Of a stretch of 48,819 bases of DNA, positions 1-48,819 are shown in pieces (positions within the stretch are counted from its first letter, which is position 1; the number at the start of each line of letters is the position of its first letter). Source of the DNA: Methanolobus sp. (GTDB lineage Archaea; Halobacteriota; Methanosarcinia; Methanosarcinales; Methanosarcinaceae); NCBI RefSeq assembly GCF_016278365.1, contig NZ_JADQBZ010000004.1:237723-286541 (forward strand). The letters are read 5' to 3'. Position numbers and translations under genes: made by a program. The notes beneath the pieces were generated by a model. The model was not told where the DNA came from, did not search any database, and saw only the letters and a program-made list of their open reading frames with translations.

Positions 1-78
1 CCTCAGTCTGGTTCATGTCCTCAGTCTGGTTCATGTCCTCAGTCTGGTTCATGTCTTCAGTCTGGTTCATGTCCTCTT
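1..78 (-). repeat. 18-bp in-frame tandem repeat (MNQTED units)
   Basis: At least four copies of an 18-bp unit, read on the minus strand as GAC ATG AAC CAG ACT GAG, form the start of the C-terminal tail of the partial surface protein and continue beyond the left edge. Each unit holds one Asn-Gln-Thr glycosylation sequon. One copy differs by a single base (tcttcag instead of tcctcag). Because the unit is a multiple of three, copy-number change would keep the frame. Confidence 0.9.
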
Positions 79-1528
79 CTTTTACGAACATGGTCTGGCC
101 TGTCTCGTTGTCTGTTATTTCAGTCCAGTTGCCATTCTCATCGCTTACATGGCTTATCTGGTCTGCAGGCACGTTGATCATGACGCTACTGATTGAAGCA
201 TTCGGGAAAGTTTCCGTAGTATTATCTGTCAGTTCTATATTTGCGAAGTAGGGTGAAGTCTGGTTATTCACGAGCATTGTAGCATTCAGCTGGCCGTCAT
301 ATTGGCTCTTCTCTGGCTGGACGACATTCAGATAACAAGCTGTAATTCCTTCTCCCTGACAGGTTATCCAGGCCATGTCGTCTCCCGCATCACCGATGTT
401 CTCGACAAGTGCTGCGATAGCATATCCCTGTTCATTCACCGGAGTGGTGCCATCCCATTCATCCGTATATGTGATAGTTATCGGACCGCTTGCATTTCCA
501 GTTTCTGACATTGTAATCTCAGTCTGGAAATCTCCGAAATCATGTTCCACTTCATCACTCATCATTGCAATGATCGTTATCAGAAACTCTCCGAAGGGCA
601 TCTCATTTGTTTCATTTTCCTCTATTTCTGTAAATTCAAGCTCATTTCCTTCGGCATCCGTCACGTTCTCTATGAGTTCCATAGGTGCATTGACCTGGAT
701 CTTGCTGATCTGAGCATCCTGGAATGCCTCAAAGGTGTCATTTGTAAGCTCTATTTCGGCAGTTTTTGACTCATTATCAATCATCACACTTGCATTGAGC
801 TGTCCTTCATATTCACTCTTGTCTTCCTGAACAATATTCAAATAGCAGTCAGCTTCGGCAGTGGTCTCGTTGTCTGGAACCGTTTCATTGTCATCAACTA
901 TTATTATAGTCTCATTGTCAACTGTTTCGTTATCATCAATGATTGTCTCATTGTCAGTTACTGTCTCGTTCCCATCGGCAGGAGTTTCATCAACAGGGGT
1001 CTCCTCATCACAGAATCCGAGAGTCACCCATGCATTATCATCACTATTTTCTCCGATGTTACTAATCTCAGTTGCTATGAGATATCCTGCATCATTCCTT
1101 GGGAATGACTGATCCCACGTGTCAACCAGATTTATAGTGATTGTAGTTGTAGGATTAATTTCGGCATCGTCGCCTGGTTCAATGCTGGTGTTGAAAGTTC
1201 CAAGGTTTTCTGCTTCTTCGCTAACCTCATTTACTTCCCATTCATTCCCTTCGGAATCAGTTGCGCTTTCTATCTGATCGGCAGGAATATTGAGCAGTAT
1301 GGTTTCAACTACCGCATCAGGTTGAAGGGCCTGGGTTTCATCTGTCAGCATCATCTCAGCTGTATATGGGGCTGATGTTGATACATCCAAACTTAGATTT
1401 AATTGTCCCTCGTACTCGTCTTCCTGAACATCATTTAGATAGCATGCCGCACTGGTAATCCCGATTGACAGGAATACCATAACAGCAGTTATTAACGCTA
1501 TTCTTAACCTCGAATCATTCATTTTCAT
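1..1528 (-). CDS. Secreted modular repeat protein, partial (runs off left edge)
   Basis: The minus-strand frame is open from an ATG at 1528 to the window edge, about 509 codons. The start is set by AGGTGG six bases upstream (1535-1540). Residues 1-28 are a Sec-type signal peptide. Three copies of a module of roughly 130-170 residues follow. Each opens with CYLN-[DI/V]-V, a short acidic stretch and a [Y]-[EDG]-G-QLN motif, then carries PYTAEI/M-like and NVPADQI-like segments; the first ends in AWVTLGFC. The first linker is rich in DNETV repeats. The tail is a run of MNQTED hexapeptides that continues past the edge. Asn-x-Thr sequons are frequent, so it is probably a glycosylated cell-surface protein. 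It is a clear paralogue of the gene at 1988-3913. I do not recognise the module. The C-terminal anchor, if any, lies outside the window. Confidence 0.85.
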   Translation of the reverse strand, partial: MKMNDSRLRIALITAVMVFLSIGITSAACYLNDVQEDEYEGQLNLSLDVSTSAPYTAEMMLTDETQALQPDAVVETILLNIPADQIESATDSEGNEWEVNEVSEEAENLGTFNTSIEPGDDAEINPTTTITINLVDTWDQSFPRNDAGYLIATEISNIGENSDDNAWVTLGFCDEETPVDETPADGNETVTDNETIIDDNETVDNETIIIVDDNETVPDNETTAEADCYLNIVQEDKSEYEGQLNASVMIDNESKTAEIELTNDTFEAFQDAQISKIQVNAPMELIENVTDAEGNELEFTEIEENETNEMPFGEFLITIIAMMSDEVEHDFGDFQTEITMSETGNASGPITITYTDEWDGTTPVNEQGYAIAALVENIGDAGDDMAWITCQGEGITACYLNVVQPEKSQYDGQLNATMLVNNQTSPYFANIELTDNTTETFPNASISSVMINVPADQISHVSDENGNWTEITDNETGQTMFVKEEDMNQTEDMNQTEDMNQTEDMNQTE

Positions 1529-1987
1529 ATTGTACCACCTACATTTAAGTGTAGTCGGTAGTTCTTTTGTTCCTAGTGTATTATTCTCTTTGCGAAACAT
1601 TGATGCATAATTCATATAGTGATTACACATATTAGCAAAGTTTTTAATTCAGGTATTATCTTCAAAAATATGAATGTTTCACAGGACCCTGTTTGTGAAC
1701 TTCATTTCCTCTATTTTGATATAGTTGGAATTGTTCCAAAATAATGCGGAAAATAAGTATGATATCTATATTATAAAATACAAGGAACAATTGTATTTAT
1801 CCACAAACCAAGTATTCAATATACAATTAAAAAAAGATAAAAAGGAACCAATATTAGTGCATGAAACGGCTTGATCAAATCGCTATGTTCTCTCTGATCA
1901 TCACCAATCATTCATAAGATACCGGTTCGCTTTATTCTGCTTTGAGCTTCTATTTGCAATCTGTCTCTCTTTATGTTCTTCTAACAC
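1529..1987. other. AT-rich intergenic region between two surface-protein genes
   Basis: No gene is seen in these 459 bases. The part next to 1528 is the 5' leader of the partial surface gene. It holds a short inverted repeat (CTACA at 1539-1543, TGTAG at 1550-1554) that partly overlaps the ribosome binding site. The part next to 1987 is the 3' side of the second surface gene. The middle (about 1620-1860) is strongly AT-rich, with no long open frame on either strand. Confidence 0.6.
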
Positions 1988-3913
1988 TCATGCACTATTT
2001 TCTTCAACTATGGCATTGTCCTCTGTGGCATTGTCCTCTGTAACATTGTCCTCTGTGACATTGTCCTCTGTGGCATTGTCCTCTGTAACATTGTCCTCTG
2101 TGACATTGTCCTCTGTAACATTGTCCTCTGTGACATTGTCCTCTGTAACATTGTCCTCTGTGACATTGTCCTCTGTAACATTGTCCTCTGTGACATTGTC
2201 CTCTGTAACATTGTCCTCTGTGACATTGTCCTCTGTAACATTTGATGCTTCACAGAATCCAAGGGTTACCCATGCACTGTCATTTCCCATCTCTCCAATA
2301 TTCTGGAAATCAACAGAGATTACATATCCTTCCTCATTTGCAGGAAGTGTGCCGTTCCATGTCTCATTGAGGTAGATTGTTATGGGACCTGAGTCTGTTG
2401 TATTGTTGCTCTCGTCCGCTTCGAATCTCTCTATCACCGTTCTATTATCGTTCAAGTCTACCAGTGACCAGTTCCCGTATGAGGCTGTCACATTATCTAT
2501 CTGGTCTACAGGAATGTTGAACAGGATAGTCTCGATGGTAGTGTTCGGGAACATTTCCAGAGTTTCGTTTGTGAGCTCGATCTCAATGAAATATGGTGCT
2601 GTTTCATTGCTGACCATCATAGTTGCATTGAGGTTACCCTCATACTCGCTCTTGTTGTCCTCTACATCATTGATATAGCACAGGGTCGCCATGTCTTCTA
2701 CTGGTGGTTCTTCCACTGGCGGCTCCTCAACCGGTGGCTCTTCAACAAGCTCTTCTGCCTCGCAGAAACCAAGTGTCACCCATGCACTGTCATCTCCCAT
2801 CTCTCCAATATCTTCGATGTTTGCAGCTATCACATACTCATCCTCATTCGCTGGGAATGTACCATTCCAACTGTCGTCGAAGTATATTGTGACAGGACCT
2901 GTTGCATTGCTGTCGGTTTCATTGATGGTTATTTTTGTAGTGAACTGGCCGAACGGGTTCATCATATCCTCACCCATGGTGAGCATTGTAGTGAAATTAC
3001 CGAATGGATTTGGCTCTTCTTCCACTATCTCCGTTATTTCCCACTCGTTCCCAAGTGTATCGTTTGCATTGACTATCTCATCCGCTGGCACATTCAGCAC
3101 TATGGTCGTTAATGTTGCATTCGGGAATGTTTCCTGAGTGTCATTCGTCAGTTCGATCTCAGCCGTGTAGGGCGTAGTTTCATTATTGACGATCATTGTA
3201 GCGTTCAGATCACCATCATACTGTGTCTTGTTCTCTTCAACAATGTTCAGGTAGCATGTCGTTACATTGGTAACGTTGGTGACATTATCCGCAGGAGGGG
3301 TTACATTTCCATCTGTATCGTTGTCTCCTGGTGTTACATTACCGTCAGTGGCATTATCCACTGGAGGAGTTACATTTCCATCGGTGACGTTATCGTCTGT
3401 GACATTTTCATCGCAGAATCCAAGGGTTACCCATGCGCTGTCATTTCCAGCATCTCCTATGTTCTCGATGTCGACTGCTATCACATATCCTTCATCATTA
3501 GCCGGGAATGTGCCGTTCCAGCTATCATTGAAGTTAATGGTTACAGGACCACTTATGTTCTCTGCATTCTCGTCGATCTCAGCCATGACAACTGTATTTG
3601 TCTGGCCTTGTTCATCTATCTCTGCTATTGACCAGTTCCCGGCTTCACTGCTTGCACTCTCTATCTGGTCTGCAGGGACGTTCAATAGAATAGTGGTCAT
3701 AGTAGCGTTCGGGAACACCTCCAGAGTTTCATTGCTCAGCTCGATCTCAGCTGAGTATGGTGTGGTCTGGTTGTTTATGGTCATTGTTGCGTTGAGGTCG
3801 CCATCATACTGGCTCTTATTTTCCTCAACTTCATTTATATAGCATGCCGCATTCGCAGACCCTATGGAAAGGATTGCAATTGCAACAGCTAAAAGCAATA
3901 TTCTTTGTTTCAC
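1988..3913 (-). CDS. Secreted three-module repeat protein with Asn-x-Thr sequon tail
   Basis: 641 residues with a GTG start preceded by GGGGTGGTA (about 3919-3927). Residues 1-22 are a signal peptide ending SANA. Three modules of about 145-165 residues each begin C-Y-[IL]-N-x-V-E and end AWVTLGFC. Three different low-complexity linkers separate them: DGNVTPP-like repeats, (VEEPP)3, and a C-terminal tail of NVTED pentapeptides with 15 consecutive N-[VA]-T sequons at an exact five-residue spacing. The protein is very acidic, and no PEF-CTERM or transmembrane anchor is visible at its end (EENSA). Two cysteines bracket each module, which suggests one disulfide per domain. It is probably a heavily N-glycosylated surface or released protein. 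It is paralogous to the partial gene at 1-1528 in the same orientation. Function unknown. Confidence 0.88.
   Translation of the reverse strand: MKQRILLLAVAIAILSIGSANAACYINEVEENKSQYDGDLNATMTINNQTTPYSAEIELSNETLEVFPNATMTTILLNVPADQIESASSEAGNWSIAEIDEQGQTNTVVMAEIDENAENISGPVTINFNDSWNGTFPANDEGYVIAVDIENIGDAGNDSAWVTLGFCDENVTDDNVTDGNVTPPVDNATDGNVTPGDNDTDGNVTPPADNVTNVTNVTTCYLNIVEENKTQYDGDLNATMIVNNETTPYTAEIELTNDTQETFPNATLTTIVLNVPADEIVNANDTLGNEWEITEIVEEEPNPFGNFTTMLTMGEDMMNPFGQFTTKITINETDSNATGPVTIYFDDSWNGTFPANEDEYVIAANIEDIGEMGDDSAWVTLGFCEAEELVEEPPVEEPPVEEPPVEDMATLCYINDVEDNKSEYEGNLNATMMVSNETAPYFIEIELTNETLEMFPNTTIETILFNIPVDQIDNVTASYGNWSLVDLNDNRTVIERFEADESNNTTDSGPITIYLNETWNGTLPANEEGYVISVDFQNIGEMGNDSAWVTLGFCEASNVTEDNVTEDNVTEDNVTEDNVTEDNVTEDNVTEDNVTEDNVTEDNVTEDNVTEDNATEDNVTEDNVTEDNATEDNAIVEENSA
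2011..2243 (-). repeat. 15-bp coding minisatellite with 30-bp higher-order period
   Basis: This tract encodes the NVTED tail of the surface protein. The unit reads GAC AAT GTN ACA GAG on the minus strand. In 2101-2240 the Val codon alternates strictly between GTT and GTC, so the true repeat unit is 30 bp, which indicates recent expansion of a two-unit block. Two units near the C-terminus carry GCC (Ala) instead of Val. All units stay in frame. Confidence 0.92.
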
Positions 3914-3915
3914 AG

Positions 3916-3950
3916 TTGTACCACCCCACTTAAAGTGTTATATAAAAAGT
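3916..3950 (-). promoter_or_regulatory. Promoter and palindrome upstream of the sequon-tail protein
   Basis: On the minus strand a TATA-like element (TTTTTATATAA, about 3938-3949) is followed by an 11-bp palindrome, CACTT-T-AAGTG (3927-3937), then the GGTGGTA ribosome binding site and the GTG start at 3913. The palindrome lies between the TATA element and the start codon, where an archaeal operator or a short leader hairpin would sit. A similar short inverted repeat precedes the paralogue at 1528. Confidence 0.45.
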
Positions 3951-4192
3951 TCTTTTATTAACTTAAGGGGCTTGCGAAACTTAACTTCGGAGGGTTGTAA
4001 AGGCAGATATATTCTGTCTTATTATTTAAGCTGTAAAAATCAACCGGGACGGTTTATGCATATAATTGACTTATAATTGAACAATAGGTACTGGTGAAGA
4101 CCTCCTTAGCAGTCCAAGGTGCGCGGAAAAATGCACGGGAACAAAAACAGGACGAACAAAGTTTAACACTAAAAAGTCAGGAAGGAGTTAGT

Positions 4193-4714
4193 TTACTCCT
4201 TTCTTCGCTGGAAGAAGAATGCCAGACCAAGGATTGCTGCTATTGGGAGCGCAACGGTCGGGAACTCTGGGATTTCTTCTATGCCACCGTTACCATTGTC
4301 CTCATTGAAGCAGAACGTGACGTGGCTGATATCTGCTTGCTGCCCACCCTGATTGAGTGGAGCAATGAGCCCGGAATCACTGGTCGCATTGTCATAATAA
4401 TAAACGTTAGCACTAGAGCCACCAACAACTATGACCGCACACACAGGGTATTCTGACTCCCAGTCAAAATCCTTCAGATCGCTGTTGGAGATATTAATAG
4501 TATTACCGCCACCAACATCATATTCACCGCTAGGAATTGATTCACCCCAGTCATCAAATTTATATGCAAATTCTCCACATCCACCAGCTTGCTGGCACTC
4601 GTCTTCGGCGTTGCCAGATTGCCAATTACCGAAATAGACCGGGGCAACACTTGCTGCCATGGCCAATGGCATAGCTACCATCAATACAAGCAAAGCTACT
4701 AATATTCTTCTCAT
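4193..4714 (-). CDS. PEF-CTERM sorted surface protein
   Basis: 173 residues. Residues 1-20 form a signal peptide (MRRILVALLVLMVAMPLAMA). The middle is a small acidic, Gly/Asn-rich extracellular domain with cysteine-containing segments (ECQQAGGCGEF, YPVCAV, VTFCFNED). Residues about 148-173 are a tripartite sorting signal: IPEFP, a hydrophobic stretch, and a basic FFFQRRKE end. This fits the PEF-CTERM signal recognised by archaeosortases in Methanosarcinales, so the protein should be cleaved and anchored to a lipid at the cell surface. The start has GGTGGTA about seven bases upstream, nearly the same element as the two surface genes to its left. The role of the extracellular domain is unknown. 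No archaeosortase gene lies in the window. Confidence 0.85.
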   Translation of the reverse strand: MRRILVALLVLMVAMPLAMAASVAPVYFGNWQSGNAEDECQQAGGCGEFAYKFDDWGESIPSGEYDVGGGNTINISNSDLKDFDWESEYPVCAVIVVGGSSANVYYYDNATSDSGLIAPLNQGGQQADISHVTFCFNEDNGNGGIEEIPEFPTVALPIAAILGLAFFFQRRKE

Positions 4715-5213
4715 TTCATACCACCATTCTTTTCATACCGTTTTCAGTATTATTATTCCAGTCTTTTGATTAGACGTTTTAATATCTATCTTTGTTTCTA
4801 TTTAATCTTATGTGACCGCTCGCAGCTGCTATCATCATTATTATAATGAGAAATTTTCTTTTATTGAGTTTTATTGGTCACAGCTAGTCCTTTTATTCGA
4901 AAAGCAAATTTTATACACTTTTCTAGCCTGTTATACTTAACTAATCTTTCTGGGCCACAAAGTCTCGATTGTACACTGTAAAGGTTATTCCAAATCCAAA
5001 GAATGTATCCCCGATGTTATCTCTCTCATAGATGGCTTCTCATCAATTTATCAAAATAAGTGATTGTGTGCTGCTCAAGCCCAACATCCTTGCCGCGCGC
5101 AGGCCGTGGGTCGGTATCTCAAAATGCATCCTGTGCTACTATTGTGTGAACTGTACCTTGAGAATGCCGTAGAGACGGAAAAGTCCCCTGTAAGCAGAGA
5201 TACTGGAAAATGC
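4715..5213. other. Intergenic region without a confident gene; possible gene remnant
   Basis: The part next to 4715 is the promoter and leader of the PEF-CTERM gene. TGTGACC near 4813 and GGTCACA near 4875 form a distant 7-bp inverted repeat. From about 5060 to 5210 the composition becomes clearly richer in GC. On the minus strand one frame there reads as protein-like pieces (an IPTHGLRAARMLGL-like segment, two stops, then a GDTFFGFGITFTVYN-like segment ending in TAG near 4950). This could be a decayed gene, but I do not recognise it and no start or complete frame is present. Confidence 0.3.
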
Positions 5214-5249
5214 CTGAAAATAAAAGATAATCGCCAGCTCAGAGCTGGC
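5214..5249 (-). terminator. pheS terminator hairpin overlapping the stop codon
   Basis: GCCAGCT (5233-5239) and AGCTGGC (5243-5249) form a 7-bp stem with a 3-nt loop that contains the last codons and the stop of pheS. On the minus strand it is followed by a T-rich stretch (TTATCTTTTATTTT), as expected for an archaeal intrinsic terminator. Confidence 0.6.
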
Positions 5250-6717
5250 ATATCTCACTTTTGCGCAGCCAGTCTATATCGGACTGATACAGAAGGCGCA
5301 GGTCCTTAAGTCCAAGTTTTAACATTGCCAGGCGACTTACTCCAAGCCCCCATGCAAGTACGGGGTACTTGATTCCCAGAGGCTCTGTCACTTCTTTCCT
5401 GAACACGCCTGCTCCTCCGAGTTCTACCCAGCCAAGCCCTTCGACATATACTTCCGGCTCGACGCTGGGCTCTGTGTACGGGAAGTAACCGGGCCTGAAG
5501 CGCACGTCCTCAAATCCCATCCTGTGATAGAACTCCTTCAGGCATCCCAGCAGATTGGCAAAGGACATATCTTTATCCATAACGACGCCCTCCAGCTGCT
5601 CGAACTCGGGTGTATGGGTTGGATCTATAGTTTCGCGGCGGTATGCCCTGTCAATGGAGAATGCTTTCACGGGAGGGTTTGGGTTATCTGCGAGATACTT
5701 GATGGTCAGAGCTGTAGTATGTGTCCTGAGCACGTTCTTGCAGGCTATTTCTTCGCTCCAGGTTCCTCCCCAGCCGGTTGAATCGGTATCTCCTCCGTAT
5801 TCGTGCATGGCACAGACATTATCCTTATATTCCACTGGCAGTTCCGAAGTACTGGAAAGGTGGAAAGTGTCCTGCATCTCTCTTGCAGGATGGTCCTGAG
5901 GCTGGAACAATGAATCGAAGTTCCAGAACGAACTCTGCACGACCTCTCCCTTGATCTCAGTGAACCCCATATCCAGGAAGATCCGTCTCATCTGGTCTAT
6001 CAGGCGCTGGTATGGATGGGATTTCGCACCGTATATGGCCTTTGGCGGAGTGTGGATATTGTAAGGCCTGAACTTCACATCCTTCCATTGCCCGCTCTTG
6101 AGCATTTCAGAGTTGATCCGGGCAACCTCTTCTTCGATGATAATTCCGGAGGCAGCCACTTCAAGACCCTCGGCGGTGATACTAACAGAACGGTGTTTAT
6201 CATCTTTTTTAGTCACAAGTTTACGTTTAAGCAGCTCGGTAACAATTCCTGTGTTTGTTCCCAGTTCCTCAATAGTTCTTGCCTGACCCTCAAATCTCTC
6301 CAGCACATATTCGTCCTCTCCCTTCCCGGCATTACCGGTAGGCGCAACCATTCCGTTCTCTATATTGGCCCACCCCTTGCGGCGCAGCCAGCCGGTAGCT
6401 ATGCCGGCCACATCAGGAGAGAATCTCTGTTTGAGTTCCTGCAGTGGTGTTGGCTCAGAGATAGCATCAATTACCTTCCTTTCGGGAAGCCCTTCGGAAA
6501 CATATTTCCGTCCTTCATCGGTGAGCTCATATGTCTCTATGACACTTTCATCTACTCGTGCAAGGCCGTTCTCTTCAAGCAAAAAAGCTGCCTGCATCGC
6601 AGTCTCGATTTTCATTCCTGCACTTTGCGCAAGCTCTTCCGGGGTTGCCTTCTTCAATTTTTCAAGTGATATCAGCAAGGTCTTCTCATTAGATGTAAGG
6701 TTATAACGGGATTTCAT
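5239..6717 (-). CDS. pheS: Phenylalanyl-tRNA synthetase alpha subunit
   Basis: 492 residues, the usual length for the archaeal form. The N-terminal part (about 1-200) holds winged-helix DNA/RNA-binding-like segments. The class II catalytic core follows, with [14 protein letters not shown] near residue 235, [19 protein letters not shown] near 268, the motif 2 region [20 protein letters not shown], and motif 3 [10 protein letters not shown] near 460. It charges tRNA-Phe together with the beta subunit PheT, which is not in this window. The gene lies 10 bases downstream of trpS on the same strand, so the two are very likely cotranscribed. The stop codon is embedded in a terminator hairpin. Confidence 0.97.
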
Positions 6718-6727
6718 AATTGTACCT

Positions 6728-8035
6728 TCATTTTCTCTTTAAACCATATTCTTCAAGCCTGTCCTTTGCATGCTCACGTAGCTCCTGATGTTCCCTGAGG
6801 AATTTTTCCATCCTCTCCGCAGCAAGGACCTTGCAGTTGCCACATACCTTTTGTCCGCCCACGCATTCGCTGTATATCAACGCAAGCTCCTCTTCATCCT
6901 CCACCAGATGGAACATCAGCAGTTCGTAGACAGAACACTTTCCAGGCTCGCCGCCGAGCTTCTTTTGCTCCTCAAGTGTCATCCTGCCGCCAGTCTTTGC
7001 CCTTTTAACCTTCTTTGCGGCTTCCTTTGGATCTTCTGTTAGTGAGATATAACTTTCAGGAACACTGCTTGACATTTTCCCGCCCTGCAGTCCTGACATG
7101 AACCTGTGGTAAGTAGAACATGGGGGAACGAACGCATACCCTCCTGACCTAAGCTCCACTTCCCGTACGATCCTGAGCAATTCATCAAAGTTATCGCAAT
7201 CCTGAACATCCAGGTGCCCTTCGAACAGTTTAGTCCTGCCGGGGATGCGCTCCTGAAGCTCTTTCATTGACTCCTGCGATGCAGTTTTGCTTCGTATGCT
7301 GAAGTAGCCGTTGCCTTCCTTGTCATTGCGTCTCTCTATCTTGAGCATATTCATTTTATTGCCCAGCCCTCTTGTAAGGCGAATGTGCGGGTCCTGGTCA
7401 GCACCCACAGGTACGACTGTGGGTTTTGGCCCGCCGTATTCTTCAAGCTGCGGGTGCAGTATATCGGCACTCTGGGTCACGGCACTGAGCATGTGAGATA
7501 CACTGGTCTCCCCCGTGAACCCGTAGATAGCGCTCAGTTCAGAGAAATTCGCCTTTGACCCAAGCTCAAAAGCCAGGTCCTTCACCTGCTGCGAGTCTGA
7601 CTGGAAGTATATGTGCCCCTCTGGTTCGAAACCAAGGGCAATAAGGCTGATTATATATTCTTCGGTGCCGATGTCCCTGCACCTTTCCCATGAGATACCC
7701 CTGACAGCATGTGCTTCCCTGTCTGCGATACCGACAAAAGCATCGGCGCCCTGCTGCTGGTGCCAGATGATCTCTTCCATCACCATCTTATGTCCAAGGT
7801 GTATCTTGCCGGAGGGCATGAATCCGCTCATAACGGAGAATGGTTTATTATTATTCATTGCATCGGCTATCATGTCGTAACCACGGTGGCCGAAAATGAC
7901 CTTCCTGCGCATGTACCTGTGCGGATTCGGTATCTCCGGAAGCACATTATCAAAAGGTAATATCCCGAACTCTTCGAATAGCTTGGAATAATCTTCTATG
8001 ATCAATGCACTCCAGGGGTCGATCTTCATATTCAT
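6728..8035 (-). CDS. trpS: Tryptophanyl-tRNA synthetase
   Basis: 435 residues, class I synthetase of the archaeal/eukaryal TrpRS type. The HIGH-type signature appears as [10 protein letters not shown] near residue 75, and the KMSKS loop as GGKMSSS near residue 315. Cysteine pairs near the C-terminus ([13 protein letters not shown]) may bind a metal. The enzyme joins tryptophan to tRNA-Trp. The start at 8035 has AGAGG six bases upstream; an alternative ATG lies two codons in. It is the first gene of a trpS-pheS operon and is divergent from the membrane protein at 8237. The upstream 200 bases are AT-rich and should hold both promoters. Confidence 0.96.
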
Positions 8036-8236
8036 TTGAGGCCTCTTTGTATCGAATGGTCAGATAGGAGCACTCGTTTTCCTATAAGCGTGTCGCATAA
8101 AATTGTTAATAAAATCACTTAGTGATATGTAAAGGTTCTTATTGCGAGTCCGGGCATACATTCTAATTTTCATCAAACTAGTCGTAAATATTTTATATAA
8201 TTGGATATAAATGCTACTATTCATTTTTAGTTATCA

Positions 8237-8818
8237 GTGACAAATCTATGCGAGGATTCAACAGTGTATATAACTATCTATCATTTAGGGGCATTGTTCT
8301 TTGGCTCAGTGGCCATTTACAATCTACATTCGGCCCGTAAGTATGGAGAGAGTTACCTGCCCGCAATTGTGGCTTCCATGATGTTCATTTCATCTTCATT
8401 GTTCCTTGTCCTTCCTTTACAATACGGTTCTGTTGCTTTCCTGTTCACAACGATGTTCGCATTAGTCAATTACAAAAAAATCTATGAAATCAACAACGAA
8501 AAAATGAGGCGATACATAGGAGATTCTCAGAGCGCAGGGATATTGAAATTTACTGATTATTTCACAGGATGGAAAATGCTCCATCATTTGAACAGAAAGT
8601 ATGGTCCTGCAAAAGCTTCACTCATCAACACAGTCTTTATGTGGGTATTCAGTATCCTTCTGCTCGTAATGTTCAGCTACCTGTGGCCTGATATTTTCTC
8701 AAGCATTCGTTACATGGCTCTTATCGTGACTATGACCCTCATTGGATTTTACTGGCAAAACAAAAAACTGCTGGAAAACCTTGATACAAACGGTTTCCCT
8801 GAAGTGAAAAAGAAGTAA
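8237..8818 (+). CDS. Multi-pass membrane protein of unknown function
   Basis: 193 residues if the GTG at 8237 is used. The GTG at 8264 is an attractive alternative because GAGGAT lies eight bases before it, whereas 8237 has no clear ribosome binding site. About four to five hydrophobic segments are visible (roughly residues 10-28, 42-72, 130-150 and 153-173), separated by a charged cytoplasmic stretch around residues 75-128 (NYKKIYEINNEKMRRYIG and on). The C-terminus is basic (EVKKK). I do not recognise a family. It ends ten bases before the convergent radical SAM gene. Confidence 0.7.
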   Translation: MTNLCEDSTVYITIYHLGALFFGSVAIYNLHSARKYGESYLPAIVASMMFISSSLFLVLPLQYGSVAFLFTTMFALVNYKKIYEINNEKMRRYIGDSQSAGILKFTDYFTGWKMLHHLNRKYGPAKASLINTVFMWVFSILLLVMFSYLWPDIFSSIRYMALIVTMTLIGFYWQNKKLLENLDTNGFPEVKKK

Positions 8819-8827
8819 ATAGTGAAT

Positions 8828-10030
8828 TTAGTGTTCTATTTTTTCGATATCGTAAGGTTTCGATGCACCTTCAGGTATCTTCTCCACAAGTTCCAGGTAT
8901 TCTCTCTCCTGCATAAGACAGGTGTTGCGCTGCCCTCTGAAAGCCTTATCTTTGCGTATGCTTTCCCATATATCCTTCATGCTGTCCCTGCTGATGTTTC
9001 CATAACTGAAGGGAATGTAGGGGCAGGGCTTGACAGCACCATTCACGCACACATGGAGCCACCTTTGGCCAGCCATGCAACCAAGCATCTTTCCCTCGAA
9101 ATACGAGTTTGAAAAAAGGCGAGGTCCTTTCCCTGCAGAATTGACGCGATGGTACATATCAAGGACAATTCTCCTGTCATCTTCCGTTATTATGGAATCA
9201 CCTTTCTTTTTAGGGACTGATTCCCAAAGTGAAAACTCGTGCACACCGATCTGCCTTGCCAGTTCGTACATGGCAGGCAGTTCTCCTATGTTCTTCGGGG
9301 AAACGTGAGTTGCCATCGTGACAAGCAAACCGGCTTCAAGTCCCATTTTCATTGCGCCGGTAGCAATCTCAAAAGCTCCTTCAAGGCGACGTACGGCATC
9401 ATGCTTTGCAGGATTGGTGGAATACAGGCTTACAAGCAGGGTATGCAGTCCTGCTTCCTTGAGCCGCCGTGCGTTCTCAGGCGTCATCTCGGTTCCGGGG
9501 GTGTACATATTGACTATGGCGCGTTCCTTGTCGACATACTCTATGAGTTCGTATATCTCCTCCCGCATCATGGGATCGCCCTCGGTGAATACTATGACCA
9601 CTGCTCCCATGTCAAGCACTAAGTCGATGGCGCGCTTGATCGTATTTATATCAAGATCCCCTTCTCCTCCGCTTACAACACAGTGTTCGCAGTTGCATTT
9701 GCATTGGCGGGTAATTTCAAAAGAAACCGTTTCCGGAATGTACCTTCCAAGAGCTATCTGGGTTTCAGCCATAAGGAGTCTCTTGAATGGCTTACTCGGT
9801 ATGGGCGGAAGCCATGTGGAAGCCACAACATAGTCTTTTGTAACAAAAGCCGGCCTCTCTTCTTTGAGTCTTTCGTTGATCCTGCTTAGAAAAGGAGTGC
9901 ATGCTTTGTGCAAGCCTCCGGTTGCCTTCAACTGGATGAAATCGTCTTTTTTATCCATCCTGATGGAAAGTCCCGGTATTGAGAGTAACGTGATCTTCTC
10001 GTCCTGTGAGTCTACATGATCCGGTTTCAT
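8828..10030 (-). CDS. Radical SAM protein with SPASM-like C-terminal cysteines
   Basis: About 400 residues from the ATG at 10030, chosen because GAAGGAG lies eight bases upstream; longer starts exist at 10048 and 10072. The radical SAM cluster motif CxxxCxxC is seen as CKCNCEHC near residue 120, followed by a TIM-barrel-like segment with FTEGDPMMREE. A C-terminal cysteine-rich part (GCMAG, HVCVNG, KPCPY and NTCLMQ) resembles an auxiliary Fe-S (SPASM/twitch) domain. Such enzymes usually modify peptides or small cofactors; the substrate cannot be read from the sequence. The first 80 bases overlap the end of the KaiC-family gene in another frame, so the two are translationally linked. Confidence 0.85.
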   Translation of the reverse strand: MKPDHVDSQDEKITLLSIPGLSIRMDKKDDFIQLKATGGLHKACTPFLSRINERLKEERPAFVTKDYVVASTWLPPIPSKPFKRLLMAETQIALGRYIPETVSFEITRQCKCNCEHCVVSGGEGDLDINTIKRAIDLVLDMGAVVIVFTEGDPMMREEIYELIEYVDKERAIVNMYTPGTEMTPENARRLKEAGLHTLLVSLYSTNPAKHDAVRRLEGAFEIATGAMKMGLEAGLLVTMATHVSPKNIGELPAMYELARQIGVHEFSLWESVPKKKGDSIITEDDRRIVLDMYHRVNSAGKGPRLFSNSYFEGKMLGCMAGQRWLHVCVNGAVKPCPYIPFSYGNISRDSMKDIWESIRKDKAFRGQRNTCLMQEREYLELVEKIPEGASKPYDIEKIEH

Positions 10031-10814
10031 CTGGTTTTCTCCTTCCATTGAGTGTCTCCGTGGAGAAAACATCCGCTTCCTTACCTATGACGGACTGTGT
10101 TGGGTAGACAACGATCCCGTGATCGGTCATAACATAAGGACGCAACACCTCATCGTGTTTGGTGCCTCGCATCTTCAGTATCTCTATAGACCTGATCCTT
10201 TCTCCGCCAATCCTCAATACCTTAAGGCAAATAACTCCTTCGGCAAGATATTCCTCTACGCTGAAATGGTCCGGGTCATTATTGAGTTCGCTTGTTATCA
10301 GGGTGGTACAATCAAAGTTTTCGATGTTCTTAATGAATTCAAGGATGATGTACCTGACATTGACCGGGTCAGGGGTTATCTTGAGGGATGTCATAGAATC
10401 AATGAACAGACGTTTGGCGCCAATTTCCTGTACACTGGCGTATATTTGCCGCAGAACAGCCTCAATAGTAGTCGTATCCGTCTCAGTACCTGATTCAGTA
10501 TCCTGGTTCTTCTTGATGTACCTTTCATAAGCAATGGGATCTACCCTGATTATACGTAACTTGTCTTCTTTTGCAAGCCTCTCAAGATCCCAGCCGTGTC
10601 TCCACATATTGCGCATGATGCGTGCAGGTGCTTCCTCAAAAGTGATGTAAACACCTGTCTCTCCATATCGTGTGATACCTTCATACAGGTACTGTGCTCC
10701 GAAAGTTGACTTTCCGGCACCGGGTCCTCCTATGAGAAGGATTACATCATTTTCTATGAAGCCACCTTCTACAAGCTGGTCAAATCCGGGTATTCCAGTA
10801 GGTATGCGAGCCAT
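9951..10814 (-). CDS. KaiC/RAD55-family ATPase, single domain
   Basis: 287 residues from the ATG at 10814, chosen because GAGG lies six bases upstream; a start nine codons earlier at 10841 is possible. Residues 1-15 (ARIPTGIPGFDQL) are typical of the KaiC family. Walker A is GGPGAGKST near residue 30, and a Walker B-like strand (KRLFIDSMTSL) lies near residue 143. These proteins are RecA-fold ATPases used in signalling and regulation in archaea; the partner is unknown. About 27 C-terminal residues are encoded inside the overlap with the downstream radical SAM gene and look unconserved. The operon arrangement suggests a shared function with that enzyme. Confidence 0.88.
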   Translation of the reverse strand: MARIPTGIPGFDQLVEGGFIENDVILLIGGPGAGKSTFGAQYLYEGITRYGETGVYITFEEAPARIMRNMWRHGWDLERLAKEDKLRIIRVDPIAYERYIKKNQDTESGTETDTTTIEAVLRQIYASVQEIGAKRLFIDSMTSLKITPDPVNVRYIILEFIKNIENFDCTTLITSELNNDPDHFSVEEYLAEGVICLKVLRIGGERIRSIEILKMRGTKHDEVLRPYVMTDHGIVVYPTQSVIGKEADVFSTETLNGRRKPDETGSCRLTGREDHVTLNTGTFHQDG

Positions 10815-10930
10815 CCAAAACCTCAATCCAAAGTTGCACAATTGCAGACTTATTATATTTACGGCTCTTATATAATATAACTTATTCCTTCTAAGTGTAA
10901 GAATAATGCCTGAAGGCGTAGATCAAAATT

Positions 10931-10964
10931 AAAAAAAGATGGGGTCAGATTCACATCTGGCCCA
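10931..10964 (-). terminator. Terminator of the rpl10e-aif2b operon
   Basis: GGGTCAGAT (10942-10950) pairs with ATCTGGCCC (10955-10963), a 9-bp stem with one G-T pair and a TCAC loop. On the minus strand it is followed by CATCTTTTTTTAATTTT. It begins about ten bases after the aIF2-beta stop codon. Confidence 0.85.
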
Positions 10965-10972
10965 TGTGGATA

Positions 10973-11581
10973 TCATATCTTCTCTGCGAATGCCAGAGTA
11001 CCACTGAGGCGTTTTACTTTTATCTTCACTGCCTGGCCCTTTGCAGCGCCAGGTACAAAGATGGTATATTTGTCCACTTTGGCAATGCCGTCTCCTTTGG
11101 AGCCGACTGCATCTATATGGACTTCATATTCCTTTCCTTCCTCAATGGCATCCTGCTTCACAGGTGCAGTGCTGCGTCTCTTCTTCACAGGCCTGTGAGC
11201 TCCACATGCAGAACATTTCAACACGAGAACTCTTTCCATCTTGGTGAGCTGTGTGTCCGGCCTTGAACATTCGGAGCACATGACGAACTCTTCCACATAG
11301 GCTTCTATATTGGATCGGATCTGGTCCTTTGAGAACCGACCCTGGAAAATAGCCCTCATACCTTCTATTTTGCCTGCAGTTCCCATTTCACGTGTGAGAT
11401 ACTTCATCACGTGATCCGGTTCCCTGTTCAGTATGTCCGCTATGTTGAGGAAGTTGTCCAAGATAGTGGTCTTGCCCTCCATCATTATCTTGGGTTCGGG
11501 GATCACGAAACGGATGTCCGTGGTCTCCTTGTCAGGTAGGTTCTCTATTGCACGGTCCAAAAGCGCTTCGTAATCTTTCAT
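10973..11581 (-). CDS. eif2b: Translation initiation factor aIF2 subunit beta with C-terminal TRAM domain
   Basis: 202 residues from the ATG at 11581, supported by GGGAGTGAT just upstream. Residues 1-140 are the standard aIF2-beta: the [18 protein letters not shown] region, the [16 protein letters not shown] core, and a C-terminal zinc ribbon with CSEC and CSAC. aIF2 delivers initiator Met-tRNA to the small ribosomal subunit. Residues about 144-202 are an extra TRAM domain ([22 protein letters not shown]), a small beta-barrel RNA-binding fold. Most aIF2-beta proteins stop near 135-140 residues. I recall similar long forms in Methanosarcina relatives, so this is probably a lineage trait. It lies directly downstream of rpl10e. 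Confidence 0.95.
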
Positions 11582-11604
11582 ATCATCACTCCCTAAGTCC
11601 ACAC

Positions 11605-12123
11605 TTACTGTACAAGCTCCAGTCCCTGATCAATAGTGATCCTGACCGGAGTAGGCAACTTGTGCCCGGCCTTTCTAAGTGCATCCTTTGCTGTTGCAAA
11701 GTTCTCTTTGTTAACTGAGATCGTGAATATCTTCTGGCCTGCGGAAACTCTTGCCGCCGTACTTACATTCTTACCATAGGCACCACGCATACCACTGGAT
11801 ACACGGTCTGCACCTGCTCCGGTTGCCTGCTTGTTCTCTCTGAGCACTTCATGAGGATAAACTCTCAGTTTGAGGTGGAAGCCTGTACGTCCTGCTGCAG
11901 AAGTTATGGCCCTGTTAGCAGTGATACGCGCGGCCTCAAGTGCAGTGTGGCGTATCTGGCATCTTTCATCGACTACCAGTGAAAGCTTTATCGGGAACTC
12001 AGAATTCTTGTTACCCATATCGTAGTGAATGACCTGGCTTCCAGGCACACCACCCATGTATTTTCTTCTTGTGAATGAACGCTGTCTTACGTTCCTGTAC
12101 ATACTTGCTGGTTTTCTTACCAT
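11605..12123 (-). CDS. rpl10e: Large-subunit ribosomal protein L10e (uL16 family)
   Basis: 172 residues, the expected size. The N-terminus [20 protein letters not shown] and the conserved segments [20 protein letters not shown] and [13 protein letters not shown] are characteristic of L10e/uL16. This protein sits near the A-site/P-site tRNA elbow region of the 50S subunit and is essential. It is the first gene of a two-gene unit with aIF2-beta, which starts 23 bases downstream, and a shared terminator follows at 10931-10964. A palindromic TATA-like stretch (GACTTTATAAGTC near 12284) in the upstream region may be part of its promoter. Confidence 0.97.
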
Positions 12124-12334
12124 GAGTTTAAGTCTCCTTGGATCGATTATAGGGATAAAGTCACTATCAATTTTAGTTTTTAGTCCGTTCTTAATTGATA
12201 TGTCCGTATATGAATTTGTTGATATCGTTAAATATCAGTTGGATACGATTTCATCTGGATGGTTCATCCCCTATTACTTAGGACTTTATAAGTCTTATTG
12301 TCTTAAAACTATATCTTCGTATCACTCTTTTAGT

Positions 12335-13414
12335 TTATATGTGTGATCGTGCCTGTTCTTGCTGCAGGTATGAAGCAAGCAAACCATAACAGCCAGAGAG
12401 CATCATATTCCCGAAAGGTGTTGCAAAATGTAGTTTCTCCCATAGTCTCCTGTCCTTGTTATCCGGGTGCATGTTCTTCAGTATATTAAGCCTGGGACCT
12501 GTTATCATTACTGATCTTATGGCATCAAAACCATCAGTTTCCTTTACATAGCAACCGTGCCCGCCTTCATTGAACACATCATCGAATGAGAGCCTGCCAT
12601 CCGCAAAAAGAATTATCTGCTCCTGTAACTTCTCTCCGGTAAGGCTGGATGTGTGATGTTCGTAGAGCGCCCTGACCCTGTCATCTTTAACAATGGCTGC
12701 AAGTGTATGCCCATTGCCTATGTTCACGACAAGGGACGGCTGCATCGCCGCAGGGTCGAACAGAGCCCCAAAGATTGCAGCAGGCCCGGTATCCATGAAA
12801 ACCACTCCTTTTTCTCCCAGGGTATGCGCTGCAGATCTCATGCGAGTGAGATCCGCAGGGATAGTACCTTGACTATATGCAAATCTCTTTGCCTCTCCTC
12901 CTTCGCTGATAATCCTTTCGAATATCCTGAACCTGTAAACACGATTGCTCAGGTCAGGTGAATTTCCATGATCCTGGACTGCAACAGCGACCATATCAGG
13001 CATTTTCACCCCAAAACCGGCCAATGCATTTCCAATAGCCTGCATGTCGACATCCTGCAGGACTATTTCCTCAAGTGTTCCCGGGTTTATTTCATCATCC
13101 CTGATTATCCTTATTCCAATTTCCTTTACTTTTTCAAGGTCATCATTGATAGTAAGTGCGGCATCCGGGGTGGCATATACCTCAAGTCCCTGCTTTATAT
13201 GCTGCTTTATTGCCTTTGTTGAAGGTCCGCCTCCCATCAGGCTGCCTTTAAGCAAGATACCTTTTTTCCTTGATTGTGCAGCATGTATCCTCCCGGCAAT
13301 TACCACGGTAGGTGACGGCATTATCATTAAAAGGCTGTTCTCAACTTCCTTCTCCGTATCATACAGGATTATGTCCTGGGTACCTGCACCTATATCGATT
13401 GCCAGTATTTTCAT
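12335..13414 (-). CDS. DUF1786 (ASKHA-like) protein
   Basis: 359 residues from the ATG at 13414 (MKILAIDIGAGTQDI), which fits the sugar kinase/actin-like phosphate-1 motif; the frame extends upstream to 13501, but that part would run into the divergent moaB gene. Other ASKHA-like features are a central VVFMDTGPAA segment and LVVNIGNGHTLA near residue 240. The family is widespread in methanogens and is sometimes annotated as pyruvate formate-lyase activating enzyme-related; no activity is established as far as I know. A cofactor or metabolite kinase-like role is only an inference. The start lies about 46 bases from the divergent moaB-type gene. Confidence 0.8.
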   Translation of the reverse strand: MKILAIDIGAGTQDIILYDTEKEVENSLLMIMPSPTVVIAGRIHAAQSRKKGILLKGSLMGGGPSTKAIKQHIKQGLEVYATPDAALTINDDLEKVKEIGIRIIRDDEINPGTLEEIVLQDVDMQAIGNALAGFGVKMPDMVAVAVQDHGNSPDLSNRVYRFRIFERIISEGGEAKRFAYSQGTIPADLTRMRSAAHTLGEKGVVFMDTGPAAIFGALFDPAAMQPSLVVNIGNGHTLAAIVKDDRVRALYEHHTSSLTGEKLQEQIILFADGRLSFDDVFNEGGHGCYVKETDGFDAIRSVMITGPRLNILKNMHPDNKDRRLWEKLHFATPFGNMMLSGCYGLLASYLQQEQARSHI

Positions 13415-13460
13415 GGTTTCATCGAGTTGTTCATATACCTGGGTGCGTATAAAAGTTGGC

Positions 13461-14000
13461 ATGAATAATCCTGCAGTTAAGGAGCACCACAAAGGGAGCA
13501 ACGGTCCTTACAATTTTGCCATTATTACGATATCAAGTTCCAGATTTGAAAAACACGGCTCTGTAGCCTCTCCGCATGAAGCAGATGATAGTTCCGGCCA
13601 GGTCATGGAAACCCTCATTCTCCGGTCAGGTCACAGGATATCCCACTATCGGCTTGTGGACGATGACCCGGAATCTATTGCCGGCGCAGTTCTTGATGCT
13701 GTAGGCTCGAAGGCCGACATAGTTATAACAAGTGGTGGTACCGGGCTTACCTCAAGAGATGTGACCATCGAGTCCGTTGTGCCCATGTTCAGCAAGCAGA
13801 TGCAGGGTTTCGGAGAGCTTTTCAGGTATAAGAGCATTGACCAAATAGGTACTTCTGTTATACTCACCCGTGCATCGGCAGGCGTCATCTCAGGCAAGGC
13901 TGTCTTTTGCCTGCCTGGTTCACCGGCCGCTGTGGAGCTAGCTATTGGTGGCATAATAATTCCCGAAGCGGGACATATAATGAAACATGTACGTGAGTAA
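13461..14000 (+). CDS. moaB: MoaB/MogA-family molybdopterin-binding protein
   Basis: 179 residues from the ATG at 13461; the frame is open further upstream, but that stretch is antisense to the DUF1786 gene. Family motifs are the N-terminal FAIITISSSRFEKHGS, the molybdopterin-binding VITSGGTGLTSRDVTIE near residue 90, and the C-terminal FCLPGSPAAVELAI. MoaB/MogA proteins adenylate molybdopterin before Mo or W insertion, which methanogens need for formylmethanofuran dehydrogenase. A TATA-like sequence (GTATAAAAG) lies only about ten bases before the ATG, so the true promoter is uncertain. moeA and moaD lie 4-6 kb away on the other strand. Confidence 0.9.
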   Translation: MNNPAVKEHHKGSNGPYNFAIITISSSRFEKHGSVASPHEADDSSGQVMETLILRSGHRISHYRLVDDDPESIAGAVLDAVGSKADIVITSGGTGLTSRDVTIESVVPMFSKQMQGFGELFRYKSIDQIGTSVILTRASAGVISGKAVFCLPGSPAAVELAIGGIIIPEAGHIMKHVRE

Positions 14001-14177
14001 AGAAAAAAGTTTTATATTGTTTGTTATATGTATACCAGAGTAAGTATTGTAAATATAGGCCGATAATTATATATTGCATCTCTTAACAAAAGATATGCAC
14101 TGCACTTCATTGTGAATCCGAAAAGAGTACAGATATGCCAGAAACATTCGCTACATTGTCTCTGTGATGGAGAAAGT

Positions 14178-14885
14178 ATGCCCGGTTATTCGCTAGGTAT
14201 CAAGGAACTGGATGATTGTTTAGGTAGCATCCGGGAAGGCACTAATCTTATGATGATAGGTCCTCCTATGAGCCGGAAGGATGAGCTGCTGGATGCTATC
14301 CTGGCCCACAATCTCGGCCCTGACAACGGGGTGATAATCGTTTCCACCAGAGAGCCCGGAGAGAGGATACTTGAATGGTTCACAGGCCATGATATTGACC
14401 TGTCAGAAGCTAATATCGGTGTAGTTGACTGTGTCACAAAAACTCTTGGAATGGGTGCATCTGACACTGCCAGGATAAAGCGGGCCTCAAGCCCCGTGGA
14501 CCTGACTGGCATTGGTGTGAAGATCAGCCAGTTCTTCGAGGACTTCTTTGTAAAAAAAAATCTGGGGAAGATCAGGCTTTCTATTAATTCCCTTTCAACA
14601 ATACTGATGTACTCCAACCTTCAGACCGTTTTCAGGTTCCTGCACGTTTTTACCGGCCGTGTGAAAGCTGCAAATGGTTTCGGGTTGTATGTAGTGGAAG
14701 ATGAAATGCATGATGCACAGACCATAGCAACCTTAAAGCAACTCTTCGATGGATTGATCGAGATCAAGGGCATCGGGGATTCTTATGCTATGAGGGTTGT
14801 TGGCATGACATCAAAGCCAACTCCCTGGTTCGAGTATGATATTTCAGGGACCGAAATAATTCTGAATAAGCCGAAAAAGCCTTAG
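14178..14885 (+). CDS. KaiC-like protein with degenerate P-loop
   Basis: 235 residues from the ATG at 14178, chosen because GGAG lies six bases upstream and the N-terminus MPGYSLGIKELDDCLG matches the KaiC/GvpD/RAD55 family start; the frame extends to 14112. The P-loop position reads GPPMSRKDEL: the glycine before the Lys is replaced and the Ser/Thr after the Lys is missing, so classical ATP binding is doubtful. The fold otherwise looks complete, with IIVSTREPGERI, a central helix region and a C-terminal VVGMTSKPTPWFEYDI. It may be a non-catalytic regulatory partner of a true KaiC-type ATPase. It stands alone between the moaB and yhbY genes and is followed by a terminator. Confidence 0.8.
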   Translation: MPGYSLGIKELDDCLGSIREGTNLMMIGPPMSRKDELLDAILAHNLGPDNGVIIVSTREPGERILEWFTGHDIDLSEANIGVVDCVTKTLGMGASDTARIKRASSPVDLTGIGVKISQFFEDFFVKKNLGKIRLSINSLSTILMYSNLQTVFRFLHVFTGRVKAANGFGLYVVEDEMHDAQTIATLKQLFDGLIEIKGIGDSYAMRVVGMTSKPTPWFEYDISGTEIILNKPKKP

Positions 14886-14928
14886 GGTCCGGCAGATTAC
14901 TTCAAATAGACGGAAGGGTATTTTCAGC

Positions 14929-14978
14929 CATATGTCCATGGCAAACATTTAGTGCAGTTTCACCGGACATATGTTTTT
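14929..14978 (+). terminator. Hairpin terminator after the KaiC-like gene
   Basis: CATATGTCC (14929-14937) and GGACATATG (14965-14973) form a perfect 9-bp stem around a 27-nt loop, followed directly by TTTTT. It lies 44 bases after the KaiC-like stop codon. Confidence 0.65.
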
Positions 14979-15026
14979 CATTAAAATCAATCATAAAATA
15001 CAATCATTATTATGTAGGTGTATCAC

Positions 15027-15287
15027 ATGGAAAAAGACAAATTATACAAGCTTAAGGCGGAAGCTTCAAGCATAAAACCAATCCTTAATATTGGCAAGAA
15101 TGGTATCACAGACGCTGTAGTTGAAGAGATTAAAAAACAGGTCAAAGCATATCGCCTGGTGAAGATAAAAATGTTAAAGACCACTCCTGAGGGTGAGGAT
15201 GTTAAAGAAGCTGCGCAAAAGCTGGCTGAAGTTACAGGCACAACCCTGATAGAAGTGCGCGGCAGTACTGTGGTTCTCTATAGGTGA
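15027..15287 (+). CDS. YhbY/CRM-domain RNA-binding protein
   Basis: 86 residues from the ATG at 15027, supported by AGGTG upstream; a GTG three codons earlier (15018) is less likely. The whole protein is one CRS1-YhbY (CRM) domain: KLKAEASSIKPILNIGKNGI is the conserved first helix and GxxG-like loop, and the C-terminus is TLIEVRGSTVVLYR. Bacterial YhbY binds pre-50S ribosomal particles, and archaeal members are assumed to act in ribosome assembly or RNA binding. It ends two bases before the stop of the convergent DUF190 gene. Confidence 0.92.
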   Translation: MEKDKLYKLKAEASSIKPILNIGKNGITDAVVEEIKKQVKAYRLVKIKMLKTTPEGEDVKEAAQKLAEVTGTTLIEVRGSTVVLYR

Positions 15288-15289
15288 TT

Positions 15290-15640
15290 CTACTCTGCTG
15301 ACGGATCTTCGGATATCCCTGTGAATCTCTCACCGGAAACTATCTCGATGTCCCCGATAATGATCAGTTTTCCGGGCAGGATCTTTTTAAGTTCCGGGAT
15401 AATTCTCCTTATGTTCTCTTCCCTGTCAACTGCCTGGATGATCACGGGCAGGTCCGTACCAAGCCGAAGCACGCTTGCAGTATGTATCTTGTCATGGACT
15501 CCGTATCCTTCAATACAATGATGTGCTGTAGCCCCTGCGATACCTCCTTCTTTTAAGAACTCAAGCACTGAGTGGTGCGCACTCTTACCGTTGTACATGT
15601 CACCTTCACTGAGGTATATCCTGAGTATCAATGCCCGCAT
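15290..15640 (-). CDS. DUF190 protein, often linked with fluoride channels
   Basis: 116 residues covering a complete DUF190 domain, a PII-like ferredoxin fold. Typical features are the N-terminal LRIYLSEGDMYNGKSAHHSVLEFL, the GGIAGATAHHCIEGYG segment, and the central DLPVIIQAVDREENI. Family members are frequently encoded next to CrcB/Fluc fluoride channels. Here the fused Fluc gene lies about 1.6 kb away on the same strand, separated by two plus-strand genes. A small-ligand sensor role is likely, but the ligand is unknown. A GGAGGA ribosome binding site is visible upstream. Confidence 0.88.
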   Translation of the reverse strand: MRALILRIYLSEGDMYNGKSAHHSVLEFLKEGGIAGATAHHCIEGYGVHDKIHTASVLRLGTDLPVIIQAVDREENIRRIIPELKKILPGKLIIIGDIEIVSGERFTGISEDPSAE

Positions 15641-15696
15641 GTTCTTCCTCCTGTATCCTGGTAAGATATATAATCTTAAGATAACAATATTCTCCC

Positions 15697-16164
15697 ATGG
15701 GCAAAAGTAAATTTCCAGTAGTTCTTCTTGGATCTCTTGTGCTTCTTATCCTTGCAGGGGGTATCTATCTGGGGATGGTCCATTTGAAAGATCAAAATCC
15801 CGCTGGATTGAATGTGAGTTCTTCCGGGGCAGTGAACCTGGTGGAGAATTATCCTGCAGCAGTTGCCTATATGTCTGATAATTTCAGGGTCTCCAGCTGG
15901 AGGGAGACAAAGACTACGCTTATTCAGAGGGCTGAGTTCTTAAATAGCACTCCGGAAGATCTCGACAGTAGTGCAGTAAACGGTGACCAGGTCTGGAAGG
16001 TCGAGATCATGGAGCGTACTTGTGCATGTCCGGCGCCAAATGAACTCTACGTAGTTGAAGGCTATGTTGATGCCAGTACGGGGAATATCCTCCATGTTAA
16101 AACGATGACAGCTCCGGAGAAGAACTATGAAAAAGAAACCTGTGCTTCAACAGCCTGTCATTAA
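15697..16164 (+). CDS. Membrane-anchored extracellular protein paired with the thioredoxin-CcdA fusion
   Basis: 155 residues. An N-terminal transmembrane helix (about 7-27, VVLLGSLVLLILAGGIYLGM) is followed by an extracellular domain. A PepSY-like hint is seen in the pattern VWKVEIMERTCACPAPN...LYVVEGYVDASTGNIL. A Cys-Ala-Cys and two C-terminal cysteines (CASTACH) suggest a redox or metal-linked role. A TATA box (ATATATAA, 15664-15671) lies about 30 bases before the ATG, so the transcript is nearly leaderless. The last 38 bases overlap the start of the thioredoxin-CcdA gene in another frame, which indicates tight coupling. It may be a substrate or partner of that electron-transfer protein. 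Family not recognised with certainty. Confidence 0.75.
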   Translation: MGKSKFPVVLLGSLVLLILAGGIYLGMVHLKDQNPAGLNVSSSGAVNLVENYPAAVAYMSDNFRVSSWRETKTTLIQRAEFLNSTPEDLDSSAVNGDQVWKVEIMERTCACPAPNELYVVEGYVDASTGNILHVKTMTAPEKNYEKETCASTACH

Positions 16165-17242
16165 CCTTCTTTTACTGGTCCTATGCACATTTTTCCTTGT
16201 ACAGGTCCCGGCAGTTACAGCCACCCCTGATGAAGTGCAGGTGGAATACTTCTCTGATCCTGCATGTATCAAATGTACAAAGGCAGCTCCGGTGATCGAA
16301 GATGTTGCAGGCCGATACGAGCACGTCAATTTCACCAATTATGATATACGCTCCTCTTTCACATATGCACAGCACTATGGGATAACCCTTGTACCGGCTG
16401 TTGTCATAAATAAAAGCGTGGTAATATCTTACGAAGACTACAACGGTGACATTGCATTACTTGAGAACCTGCTGATTGAAGGCATAGAGAATCCTCCTGC
16501 AGCTGAGAGCCCGGAAGTGTTCTGGAAAAGTGATCCGTTTCAAAATGAAGGCCTGATTCTGGGGAAGTCTCATCTGCTTGTTTTTATCGCAGGTCTGCTT
16601 GCGGGCTTTAACCCCTGCCTTCTGGCAGTCATGGCTTTCCTGTCATCAGCGATCATATCTTCCAACGGGACCCGCAGGGACATGCTTACTTTGGTTTGCG
16701 GTTTTTGTACAGGTATCTTTGTGACATATATGGTAGTGGGGATAGGGATACTCAATACCATCAACTCCTTCCCGGATATACAGGAAACCATCACAATGCT
16801 AATGGTCGTGCTCATTTTCGCTCTGGGTATATGGCACCTCTATGATGCCTTTTACATGAAGGTGCACCAAAAAGGAACATTCAGGACCCCTCGCTTTTTT
16901 ATAAGGTTCATGGGGGAGATAAAAGGCAGGAACATCCTTATGCTTTCGTTCATCGCAGGCGGCTTATTCTCACTGATAAAAGCTCCCTGTGTCGGGGCAG
17001 TGTACCTTGCCATACTTGATATGCTTATCTCAGGTAACGACCCTTTGGGGAGTGCTGTCTATCTTGGGATCTATAATTTTGGCGTAGTTCTGCCCATACT
17101 CTTGCTGGGGGGTATGCTTGCCTTCGGGCTGAATCCTGAAAAGGTCTCGGACTTCAAGGAAAGAAGGCGTGTTGAGATACGGCTGATAACAGGAATGACG
17201 CTTATCCTGTTGGCTGTACTGCTGCAATTGAAAGTGATCTGA
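16127..17242 (+). CDS. Thioredoxin-like domain fused to CcdA/DsbD-type membrane electron transporter
   Basis: 371 residues. A signal or membrane segment (about 9-30) precedes a thioredoxin-like domain with the active-site motif CIKC at residues 47-50 in FSDPACIKCTKAAP and a cis-Pro region (TLVPAVVI). From about residue 145 six hydrophobic segments form a CcdA/DsbD beta-like module, with the two expected membrane cysteines in GFNPCLLAV and KAPCVGAVY. Such proteins carry reducing equivalents from cytoplasmic thioredoxin across the membrane to reduce extracellular disulfides. In this arrangement the attached thioredoxin domain would be the external acceptor. The gene overlaps its upstream neighbour and ends 32 bases before the convergent Fluc gene. 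Confidence 0.88.
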   Translation: MKKKPVLQQPVINLLLLVLCTFFLVQVPAVTATPDEVQVEYFSDPACIKCTKAAPVIEDVAGRYEHVNFTNYDIRSSFTYAQHYGITLVPAVVINKSVVISYEDYNGDIALLENLLIEGIENPPAAESPEVFWKSDPFQNEGLILGKSHLLVFIAGLLAGFNPCLLAVMAFLSSAIISSNGTRRDMLTLVCGFCTGIFVTYMVVGIGILNTINSFPDIQETITMLMVVLIFALGIWHLYDAFYMKVHQKGTFRTPRFFIRFMGEIKGRNILMLSFIAGGLFSLIKAPCVGAVYLAILDMLISGNDPLGSAVYLGIYNFGVVLPILLLGGMLAFGLNPEKVSDFKERRRVEIRLITGMTLILLAVLLQLKVI

Positions 17243-17274
17243 TATACTCATTATTGTGTTGTGGCAGGCACTCA

Positions 17275-18144
17275 TTACCCGAATATCAGTTGTGCGGCTA
17301 TAACGCCTGCCATGCACATACCCAGGTTCAATACGATATTGAGCAATGAGTATTTCTTCTCTCCTTCCTCGAGGAGCCTGAAGGACTCGTAGGCAAATGT
17401 AGAAAAAGTTGTGAAAGAACCGAGTACTCCAATGCTCACAAGATATGTCATTGAACCGGACACTGATGAGAATGTCAATGCGGCAAGTACGAAGCTGCCT
17501 ATGACATTCACTGTAAGGGTGCCGGTATGGATTTCTCTGACCCTTGGAATGGCGCCGGCTACAAGGAACCTGAGAACTGCACCTGCAAATCCTCCAGTTC
17601 CCACAAGTAGCAGTTGAGTGCTGACCGCCAAACTTCCAGCCATGGACGGGAAAAGTATCAGTACAGATAGTCCGGCTATGCCATATACCATGTGACCCAC
17701 ATGCCTGCCCTTAAGAAGAGTCGTCAGCGTGCCTGGCAAGGGGAAAACAAATCTCTTATCCTTCAGGTCGGTAAGGTATATCACAATCCCTCTTCCCATG
17801 AAAACCCCTGCAACCGTAAGTACTATGTTCTCAATGATGTTCAGGGATGCATCCAGGGGTGGCATCTGAAAGGTTTGCACTGCAAAAGTAGAGAATGTTG
17901 TAAAAGATCCCAGGAATCCTATTCCGAAGAACATCTTCGCTTTAGGAGTGACATAACCGAGATACTCGGAGTTATATAGCAAAAAGCCCAGCAGAATGCT
18001 GCCGAGCACATTGACCAAAAGCGTTGCTGTGGCCGGGCTGAAATGTCCTGAAAATGCAAACCTGATTGTTGCGCCCAGCACGCCCCCAGCTCCTATTACA
18101 AACAGGGACTGGCACCTCTCCTGAAATGTGGCTTCTTTACTCAA
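17275..18144 (-). CDS. crcB: Fused double-domain Fluc/CrcB fluoride channel with inverting linker helix
   Basis: 289 residues, about twice a normal Fluc subunit. Domain 1 (about 1-124) has GGVLGATIRF at 20-29, the pore Asn45 in LLVNVLGS and FLGSFTTFSTF at 77-87. Domain 2 (about 178-289) repeats these as GGFAGAVLRF at 184-193, Asn213 in LTVNVIGS and VLGSFTTFSTF at 240-250. The linker (125-177) contains one extra hydrophobic helix (about 152-172). Single-domain Fluc proteins work as antiparallel dimers; with four helices per domain, one added helix would place domain 2 upside down. All key residues are kept in both halves, so both pores could be active. The start is a TTG overlapping the moeA stop by eight bases. 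It exports toxic fluoride. Confidence 0.93.
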   Translation of the reverse strand: MSKEATFQERCQSLFVIGAGGVLGATIRFAFSGHFSPATATLLVNVLGSILLGFLLYNSEYLGYVTPKAKMFFGIGFLGSFTTFSTFAVQTFQMPPLDASLNIIENIVLTVAGVFMGRGIVIYLTDLKDKRFVFPLPGTLTTLLKGRHVGHMVYGIAGLSVLILFPSMAGSLAVSTQLLLVGTGGFAGAVLRFLVAGAIPRVREIHTGTLTVNVIGSFVLAALTFSSVSGSMTYLVSIGVLGSFTTFSTFAYESFRLLEEGEKKYSLLNIVLNLGMCMAGVIAAQLIFG

Positions 18145-19333
18145 TCAATACAACATCCACTTCATTTCCTTCTTCGTATCCTTCCACGTTCTCAGGTATG
18201 ATTACAAAACCGTTGGATTTGGCGATGGAACTCAGGATTCCCGCTCCTGCGGTCATCAGAGGCCGGGCTGTATTACCTTCCAGTATCACCCTTGCGTAGC
18301 TCACATAACCTTCCCTTGAGTTTATCTTGCCTGTAAGTTTTGCCTTTACGGTGATATCAGGCATCTGCGGGATGTTTCCTTTTTTGCGTATAGCCGGCTT
18401 ACCGAAAGCAAAGAGTGCTACAAGCCCTGCGGCAGGATATCCGGGCATGCACAGTACAGGTACATCGCCGATGATTCCAAGTGCTGTCGGTTTCCCGGGG
18501 CTTAAACCCACGCCGTGCACAAGCTTCCTGCCCATGGAAGCCACTACCTCGGGCACATAGTCTTTTTCACCAACAGATGTCCCGCCGGAGATAACTATGA
18601 AGTCCGCATCCATATTCTCTGAGATAGCCTGCTTTATAAGTTCCCTGTCCTCGGGAACGATTGCACAGTACCGCGGCAGTGCACCCCACTGATGGATATA
18701 CAGGCCTATCATGAGGCTGTTGATGTCTAATGTCTTCCCCGGAGGTGGCACCTCGCTGCTGCTCTCAAGCGGGATAAGGTCATTACCTGTGGGAATGATG
18801 GCAACCAGTGGCTTGGAATAAATTTTTATCTCCCTTATTCCAAGGGAAGCGAGCACTGCTATATCGCAGGGTCGCAGCAGATGGCCTTTGTAGAATATGA
18901 TCTCATTCTGCCTCACATCCTCGCCTATGCCGCCTATATTCTTTCCCGGATGGACCTGTGCGCGCACTTCTATCATATCTCCGATACATATTGTATCCTC
19001 TTCCATTAGTACGGCATCGGCAGCATCAGGTACACAGGCTCCCGTATTCATTCTGCAACAAATGCCTTCTTCCACTTCATCATGGACCTGTAGCATGACT
19101 GGATTTGTGGGTGAAGCACCCAGGGCATCAACGGAACGGACGGCATAGCCATCCATTGCAGAGCGACGGTAGTGAGGTACATTTCTCGGTGCAAGTATGC
19201 TGGTTGCAAGCACCCTTCCCACGCCTTCATCTATTGCGATTGTATCGGTTCGTTCCAGAGGATGTATGGTGCCAAGGAACTTCTCTTTTGCTTCATTCAC
19301 ACTGCTGCGTTCTTTAATTATCCTGCTGTCCAT
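18137..19333 (-). CDS. moeA: Molybdopterin molybdenumtransferase MoeA
   Basis: 398 residues, the normal length. The N-terminal domains carry IHPLERTDTIAIDEGVGRVL and PHYRRSAMDGYAVRS. The MoaB-like domain carries the signature FIVISGGTSVGEKDYV near residue 245 and CMPGYPAAGLVAL. The C-terminal domain IV ends in EGNEVDVVLIE. MoeA inserts molybdate (or tungstate) into adenylated molybdopterin, completing the cofactor of formylmethanofuran dehydrogenase. The ATG at 19333 has GGGGG six bases upstream. It follows moaD by 18 bases and overlaps the Fluc gene, forming a moaD-moeA-crcB unit. Confidence 0.95.
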   Translation of the reverse strand: MDSRIIKERSSVNEAKEKFLGTIHPLERTDTIAIDEGVGRVLATSILAPRNVPHYRRSAMDGYAVRSVDALGASPTNPVMLQVHDEVEEGICCRMNTGACVPDAADAVLMEEDTICIGDMIEVRAQVHPGKNIGGIGEDVRQNEIIFYKGHLLRPCDIAVLASLGIREIKIYSKPLVAIIPTGNDLIPLESSSEVPPPGKTLDINSLMIGLYIHQWGALPRYCAIVPEDRELIKQAISENMDADFIVISGGTSVGEKDYVPEVVASMGRKLVHGVGLSPGKPTALGIIGDVPVLCMPGYPAAGLVALFAFGKPAIRKKGNIPQMPDITVKAKLTGKINSREGYVSYARVILEGNTARPLMTAGAGILSSIAKSNGFVIIPENVEGYEEGNEVDVVLIE

Positions 19334-19351
19334 GCTTGCCCCCTGTAACGC

Positions 19352-19636
19352 TCATCCGCCGGATACAGGCGGGAAAACCCCGACCTCATCTCCATCGTTA
19401 ACTTCTGTTGCGAGGTTTTCCATGTGTATGATGTTGTCTCCGTTCAGGAATACGTTGATGTATCCACGAAGATTGAGTTCATCTCCTGATCTTTCAAAAA
19501 CTATCTCCTTTAAGGCGGGGTACTGGTCTGTAAGGGAAAAAAGTACTTCCTCTATGTTATTCCCGCTGAGCATAATCATGGACTCACCTGCGATTTCTCT
19601 CAGGTTTGCAAATAGTTTGACCTTGACCGTTGCCAT
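19352..19636 (-). CDS. moaD: MoaD/ThiS-family sulfur carrier protein
   Basis: 94 residues, ending in the PPVSGG tail required for C-terminal adenylation and thiocarboxylate formation. The start TVKVKLFANLREIAG and the FLNGDNI and DGDEVGVFPP segments are typical of the ubiquitin-like MoaD fold. Placement 18 bases upstream of moeA supports a role in molybdopterin synthesis as sulfur donor, rather than in thiamine or tRNA thiolation. The promoter is probably in the AT-rich 19640-19740 region, next to the 3' end of tRNA-Pro. Confidence 0.92.
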   Translation of the reverse strand: MATVKVKLFANLREIAGESMIMLSGNNIEEVLFSLTDQYPALKEIVFERSGDELNLRGYINVFLNGDNIIHMENLATEVNDGDEVGVFPPVSGG

Positions 19637-19742
19637 GGAACCTTATTCTAAACGTATAATTAATAAATCTATTCCAGTTCGGAAATTTCAGACAAAAATA
19701 TGTGCCATGTAAATGTGTGACATATTTGAAAATTTGAATAAA

Positions 19743-19820
19743 TGGTGGGATAGCGCGGATTTGAACCGCGGTCCAAGCGTCCCAAACGCTCGAGGATGGA
19801 CCAAGCTACCCTACTATCCC
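19743..19820 (-). tRNA. tRNA-Pro (anticodon TGG), CCA encoded
   Basis: Acceptor stem GGGATAG (from 19820 downwards) pairs with CTATCCC, followed by discriminator A and an encoded CCA. The anticodon arm is GAGCG-TTTGGGA-CGCTT with anticodon TGG and G37. The T-arm is CGCGG-TTCAAAT-CCGCG. It lies about 110 bases downstream of the ABC-2 permease gene on the same strand. Confidence 0.95.
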
Positions 19821-19931
19821 ATTTTGATTCAGAAGGGTAGCTCCTCAATATACTTTCTCGGTTAAATAGATTTCGTGAGAAAATACCCTGATGCAGGGCA
19901 GTCCTATCAATGATATATAAATGCCCGGGCT

Positions 19932-20705
19932 CTAATGGTCGCCTGCCCTGTCGAATGACCAGCTGCCAAGCAGTATCATGGTAAGTGCGAATACTATTAT
20001 GACTGTCATGGAACGCATGATCGGTATTTCGGATACGCCAAGAAGCGCCCACCTGAGAGCTTCCACACCATAGGTGAGGGGGTTGAGCTGAACAGGTATG
20101 CTTAGCCATGAAGGAAGGTTGGCCATGGGATAGAATGCCGTGCTTGCCATCAGTGTAGGGAACGTGATGAATGTCATCATCATCTGGAAGCCTTCATGGG
20201 ATTCTATCCTTGACGCAAGGGTGATCCCAAGTCCGATGAAGCCCATGCCTGTAATGAACATTATCAGGATGCTTAATATCTGCCCCATGACAGATGTGTA
20301 GTCTACAATGAACAGTCCGCTGATGATCATAAGCAGTGTTCCCTGCACCATAGCTGCTGTCACGCCGCCTGCAGCTTTCCCCAGGGCTGTGTAGAATCGG
20401 CTTACTGGCGCCACAAGTATCTCTTTGAGAAAACCGAACTCCCGGTCCCATATGATGGAAACACCACCCATGAGCGAGGCGAACAGCACAGACATGCCAA
20501 TGATGCCCGGGGCCATATAATCAATGTAACTGCCATTGCGCATTGTCATTGTGCTTCCCAGGGCAGACCCCATTATGACAAGAAAAAACAACGGCGTGGC
20601 AAGTGACCCGATTATCCTTGAGCGTGAGCGGCGGTATCGGAGCATCTCCCGAAGCCAGAGAGTGAAGACAGTGTTCATACTATGCTTCATTCCGGTGAGG
20701 GCCAT
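19932..20705 (-). CDS. ABC-2 type transporter permease
   Basis: 257 residues with six hydrophobic segments. The cytoplasmic start WLREMLRYRRSRSRIIGSLATPLFFLVIMG, the central IIWDREFGFLKEILVAPVSR and the C-terminal NPLTYGVEALRWALLG are the standard ABC-2 permease signatures (drug, polysaccharide or lipid export). No matching ATP-binding protein is encoded nearby, so the partner is elsewhere or the gene is the last cistron of a split operon. The start at 20705 follows ubiX by one base and has GGAG five bases upstream, inside the end of ubiX. Substrate unknown. Confidence 0.9.
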   Translation of the reverse strand: MALTGMKHSMNTVFTLWLREMLRYRRSRSRIIGSLATPLFFLVIMGSALGSTMTMRNGSYIDYMAPGIIGMSVLFASLMGGVSIIWDREFGFLKEILVAPVSRFYTALGKAAGGVTAAMVQGTLLMIISGLFIVDYTSVMGQILSILIMFITGMGFIGLGITLASRIESHEGFQMMMTFITFPTLMASTAFYPMANLPSWLSIPVQLNPLTYGVEALRWALLGVSEIPIMRSMTVIIVFALTMILLGSWSFDRAGDH

Positions 20706-20706
20706 A

Positions 20707-21258
20707 TTATCTCCAGCGTTTGTACACTTCGTTATCGATGCCCATGAGGTCCAGTGCCCTGCCTGCCATGGAGTTGACCAGATCGTCTATTGTCTGCGGC
20801 CTGGAGTAAAAACCGGGACATGCAGGCAGTATTATTGCCCCTGCCCTTTCGATTTTGAGCATGTTTTCCAGGTGTATCTGGTTGAATGGCGTCTCTCTGG
20901 GCATCAGGACAAGCCTTCTCCTCTCTTTCAGGCACACATCCGCCGCGCGCCCCAGCAGGTTATTGGACATGCCACAGGCGATCTCACCCAGCGTTTTCAT
21001 GCTGCAGGGGGCGACCAGCATCCCGGCGAACCGGTGAGATCCGCTAGCAATAGGCGCTGTAAGCTCTCCTTCCCCATATACATGGCTTGCCAGGTCTTCT
21101 ATCTCAATGACAGAATAATCGGTTTCAATCTCTATTATCTGCTTTGCGGTCTTAGTTATGACAAGGTGGGTTACAATATCCATTTTAGAAAGAATCTCCA
21201 ATAACCTTATTCCGTATATGGAACCTGATGCACCGCTTATACCAATGACTATTTCCAT
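20707..21258 (-). CDS. ubiX: UbiX-family flavin prenyltransferase
   Basis: 183 residues. It opens with VIGISGASGSIYGIRLLE, the FMN phosphate-binding start of the family, and has LVAPCSMKTLGEIACGMSNN near residue 80, RRRLVLMPRETPFNQIHLENM near 115 and PACPGFYSRPQTIDDLV near 145. It attaches a dimethylallyl group to FMN to make prenyl-FMN, the cofactor of UbiD-type decarboxylases; no UbiD gene is in the window. A strong AGGAGGAT site lies six bases before the ATG. It overlaps the upstream LpdD-like gene by ten bases. Confidence 0.95.
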   Translation of the reverse strand: MEIVIGISGASGSIYGIRLLEILSKMDIVTHLVITKTAKQIIEIETDYSVIEIEDLASHVYGEGELTAPIASGSHRFAGMLVAPCSMKTLGEIACGMSNNLLGRAADVCLKERRRLVLMPRETPFNQIHLENMLKIERAGAIILPACPGFYSRPQTIDDLVNSMAGRALDLMGIDNEVYKRWR

Positions 21259-21638
21259 TTTTTATCCTCCTGCAGGATGTTTGATAGTTCCTCTATCATC
21301 CCTTCTGAAACGTGAATTATCTCCTCTATCTCTTTTTTAGTAATACTGTCCACATGGATACCAACTATAAATACAGTCGTCGAGCGACTGGCTTCACTCA
21401 ACTGCCTCGCTCCCTTAAGAGCGAGTTCATCTTCCCTGTGTCCGGGTGCGGTTATCACGGAGGATGAAGCACGTCCTGATATGCTGTCAAAGCTACCTAA
21501 TGCCACCGCCCCCACATGTGCCTTGCCGCCAGTAAGCCGCGCGCTATAGTCGCTGCCTAACTTTTCCCATTCAAGTAAAAGGGCTGTTCTACCTAAAACA
21601 CGCTCTATGCGCTGGCAGGGAAATTGGCGGCTTTCCAA
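21249..21638 (-). CDS. Probable LpdD-like prenyl-FMN chaperone
   Basis: 129 residues with a TTG start at 21638, strongly supported by GGAGG six bases upstream at the end of the HD gene. The central part reads GGKAHVGAVALGSFD, SSVITAPGHREDELALKGA and TVFIVGIHVDSITKKEIEEI, a pattern I associate from memory with LpdD-like proteins that help prenylated FMN reach UbiD enzymes. The genetic link to ubiX (ten-base overlap, same strand) supports this. The first 35 residues are less conserved-looking. The identification rests on recollection of the family and context. Confidence 0.65.
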   Translation of the reverse strand: MESRQFPCQRIERVLGRTALLLEWEKLGSDYSARLTGGKAHVGAVALGSFDSISGRASSSVITAPGHREDELALKGARQLSEASRSTTVFIVGIHVDSITKKEIEEIIHVSEGMIEELSNILQEDKKWK

Positions 21639-21639
21639 G

Positions 21640-22842
21640 CTATGCCTCCAGGTCCGTCAAACGGAACTGTCTTGTTTCTCTCTTGATATCAAAGAAGTCC
21701 CTCGCAGCTCTTCCTACTGCTTCACGGTTCTCCTGTGTGGTGTAGACTCCCATCTTCCAGTTATCCCTGTGAGCCTGCTCCAGTGTTGCCACAACATGCG
21801 ATGCCTCATCCAGGCGCAGCATCCTTCCGTTCATCTTGACAAGCGCTTTCATTTCGACTATCTCAGGGTCCCTGGGTATATCGATGAGGACTTCCTTGCT
21901 GTCAATGCCCACAATGTCGGCAATCTCGGCTTCGATGCGCCGGACGTTTTTGCGCTGCTTGAGTACGCCTTCCCCTACGTCCTCAAAACCAACATAAAGA
22001 GCTCTCTTGTACAGTTTCCTGTCATCAAGTCTTGCTGCAAGTTCTCCGGCATAGCCGTTATTGTTACGGATGGTCTCGAATATCCTGGCGTCGTCCATCC
22101 TCCTCAGCTCAAAGGGGTCAAGTACTCCCTGCTGGATGAGATCTTCAACAGCCCTGACAAACATTGTCTCAGCGATCCTGGACACATGATGGTAATATAC
22201 CGAAGGATGCATCAGGAATCTGGAGACAAGCAGCGATTCCGCAGCCTTTACGCCCCCTGCGGCGACAACCAGTTTGTTCTCATAGAACTGCATCTCGTTT
22301 ATCAGCCTTGCATGGTCCACAAGCCCGAATGCAACGCCCGTATAATGTGAATCCCTCACAAGATAGTCCATTTTATCCACATCTATCTCGCTGTTGAGTA
22401 TTTTGCCAAAATCCGTCTGCCCCTGGATGTGCCTCTCGACCTTTACGGGATTGATGCCATGTTCGCTCAATATCTCGGCAATTTCTCCCTTTTTCAATAT
22501 GTCTCGTATATCTTCGTGTCCCTGTCTGGTATAGTGCTTCACCAGCCCTTCGGTCACATGAGAGAAAGGCCCGTGTCCGAGATCATGCAGCAAGGCAGCA
22601 ACCCGCAGTTCCTCTTTTTCTTCCCCTGTGACGGTGTCTATCCTGGATGTGAGCATACCTGCGAGATGCATCACCCCGAGGGAATGTTCAAAACGGGTGT
22701 GGTTAGCTCCCGGATAGACCAGGTTTGAAAGCCCCAGCTGACTTATTCTGCGGAGGCGCTGCATTGGAGAAGAATCAATCAGAGCCATGGTGAGGGCGTC
22801 AAGTTCTATATATCCATGTATAGGATCACGGATGACTTTCAT
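21640..22842 (-). CDS. HD-domain phosphohydrolase (dGTPase-like)
   Basis: 400 residues. The N-terminus MKVIRDPIHGYIELD is typical of the SAMHD1/dGTPase-like HD family in archaea. The metal-binding HD signature appears as RFEHSLGVMHLAGML (first His), AALLHDLGHGPFSH (His-Asp pair), and a later Asp in DKMDYLVRDSHYTG. These enzymes cleave nucleotides, often dNTPs to nucleoside and triphosphate; the substrate here is not known. It is the first gene of a minus-strand unit HD-LpdD-ubiX-permease. It is divergent from cofD, and the 83 bases between them are AT-rich and probably contain both promoters. Confidence 0.9.
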   Translation of the reverse strand: MKVIRDPIHGYIELDALTMALIDSSPMQRLRRISQLGLSNLVYPGANHTRFEHSLGVMHLAGMLTSRIDTVTGEEKEELRVAALLHDLGHGPFSHVTEGLVKHYTRQGHEDIRDILKKGEIAEILSEHGINPVKVERHIQGQTDFGKILNSEIDVDKMDYLVRDSHYTGVAFGLVDHARLINEMQFYENKLVVAAGGVKAAESLLVSRFLMHPSVYYHHVSRIAETMFVRAVEDLIQQGVLDPFELRRMDDARIFETIRNNNGYAGELAARLDDRKLYKRALYVGFEDVGEGVLKQRKNVRRIEAEIADIVGIDSKEVLIDIPRDPEIVEMKALVKMNGRMLRLDEASHVVATLEQAHRDNWKMGVYTTQENREAVGRAARDFFDIKRETRQFRLTDLEA

Positions 22843-22925
22843 ATATTTTAAATATATTTCATGGTATAAATGCTATCTTGATTGCTATCCATTCATTATT
22901 ACGATAAGCGCAGAGAGGAATTAAT

Positions 22926-23843
22926 ATGCTGGTACTATCAGGCGGGACAGGAACTCCAAAATTGTTGAATGGCCTTCGGAAAGTGATGCCTGAAGAGGAC
23001 ATTACTGTGATTGTGAATACTGCAGAGGATCTGTGGGTTTCCGGTAATCTGGTAACTCCTGATATCGACACGGTGCTTTATATGTTCTCGGACAGGATTG
23101 ACATTGATAAATGGTGGGGTGTGGCAGACGATACTTTTCGCACATATGAACTCATGAAGTCGCTAGGACACAGGGAAAGAATGATGCTGGGTGACCTTGA
23201 CCGTGCAACACACATCATCCGCACAGAGTACTTGCGCAATGGTTATTCGCTGACCGATTCCATCAGGAGTTTGTCAGCCTCCATGGGGATAAAAGCCAAA
23301 GTGCTGCCTATGTCAGATGATCAGGTCGCGACAATAATAGTCACTCCGGCAGGAAAGATGCATTTCCAGGATTTCTGGATATCTGATCATGGGGAGCCTG
23401 AAGTGCTGGATGTGTTTCAGGAAGGGATAGGAACGGCAACGATATCACCTGCTGTCCTGGAAGCCCTGGGGACTGAGGAGCATATTCTTATAGGTCCAAG
23501 CAATCCGATAACAAGCATCGGTCCGATAATCGGATTACCGGGGATGGTGGACATCCTCAGGAAAAAGAAGGTCATTGCAGTCAGCCCCATTATTGGAAAT
23601 GAACCAGTGAGTGGCCCTGCCGGAAAACTGATGCAGTCAAAAGGATTCCCTGTATCATCTCTGGGTGTGGCAGCCTGCTACAGGGAGTTCCTGGATGTAC
23701 TGTTTATAGATGAGCGAGACACAGCAGATGAATCCATGTTTGCGGACCTGGGCTGCAAAGTGGTGCGCGCCGATACTCTCATGAGGACCCGGGAAATAAG
23801 TATGGATCTATCCCGCCTGGTAATGGAACAGTTCAATGCCTGA
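22926..23843 (+). CDS. cofD: 2-phospho-L-lactate transferase (F420 biosynthesis)
   Basis: 305 residues, full length. The start MLVLSGGTGTPKLLNGL is the glycine-rich substrate-binding motif of CofD. IVNTAEDLWVSGNLVTPDID and GLPGMVDILRKKKVIAVSPI are also diagnostic. The enzyme joins the phospholactyl group to the deazaflavin FO to form F420-0, the precursor of the hydride carrier F420 that methanogenesis requires. GAGG lies seven bases before the ATG. It heads the plus-strand run that continues to the chelatase genes. TGCCTGA at 23837-23843 and TCAGGCA at 23852-23858 form a hairpin around the stop codon, possibly a weak terminator. Confidence 0.97.
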   Translation: MLVLSGGTGTPKLLNGLRKVMPEEDITVIVNTAEDLWVSGNLVTPDIDTVLYMFSDRIDIDKWWGVADDTFRTYELMKSLGHRERMMLGDLDRATHIIRTEYLRNGYSLTDSIRSLSASMGIKAKVLPMSDDQVATIIVTPAGKMHFQDFWISDHGEPEVLDVFQEGIGTATISPAVLEALGTEEHILIGPSNPITSIGPIIGLPGMVDILRKKKVIAVSPIIGNEPVSGPAGKLMQSKGFPVSSLGVAACYREFLDVLFIDERDTADESMFADLGCKVVRADTLMRTREISMDLSRLVMEQFNA

Positions 23844-24042
23844 ATATCACTTCAGGCAGCTGGTTACTTTTCATGTATGATGTGCCGCCGGAGTTTTAGT
23901 TTCTCCCCTGAACACTCCCAGGAATGCCTGCTTTACATTTGGTTTTGCATTTGATTATAATAAATAGATTTTTATTATCCTACTATCATATTACTACTGA
24001 TATATTGCAAAAAGTTATTTAATATCTCTACAAGGTGAAATT

Positions 24043-24450
24043 GTGGGCGATGAATGGAAAATAGACCTTAAGATCCCTGATATAGGGACAATGATCACAC
24101 TTCTGGCAACTGCGATATGTTCAGTCATCCTGAGCGCGGCGGAGATCGCTTACACGATGATGTGGATAACTTCAGCTTACGAGAGGAATGGCAAGGACTT
24201 TTTTATCGATCTTCTGAATGCTAAGGCACTTACATGGACAGCGGAATACATAGTCGTTGCAGGTTCCCTCCTGCTCATATCGTCTCTTTTCTTCCTGCTT
24301 TCCATGGCCATTTCATTGTATGGGCTGAACACGCTTGCAAAAAAAGAAGACAAAAAGGTACACACAACTATTACTTTTACACTGTTTGTCATTGGAATGG
24401 TCTTACTTTTCATGGCGCTGATATCAGCAATAATACTGAGGTACCTGTAA
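24043..24450 (+). CDS. Small membrane protein, unknown
   Basis: 135 residues with a GTG start; AGGTG lies about six bases upstream. Three long hydrophobic segments are seen (about residues 10-45, 64-96 and 104-134), with a short charged loop KKEDKKV between the second and third. There are no recognisable catalytic motifs. It sits 38 bases before the ChlI-type gene and may be cotranscribed with it. I do not recognise the family. Confidence 0.7.
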   Translation: MGDEWKIDLKIPDIGTMITLLATAICSVILSAAEIAYTMMWITSAYERNGKDFFIDLLNAKALTWTAEYIVVAGSLLLISSLFFLLSMAISLYGLNTLAKKEDKKVHTTITFTLFVIGMVLLFMALISAIILRYL

Positions 24451-24487
24451 ACATGATTCTGTCATCCTTGCCAAGGAAGGCGATAAT

Positions 24488-25609
24488 ATGAGTTTGAACA
24501 TAAGTGGAACAATAAAAGAAGTCCCCAAAGAGATAGAAAAACCAGCCGGCTCTCTGGAGGATATCATCCGTCCGGTTACAAAGGTTGAAAGAGTGCTGTA
24601 TCCCATATCTGCTGTGGTGGGCCAGGAAAAGATGCTCAGGGCCCTTATCCTGAACACCATCAATCCCTCCATCGGCGGTGTGCTTATAAGGGGGCAGAAA
24701 GGAACCGCCAAGTCCACGGCAGTCAGGGGACTGGCCGAGATACTGCCTGAAATAGAAGTGGTGGAAGGATGCAAGTTCAACTGTGACCCTTCAGATACGG
24801 AGAAGATGTGCTGGGAATGCATAGACAAAAGGTCTAAGGGGACTCTGCGTATACAGAAGCGGCAGATGAAGGTCGTAGACCTGCCCGTGGGTGCTACCGA
24901 GGACAGGGTCGTGGGCAGCCTTGACATCGAGAAAGCTGTCCGGCAGGGTGTGCAGGCATTTGACCCTGGTATCCTTGCTATGGCAAACCGCGGCATATTA
25001 TATGTGGACGAGATCAACCTGCTTGATGATTTTGTTGTAGATGCGTTGCTGGATGCGGCAGCCATGGGTGTGAATACGGTTGAGCGCGAGGGTGTGAGTG
25101 TAAGCCATCCTGCAAATTTCATTATCGTAGGAAGCATGAACCCGGAAGAAGGAGAGCTAAGACCTCAGTTACTTGACAGGATTGCGCTGCAAGTGGAGGT
25201 CACAGGTATCTATGATGTTGAACTGCGTATTGAGATCGTGGAGAGGAGGAATCGCTTTAATGATGATCCTAAGCACTTCATGCGCGAGTTTGAGAGCGAA
25301 CAGGAAAAACTGCGCTCAAGGATACTCAAGGCTATGCAGCTGTTGCCAAGGGTAACGACCACGAGGGATAATCTGCGTACCATTGCGGAGATATGCATCG
25401 TTTTCAATGTGGACGGCCACCGGGCTGACATAATGATCGAGCGTACGGCACGCACTAATGCTGCCTATGAAGGGAGGGAGCGCATCACAAATGATGATAT
25501 CATCGAGGCTGCCGAAATGGTCCTGCCACACAGGATGCGCAAGAAGCCTTTCGAGGAAGAAGAGTTTAGCGCAGACCAGTTGCGTGCTGTAGTAGAAGGT
25601 AACTTGTGA
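24488..25609 (+). CDS. ChlI/BchI-type AAA+ chelatase ATPase subunit
   Basis: 373 residues. Walker A is GQKGTAKST near residue 75. A characteristic cysteine insert follows (GCKFNCDPSDTEKMCWEC). Walker B is GILYVDEINLLDD near residue 172, and an ANFIIVGSMNPEEGELRPQLLDR sensor region comes after it. This is the ATPase subunit of magnesium- or cobalt-chelatase-type complexes. The next gene encodes the VWA-containing partner, so the pair forms an I-D complex. In methanogens such pairs are thought to support metal insertion into corrinoids or other tetrapyrroles with CobN-like subunits, but no CobN is in the window. The start has AAGG about seven bases upstream. Confidence 0.92.
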   Translation: MSLNISGTIKEVPKEIEKPAGSLEDIIRPVTKVERVLYPISAVVGQEKMLRALILNTINPSIGGVLIRGQKGTAKSTAVRGLAEILPEIEVVEGCKFNCDPSDTEKMCWECIDKRSKGTLRIQKRQMKVVDLPVGATEDRVVGSLDIEKAVRQGVQAFDPGILAMANRGILYVDEINLLDDFVVDALLDAAAMGVNTVEREGVSVSHPANFIIVGSMNPEEGELRPQLLDRIALQVEVTGIYDVELRIEIVERRNRFNDDPKHFMREFESEQEKLRSRILKAMQLLPRVTTTRDNLRTIAEICIVFNVDGHRADIMIERTARTNAAYEGRERITNDDIIEAAEMVLPHRMRKKPFEEEEFSADQLRAVVEGNL

Positions 25610-25622
25610 CAGGGGTATTCAC

Positions 25623-26978
25623 ATGAACTCCGGCGACCATGCCCAGCGACTTCGCAGGAACCTTCTCCGGAATTACGGAGTAAAAGTGATGCATTTAGGT
25701 GCAGCAGTGCTTGGATTACGCATACCCCGGGAGTCGGTGGCGGATATATCTAAAAAGGACACTGACACGCTCTACGGGATCCTGCAGTATAATTTCGAGC
25801 AGGTAAGGCCTGATGAGATCAGTGTGATCTATATCATAGCCGATTCAGACCATCTGGAAATGGAGCCTTTGCAGTTCTTTGAGCCTCTGCTGGGAAGTAT
25901 CGGAAATGCACAGCTTGAACTACCTTTGATACAGGCAGGAGATAATCCTGCTGTATTCCTGGATGAAAAAGATGCGTTCATTGAAGATACGTCAAGCTTA
26001 TTTTACTCAGGGGGGCAGGTCCTTGTAGAGCTGACACCAAAAGAATACCTCCCTGGAAATAAAGGTGAGGAGGGTACAGAACCTGCATTTATCCTGGCTT
26101 CAGATATTGAAGTACACAGGGAACTGCAGGAAGACAAGAAAGTCGGGAAGATCATGAATGATTTCGCCCGAAATTCTCCTAAGAAAAGGCTTGCCTCAGG
26201 CAGGCTGAAGTCCGGCAGGCGGGCAGAGGTGCTGACAAAAAGCAAGCGTGGACGTTATGTCAGATACCGGATGCCCGGGGAAAAGATAAACGATATAGCC
26301 ATAGCTCCCACTTTACGCGCAGCTGCCCTGCACGCAAAGGATGGTAAACTTGAGATAATGAGTGGCGATATAAGGGAAAAGGTTCGCAGGAGACGCATTT
26401 CCAGCCTTATCACTGTTGTTTTTGATACGTCCGGTTCCATGGACGAGCAGGATAAGATAATGATCACCAAGGGTGTTGTTATAGCATTACTCAAGGATGC
26501 TTACCAGAGGCGTGACAGGGTTTCACTCGTAACTTACAGCGGCAGGTCTTCCCAGCTTGTGCTGCCTTTCACTTCATCTGTGGAGGCTGCCAAAAGGTAT
26601 CTGGAGAAGGTTCCCTTCGGAGGCACAACACCGATGGCTGCAGGTGTGCTTACCGGAATGGACACCATACTGCGTGAGGTGAAAAAGGAGCCATCGGCTG
26701 TTCCGATAATGGTCCTGGTCACGGATGGGACCGCCAACTGTGCCCTGCACCTGGGAGGCAATATAAGGAGGGAAATATTGCAGGTCTGCAGGCATATAGC
26801 AGAACATCACATCAACCTGCTTCTGATAGATATCAGCCCTACAGGCTCAAAACTGGTGCAGGAGATGGCTACGCAGAGCAACGGCAGTTATTACCATCCC
26901 GGTTCGCTGAGCAAAGAAGCTCTTTATTCTGTCATCAGGCAGGAAAGGGATTCAAGGACGGACTTTGCACTGGTATGA
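25623..26978 (+). CDS. ChlD-type VWA-domain chelatase subunit
   Basis: 451 residues. The N-terminal half is a divergent helical region with an unusual acidic middle, and the C-terminal half is a von Willebrand factor A domain. Its metal-binding MIDAS motif is FDTSGSMDE near residue 272, with the further elements GGTTPMA near 338 and VTDGTANCA near 368. A basic stretch (KKRLASGRLKSGRRAEVLTK) lies between. It begins 13 bases after the ChlI-type gene with AGGGG upstream, so the two are coupled. Together they would form the ATP-driven part of a chelatase, with substrate unassigned. No AAA+ domain is seen in the N-terminus, unlike many bacterial ChlD proteins. Confidence 0.88.
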   Translation: MNSGDHAQRLRRNLLRNYGVKVMHLGAAVLGLRIPRESVADISKKDTDTLYGILQYNFEQVRPDEISVIYIIADSDHLEMEPLQFFEPLLGSIGNAQLELPLIQAGDNPAVFLDEKDAFIEDTSSLFYSGGQVLVELTPKEYLPGNKGEEGTEPAFILASDIEVHRELQEDKKVGKIMNDFARNSPKKRLASGRLKSGRRAEVLTKSKRGRYVRYRMPGEKINDIAIAPTLRAAALHAKDGKLEIMSGDIREKVRRRRISSLITVVFDTSGSMDEQDKIMITKGVVIALLKDAYQRRDRVSLVTYSGRSSQLVLPFTSSVEAAKRYLEKVPFGGTTPMAAGVLTGMDTILREVKKEPSAVPIMVLVTDGTANCALHLGGNIRREILQVCRHIAEHHINLLLIDISPTGSKLVQEMATQSNGSYYHPGSLSKEALYSVIRQERDSRTDFALV

Positions 26979-27028
26979 TGCAGTGAAACAGCCTGGTTTT
27001 ATATTATATCATGCATTAAGCCATAATT

Positions 27029-27583
27029 ATGCTTGAAAAGCTTCACGAGTCTTTAATGAACGCTCCTATAGTACGTAGAGGGGAGTACAATTATTTCATA
27101 CATCCTATCTCTGATGGCGTGCCCTTTCTGGAACCGGAACTCCTTGAGGAGATCACGTCCCATATAACCCAGATAGCCGATATGGATGTTGACAGAATAC
27201 TTACCATCGAGGCCATGGGCATTCCTCTTGCAACATCCCTGTCCATGAGAACAGGTATCCCTTTCTCCATTATCAGGAAGCGCCAGTATGCACTTGACGG
27301 AGAGATCGTTATCTCCCAGAAGACAGGATATTCCAAAGGGGAACTGTATGTGAACTCTGTTAAAAAAGGAGACCGGGTACTCATAGTTGATGATGTGATA
27401 AGTACGGGAGGCACGCTCCTGGCGCTGGTGACCGCACTGCGGGACGCAGGTGTGGAGATATCAGATGCAATTGTTGTGATCGAGCGTGGCGAAGGGGCTT
27501 CTAGGTTACGGGAAATGGGCTTTAATATAAAGACCCTTGTCCACATAAGCGTTAATGAAAAAGGGGTTTCAATAGAGGCATAG
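27029..27583 (+). CDS. hpt: Hypoxanthine/guanine phosphoribosyltransferase, archaeal type
   Basis: 184 residues. The start [20 protein letters not shown] matches archaeal Hpt. The PRPP-binding motif is [13 protein letters not shown] near residue 118, and the flexible loop region [12 protein letters not shown] lies around residue 85. It salvages hypoxanthine and guanine to IMP and GMP; adenine phosphoribosyltransferase relatives share the same fold, so substrate choice is inferred. A TATA box (TTTTATATTATAT, about 26997-27009) lies about 20-30 bases before the ATG, so the transcript is probably leaderless. It ends one base before the dph2 ATG. Confidence 0.9.
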
Positions 27584-27584
27584 T

Positions 27585-28577
27585 ATGGGAGAAGAAGGTT
27601 TCGATTTCCAGGTAGATCATATCATTTCCGTGATAAAGGACAGTGGTGCAGGGGTAGTTGGCCTGCAGTTCCCGGAAGGTTTCAAGCGCAGGTCACCTGC
27701 AATTGCAGCACAGATAGAATCCGGGACCGGTGTAAATGTTATCATATCCGGTAATCCCTGTTTCGGAGCATGCGACATAGATGTGGCCCTGCTGGACAAA
27801 GTGGACATGCTTTTCCATTTCGGGCACGCGCCGCTGGATGATAATGCATTGGCTGGAAAGACTTTCTTTATCGAGGTCAGGTCCCGTGCGGATGTGACAG
27901 AGGTTGTGAGGAAGGCATTGCCTGAACTCTCAGGACACAGGATATGCCTGATTACCACAGTCCAGCATGTTCATAAACTGGAAGATGCCTGCAGGATACT
28001 TGAAACCCAGGGCAAGGAATGTGTCATCGGAAAGGGTGACAGTAAGATAGCTTATCCTGGTCAGGTACTCGGGTGCAATTTCTCTGCCGGCCGCGGGGAG
28101 GAATGTGATGAGTATCTTTACATCGGCAGCGGTGAGTTTCACCCTCTTGGTGTTTCACTTGCAACAGGAAAGAATGTGCTTATCGCGGACCCATTCATGA
28201 ATGAGATCCGCCGTGCTGATCCTTCAAGAGTGCTGAGGCAGAGGAGTGCCGTGATAGCAAAATCCCTTGATGCAAAAGTATTCGGGATTATTGTATCCTC
28301 AAAGCCGGGGCAGGAGCGCATGCAACTGGCGCAGGACTTAAAGGATATGGCTGTCAGGCATGGCATGAGTGCTCATATATTTATCATGGACCTGGTGACC
28401 CCGGACCAGTTGCTTCAGTTCAAGGTGGATGCTTTTATTAACACTGCATGCCCGCGGCTTGCTGTGGATGAAGTTGGCAGGTTCAGTGCTCCCATGCTGA
28501 CGCCACAGGAATTTGAGATCGTCCTGGGGGAGAGGTCATGGGAAGCTCTTGTATTTGATGAAATTATAGGTGATTGA
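27585..28577 (+). CDS. dph2: Diphthamide biosynthesis radical enzyme Dph2
   Basis: 330 residues. The three conserved cysteines of archaeal Dph2 that hold a [4Fe-4S] cluster are visible in [11 protein letters not shown] near residue 60, VLGCNFSAG near 163 and [10 protein letters not shown] near 287. Using S-adenosylmethionine, the enzyme transfers a 3-amino-3-carboxypropyl radical to a histidine of elongation factor 2, the first step of diphthamide formation. GAGG lies six bases before the ATG, at the end of hpt. It is followed three bases later by the METTL5-like gene, so hpt-dph2-methyltransferase form one transcript. Confidence 0.95.
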
Positions 28578-28580
28578 CCC

Positions 28581-29168
28581 TTGAAACAACGCAAACTCGA
28601 GATGTTGCTTGAAAAAATAGAAGGATTTGATTCCCCAAGTGCAGCTCTTGAGCAGTACGCAACTCCTGCGGTCATTGCTTCTGAAATGCTGCACTTTGCC
28701 TATATGCAGGGTGATCTGGAGGACACGATATTTGACCTTGGCTGCGGGACCGGCATACTTGCCATAGGTGCAAAATTACTTGGTGCTGAGAAAGTTACCG
28801 GGTTTGACCTGGACAAAAAGGCCCTTGAGGTTGCCGCGAGGAATGCGGAGGTGATGGGTGTGGATATTGAGTTTGTCCATTGTGATATCTCCGAGATACA
28901 GGGACATGCTCAAACGGTTGTGATGAATCCTCCTTTTGGGGCCCAGGCAAAAGGTAACGACCGACCGTTCCTTTTAAGTGCCTTGAGAACCAGTGATGTG
29001 GTATATTCCATTCATAATAGTGGGAGCCATGATTTTATCGCCAGATTCATAGGTGATGCCAGGATTACCGACTGGTATGCAACAACGTTTCCGCTAAAGC
29101 GAACATTCAAATTCCATAAAAAAGATGTAGAGAATATCAATGTAGAAATGTACCGTATTATGCGATAA
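28581..29168 (+). CDS. METTL5-like RNA N6-adenine methyltransferase
   Basis: 195 residues with a TTG start preceded by GGTGA. The SAM-binding motif is FDLGCGTGILAIGAKLLG near residue 50, followed by GFDLDKKALEVA. The catalytic tetrapeptide NPPF is seen in VMNPPFGAQAKGNDRPF near residue 116, which indicates adenine N6 methylation. The N-terminal LEQYATPAVIASEMLHFAY is typical of METTL5 relatives, which methylate small-subunit rRNA in eukaryotes. The archaeal target is probably rRNA or tRNA. It ends about 150 bases before the csl4 gene. Confidence 0.9.
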   Translation: MKQRKLEMLLEKIEGFDSPSAALEQYATPAVIASEMLHFAYMQGDLEDTIFDLGCGTGILAIGAKLLGAEKVTGFDLDKKALEVAARNAEVMGVDIEFVHCDISEIQGHAQTVVMNPPFGAQAKGNDRPFLLSALRTSDVVYSIHNSGSHDFIARFIGDARITDWYATTFPLKRTFKFHKKDVENINVEMYRIMR

Positions 29169-29315
29169 ATCCTTAAATCATAATGCTGTTTTATTTGATT
29201 ATTGGTGTTTTCAAACTTTTAATTTGATTTCAGTGTCATAAGAGGGATTCTAATTAGGATAAGAAATAGGAGAAAAACTTCACGCAGGAAGATCAAGTCT
29301 TCCAGTTCCGGGGAT

Positions 29316-30140
29316 ATGCAGGTAAGTGAAGTTGAGGTATCTGTCGATGCCCCCCCTACTCGGAGTGAACCTGCAGAAGCTAAGAAGACCTTTGCCCCTA
29401 AAACAGAGGCGAAGAAAGCAGGAAATGCAAGAACGGAGGCCAAAAAGACCTTCTCTGGGAAATCCGGGGCACGGAAAAGCCCTGCTGCAAAAGCAGAGAT
29501 AAAGGCCAAAGAACGTGAGGCAGAAAAAATAAAAAATCCGCCAGTGAGCGGTTCTGTGGAAGAATACAAAATGGATCCAAAAGAAAGTGTTTTTGTCATG
29601 CCCGGTGACCTGATAGGTACTACCGAAGAGTTTACTGCCGGTGAAGGTGCCTATGTTGATGTGGGTGATATTCATTCAATAGGTACAGGATATGTGCATA
29701 TTGACAGGAACTCAAGAGTAATATCCGTGCTTCCCAAAACCAAAACACCTCCACAGTTGACTGAGGGGGATATTGTTGTTGGCAGCGTTGTAAATATACG
29801 TGAATCCGTTGTTCTGGTTGCGATTGGCGCGATCAAGGGTAAGGGAGAGCGTGAATTCCAGATGGACGGCTCGGCTGCGATTCATGTTTCCAACGTGAGG
29901 GACTCCTTTGTCAAGAATCTTTCTCAGGAGTTTGCTATGTCTGACATTGTTAAGGCAAAGATCATCAACACTCAGAACATGCGTCTGAGTACTGCCGAAG
30001 ATTCACTGGGTGTCATGAGAGCCAGCTGCTCCAAGTGCAGAACTATCCTTGAGAAGGACGAAAATAAACTCAAATGCCCGTCATGTGGCTATATTGAGAA
30101 GAGAAAGTTGTCTTGTGATTACGGAACCGGAATACTCTGA
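29316..30140 (+). CDS. csl4: Exosome RNA-binding subunit Csl4 with Lys/Ala-rich N-terminal extension
   Basis: 274 residues as read from the first ATG in frame. The conserved Csl4 part begins near residue 90 (VFVMPGDLIGTTEEFTAGEG), continues through an S1-like barrel (GDIVVGSVVNIRESVVLVAI), and ends in a zinc ribbon with CSKC and CPSC. Csl4 caps the archaeal RNA exosome and recruits RNA. The first 85 residues are a basic, low-complexity extension (EAKKTFAPKTEAKK-like repeats) not present in typical Csl4 of about 190 residues. The frame is open a further 31 codons upstream to a TAA at 29220, where AGGAG lies at 29268-29272 but no ATG, GTG or TTG follows it in frame, so the true start is uncertain. 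Confidence 0.88.
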   Translation: MQVSEVEVSVDAPPTRSEPAEAKKTFAPKTEAKKAGNARTEAKKTFSGKSGARKSPAAKAEIKAKEREAEKIKNPPVSGSVEEYKMDPKESVFVMPGDLIGTTEEFTAGEGAYVDVGDIHSIGTGYVHIDRNSRVISVLPKTKTPPQLTEGDIVVGSVVNIRESVVLVAIGAIKGKGEREFQMDGSAAIHVSNVRDSFVKNLSQEFAMSDIVKAKIINTQNMRLSTAEDSLGVMRASCSKCRTILEKDENKLKCPSCGYIEKRKLSCDYGTGIL

Positions 30141-30164
30141 ATAACTATAACAGGTGAGATTAAG

Positions 30165-30443
30165 ATGGAATTGAAGATAATTGATAAGGCCGATGACGAA
30201 ATGCATCTTGAGATAAAAGGTGAGACACATACGCTTCTCAACATGCTCAAGTCAGTTCTTCTTGACGACAGCAGAGTGCAGATAGCAACCTATGATATGA
30301 AACATGTTTCTATCAGTGACCCTATACTTTTTGTCAAAACAGATGGCACCGATCCTATAGATGTCATCAAGGATGCACTGAAAGTTCTCATTTCCCAATG
30401 CGATGAGTTCATAGGTGTTTTCTCAAAAGCAATAGAAGCCTGA
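30165..30443 (+). CDS. rpoL: DNA-directed RNA polymerase subunit L
   Basis: 92 residues, the usual length. The motif HLEIKGETHTLLNMLKSVLL is the conserved dimerisation region shared with bacterial alpha and eukaryotic Rpb11; the C-terminus forms the expected amphipathic helix. RpoL pairs with RpoD in archaeal RNA polymerase assembly. AGGTGAG lies six bases before the ATG. It follows csl4 by 24 bases, an order often seen in methanogens, and is closed by a strong terminator. Confidence 0.96.
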   Translation: MELKIIDKADDEMHLEIKGETHTLLNMLKSVLLDDSRVQIATYDMKHVSISDPILFVKTDGTDPIDVIKDALKVLISQCDEFIGVFSKAIEA

Positions 30444-30465
30444 GATTACCCTGAGATTAACTGGA

Positions 30466-30494
30466 GCACCTTTGAGGTGCATTTCTTTTTTTTT
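30466..30494 (+). terminator. Intrinsic terminator after rpoL
   Basis: GCACCT (30466-30471) and AGGTGC (30475-30480) form a 6-bp stem with a 3-nt loop, followed by ATTTC and a run of nine T residues (30486-30494). It ends the csl4-rpoL transcript. Confidence 0.85.
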
Positions 30495-30624
30495 ACAGTT
30501 CTCTGTAGCGATTACCTCAGATTCAGCTTTGTATCTGACTTGTATCTGACATTCATTCTGACAGAGGATCTTTGATGAATATTCTTAATTAGTATTGGCT
30601 CACTATCCAAAAAGGTAATTTTAA

Positions 30625-31797
<1,173 letters not shown>

Positions 31798-31864
31798 TAA
31801 ACTCCCAATGTGTATTCCCCAATTATAATCCAATTGCACGCTTAATAATTACTTCAAATGGACC

Positions 31865-32815
31865 ATGCCCATTAGTACGATACTGAGGAAAAAACGTGCA
31901 GACGAGGCATTAAATAAAGTCAAGGTCAAGGCAGGGACAGTAAATAAGGCTCTCAACAAGCTGATACTTCTTTTCCTGTTTGTGATCCTTCCCCTTCAGG
32001 GTGCCATAATAGCGATCAGACTTGAGTACATAGTTGTTCCTGAACTCATCCTGGTCTTTCTGGAAGCTATTGTAACCATAATGGTGTCATATACAATAGC
32101 GACTGTTTTTCTCAAACTGACCATCTACCTGGTCCCCGAACGTTTTGGCGGTGCAGGCAGTCAGGAAGAAAAGATACTGCTCAGCAAGGCCTATGTAGCG
32201 TTCATCTACGCTCTGTCGACATTGGTCGTTTTCTGGCAGCTTGGTATCGATACCAGGGATATAGCCATATTCCTCGGACTTATTGCCACGGGTTTTGCCT
32301 TTGCGCTGAGGGATATTATATTCTCCTACTTCGCATGGTTCATCCTGCTCACAAAGAAACCCTTCAAGATAGGCGATTACATCGAGATCGGGGATGAGCA
32401 GGGCATGGTCAAGCATATCGGCCTGTTCTACGTTGTGGTGGATCCTACCCCCTCAACATACGAAGACTACCACAAGATACCCAACAAGGTATTCCTTGAG
32501 AAGGCCATCACCAATCACGGCAAGGGTAAATTCAAACTGGCATTCGACTTTTACATCAAAGATATCCCCGCATATCTCGATGAGAAGGTAGAGAGCATCA
32601 GGGAGAAAGCAAGGTCAGCCGGTTACGGAGACGCACGCTTCCACCTCGATTCCGACAAGGATGGCCTGAAACTGATCACCGAATACAAGGCCACATTCGA
32701 ATCCAAAGAAAAAGCAAGACACCATCTGATCTGCATTATCATGGAAGAGATGGGCATCCTGACCCCCGAGGCCGCCAAGGTACATGAACCCAGGAAGGTC
32801 AGGTATTCCCTCTGA
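31865..32815 (+). CDS. MscS-family mechanosensitive channel (copy 1)
   Basis: 316 residues. Three to four transmembrane segments are seen (about 38-60, 66-90, 110-130), and the pore helix is in FLGLIATGFAFALRDIIFSYFAWF. The conserved MscS beta-domain follows (KKPFKIGDYIEIGDEQGMV). Such channels open on membrane tension and release solutes during osmotic downshock. A TATA-like TTATAA at 31822-31827 lies about 40 bases before the ATG; no clear ribosome binding site is present. A closely related paralogue is encoded at 42982-44031. It is followed by tRNA-Gly. Confidence 0.93.
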   Translation: MPISTILRKKRADEALNKVKVKAGTVNKALNKLILLFLFVILPLQGAIIAIRLEYIVVPELILVFLEAIVTIMVSYTIATVFLKLTIYLVPERFGGAGSQEEKILLSKAYVAFIYALSTLVVFWQLGIDTRDIAIFLGLIATGFAFALRDIIFSYFAWFILLTKKPFKIGDYIEIGDEQGMVKHIGLFYVVVDPTPSTYEDYHKIPNKVFLEKAITNHGKGKFKLAFDFYIKDIPAYLDEKVESIREKARSAGYGDARFHLDSDKDGLKLITEYKATFESKEKARHHLICIIMEEMGILTPEAAKVHEPRKVRYSL

Positions 32816-32893
32816 CCCCCATTCCTCTTTTAGCGTGCCCTGATACCATAAAGCCTTTAATCTCAGAAGTATTATTAAGGATGTATCATGCAC

Positions 32894-32964
32894 GCGGCTG
32901 TGGTTTAGCGGTATGACAGAGGCTTCCCAAGCCTTTAACCCGGGTTCGAATCCCGGCAGCCGCA
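32894..32964 (+). tRNA. tRNA-Gly (anticodon CCC)
   Basis: Acceptor GCGGCTG (32894-32900) pairs with CAGCCGC (32957-32963), followed by discriminator A; CCA is not encoded. The anticodon arm is GAGGC-TTCCCAA-GCCTT with anticodon CCC. The T-arm is CCGGG-TTCGAAT-CCCGG. An AT-rich promoter-like stretch precedes it. Confidence 0.95.
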
Positions 32965-33185
32965 TTATTTTTGTGTTACTGGTAAGCTTCAGGAATTCAT
33001 TGTCTTGAAGGTTCATTTTCCATTTTTGTAGAAATCCTCATTTGAATCGCTAATCTAAATAGTAATTTACTTTCAGTTGAATATTTTATAGCATGCTGAA
33101 TAGTCTCTTCAGCATAATTCTTTTTTCAAATGACTAGATGTTTAAGTAACTAATAAATATATAGTGATATAATTGATGTAGTTAT

Positions 33186-33605
33186 ATGAAAAAAGTAATA
33201 ATCCTATTAGTCTTAATTGCTGCTTTAGCAGTTGCAGGATGTACGGAAGAACAACAAACTCCTCAGAATGATTTAAGTCTGGCAGAAAATGTTGAAACTG
33301 TCCAGCAAGATTCAGACGGAGGAATACAGAGTGTTCAGGTGATAGGTCCGGTAAACTATCGGGTGGAGACCTATTGGCAATGGCATGATCAGACTACTGA
33401 GATCTTGGAAAGCAAAAAAGGGAAAAATGTAAAGATTTACGCATCTGGTTTTGAACATATGGGAAAGCTGACAGAAGTAAATGGTTTCTATGTTGTTCTC
33501 CATGACAATACAGTAGGAGGAATCCGTGACAGTATTGCTGGGGAAATGTATGTTAGTATAGATTCCATATCTGCAATCGTGGAAGTGCCATCTGTAGTAA
33601 TGTAA
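33186..33605 (+). CDS. Lipoprotein of unknown function
   Basis: 139 residues. An N-terminal hydrophobic segment ends in a lipobox-like AVAGC, so Cys19 may be lipid-modified and tether the protein outside the membrane. The mature part has a disordered Gln/Asp/Glu-rich linker and a small beta-rich domain (about 50-139) with KNVKIYASGFEHMGKLTEVN and GEMYVSIDSISAIVEV, which resembles an Sm-like or small barrel pattern by eye only. The TATA-like AATATATAGTGATA near 33157 suggests a nearly leaderless transcript. It has no operon partner; the decayed cas1 region follows on the other strand. Confidence 0.8.
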   Translation: MKKVIILLVLIAALAVAGCTEEQQTPQNDLSLAENVETVQQDSDGGIQSVQVIGPVNYRVETYWQWHDQTTEILESKKGKNVKIYASGFEHMGKLTEVNGFYVVLHDNTVGGIRDSIAGEMYVSIDSISAIVEVPSVVM

Positions 33606-33717
33606 CACTCGTCGGTTTCACATAATACAAGGAGGGGCCTTGTAGAAAACCTGGCTAGATCATCATCGATAAGGTCAAAATGGCAAATGTTTTCAATCTG
33701 GGATAGTACATTTTAAA

Positions 33718-34197
33718 TTATTGGTAACTTGGATATTTGTTAGAATATTGAGGATTTCTACAGAGCCTTTTTCTTGTTCATCCCTTCTTGAATCCTTCAG
33801 TAAGCTTCTTTGATTCTGATGGCTTTACCTAGAGAGTAACTTTCTGTCTTGGTGAAGCCCTTATTACTCATTTCCCAGATTCTATTAGGCTAATAACTGT
33901 AAGATCTACAAGGAATTGAAATGGCTCTTGCAGGTTATACTTTAAACTGTCTTTACTTGGATTCATTTAATGCAGGAACCCAACATTAGAATCAAGGCTA
34001 ACAGTATTTATGGCTCTTAAGCATTCAGTTTCAAGCAATGCATAACCAGGATTTAACATGGCATTAACTTGATTTCCTGCTCCTGTAGCTCTCTGGTATT
34101 GTTCACTTCTCAAACAGAAATCATCTTCAGGAGCATTGCTTTTGTAAGTCATTCCATCATTTCCATGCAACTCCATCTTCGCCCCCATAATGTCCAC
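33718..34197 (-). pseudogene. cas1: Decayed cas1 fragment (CRISPR integrase C-terminal part)
   Basis: On the minus strand the peptide QYQRATGAGNQVNAMLNPGY, then ALLETECLRAINTVSLDSNV, then GFLH is a clear Cas1 core. After GFLH the expected Glu codon is TAA (33967-33969). The same frame then continues MNPSKDSLKYNLQEPFQFLV and DLTVISLIESGK, again Cas1-like. Where family members have the catalytic Asp in a Y-D-L motif, this copy has Asn (YNL). After SGK a stop and at least two frame changes are needed to follow FTKTESYSL and KPSESKKLTEGFKKG. The N-terminal half is missing. No cas2, other cas gene or repeat array is seen nearby, so this is a relic of a lost adaptation module. Confidence 0.85.
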
Positions 34198-34261
34198 CAG
34201 AAATTATATATGTTGATTTCTCTTATTTACTGTAATCACTGGAAATAGTGTAAATGTGGTT

Positions 34262-34756
34262 ATGATGAAAACTACAAAAAAGGAATTTGAGAATCTTGTG
34301 TATCAGGGGATAAAGTCCCAGGGATTTGACGAATTGTCATCCAGGCTGATCGCAATATTGTATTCTGAACCGGATCCACTGACACTGGAAGAGCTTTCTG
34401 CGATCACGGGGTATAGTTTTTCGGCTGTGAGTGCAACAATGAAGCTGCTTAGTGGCATAAAGGTCGTGGAGAAAACAAAGAAAGCCGGTTCAAAAAAGTT
34501 ATACTTTTCAGTTCAGAGGAATATGTTGACGCTCACCATTGCTGCAATAAGGTCCAAGAGTGAATTCATGGTAGCTCCTGCACTTAATGATCTTCCCGGT
34601 ATAATTGAAAAATGCAGGAACAGCAGAGCGGAAGATTCGGAAAGGACACTCAGGATAATAGAACAATATTATCAGCAAATGGTTGCACTGGATCTGATTT
34701 TTAAAAACCTGATCGAATTTACGGAAAAACTTCAAAAAGAGATGATCACAGAATGA
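34262..34756 (+). CDS. GbsR/MarR-like transcriptional regulator
   Basis: About 164 residues; start candidates are GTG 34256, ATG 34262 and ATG 34265, none with a strong ribosome binding site. A winged-helix domain (about 20-85) is seen in LSSRLIAILYSEPDPLTLEE and LSAITGYSFSAVSATMKLLS, followed by a wing with KKAGSKKLYFS. The C-terminal helix would dimerise. Proteins of this type control membrane or osmolyte transport genes. It overlaps the next gene by four bases (ATGA), so it very likely regulates its own operon with the secreted protein and ABC transporter. A TATA-like TTATATATG lies near 34204. Confidence 0.85.
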   Translation: MMKTTKKEFENLVYQGIKSQGFDELSSRLIAILYSEPDPLTLEELSAITGYSFSAVSATMKLLSGIKVVEKTKKAGSKKLYFSVQRNMLTLTIAAIRSKSEFMVAPALNDLPGIIEKCRNSRAEDSERTLRIIEQYYQQMVALDLIFKNLIEFTEKLQKEMITE

Positions 34757-35982
34757 ATCACAATACAAAACTGGCATTTTTGGTCCTGTTTATCTTTACA
34801 ATCCTTTTAACAGGAATAAATACTGTTCAGGCAGTATCTGCCGGTGATGAATGTTTAAATGCGGTTGTAGAGAACATCAGTCCAGGTTCTGTAGGAATAA
34901 ACGAACAATTCACCGTGGGTATCAGTCTTGAGAATTGCGGCACCAGGGTTCCTGAAAACATCACCTTTGAAATAATACGCATCCCACCGGATATCATAGT
35001 TACGGAAGATCTGGTCGCCTACTTTCCCCAATTCGTGTACCGTGACAGCGAAAGGCAGCTAAGGTACCATATGAAGACAACACCGGATGCAAACCCCGGC
35101 CCTCATATCATAAAAATGAGACTGACATACGGAAGCGAGGATGCATACGTAATAAAATACTATGATGTCGAAGTGATGGTGACAGGCGAACATGCAGAAC
35201 CGAGGATATCTTCTGTCAGAACGAATCCCCAATATATCTATGAGGGGGATACTGTTGATCTGAATCTGGAGATAGAGAACTTCGGGGAGGCAATAGCAAA
35301 ATCCGCAGTAGTCAACCTGGATCACAATTTCAAGGGAATCACCAACTCTACGATTGGCTCTCTTGCCCCCGGTGGCAACCAGACCGCATTATTCAAGTTC
35401 AAGGCAAGCACGGCCGGCACATTTGTGATACCTGTTATCATAAGCTATGAAGACGACTACGGGAAGCAAAGGGACGAATATGACATCCAGTTGACCGTGC
35501 TTGACAGGAAAGGGAATCTCAATGTTGCATCGGTAAAGGTCAATCCGGTTCTCCCCTATGACGGGGATACTGTCGAACTGACAATGAGGATCGAGAACTC
35601 CGGCGACAATACTATAAATTCGATACGGGTTTATTACGATCACCCGTTCAAAGGATTAAAGGAATCTTTCATAGGAACCCTTGCCCCCAATGAGGACGGG
35701 CCTGCCGTAATTACTTTTGTAGCGGACCGGGCAGGAGAATATGAGCTGCCGGTAACCATAACATACAGTGACGATTTTGGAGAAGAACAGATCAGAACCA
35801 ACATCAATCTCATTGTTATGGAAAAGAACAGCGGGATAGGAACAATGATAATCTTATTGCTTATCCTGGCAGTTATTGGCGGTCTTATCTATTATAATTA
35901 CAGGACCACAAGATCAAAAGATGCGGTTATCAGGCAGCTGATGGAAGGCAACGATAATTCCGGTAACGACAAAAAAGAATGA
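34753..35982 (+). CDS. Membrane-anchored extracellular protein with tandem CARDB-like domains
   Basis: 409 residues. A signal peptide (about 1-28) is followed by three beta-sandwich domains. The last two are obvious repeats with matching segments: YIYEGDTVDLNLEIENFGEA versus LPYDGDTVELTMRIENSGDN, and TIGSLAPGGNQTA versus FIGTLAPNEDGPA. This is the CARDB/S-layer-like (COG1361-type) pattern. A transmembrane helix near 358-378 and a charged cytoplasmic tail (RTTRSKDAVIRQLMEGND) anchor it. In related operons such proteins act with the adjacent MacB-type transporter. It is coupled to the upstream regulator and lies ten bases before the permease gene. Confidence 0.88.
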   Translation: MNHNTKLAFLVLFIFTILLTGINTVQAVSAGDECLNAVVENISPGSVGINEQFTVGISLENCGTRVPENITFEIIRIPPDIIVTEDLVAYFPQFVYRDSERQLRYHMKTTPDANPGPHIIKMRLTYGSEDAYVIKYYDVEVMVTGEHAEPRISSVRTNPQYIYEGDTVDLNLEIENFGEAIAKSAVVNLDHNFKGITNSTIGSLAPGGNQTALFKFKASTAGTFVIPVIISYEDDYGKQRDEYDIQLTVLDRKGNLNVASVKVNPVLPYDGDTVELTMRIENSGDNTINSIRVYYDHPFKGLKESFIGTLAPNEDGPAVITFVADRAGEYELPVTITYSDDFGEEQIRTNINLIVMEKNSGIGTMIILLLILAVIGGLIYYNYRTTRSKDAVIRQLMEGNDNSGNDKKE

Positions 35983-35991
35983 GGGCTCAAT

Positions 35992-37200
35992 ATGATCAAT
36001 GATATCCGGGTGGGAGCCCTCATTGCATATTGCAGTGTAAAGAGAGGGAACAAGAAAACCCTCATCTTCATAGTTTTTGTCCTTTCCCTCATCTTCATGA
36101 ACTTAGTGTTCCTTCCTTCAATGATAGGAGGGCTTTCAGGCCTGTTTACCGGGTTCATGCAGGACTATCCCTACGGAGATATCGTCATTGAACCAATGGG
36201 TGATAACACCTACATTAACAATGCTGATAACGTATTGAAGAAGGTCCGGGCTGTAGAAGGCGTGAGAGCCGGTACAAAAAGACTGGACGTGGGAGCATCC
36301 ATCAATCATAAGCAGAAAGTTGTCGGTGTAACGATAACCGGAATGCTTCCCACGGAAGAATACGAGATCTCACGATATCCATACATTATCTCTGAAGGAG
36401 ATTTCTTAAGCGATCTTTCCAGGGACGAGATCATCATTGGCGCTATGATAGCAGGGACTGGTTTTGGCTCCGAGATATATGACAACCTGGGTGAAGTAAG
36501 GCCGGGAGCATTTGTTGACGTAACATATAGCAATGGAGTAAAGAGGACCTATAAGGTTAAAGGAATAATGGAAGGCACATTCGAGGTTGTCGATCTTAAT
36601 GCCCTGGTCCATTACAAAGAGATCGAGGATGTGTACGGCCTTGAAGGAAAAGAAGCTACCAGCGTAGTTGTAAGGGTTGATGAGCAGGGAACGGAAGCGC
36701 AGATCCAGGACAAGATAAGAGAAGCAGGCGTGAATGAGCAGATATTTACATGGGCTGACAAGTCGGAGTCTCTCATAAGGCAGGCAATGCAAAGCATGGG
36801 TGCTATAGATATAATGTCCAAGATAGTGAGCCTGATAGTGGGTGCGGCACTGGTGCTCATTATAATCTACATCAATGTGCTCAACAGGAAAAAAGAGATC
36901 GGGATCCTGAAAGCAGTGGGTATCACTCCAAGGTCCATAGTGCTGTCCTATGCATTCCTCAGCACGTTCTATGTTTCCCTGGGAATATCCGCAGGATTGG
37001 TACTATACTTATCACTTATGTTCTACTTCCAGGCGAATCCGGTAACATTCTATGAGACCATGGAGATAAGCCCCACTATTGATCCTGTGCTGCTTATCCA
37101 GAGCGTGGTCACCATGCTTACGCTGTCAGTAATAGCCGGGATACTCCCTGCCTGGAGTGTATCAAGGGAGAGCATACTCAAAGCCATATGGGGACGGTAA
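35992..37200 (+). CDS. MacB/FtsX-type ABC transporter permease
   Basis: 402 residues. The first transmembrane helix (about 22-45) is followed by a large extracellular domain (about 50-280, MacB periplasmic core-like). Three C-terminal transmembrane helices include the FtsX signature region (INVLNRKKEIGILKAVGITP). MacB-like systems use ATP to move or release lipoproteins, peptides or envelope components rather than pump by alternating access. It works with the ATP-binding protein encoded directly downstream and probably with the CARDB-like protein upstream. Confidence 0.92.
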   Translation: MINDIRVGALIAYCSVKRGNKKTLIFIVFVLSLIFMNLVFLPSMIGGLSGLFTGFMQDYPYGDIVIEPMGDNTYINNADNVLKKVRAVEGVRAGTKRLDVGASINHKQKVVGVTITGMLPTEEYEISRYPYIISEGDFLSDLSRDEIIIGAMIAGTGFGSEIYDNLGEVRPGAFVDVTYSNGVKRTYKVKGIMEGTFEVVDLNALVHYKEIEDVYGLEGKEATSVVVRVDEQGTEAQIQDKIREAGVNEQIFTWADKSESLIRQAMQSMGAIDIMSKIVSLIVGAALVLIIIYINVLNRKKEIGILKAVGITPRSIVLSYAFLSTFYVSLGISAGLVLYLSLMFYFQANPVTFYETMEISPTIDPVLLIQSVVTMLTLSVIAGILPAWSVSRESILKAIWGR

Positions 37201-37202
37201 AA

Positions 37203-37889
37203 ATGATAATAGTAAAGGACCTGAAAAGATGTTATGGCACAGGAGACACGGCTGTCAGGGCTCTTAAGGGTGTCTCATTTGAGATCAACAAAGGAGAATT
37301 CGTAGCCATAATGGGTGCATCCGGAAGCGGGAAGACGACCCTGTTAAGGATACTGGCACTCCTGGATGATGCAACAGGCGGGGAATATACGATCAGGGGG
37401 TTAAAGGTTTCAAGCCTGCCTGAAGCAGAAAGAAGTTACTACAGGCTGACACAGGTCGGTTATATCTTTCAGGACTATGCACTTATCAGTGAGATGAGTG
37501 CCGCCGAAAATGTGTATCTGCTTTCAATGATGGAAGGGAAATCAAAGAAGGAATCGTATAAGACCGCCCTTGAAGCACTGGAAAAGGTTGGTCTGAAAGG
37601 GAAGCATGATAGGGTTCCTGATGAATTGTCGGGTGGTGAAAAGCAAAGGGTGGCAATCGCAAGGGCAATTGCAAAAAAACCGGATATTTTGTTTGCCGAT
37701 GAGCCGTGTGCCAACCTGGACACCACCAACTCAAAACAAGTACTGGACGTATTCAAAGAGCTGAATGAAAAATATGGCCAGACAATAGTGATGGTAACGC
37801 ATGAACCATGGCACACTGATTATGTTGACAGGGTGATCACATTCAAAGATGGTAGTTTACTTAGCGATGAGAAAAAAATGAAAGAATGA
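37203..37889 (+). CDS. MacB/LolD-type ABC transporter ATP-binding protein
   Basis: 228 residues from the ATG at 37203, two bases after the permease stop; an ATG at 37188 inside the permease gene is less likely because MIIVKDLKRCYGTG fits the family start. Walker A is GASGSGKTT near residue 39, the signature LSGGEKQR near 141, Walker B ILFADEP near 162, and the switch His in VTHEP near 195. It powers the MacB-type permease. It is the last gene of the operon. Confidence 0.95.
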   Translation: MIIVKDLKRCYGTGDTAVRALKGVSFEINKGEFVAIMGASGSGKTTLLRILALLDDATGGEYTIRGLKVSSLPEAERSYYRLTQVGYIFQDYALISEMSAAENVYLLSMMEGKSKKESYKTALEALEKVGLKGKHDRVPDELSGGEKQRVAIARAIAKKPDILFADEPCANLDTTNSKQVLDVFKELNEKYGQTIVMVTHEPWHTDYVDRVITFKDGSLLSDEKKMKE

Positions 37890-38071
37890 AGAATACTAAG
37901 TGAGCATCATGAAAAAAGAAGTCTTATTCACCTATGTTAGGGTATTAGCACCCTTGTAAAGATTTAATCTTCGGGAATCCTTATATCCATCGTTGCCAGC
38001 AAAACCATTATATCCCTCCTGTCTATTATCCAGCTCCTTATACTCCTTGTAAACGAAGATACAGTCGGTGA

Positions 38072-38212
38072 AAACAGATAATAAGAGACAGTGTAGGTAT
38101 CAGCCTGGCCGTAAAAAGGGCTATTCGTTATGATATTATACAGAACATTCTCAGACACTATGAATGCCCTTCCTCATGCCAATCGCACTGTTGCAGTAAA
38201 GGGCAGATACAT
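38072..38212 (+). other. In-frame 5' extension of the Cys-cluster gene without a canonical start codon
   Basis: The frame of the downstream gene is open back to a TGA at 38069. It encodes ECPSSCQSHCCSKGQIH directly before the ATG at 38213, the expected first cysteine motif of the YkgJ family. No ATG, GTG or TTG exists in this extension. An ATG at 38160-38162 lies one base out of frame; adding one base between 38162 and 38165 would give M-[KN]-C-P-S-S-C-Q. A TATA-like GATATTATAC (38132-38141) lies about 25 bases before that ATG, as for a leaderless transcript. This may be a frameshift (natural or sequencing) or an unusual start. Confidence 0.6.
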
Positions 38213-38674
38213 ATGTTCGAGGATGAACTGAAAGTGTTGTCATCCCTTGATCATGCAAGAGCGGGAAACATTATCGCGGATATTAATTCGCCCAGCTTGT
38301 ATCTCATGCAGGCTCCATGTTCGTTCCTTAATGACATAGGAAGGTGCCATGTATATGAAAGAAGGCCTACGGTCTGCGGCATGTATCCTTTCAAGGTCAA
38401 TACTTCGGGTACCACAGTCGGGTTACAGCCATGCCCGGTGGGTTTTTTGATAATCAGGGACTTTGCCTCCTGGATAATTGATACCATCTCAACGTCTGAT
38501 ATTTCTCCCGGGGAAAGGTCCGGACTGATCGAGGAGTGGCAAAGGAATGTGGAATCATACGAGCTGGAACTGCTGGAGTTCCATTCTAAGCCGGTCCTTC
38601 TGGAAATGCAGATCCCCTATGAAGATCTTGAGATGCTCTCCATGTTCCTTGCCTCAAGGAACATTGGAAAATAA
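38213..38674 (+). CDS. YkgJ-family cysteine-cluster protein (5' end uncertain)
   Basis: 153 residues from the first ATG in frame, but the true protein should begin earlier (see 38072-38212). Conserved cysteines within this part are in APCSFLNDIGRCHVYERRPTVCGMYPF and LQPCPV. Together with ECPSSCQSHCC upstream they make the eight-cysteine pattern of YkgJ/UPF0153 proteins, thought to bind zinc or an Fe-S cluster. The biochemical role of the family is not established. If translation started only at 38213, half of the metal site would be lost. The C-terminal helical part (about 95-153) is specific. Confidence 0.8.
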   Translation: MFEDELKVLSSLDHARAGNIIADINSPSLYLMQAPCSFLNDIGRCHVYERRPTVCGMYPFKVNTSGTTVGLQPCPVGFLIIRDFASWIIDTISTSDISPGERSGLIEEWQRNVESYELELLEFHSKPVLLEMQIPYEDLEMLSMFLASRNIGK

Positions 38675-38877
38675 TCGGCTTACAGTAAGTTCATCCTGAA
38701 CAGGAAATGCCTGCCCGGAAAAGTCATCCGGAAGCCTGTCTGGCAGGCCTCCAAATATCTTTTTTGTCTTACAGAGGTTGCATTTAAATAGTTGCGGATT
38801 CATTTTTTCTTTGGGGAAAGGTACTGTAGCATCGACTTTGTACCCCAGGGAGTGAAAGAATAACAGTTGGAGAAATA

Positions 38878-39651
38878 ATGTCAAAGGACCCTATATCCAT
38901 AAGGGAGGACGACTATATGACCCATGCCCGGCAGATCTTACGGGACAATTTTCTCAGGGGTCTTCCTGTGGTGGACGAAGGGAACAGAGTACTGGGTATC
39001 CTTACAGATCAGGACATACTCAACATCAGGTCCAGTAAATCCAATGTGACTGTCCGTGGTTATATAAGTGAATCACCTTTGATCACACCGGAAATGGATA
39101 TCCGGAAAGCCGCTAGATTGTTAATTGACGCAAAACAGCCCCTCTCACCGGTGGTCATTTCACCTTCCGACAGGACCATTGCAGGGATACTTAGCAATGC
39201 GGATCTCCTGCGGCACATTCAGCCAACAAAAGGTTCTCCCCGTAATGTTGGAGAGATCATGACCACAAAGGTCGAGACAGCATTTCCGGATGATAGCATT
39301 TCCAGGATATGGGAAAACATGCTTCAATGGGATTATACCGGTATACCCGTGGTGTCCCATAAAAAAGAAACAATGGGAATCGTTACCCGACTTGATATAA
39401 TAAAGGCCGGTTATGCCAGGATAGGTACCACCAATATGCACGGCAGGAGCTCGGGCGGTTCTATGAAAGTGGAAAAAGTTATGTCCACTCCTTTATATTC
39501 GGTACCTCCGGCAACATCTATAAGTGAAGCCATCGGTGAACTGCTTCGTAATGATATCGGTAGGATCAGCGTTACCAACGGAGGCGAACTGTTGGGCATT
39601 GTGGACAGGCATGATCTGCTGAAGGCTTGTTTAGAAGGAACCGGTTTATGA
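38878..39651 (+). CDS. Four-CBS-domain protein (copy 1)
   Basis: 257 residues from the ATG at 38878, with GGAG seven bases upstream. Four CBS motifs occur in tandem: MSKDPISIREDDY...RGLPVVD...GILTDQDIL, then SESPLITPEMDI, then IMTTKVETAFPDD...GIPVV...GIVTRLDII, then VMSTPLYSVPPAT...GIVDRHDLL. CBS pairs bind adenine nucleotides or SAM and act as energy or metabolite sensors. The first domain starts right at the N-terminus, so no separate effector domain is present. A second four-CBS protein follows 109 bases later. Confidence 0.9.
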   Translation: MSKDPISIREDDYMTHARQILRDNFLRGLPVVDEGNRVLGILTDQDILNIRSSKSNVTVRGYISESPLITPEMDIRKAARLLIDAKQPLSPVVISPSDRTIAGILSNADLLRHIQPTKGSPRNVGEIMTTKVETAFPDDSISRIWENMLQWDYTGIPVVSHKKETMGIVTRLDIIKAGYARIGTTNMHGRSSGGSMKVEKVMSTPLYSVPPATSISEAIGELLRNDIGRISVTNGGELLGIVDRHDLLKACLEGTGL

Positions 39652-39760
39652 CAATATCCGGGCTGACTGCCCGGACCAGACTGTATATATAAATTGTAGA
39701 TTTTCACTCCCATCTTCTTTTTTCAATGGGCATCAAGGTATCAAAAAGTGTGGTGATATA

Positions 39761-40759
39761 TTGAGTACAAGGGATAATATAAGGGTTACAGAAAATGAGG
39801 CAAGAGTGCGTGGAAAGCTGCACGCTAATGACAGGACCATTCAGCAAAAGGGCTCTGCATTGTACAATAATAGCCGTATGATAAAGACCGGACCTATTGA
39901 CTTCGATGAAAAGATATCACAACATGAAGGTGGCATCATGGCACTGGCAAGCAGAGATGCAGTAACCATGTCGCCTACCACAAGCATCATCAATGCCATC
40001 AGGACCATGACGGAAAATGGTTTCAGGCGTATCCCGGTTACAGATGCCGGCACGAACAGGCTGGAAGGTATCGTGACATCTGTGGACATAATCGACTTTC
40101 TGGGGGGCGGCAGTAAGAATCTTCTTGTTGAAGAGCGGCACAAGGGAAACCTGCTGGCAGCAATCAATTCACAGGTGCGTGAGATCATGCAGACTGATGT
40201 TGTCACTATAAGTGATAATGCCGGCGTCGATGAAGCAATAAAGACCATGCTGGAGCATAATACAAGCGGACTTCCCATTGTTGACAGTGGAAACAGGGTT
40301 GTGGCTATATGCACCGAAAAGGACCTGATAAGATTTGCAGCAGGCATTGCTTCAACACAGAAGGTAGATCAGTATATGAGCAGGAAAGTTAAGACCACAA
40401 CTCCCGATACAAGCATTGGACAGGCGGCAAGGATCATGATTGACAACGGCTTCAGGAGAATTCCAATAGTCAACAACGGGAAGATTCTCGGCATGGTAAC
40501 TGCCTCTGATATAATGCATTTCCTGGGTAATGGTGGTGCCTTTGATAAACTCACCACAGGCAATATCCACGAAGCATTTGATGAACCTGTCCTATCCCTG
40601 ATCTCAAAGGAAACAGTAAAGATAAGCCCGAAAACAGAAATGGGTGAGGCAGCTAACATTATGGTAGACAACAATATTGGTTCGCTGCCTGTGATGGAGG
40701 GTGATTTCCTTGTAGGGATAATCACTGAGAGAGACTTCCTCCGGGCAATATCCGAGTGA
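39761..40759 (+). CDS. Four-CBS-domain protein (copy 2)
   Basis: 332 residues with a TTG start supported by GGTGAT just upstream. An N-terminal basic extension (about 1-60) precedes four CBS domains: DAVTMSPTTSI...FRRIPVTD...GIVTSVDII, IMQTDVVTISDNA...SGLPIVD...AICTEKDLI, YMSRKVKTTTPDT...FRRIPIVNN...GMVTASDIM, and PVLSLISKETVKISPKTEMG...GSLPVME...GIITERDFL. It is a stand-alone sensor-type protein, perhaps binding AMP, ATP or SAM. It has the same architecture as the upstream gene but a longer N-terminus. Partners are unknown. Confidence 0.9.
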   Translation: MSTRDNIRVTENEARVRGKLHANDRTIQQKGSALYNNSRMIKTGPIDFDEKISQHEGGIMALASRDAVTMSPTTSIINAIRTMTENGFRRIPVTDAGTNRLEGIVTSVDIIDFLGGGSKNLLVEERHKGNLLAAINSQVREIMQTDVVTISDNAGVDEAIKTMLEHNTSGLPIVDSGNRVVAICTEKDLIRFAAGIASTQKVDQYMSRKVKTTTPDTSIGQAARIMIDNGFRRIPIVNNGKILGMVTASDIMHFLGNGGAFDKLTTGNIHEAFDEPVLSLISKETVKISPKTEMGEAANIMVDNNIGSLPVMEGDFLVGIITERDFLRAISE

Positions 40760-40856
40760 AGATGAATTTTAGATTCCTTCTTCACTCTTTTGTTTTTATT
40801 GCCATTTAGTTTTTGATTTATGACCGTTCTTTTAAGATCGTTCCTGTCTTATTCCT

Positions 40857-41987
40857 TTAGGTCTCTCCTGCAAGATCAATCATGTATATATCAAAGTACC
40901 CGCTGCGCATATCCACCCATACTACCGTATCCTCGTATATTGCCGGATATTCCTGCGGGAACGGATCTGAAGTTATCTGTTCCTCTTCTTGGGAGGAAAT
41001 ATTGTAACTATATATGTCCGAATTCCATTGCATTACTAACGTTGTGTTCATATCCGTTGATGATGCGGCATGATTCCTGTAATCCTCCCACACTATCCTG
41101 TCACCGTATATTGCAGGAAGTAACTGGTTAGACTCGTCGGTTGTAACCTGTGTCTCCTCTCCTGAAGTAAGGTTATACATGTAGATGTCTACATTCCACT
41201 GCATCCAGTCATCGGGTGTCAGGTTTGCATTACGCATGTCTGTCCAGACTATCCTGTCACCATGAATGGCGGGTCCTTCCTGCCATGACTCGTTGGTAGT
41301 TACCTGTGTTTCTTCCCCTGAGGACAGATTATACATGTAGATATCTACATTTGATCGGAGCAGGTCCTGCAGTTTCAAGTCCGGGTCATCTTCTGGTATG
41401 TTTGCATTACGGGTATCCGTCCAGGTTATAATGTCCCCATATATCACGGGATCTATTTGCAATGACTCATTGGATGTTATCTGGATTTCCTCTCCGGATG
41501 TGATGTTATACATATATATGTCTGCATTCCCGTTGCGTATATCTTCCCAGACTACCCGGTCACCATGAATGGCAGGATACCACTGATCAGACTCGTTGTC
41601 TGTCAGTTGTGTCTCCTCCCCTGATGTGATATTATACATGTATATGTCAGCATTTCCGTTACGTATGTCTGTCCAGACTATTCTGTCTTCATATATTGAA
41701 GGTCCGATCTGTACCGATTCGTTTGAGGTTATCTGCACTTCCTCGCCCAGGGAAGTGTTATACATGTATATGTCCGCGTTCCATACAATCAGTTCATCGG
41801 ATGAGTTGTTAGCAGTGCTCCAGTCAGTCCACACGATTGTATCTGCATATATCGCAGGATCGTTCTGGTCTGATTCTCCCATCGTTACCGGTGTCTCATT
41901 GCCTTCAGTCTGCGCCGCAACGTTACCTGTGATAACCACAAGCAATATACTCAAAAAACAGATGATAGCTGTCTTTTTAATGATCAT
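40857..41987 (-). CDS. Secreted seven-bladed beta-propeller protein
   Basis: 376 residues. A signal peptide (about 1-25, ending NVAAQ) precedes seven repeats of about 42-60 residues, each of the form PAIYGDRIVW-[TE]-D-x-RN...DIYMYN-x-[TS]-SGEE-x-Q-[IV]-T-x-ESxQ. This is a TolB/YWTD-like propeller fold common in Methanosarcinales surface proteins. Repeats four to six carry insertions of 10-20 residues between strands. Many Asn-x-Ser/Thr sequons (for example NITS, NLTS, NES) suggest N-glycosylation. There is no C-terminal anchor; the last blade ends the protein. It is probably an extracellular binding or scaffold protein. Confidence 0.9.
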   Translation of the reverse strand: MIIKKTAIICFLSILLVVITGNVAAQTEGNETPVTMGESDQNDPAIYADTIVWTDWSTANNSSDELIVWNADIYMYNTSLGEEVQITSNESVQIGPSIYEDRIVWTDIRNGNADIYMYNITSGEETQLTDNESDQWYPAIHGDRVVWEDIRNGNADIYMYNITSGEEIQITSNESLQIDPVIYGDIITWTDTRNANIPEDDPDLKLQDLLRSNVDIYMYNLSSGEETQVTTNESWQEGPAIHGDRIVWTDMRNANLTPDDWMQWNVDIYMYNLTSGEETQVTTDESNQLLPAIYGDRIVWEDYRNHAASSTDMNTTLVMQWNSDIYSYNISSQEEEQITSDPFPQEYPAIYEDTVVWVDMRSGYFDIYMIDLAGET

Positions 41988-42145
41988 TTGATACTTCCCC
42001 TTCTATCCAGTTTCCCAATCTTGATGTATAATTTGATTATCAGGATGATATCCCTTATCATTTTTGAACCAATGTTCAAAAACTAGGTTCGTGGTATATT
42101 GCCCGGCCCTGCATACTTATATGAGCATGGGACAATGTTGGACAG

Positions 42146-42604
42146 ATGGAAATGGAGCCTGTAATTGATCGGTATACTGACACATTGATCGTAGGGAGTT
42201 ATCCTTCAGAGATATCTCTGAGTTCTGGCCAGTATTACGGCAACCCGAGGAACCATTTCTGGAAGCTGGTGGGCTGTGTCCTTGGTGTTGATCTTGTGGA
42301 ATTGGATTATGATGAGAGGCTACGGATTTTACAGGAACACCAGATAGGTCTGTGGGATACTTTGAAAGGCTGCCAGAGGAAAGGCAGCCTTGACAGCAAC
42401 ATCCAAAATGAGATATACAACGATCTTTCAGGCCTGACCCATATCCGCAGGATCATTTGCAATGGCAGCATGGCCGGGGAATATATAAGGTATTGTAAGG
42501 TGCCTGCTGGGGTCATGATCTTCACTGTCCCGTCTTCAAGTTCTGCAAGGGTTATGAAATTCAGCGAAAAGCTGGAACAATGGAAAAAAGCAATGTGTGA
42601 CTAA
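42146..42604 (+). CDS. Family 6 uracil-DNA-glycosylase superfamily (hypoxanthine-DNA glycosylase)
   Basis: 152 residues. The active-site motif 1 region is IVGSYPSEISLSSGQYYGNP, followed by RNHFWKLVG. IGLWDTLKGCQRKGSLDSNI is the diagnostic middle, and motif 2 is VPSSSSARVM. This pattern is that of the UDG family 6 enzymes, first described from a Methanosarcina, which remove deaminated adenine (hypoxanthine) rather than uracil. It starts repair of spontaneous base deamination. An alternative ATG lies two codons later. It is monocistronic. Confidence 0.9.
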   Translation: MEMEPVIDRYTDTLIVGSYPSEISLSSGQYYGNPRNHFWKLVGCVLGVDLVELDYDERLRILQEHQIGLWDTLKGCQRKGSLDSNIQNEIYNDLSGLTHIRRIICNGSMAGEYIRYCKVPAGVMIFTVPSSSSARVMKFSEKLEQWKKAMCD

Positions 42605-42945
42605 TAATGTGGCTTTTTGCTTCATGTATGGAATGTTGCCTTAACTACATACTTATATTTTTTATGTATTAGCTCGCAGCAAGATTATGTGCGACTACAT
42701 GAACAACTTATGCCATGCATAAGAAATAGTGTAATGTCGTCCGCAAGGCTTTAAAGGAATGGTCTATTATAAGAATTCGTTAGAGTTTTAGCAAGAGGTG
42801 TGTTTGTTCTCAACGTACCACCCCCCACATTCCACACCCAGTTTCCACGACACACCTCTGCTACTAACCATAAGATGTACCTTGAATAGTTAGCCTGCAG
42901 CTTATATATCCATATATTTGACAAAGATATATATGCACTAAAGCC
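42605..42945. other. Intergenic region upstream of mscS copy 2
   Basis: No open frame of note occurs in these 341 bases. Contents: a TATA-like TCTATTATAAG near 42762-42772, the inverted-repeat element at 42788-42864 (annotated separately), and a stretch of overlapping TATA-like sequences at 42902-42935 that should hold the mscS promoter. Outside the inverted repeat the region is AT-rich. Confidence 0.6.
42788..42864 (+). ncRNA. Candidate structured RNA: long stem with C-rich loop
   Basis: AGAGGTGTGT (42794-42803) pairs perfectly with ACACACCTCT (42850-42859). The stem extends with TAGC/GCTA around one bulged A, giving about 14 base pairs. The 46-nt loop is unusually rich in C (CCACCCCCCACATTCCACACCC). 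A TATA-like element (TCTATTATAAG) is centred about 25 bases before the stem, so transcription would begin close to its first base. No poly-T terminator follows, so it could instead be the leader of the mscS gene 80 bases downstream. Confidence 0.4.
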
Positions 42946-42981
42946 ATGAATAGGCTAAAAGGCTTTAAAAAAGGTACTTGT

Positions 42982-44031
42982 ATGGTCACAGAACCACCCA
43001 ATGGGAAGAAAAACGGTAATTCGCTTAGTGAGTTCAAGGGGCGGCTGAAACATACTTTCCTGAACAGGACAATATTATTATTTTTACTCCTGAGCATGGT
43101 AATGGCATCCATTGTGCTTGCCAACCAGCAAAATCTCATCAATATTCCCCAGGCCATCATGGAATATGTGGAACTGGTCATTACTATTCTTCTATCCTAT
43201 GCGCTTGCATCTGTTGCTGCCAGACTGACAGTAAATAGTATTATAGACTTCTTTGGTGACACATTTGAACCTGAACAGAAGATCCTGCTCACAAAAGCAT
43301 ACATCGGGCTGCTCTATTCCATAGCGACGGTCTTTATCTTTGTGCAGTTAGGAATAACAGTCCAGAACATAGCGATCTTCTTTGGTTTGATCGCGAGCGG
43401 TTTTGCATTTGCTATCCGGGACGTTATCCTTTCGTACATTGCATGGTTCATCCTCCTCACTAAAAAACCCTTCAAGATAGGTGATTATATAAGTATCGAG
43501 GGAGTGGAAGGGCTTGTCAAGCATATAGGGATGTTCTATGTGCTGCTGGATGACTCTCCTGAAACTTATGAGGATTTCTACAAAGTACCCAATAAGATAT
43601 TTCTGGAGAAACCAATCCATAACTATGGAAGAAGCCGTTTCAGCAATGAGTTTGACCTTTACCTGAAAAATATGCCGGCTGATATGGCTAAAATATCCCT
43701 TGACCTTGATGGATTGATGGAACGGATGTCCGGCGAAATAGGAAAGACTGTATCAACACGAGTTGCGCTGAGATTGGATTCCGATAAGGAAGGCATGAAA
43801 ATAAGGGTACACTACAAGTGCACATATAAAGAGCGGAACATGATCAGGGACCGGGTGCTAAGGGTTATGTTCAGGGAGATCCAGAAGTCTTCACGACAGC
43901 AGCCTGATACTGATAACACATACGTCGGGAAGGGAAACCCTGAGCACGTCACCATGAAGATGGAGAATACTCAAAATCAAAATGATCCACTTCCTCTGGA
44001 TTCAGGCCGAGATCAGAGAACATTTCCCTGA
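42982..44031 (+). CDS. MscS-family mechanosensitive channel (copy 2)
   Basis: 349 residues from the ATG at 42982, supported by AAGGT about six bases upstream and by a length before the first helix like that of copy 1; an ATG at 42946 would add 12 residues. The pore region IFFGLIASGFAFAIRDVILS and YIAWFILLTKKPFKIGDYI is nearly identical to copy 1 at 31865. The cytoplasmic domain has YEDFYKVPNKIFLEKPI. The C-terminal 50 residues are polar and unconserved, and their last 83 bases overlap the convergent gene on the other strand. It should work as an osmotic safety valve. Confidence 0.92.
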   Translation: MVTEPPNGKKNGNSLSEFKGRLKHTFLNRTILLFLLLSMVMASIVLANQQNLINIPQAIMEYVELVITILLSYALASVAARLTVNSIIDFFGDTFEPEQKILLTKAYIGLLYSIATVFIFVQLGITVQNIAIFFGLIASGFAFAIRDVILSYIAWFILLTKKPFKIGDYISIEGVEGLVKHIGMFYVLLDDSPETYEDFYKVPNKIFLEKPIHNYGRSRFSNEFDLYLKNMPADMAKISLDLDGLMERMSGEIGKTVSTRVALRLDSDKEGMKIRVHYKCTYKERNMIRDRVLRVMFREIQKSSRQQPDTDNTYVGKGNPEHVTMKMENTQNQNDPLPLDSGRDQRTFP

Positions 44032-44956
44032 AAACACTTTTGTATTCATCCTCCGGTATTTCTGCCCCTGCTGCGAGCCGGACCTGAAGATTGACTCCTC
44101 CCAGAGGGTCAGCCTGCATAATATAATCGTTTCCACTTTGCCGATATATTATTTTTGAGTTCGGAAGGATATAACCGATACTTCCGATTATCCTGTTATC
44201 CTCATAGAATACCTGTCTTGTTGAACCGGTGCCGGTAGTCTCTGTAAAGACAAATGTGTCACTCATGTTCTTCATATCCGTATATGTTGAATTAAAATCC
44301 GGTGGATGAGTGACTATCAATGTGGCAGTGGCGCTGTCCTCTTTTTCGATGTTTTTCTTTAAAAGGTTCAGGTATGTCTGTGCTGCTGCATCATTCACTC
44401 CGAAAATAACCATGATTCGCTCGATCATCACTTCATTGTCTGGCAGGTGCTCTGTCTCAAACTGCAGGAAGGACTGGTCTTGCCATGTCTCGTTATGTAA
44501 ATTGAGGATTGTAGCCTCACTTTCAAATCTTACTTCTATCGGTGTTCCTTCTGGAAAATAGTAGTTTAAGGAACTGACCCAGAAGCTATCTCCCAGGTAT
44601 GCCCTGACCTGAGAGACTCTGGGAGACCAGATCCCACTTGCCTCAAACAAATCAGAATCAATATACATGGGACCCTCAACTATGTATCCCGCTTGCCTTG
44701 CACTTGATATCATCTGATTGTAATCAATAGTGCCCAGATTCCGCCCCTCGCCATAATAAGATGCATTGTCAATGGATATCAGTGTAAAAGCAAAGGAAGC
44801 ATATATCACTCCTGCCAGGCCTGCCAGCAGGAATAAAGTGATATATCCTTTCTTTTGTAGTGCCACATCCTTTTTGTTCCACAGCCATAACATCAGCCCC
44901 ATGAATATAGCTCCCACTACTATTACGGATAGGCCAAACGCAGTGAACTCAACCAT
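43949..44956 (-). CDS. Two-helix membrane-anchored protein, unknown
   Basis: 335 residues. Two transmembrane helices lie at about 5-26 and 38-60, followed by a large soluble domain (about 65-335), presumably extracellular because Asn-x-Ser/Thr sequons occur there. That domain has no cysteines and no recognised motif; segments such as YNQMISSARQAGYIVEGPMY and SIGYILPNSKIIYRQSGNDY look well structured. I do not recognise the family. The 3' end overlaps the mscS gene by 83 bases in antisense. Confidence 0.8.
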   Translation of the reverse strand: MVEFTAFGLSVIVVGAIFMGLMLWLWNKKDVALQKKGYITLFLLAGLAGVIYASFAFTLISIDNASYYGEGRNLGTIDYNQMISSARQAGYIVEGPMYIDSDLFEASGIWSPRVSQVRAYLGDSFWVSSLNYYFPEGTPIEVRFESEATILNLHNETWQDQSFLQFETEHLPDNEVMIERIMVIFGVNDAAAQTYLNLLKKNIEKEDSATATLIVTHPPDFNSTYTDMKNMSDTFVFTETTGTGSTRQVFYEDNRIIGSIGYILPNSKIIYRQSGNDYIMQADPLGGVNLQVRLAAGAEIPEDEYKSVFREMFSDLGLNPEEVDHFDFEYSPSSW

Positions 44957-45076
44957 GTGTTCTCCAAAATTAGATTCCTAAAACCTTAGGTATCTTTGAT
45001 CATCATTAATTGAAGGATTGAAGGCAAGGAATCCAGTTCCGCACTGATACCAAAGACGAGCAATTGTTCAAGTTGC

Positions 45077-45151
45077 TTATTTCTTTCTTTTAAACAAGGC
45101 AGCTACAACTGATGAAGCGATGGCCATGATGGCTATTTTCTTGAGTCCCAT
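45077..45151 (-). CDS. 24-residue membrane-type small protein
   Basis: The frame MGLKKIAIMAIASSVVAALF then KRKK begins at ATG 45151 with a full GGAGG ribosome binding site ten bases upstream, and ends in TAA at 45077-45079. It has one hydrophobic helix flanked by Lys on both sides, typical of small membrane peptides. A promoter-like element and a leader hairpin lie upstream (45152-45255), which makes an accidental frame less likely. Function unknown; no known toxin or subunit is recognised. Confidence 0.6.
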   Translation of the reverse strand: MGLKKIAIMAIASSVVAALFKRKK

Positions 45152-45255
45152 GTTCAATAAACCTCCTATATTCTTTATCCAGGGGTATGCATATTGAGTT
45201 CTCCCACTCACTACCCCTGAATAACTAATCCCGATAAAACTCTATATAGTTTTAG
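45152..45255 (-). promoter_or_regulatory. Promoter and hairpin leader of the 24-residue gene
   Basis: On the minus strand a TATA box, CTATATAG, sits inside the palindrome AAAACT-CTATAT-AGTTTT (about 45237-45253). About 25 bases further the leader would begin with AGGGGTA (45218-45212), which pairs with TACCCCT (45187-45181) to form a 7-bp hairpin with a 24-nt loop. GGAGG and the ATG follow. The hairpin lies at the extreme 5' end of the predicted transcript. Confidence 0.5.
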
Positions 45256-45374
45256 GTAATATTCTTACTTAACAAAGAATCAGGGATATACTTTGAGGAA
45301 TGTGACGTATGCGACATGTCCTTATCTGCAGGGATGTTTGTAATAATGGTGCAAAGAACTAATGTCGGGATAAC

Positions 45375-46058
45375 ATGAAAATAAGTTATTTGCTTTTACT
45401 ATCTCTTGTAGCACTGTTTCTTGCAATTGCAGGTTTAAATCTCCAACATGAATACATTCCGGATATCACTGATAATAACACAGTTCCTGCATCATTAAGA
45501 TCTGTTCCGGATAACGGTCCCGCTAATCCGGAAGATAACTCCGGAGAACCCGGCTGGTGGCTTCATAAAGGGCACAGTTATGTATCAACCATTGCCAGGG
45601 AGCATGCAGGAAATGGATCATTGGATGCTGATGTAGATCTGGTGATCCTTCTGAATGGTCAGGATGAAAGTATCTTCCCGGGTCCTGAGCTTGTTTCAGG
45701 TTCGCAGGTCACGATAGAGTACTGCGTTACTAATACTGGTAATTCCGTATTTGATAATGTTATTATCTCAGACACGTTGTTCGGGGAAATTGGAGAATAT
45801 AAATCACTCGATGCGGGGGAAACCATCCGTTTCGTAAGCTCAGTCAGCGTTCAGGAAGGACAGTTCTCAAGCATCGGAAAAGTAGTTGCATTCAATGATA
45901 GTATCTCCCAGACATGTGATGATGAACACAGGCTACACTATTTCGGGATCAGAACCAATGAAGGTCCTGTTTCAGAGATACCAGAGTTTCCAACAATACT
46001 CTTTCCAGTGACGATGATAGTAGGAGCAGCATTCATATATGGAAGGAAGGTAGAATAA
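45375..46058 (+). CDS. PEF-CTERM surface protein with DUF11-like domain
   Basis: 227 residues. The N-terminal hydrophobic segment (about 3-22) is a signal or membrane helix. The middle (about 95-180) has VTIEYCVTNTGNSVFDNVII and SDTLFGEIGEYKSLDAGETI, the pattern of the DUF11/CARDB-type repeat found in archaeal and bacterial surface proteins. The end is a PEF-CTERM signal: EIPEFPTILFPVTMIVGAAF and YGRKVE. It should be processed by an archaeosortase and anchored at the surface, like the protein at 4193-4714. It is monocistronic with an AT-rich upstream region. Confidence 0.87.
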   Translation: MKISYLLLLSLVALFLAIAGLNLQHEYIPDITDNNTVPASLRSVPDNGPANPEDNSGEPGWWLHKGHSYVSTIAREHAGNGSLDADVDLVILLNGQDESIFPGPELVSGSQVTIEYCVTNTGNSVFDNVIISDTLFGEIGEYKSLDAGETIRFVSSVSVQEGQFSSIGKVVAFNDSISQTCDDEHRLHYFGIRTNEGPVSEIPEFPTILFPVTMIVGAAFIYGRKVE

Positions 46059-46130
46059 CAGGCAGGAGCTGCTTGATTCTACATCCGTTCAAGTGATGTG
46101 TATAATGTCCGGGATGCAGTAATTGATTAA

Positions 46131-46646
46131 TTACTCCTGCAACATGCTCCTGTAATTCTTTGCAAGCTCCACATACGAAGCAGCATTTTCTTCAATGTGT
46201 TCTTTTTCCCTGTCTGTTATCTGTCTTTTGAAATCGCCGGGAATACCCATAATGACACTTCTCTCAGCAAACACCTTACCGGGCGCTACCAGCGCATTAG
46301 CTCCAATAATGGAATAGTCCCCGATGACAGCGCCATTCAGGACAGTAGCGTTCATTCCGATTATTACATTGTTACCTATTCTGCAACCATGAAGGACCGC
46401 TCCATGACCTACTGTCACATTGTCTTTTATTTCCGTTATCATGGAAGGGTCAGTGTGGATGACCACATTATCCTGGATACTGGTCCTGTCACCGATGCTT
46501 ATCTTTCCCATGTCTCCCCTGATGACTGCATTGAACCATACACTCGAGAACTCTCCGATCTGCACATCCCCGATTATCTCTGCGGAATCTGTAATGAATG
46601 CCGTGCTGGAAATCAAGGGTATCTTAGTCATGAATTTCCGGATCAT
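46131..46646 (-). CDS. Gamma-class carbonic anhydrase-like hexapeptide-repeat protein
   Basis: 171 residues with AAGGAG eight bases before the ATG. The body is a left-handed beta helix of hexapeptide repeats (IGDVQIGEFSSVWFNAVIRG, VVIGDYSIIGANALVAPG-like). The three metal-ligand histidines are present in VVIHTD and VGHGAVLHGC. This is the CamH/YrdA-type gamma carbonic anhydrase family, shorter than Cam and lacking its acidic loop and signal peptide, so it is cytoplasmic. Activity is not proven for all members; some relatives are acyl-CoA-related. Methanosarcinales commonly carry CamH. Confidence 0.9.
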   Translation of the reverse strand: MIRKFMTKIPLISSTAFITDSAEIIGDVQIGEFSSVWFNAVIRGDMGKISIGDRTSIQDNVVIHTDPSMITEIKDNVTVGHGAVLHGCRIGNNVIIGMNATVLNGAVIGDYSIIGANALVAPGKVFAERSVIMGIPGDFKRQITDREKEHIEENAASYVELAKNYRSMLQE

Positions 46647-46921
46647 TTATTTAGCTCCTTACACTCATTTTGTTTAGAGCTATTTGACAGTGTTCCTTTT
46701 CAGGCTAAAGCCATAATCCCTGACAGTCTATGATTAAGTGTTGTCAGAATATTCAAAGCCTCATGATTTGAGACAAGCTCTTGAATTTAAGCACGGTTTA
46801 GATTAAATAAAAACGTGTGGTTATATCTTAAATGTCAGGATGAAGTTCCCGGGGGCACCCTAATGATCCTTATTAATGGGTGGGGAACAGGTGCATTTCC
46901 TGAACAGAGTGGGGTGAATAA

Positions 46922-47059
46922 TTGAAGCAGCTAAAAGAATGTCCTGAGTGTAAGGCACGCTTGCATGACACGGACAAAAATATGCAGCATTGTGAGACAT
47001 GTGGATATTGGACCCGGAAAGGGACGGCCAGACTGGATACGATAATGATATTTGCATAA
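46922..47059 (+). CDS. Mini zinc-ribbon protein 1 (45 residues)
   Basis: A TTG start with GGTGA about five bases upstream gives 45 residues. Two Cys pairs, CPEC near residue 7 and CETC near residue 24, define a zinc ribbon (KQLKECPECKARLHD and MQHCETCGYWTRKG). The C-terminus is TARLDTIMIFA, without a catalytic domain. It is followed nine bases later by a second mini zinc ribbon in the same direction, so the two are likely cotranscribed. Their closeness to the RimK-type ligase at 47259 recalls LysW-type carrier proteins, but the acidic LysW tail is missing. Confidence 0.6.
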   Translation: MKQLKECPECKARLHDTDKNMQHCETCGYWTRKGTARLDTIMIFA

Positions 47060-47068
47060 GGTGGGAAA

Positions 47069-47194
47069 GTGGAAGTACGAGAACGAAAATCTTGCTCTAA
47101 ATGTAAAAGGATCCTTCGGAGACAGATGCTTGGCATGAACCTGTTTTATTTCTGTCCCGGCTGCGGATACCATGTATCAGGTGATTTCCTTTAA
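47069..47194 (+). CDS. Mini zinc-ribbon protein 2 (41 residues)
   Basis: A GTG start with AGGTGG four to five bases upstream gives 41 residues. CSKC near residue 9 and CPGC near residue 29 form a zinc ribbon; between them lies a basic stretch (KRILRRQMLG). The protein ends HVSGDFL. It differs from zinc ribbon 1 outside the cysteines. Both genes are too short for normal gene callers and are convergent with the ATP-grasp gene, with 64 bases between stops. Function unknown. Confidence 0.6.
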   Translation: MEVRERKSCSKCKRILRRQMLGMNLFYFCPGCGYHVSGDFL

Positions 47195-47258
47195 GCAGTA
47201 CGCAGGAATATGTCCGGAAAACTTCTACTTTTTTAATTTATCTTCTTCTATAGTTGGC

Positions 47259-48170
47259 TCAGTCATCGAAAACTCCGAGTCTTATTTTAATGAAATTGTA
47301 TATCTCATCAGCTATGTCTATGTCGCAACAGCTCTCGATTCCCTGGAAGCCGGGCGAGGAATTTGCCTCACATACCCTGAAGTGGTTCCCATCAAATAGC
47401 AGGTCTATACCAGCTATATCCAGATTGAAGATGCGTGCGGTCTCGGTAGCAAGCCACTCTATTTCAGGCGTCATCCCGTAACTTTTGACGCGCCCTCCTG
47501 TTGAGAAGTTTGCCTTGAAGTTCCCGTTCATGGATGTCCTTTCTATACAGGCTATGGGCCGGCCCCCAAGAACAAAGACCCGAAGGTCCCTGCCTTTACT
47601 CGTCTGTATGAACTCCTGGAGTATTATATTCAGCTTAGGATCAGTTGAGTGTATCAAAGGCATCAGGTCGTTAAAACTTGCCTTGTTCTCCGAGAGATAT
47701 ACACCTTTCCCGCGGGATCCCGAAATAGTTTTTATGACAAGGGGAAATCCCAGGTATTTTTCCACAAGGTCCACATTTACAGGGTATTTAGCAAGCATGG
47801 TTTTTGGAACCGGAATATTACTCTGTGCAAGTATCTGCTGTGAATAGAGTTTGTCCTTGACAGTGTCTATGCTATGGGCTGAATTAAATGTGCGGACACC
47901 AAGCCTTTCAAGATGCCTGATGACCGCCATCCCGAAATATGTGGTCCCTGCTCCTGTACGTGGAAGCAGAAAATCCGGTAGCGATACTATCTCGCCATCG
48001 AGAAGTATGCTCTTCCGATCCTCTCTGGTAACAATAAGGTCTATCTGCTCTGGTCTTACAACCTGTATCTCTATGTTCCTTTTGTGTGCTGTTTCTATCA
48101 GGCGATGAATCTCATAAGCATCAGGCCACAGTTCTTTCTGGGCATATTTGTAAAGAATCCATCCCTTCAT
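47259..48170 (-). CDS. RimK-family ATP-grasp ligase
   Basis: 303 residues with AGAGGT about eight bases before the ATG. The N-terminal domain (about 1-105) has DFLLPRTGAGTTYFGMAVIRHL. The ATP-grasp core has FPLVIKTISGSRGKGVYLSE near residue 145, ILQEFIQTSKGRDLRVFVLG near 190, and the metal-binding AGIDLLFDGNHFRVCEANSSPGF near 255. Relatives in methanogens add glutamate to F420 (CofF) or tetrahydromethanopterin (MptN), or amino acids to LysW (LysX). The exact substrate cannot be chosen by eye. Coenzyme glutamylation is the more common role; the two adjacent mini zinc ribbons allow a carrier-protein role. Confidence 0.85.
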   Translation of the reverse strand: MKGWILYKYAQKELWPDAYEIHRLIETAHKRNIEIQVVRPEQIDLIVTREDRKSILLDGEIVSLPDFLLPRTGAGTTYFGMAVIRHLERLGVRTFNSAHSIDTVKDKLYSQQILAQSNIPVPKTMLAKYPVNVDLVEKYLGFPLVIKTISGSRGKGVYLSENKASFNDLMPLIHSTDPKLNIILQEFIQTSKGRDLRVFVLGGRPIACIERTSMNGNFKANFSTGGRVKSYGMTPEIEWLATETARIFNLDIAGIDLLFDGNHFRVCEANSSPGFQGIESCCDIDIADEIYNFIKIRLGVFDD

Positions 48171-48322
48171 CCCGATTAACCTCTACCGGATATTGCTATA
48201 CAATTGGCTTATTAGTATATAGAATATATCGTAAAATATCAGAACTGTCTGCACTTGAGACTTGATGGTCAGGGCTTTATAGCATCCGATCATTGCGCGG
48301 GACAGATCAGGCAGGTACCAAA

Positions 48323-48487
48323 ATGGAAATAGAAGATATGATTATTTGTACGATTGCTATTGGTGTGTTAGCCAGTTTTGTAATATATGCGTCAATAAGC
48401 CCCCTCCCATGCGGTCAGAGCCTGGTGGAGACTGTCACATTTGGAGGAATATTCGCCTACATGTTCAGTCAGGCTGGTCTTTTGTAA
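48323..48487 (+). CDS. Small membrane protein
   Basis: 54 residues from the ATG at 48323, with AGGT seven bases upstream; a longer frame begins at 48293. Two hydrophobic segments (MIICTIAIGVLASFVIYASI and TVTFGGIFAYMFSQAGLL) are separated by a short loop SPLPCGQSLVE containing one Cys. No family is recognised. The conserved-looking codon structure and ribosome binding site support a real gene, but the evidence is modest. Confidence 0.5.
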   Translation: MEIEDMIICTIAIGVLASFVIYASISPLPCGQSLVETVTFGGIFAYMFSQAGLL

Positions 48488-48819
48488 TATATTCCTCGCC
48501 ACACGGCAAGCAACGTATGTGGTCTCCTGAAAAGCCCTCTGCCTGTAATCGATGCGCTCGGTATCTGCAGCAATATGATTGGCATTTCTCTTTTTCAGAC
48601 ACTTGATACTAGTCTGCAATATATGCTGATTTGATCATGGGGGATGCCTTGCAATATTTTTGGTGCTACTGTTATTTCTTCTATCTCCTGAAACGTGCAC
48701 TGTATAAATGAGTTTTCTCATAATGATGATAATAATTATATTTAATAGTATAGATATATTTATATAGTATAATCAATTACTAGGATTTGCAGGTGCAATA
48801 CCTGCGACGCAGGAAACTG
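48488..48819. other. Right-edge intergenic region with promoter for a gene beyond the window
   Basis: No gene is seen in these 332 bases. From 48720 the sequence is almost pure A/T with several TATA-like elements, the best being TTTATATAG at 48759-48767. About 25 bases later GCAGGT (48789-48794) and ACCTGC (48800-48805) form a 6-bp hairpin with a 5-nt loop, followed by GACGCAGGAAACTG at the edge. The hairpin would lie at the 5' end of the transcript, so this may be a leader or the first bases of an RNA gene continuing to the right. Confidence 0.5.

Follow-up and report, generated by a model that had tools for sequence, protein, structure and literature searches.

The window, a 48,819-nucleotide stretch of one contig from a Methanolobus draft assembly, carries on its minus strand a gene for a 641-aa protein that begins with GTG and is built of three copies of one domain, each roughly 143-165 aa and delimited by the conserved ends CY[LI]N...W[VI]TLGFC, joined by low-complexity linkers and ending in a repeat tail (Table 1). 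Judged by eye, the hydrophobic first 22 residues make up a probable signal peptide, such that the protein would be secreted. Scans against Pfam and NCBIfam gave no family above cut-off and no S-layer domain match for the 641-aa protein, with the fasciclin domain PF02469 unmatched in Pfam and no C-terminal sorting signal (PEF-CTERM or PGF-CTERM) matched in NCBIfam. An AlphaFold2 model of domain copy 3 is mainly beta (mean pLDDT 83.2, pTM 0.79) and weakly resembles many beta-sandwich proteins, the best Foldseek match being ClfA (E 2.8e-3, with no match at E <= 0.001) and the best VIA score Z 7.8. Many of these matches are to the diphtheria toxin beta-sandwich domain with middling scores, and they are not taken as kinship because Z < 8 lies within the range of common arrangements. 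The next gene, at 4193-4714 on the minus strand, encodes a PEF-CTERM protein (42.5 bits, cut-off 23), and its counterpart in the related genome G026 (L038 5805-6359) keeps both ends with a middle that is, by eye, strongly different.

Table 1. Coordinates of the array gene, its parts and the adjacent paralog (positions in the window)
Feature	Position	Strand	Description	Basis
Adjacent paralog	1..1527	-	Runs off the window; 18-bp sequon array (N-Q-T-E-D-M)n at 1-76	Repeat listing, comparison
Array gene	1988..3913	-	641 aa, GTG start; three domain copies, low-complexity linkers, repeat tail	ORF
Domain copy 1	3413..3844	-		Conserved ends
Linker 1	3257..3412	-	52 aa, 10 sequons, no K/R	Ortholog comparison
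Domain copy 2	2762..3256	-		Conserved ends
Linker 2	2681..2761	-	27 aa, acidic-proline (EEPPV)n, no sequon	Repeat listing and ortholog comparison
Domain copy 3	2252..2680	-		AlphaFold2 model
Sequon array	2018..2242	-	15 units x 15 bp, N-(V/A)-T-E-D, 15 sequons	
Units 1-11	2078..2242	-	Perfect GTT/GTC alternation, 30-bp higher-order unit	Unit order
Units 10-15	2018..2107	-	GTC-GTT-GCC block twice, 45-bp higher-order step	Unit order
Tail end after the array	1991..2017	-	NAIVEENSA; the G026 ortholog ends VIVEENNA	Translation

The array lies in frame within the gene, TRF finding 15.3 copies of a 15-bp unit at 2014-2242 with 92% matches and no indels. The 15 Asn-x-Thr sequons spaced exactly five residues apart that the earlier note had described are present as claimed, the first at residue 558 and the last at residue 628, followed by a sixteenth unit, N-A-I, that has no sequon. 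An ORF on the plus strand across the array (2010-2375) was set aside as the antisense of a stop-free repeat. With the second codon of each of the 16 units written as A (GTT), B (GTC) or C (GCC), the array reads A B A B A B A B A B A C B A C C. The synonymous GTT/GTC alternation to which the same note had drawn attention is perfect over units 1-11, the chance of this for six A and five B units, given their numbers, being 1/462, and the lag-2 identity over all 16 units was reached by 1.1% of unit-order shuffles (100,000 shuffles). The alternation indicates copying in blocks that each held an even number of units. Units 10-12 and 13-15 each read GTC-GTT-GCC, such that the 3′ end of the array is most simply explained by a three-unit (45-bp) step, the alternative of a substitution with a one-unit shift likewise needing an odd step. 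The idea that blocks of two units were duplicated was thus right as to the two-unit period of units 1-11 and incomplete as to the three-unit block of units 10-15. The further idea that sequons come and go in pairs is contradicted by the odd total of 15, by the three-unit block and by the homologous arrays of G008 and G014, which have 14 and 11 units in DNA that is 89% identical over 5.4 kb; a switch restricted to two-unit steps is ruled out by the same block and the same odd difference. That changes of length keep the frame, as had also been claimed, follows trivially from a 15-bp unit.

Homologs of the protein were found in 13 of the 60 genomes searched (3 of 22 genera), and all seven loci of relatives found by name belong to Methanolobus. 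A viral origin is unsupported, with 22 stretches of viral contigs matching a pattern and none of them encoding a relative. The closest ortholog is that of G026, a genome in one contig, with flanking DNA 93-95% identical and a locus alignment made of stretches 87-95% identical (95.2% nearest the array, 92.7% on the tRNA-synthetase side). Comparison of the homologous tails, which had been proposed as a check, revealed a clear difference in length between species, with 15 sequons in 87 aa here versus 5 sequons in 43 aa in G026. The second codons of the G026 array run CTT-GCC-GTT-GTC-GAC, each once, and the single GTT-GTC pair may have been the seed of the array studied here. The fourth codon is GAG in all 15 units here versus GAT in the four complete units of G026, which makes it probable that the units became homogenised once the lineages had separated. 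The tails of G006 and G023 have 6 and 7 sequons with other spacing (the G023 ORF being cut by a contig end), while in the orthologs of G021 and G011 a fasciclin domain replaces the tail, in G011 together with a cupredoxin domain, indicating that family members can do without such a tail.

The NQTEDM array of the adjacent paralog (window 1-76, minus strand, and on into L008 1667-2223) comprises four units, a 10-N gap and eight units, with two units in the G026 paralog, and a further array in its tail (MNETEDMETVEETED-like) is split by another 10-N gap. The tail of the G026 paralog includes a fasciclin domain where this genome has only expanded acidic sequon repeats (L008 1650-2225 vs L038 1126-3483), and comparison of the two suggests that the domain seems to have been lost or replaced here.

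Archaeal surface proteins are commonly N-glycosylated. The genome has one AglB-type STT3 oligosaccharyltransferase (PF02516; TIGR04154, 834.5 bits, cut-off 450), and one or more STT3 proteins over the cut-off were found in six of the eight relatives that bear homologs, the two without (G011 and G014) being fragmented or incomplete genomes. The protein has 58 sequons over its whole length, and the 557 aa outside the tail hold 43 of them, whereas 2,000 shuffles averaged 9.9 and never exceeded 20; the mirror motif [ST]-x-N occurs eight times. Sequons outnumbered both the mirror motifs and the shuffle mean in 17 of the 19 family ORFs examined; in the two family ORFs of G005, sequons were not above the mirror counts. 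The six proteins of the window outside the family have 0 to 2 sequons each. Among pentads chosen by residues 3-5 alone, residue 1 was Asn in 137 of 230 (Asn codons 70 and 67), and among those chosen by residues 1, 4 and 5, residue 3 was Thr or Ser in 137 of 177, both counts leaving out the focal array and coming from ORFs that share ancestry and so are not independent. Across the genus, period-5 N/T arrays of four units in the sequon register were present in 6 of 27 genomes, at 71 places, the three remaining N/T registers turning up in 0, 1 and 2 genomes of the same 27. All but two of these places (69/71) lie within this protein family, the others being one in G020 and a simple repeat in G008.

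The explanation favoured here, with moderate confidence in it as a whole, is that of a disordered, acidic, N-glycosylated tail of a secreted protein, recently lengthened through block duplication and acting as a variable spacer or glycan stalk. In this reading, a modular Methanolobus surface protein would be secreted and would carry the array as a C-terminal tail that is disordered and strongly acidic, with AglB the most likely enzyme of its N-glycosylation. The growth of the array would have been recent and within the lineage, from a short seed through in-frame tandem duplication (by slippage or unequal recombination), and would have proceeded by two-unit blocks and, at least once, by an odd step of three units. 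Both the tail and the linkers would be spacers of variable length, and a dense glycan stalk where sequons are present, with selection probably acting on the kind of tail (acidic, with almost no basic residue and often rich in sequons) and loosely on its length, and with no programmed switch.

The linkers bear on the part played by the sequons. At homologous positions in close species, (NVTPGDG)n sequon arrays alternate with sequon-poor (EEPPV)n or DDEEP stretches, and both the acidity and the lack of K and R are kept. At the position of linker 1, G026 and G021 have an acidic linker of 31 aa with 2 sequons, versus 10 here, and linker 2 has no sequon in G000, G026, G021 and G023, 10 in G006 (67 aa) and 6 in G011. 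The six orthologs compared give 18 linkers and tails, each of them acidic and 17 of them lacking both K and R. Sequons are dispensable at homologous linker places (0 in linker 2 versus 10 or 6), which tells against the reading as a glycan stalk, and the exchange of sequon-rich for sequon-free acidic linkers that nearly lack K/R, like the loss of some sequons in one array elsewhere (L099, below), is what would be expected if selection were for a flexible, highly acidic linker (serving solubility, salt or divalent cations) in which N-x-T is one filler and the sequons are incidental. This is considered improbable given that within the genus the sequon register prevails over the other three N/T registers and that sequons outside the tail exceed the shuffle mean more than four times while the mirror motif shows no excess.

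Surface proteins of bacteria and eukaryotes offer well-known examples of coding minisatellites that vary the length of a stalk, and the SD repeats of staphylococcal adhesins are O-glycosylated. The earlier note had stated that no archaeal system is known to use repeat-number variation in this way. A partial search of the literature, which is no proof that none has been published, found no title or abstract on N-x-T tandem arrays in archaea; one report that shares several terms (PMC10266531) concerns, in its accessible part, Ig-domain repeats. The statement is too broad with respect to Borg elements of Methanoperedens, for which the available portion of the report (PMC9879509) describes in-frame tandem repeats that are enriched in extracellular proteins, vary in unit number within a population and have glycosylation sites discussed as a possible role. 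Borg repeats are the nearest described case, sharing with the array an archaeal setting, an in-frame repeat, recent formation and a unit number that differs between close relatives. They differ in being extrachromosomal and, as far as that portion of the report describes, virtually absent in host genomes (PMC9879509), whereas the array lies on a contig that also has housekeeping genes (aminoacyl-tRNA synthetases and a ribosomal protein, named by eye). Their units, as described there, are P/T/S-rich or polyampholyte and not N-x-T (PMC9879509), whereas the array belongs to a family saturated with sequons. The SD repeats of ClfA, in the part of the account available (PMC3324548), resemble the array as a coding minisatellite of a surface protein that is acidic, of low complexity and unstable in copy number with the frame preserved, but are bacterial with another unit, and no sequence relation is claimed. 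Within the same order, Methanosarcina S-layer proteins stain as glycoproteins according to the accessible text (PMC3361143), whereas the protein studied here has no S-layer domain match. What is distinctive here is that the repeat unit is itself the N-glycosylation sequon, such that if occupancy and variation within a species hold true, the repeat number would set the glycan load directly.

That slippage varies the unit number within a population such that glycan load or stalk length differs, the array acting as a contingency locus, is judged unlikely. The near-identical units and their block periodicity are signs of recent turnover, tail lengths differ among orthologs, and the arrays of the adjacent paralog are also long in this genome (4 + 8 NQTEDM units vs 2 in G026), in keeping with the within-population variation described for Borg repeats (PMC9879509) and the instability described for staphylococcal SD repeats (PMC3324548), as far as the available parts of these two reports go. 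The length differences are, however, known between species, with one genome per species, and drift alone would give them.

Unit counts for this genome must be taken as provisional because, in a draft assembly of 19 contigs, the arrays of the neighbouring paralog are broken by two 10-N gaps, the first base of the window directly following one of them. That the 229-bp near-identical array was collapsed or expanded in assembly, with a true count other than 15, is very unlikely, such repeat errors being a known problem according to the accessible part of one report (PMC6868369) and the draft state and gaps (one just outside the window) favouring it, but the array itself having no gap or frame break and arrays of the same sort occurring in single-contig genomes (14 units in G008, 5 sequons in G026).

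Across the class, period-5 sequon arrays of six units were found in 41 of 237 genomes versus 28 of 237 for the mirror-spaced register, which served as the class-wide control (the remaining two registers being counted in the genus only), a modest excess (exact McNemar p 0.041). With genera g7 and g11 left out, an exclusion chosen after seeing the tables, the same test gave p 0.006, and by subtraction these two genera alone show no sequon-register excess (18 vs 20 genomes). From the matches listed, 20 array loci outside the genus were hand-picked, five of which were scanned against Pfam and two against NCBIfam. A crude scan identified a hydrophobic N-terminal segment in seven of the 20 (L100, L101, L107, L108, L109, L111, L112), with the start unresolved in five fasciclin ORFs. 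Four of the 20 are weak cases, L114 and L116 having no hydrophobic N-terminus, L115 being a 72-residue frame beside Ns and L118 lying at a contig end. The hosts outside the genus include fasciclin/DUF4430, DUF3344, PKD/beta-propeller, NosD-like and PGF-CTERM proteins, and since arrays occur in several unrelated protein families, the array studied here belongs to a type that recurs. It is possible, though doubtful, that in Methanosarcinia pentad N-x-T minisatellites arise recurrently and independently in unrelated secreted proteins, growing by block duplication as evolvable glycan stalks whose length and glycan load vary fast, possibly within populations. If occupancy and variation within a species hold true, the spread of such arrays over methanogens would open the role of archaeal surface glycan density to testing with simple length variants.

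The fasciclin/DUF4430 array proteins of g7, another genus of the same family, are represented by five orthologs, one of which was scanned against Pfam. Their NQTDG linker arrays are like the array studied here in having 15-bp sequon units, partly in two-unit alternation, with 29, 7, 7, 8 and 8 units in the first runs, the last of which resumes after a DQT unit; they differ in belonging to another protein family and in being internal, the array here being C-terminal. A two-unit order is also seen in L117 (AABABABC), L108 (ABABCDE) and part of L099. In the NQTDG array of L099 (G159), six of 29 units read NQIDG, the sequon being lost each time through an identical ACA to ATA change, which was apparently copied along with blocks. 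In another genus, a short, probable lipoprotein (lipobox by eye; L100 2972-3406) ends in an NVTDE array of eight sequon units, a tail much like the one studied here and with no visible relation to it.

Follow-up and report, generated by a model that had tools for sequence, protein, structure and literature searches.

A natural two-domain Fluc gene fusion in Methanolobus with a predicted inverted second half

Fusion of the subunits of antiparallel dimers is the presumed source of the inverted repeats of transporters and channels. Among Fluc channels, the prokaryotic form is one four-transmembrane (TM) domain of 120–130 residues. Prokaryotic Flucs are homodimers or paired heterodimers, and the two-domain form is the eukaryotic FEX protein (PMC11139923, PMC3755343, PMC5417652), which keeps one pore only, the other being vestigial (PMC5417652). 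In the dual-topology homodimers Fluc-Bpe and Fluc-Ec2 (5nkq, 5a43), the single-domain product of one gene is inserted both ways; in heterodimeric pairs, such as La1/La2 of Lactobacillus and crcB1/crcB2 of the Methanosarcinaceae, the two halves come from two genes, without a linker helix. What would it take to join two such domains in one chain? Stockbridge et al. remarked that Fluc fusion must have needed the capture of a TM helix (PMC3755343); Laf-TM, an engineered antiparallel La1–La2 fusion made with a glycophorin A helix, is a fully active F− channel, whereas parallel fusions have minimal activity (PMC3755343). For DUF606, a transporter family unrelated to Fluc, the work of Lolkema et al. 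2008, as reviewed in PMC3962082, outlines a route that leads from duplication through an oppositely oriented pair to fusion, with several stages extant. In the literature searched, which had key reviews outside its scope, no natural Fluc fusion from a prokaryote came to light, and an earlier mention is possible.

Here we describe a Methanolobus gene that we consider, with a probability of roughly 0.85, to encode a double-barrelled Fluc channel that is monomeric and selective for F−, with its crcB1 and crcB2 domains joined through a charged loop and a TM helix. In the mechanism that we propose, two four-TM CrcB domains would be connected by a cytoplasmic loop of positive charge and an additional TM helix, and this helix, presumably inserted in the membrane, would let the second half enter upside down; the pore-forming antiparallel dimer would thus be built in one chain, with a fixed 1:1 stoichiometry. 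Fluoride would be conducted through two putatively working pores and would exit passively, with the membrane potential as driver, giving the protein a likely physiological role in export.

One frame with two Fluc domains

The gene is a single open frame in the window, by which we mean the whole 48,819-nt stretch of DNA that was analysed (Table 1). Its TTG start, common to the fused relatives, overlaps the moeA stop by 8 nt. The protein holds two PF02537 CRCB stretches (Pfam; E 6.9e-41, 139 bits against a cut-off of 32.9), scores above the cut-offs of the NCBIfam fluoride efflux transporter CrcB models TIGR00494 and NF010820, and, with two domains and a linker helix in 289 residues, departs from the one-domain prokaryotic form. 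The single frame, the two CRCB stretches and a hydrophobic linker segment confirm the claim, made in a preliminary description of this DNA, of a two-domain Fluc fusion with an extra helix. The fused gene was the sole CRCB match in a whole-genome search of the source genome, and no fluoride riboswitch was found within the window.

Table 1. Coordinates of the fused crcB gene, its parts and neighbouring genes in the window
Feature	Position	Strand	Remarks
Fused crcB1-crcB2 gene	17275..18144	(-)	289 aa, TTG start, TAA stop; orthologues fused in six further Methanolobus species
moeA	18137..19333	(-)	Directly upstream of fused crcB; fused relatives share neighbourhood
Fluc domain 1	17770..18114	(-)	Residues 11-125, TM1-TM4; orthologue of unfused crcB1; N-in, C-in by charge
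Fluc domain 2	17281..17619	(-)	Residues 176-288, TM6-TM9; orthologue of unfused crcB2; N-out, C-out by charge
Linker loop	17698..17769	(-)	Residues 126-149; hydrophilic, Lys/Arg-rich; cytoplasmic side predicted from K/R counts
Linker transmembrane helix (predicted)	17632..17697	(-)	Residues about 150-171; absent in all unfused pairs
TTFSTF of TM3	17884..17901	(-)	Residues 82-87; TM3 break, Phe box F84/F87, vestibule Ser S85
TTFSTF of TM8	17395..17412	(-)	Residues 245-250; Phe box F247/F250, vestibule Ser S248
DUF190 (COG1993)	15290..15640	(-)	Directly downstream of crcB2 in outgroups; here two opposite-strand genes between

Pore positions were set by alignment to Fluc-Ec2, whose F80/F83 correspond to F84/F87 here. 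Both domains have the Fluc TM3 motif with its broken helix, the Phe box, the pore Asn, the vestibule Arg and Ser and the triad Thr; invariant in the fused rows are R28/R192, T41/T209, N45/N213, F84 and F87/F247 and F250, S85/S248 and N106/N273. Of the TTFSTF residues of TM3, T86 alone varies among the fused orthologues, two species having Ala there. The preliminary description had placed N45/N213 and R28/R192 correctly, but each of its Phe pairs (81/84 and 244/247) included one wrong Phe, the boxes being F84/F87 and F247/F250. Its statement that both halves keep the full set of pore residues holds for nearly all of them; the exception is the triad Glu, present as E253 in domain 2 but replaced by Q90 in domain 1. 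This residue is Glu in over 85% of Flucs and Gln in about 5% (PMC8315801). Gln occupies the position in 31 of 36 crcB1-like sequences, nearly all unfused, and the asymmetry between the domains therefore predates fusion and is not decay that followed it. Judged by its residues, neither half of the Methanolobus fusion appears to have undergone FEX-like pore decay, and both pores probably conduct.

An early AlphaFold2 model from a thinner alignment of 31 close rows was poor (pLDDT 50). Because a wide MAFFT alignment placed crcB1 rows on domain 2, rows were chosen to cover both halves, and the run on 47 of these gave a model with a pLDDT of 87.7 and a pTM of 0.83, with Fluc-type breaks in TM3 at residues 82–83 and in TM8 at 245–246, and with a low-confidence linker helix at 149–163 plus 166–169 (block pLDDT 56). 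The best PDB match is the cryo-EM chain 9op1_C of Candida albicans FEX (Z 27.0, 3.2 Å, 261 residues, model residues 1–286), followed by single-chain Flucs at Z about 12; in other words, structure prediction, one of the checks proposed earlier, returned a FEX-like fold along the whole chain. Aquaporins also matched, at Z 7–8.5, far below 9op1_C, and we take these matches to reflect a common arrangement.

The linker helix and the orientation of the halves

Does the linker cross the membrane, and which way would the halves then face? The Kyte–Doolittle value of the 19-mer at residues 156–174 is 1.99, an equivalent hydrophobic segment is present in all seven fused orthologues, and the Wimley–White octanol sums of the segment, −2.3 to −5.2, lie inside the range of the other eight TMs. 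For the count of Lys and Arg, the N-terminus and loops 2–3, 4–5, 6–7 and 8–9 were taken as inside, and loops 1–2, 3–4, 5–6 and 7–8 and the C-terminus as outside; the vestibule residues R28 and R192 lie inside TM segments and were left out. The loops of the seven fusions together have 79 such residues predicted inside and 0 outside, and those of the window protein 14 and 0 (Fisher p 0.005), a distribution that points to an N-in, C-out protein of nine TMs with domain 2 inverted. Two further parts of the preliminary description are thus supported, namely the additional hydrophobic helix, by both scales and by its conservation in seven fusions, and the nine TMs with oppositely oriented halves, by the charge counts and by a model that matches FEX along its whole length. 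In unfused crcB1 and crcB2, Lys and Arg lean to the same sides as in the fused halves; the heterodimer orientation therefore probably preceded fusion, which would have required the gain of an odd number of TMs.

The loop design of the fused protein (a long charged loop 4, a TM helix and a short loop 5) is that of Laf-TM, and a fixed antiparallel monomer is expected of both, although Laf-TM is man-made and the Methanolobus fusion natural. With FEX (Candida albicans 9op1; yeast Fex1), the protein shares two Fluc domains, a TM linker helix and antiparallel halves, here predicted, at Z 27; unlike FEX, it is archaeal, has a recent single origin nested in crcB pairs and keeps the residues of both pores. 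It resembles the heterodimeric pairs in its orthologous domains, their charge bias and the Gln in the crcB1 triad, and the Methanosarcinaceae pairs share its locus. With Fluc-Bpe and Fluc-Ec2 it has the pore residues and, at Z about 12, the fold of the single domain in common.

How secure is the fusion itself? Two separate genes could in principle look joined through a mistake in sequencing or assembly, or through gene decay, and the preliminary description had named such a reading error as one finding that would overturn it. In one relative, genome G013, a 10-bp deletion where domain 2 starts does interrupt the fused layout (L040:6547-7382), and assembly error and real loss are indistinguishable in this case. 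Against this single case, the fused frame is intact in 7 of the 27 Methanolobus genomes examined, the six relatives being 60–83% identical to the window protein; the seven assemblies are independent, and two of them (G026 and G008) are single-contig. Indels in the linker keep the frame, most of the linker's alternative frames are riddled with stops, and dN/dS, at about 0.10–0.25 in both domains for most pairs and 0.28–0.66 in the linker, indicates purifying selection that is relaxed in the linker (separate values for the helix are noisy because that part is short). An artefact of this kind is exceedingly improbable, and we treat the gene as a genuine fusion.

Within a genuine fusion, the linker helix might nevertheless be amphipathic or re-entrant, leaving the halves to orient by their own charges, or the linker might be cut to yield a heterodimer. 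The low pLDDT of the helix, the relaxed constraint on the linker and the orienting charges already present in the unfused halves would all be compatible with such an arrangement, which we nonetheless hold to be quite unlikely: a hydrophobic 19-mer without charged residues has been kept in seven species despite a mean linker identity of 46%, parallel fusions with soluble linkers are minimally active (PMC3755343), and only an odd number of intervening TMs would accommodate both of the oppositely charged loops. A membrane-spanning helix is thus our preferred reading. A little less improbable, though still unlikely, is a FEX-like, single-barrelled channel with one pore already non-conducting. Eukaryotic FEX provides the precedent (PMC5417652), and Q90 and the change of T86 to Ala could be read as early signs; yet Gln is the usual residue in crcB1, Fluc-Bpe E88Q still conducts F− (PMC8315801), neither half shows any variation in its Phe box, Asn, Ser, Thr or Arg, and the fused species have about the same mean identity in domain 1 (0.756) as in domain 2 (0.778). 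We therefore favor the double-barrelled channel.

Origin of the fusion

Most of the remaining Methanolobus among the 27 genomes have an adjacent, often overlapping crcB1–crcB2 pair whose crcB1 stops shortly after TM4; this pair state is shared by the other Methanolobus in which the locus could be resolved and by all other Methanosarcinaceae with matches. The locus order moaD–moeA–crcB–(Trx/DsbD and PepSY-like, other strand)–DUF190–YhbY is kept across the genus with few local losses. In a tree of the flanking genes, whose linkage makes it a locus tree serving as a stand-in for a species tree, the eight species with the fused layout form one clade (support 98/98), and the pair state is found across a single branch from this clade and in every outgroup. 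Among 112 Methanosarcinaceae genomes, full-length matches are confined to the fused clade; the family search for other archaeal fusions, proposed earlier, thus yielded seven intact Methanolobus fusions in one clade. We conclude that the fusion arose once within Methanolobus, from neighbouring crcB1 and crcB2 genes whose products were already oppositely biased in charge, and that the event gained about 45 codons including a helix. The fused gene thus parallels FEX and displays the step from heterodimer to fusion, the same route as that proposed for DUF606 in the account cited above. The preliminary description had seen in the gene a step between dual-topology proteins and FEX; having arisen from crcB pairs at the same locus, and not by descent from a eukaryotic fusion, it is instead convergent with FEX and not its ancestor, and the earlier interpretation is thus partly supported.

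Where did the helix come from? When DNA was aligned locally against the 14-kb locus, scores stayed near the shuffled level; a search of the source genome with the linker protein gave chance matches only (E 0.15 and 0.33), and in GC3 the linker resembles its neighbours. The helix may be local sequence captured de novo, or it may stem from a donor that has diverged beyond recognition. The fusion is young: species with the fused gene and species with the pair belong to a single genus, share the locus and have flanks that align, and this makes the composition of the helix and the changes that came with fusion testable. Also testable is whether pore decay of the FEX type is due to fusion or comes long after it, both pores in Methanolobus still being intact as far as their residues tell.

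Beyond the Methanosarcinaceae, no full-length match was found in 398 genomes of one bacterial phylum (centre Paenibacillus), a search in which diverged fusions would be missed, or among viral contigs; plasmid matches were two-piece haloarchaeal pairs or single domains. Long haloarchaeal ORFs from a 393-genome phylum survey were considered as fusions, and the 20 inspected, among the matches listed, were all overlapping but separate pairs.

Two observations concern the neighbourhood and copy number. In other Methanosarcinaceae, DUF190 (COG1993, with weak P-II similarity) lies directly downstream of crcB2, and in Methanolobus (window 15290–17242) PepSY-like and thioredoxin/DsbD-like genes on the opposite strand stand between crcB and DUF190; one fused species (genome G011, L036) has no PepSY-like or Trx/DsbD match there, and the interruption looks absent or lost. 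The sole co-mention of DUF190 and CrcB found in the literature was unrelated. Additionally, two species of the fused clade (genomes G023, C82, and G013, C7) have a second CrcB besides the fused gene, about 40% identical to domain 1; that of G013 is single-domain and on another contig.

Other joined and paired crcB genes

The premise of the preliminary description that known prokaryotic Flucs are single-domain proved too simple, since a different type of fused CrcB is present in most Methylococcales. This protein, of about 235 aa (L104:1510-2214, L117, L118, L119, L125, L138), has a complete first domain and a second half homologous to TM2–TM4 of the first (E 1e-14 to 1e-25), without TM1 and with Leu at both Phe-box positions. 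A near full-length match is present in roughly four in five of 151 Methylococcales genomes, among the matches listed, and in the six genomes tested the fused gene is the sole CRCB gene. The 4+3 TM layout would also invert the second half, in this case by helix loss, and any pore formed within one chain would combine Phe with Leu. The protein has a weak charge bias and may be either one inverted chain or a dimer.

Have prokaryotes, then, fixed the antiparallel Fluc dimer in one chain at least twice, and by opposite means? In Methanolobus this would have been the capture of a helix with no detectable donor, a recent and independent re-invention of FEX with both pores alive, and in Methylococcales the loss of TM1 from the second half. 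We offer this broader reading tentatively, at slightly less than even odds.

In Exiguobacterium indicum (L085:1492-2262), crcB1 and crcB2 share a reading frame and are separated by a lone TGA, with an ATG directly after it; several other crcB pairs are in frame too, at about chance frequency.
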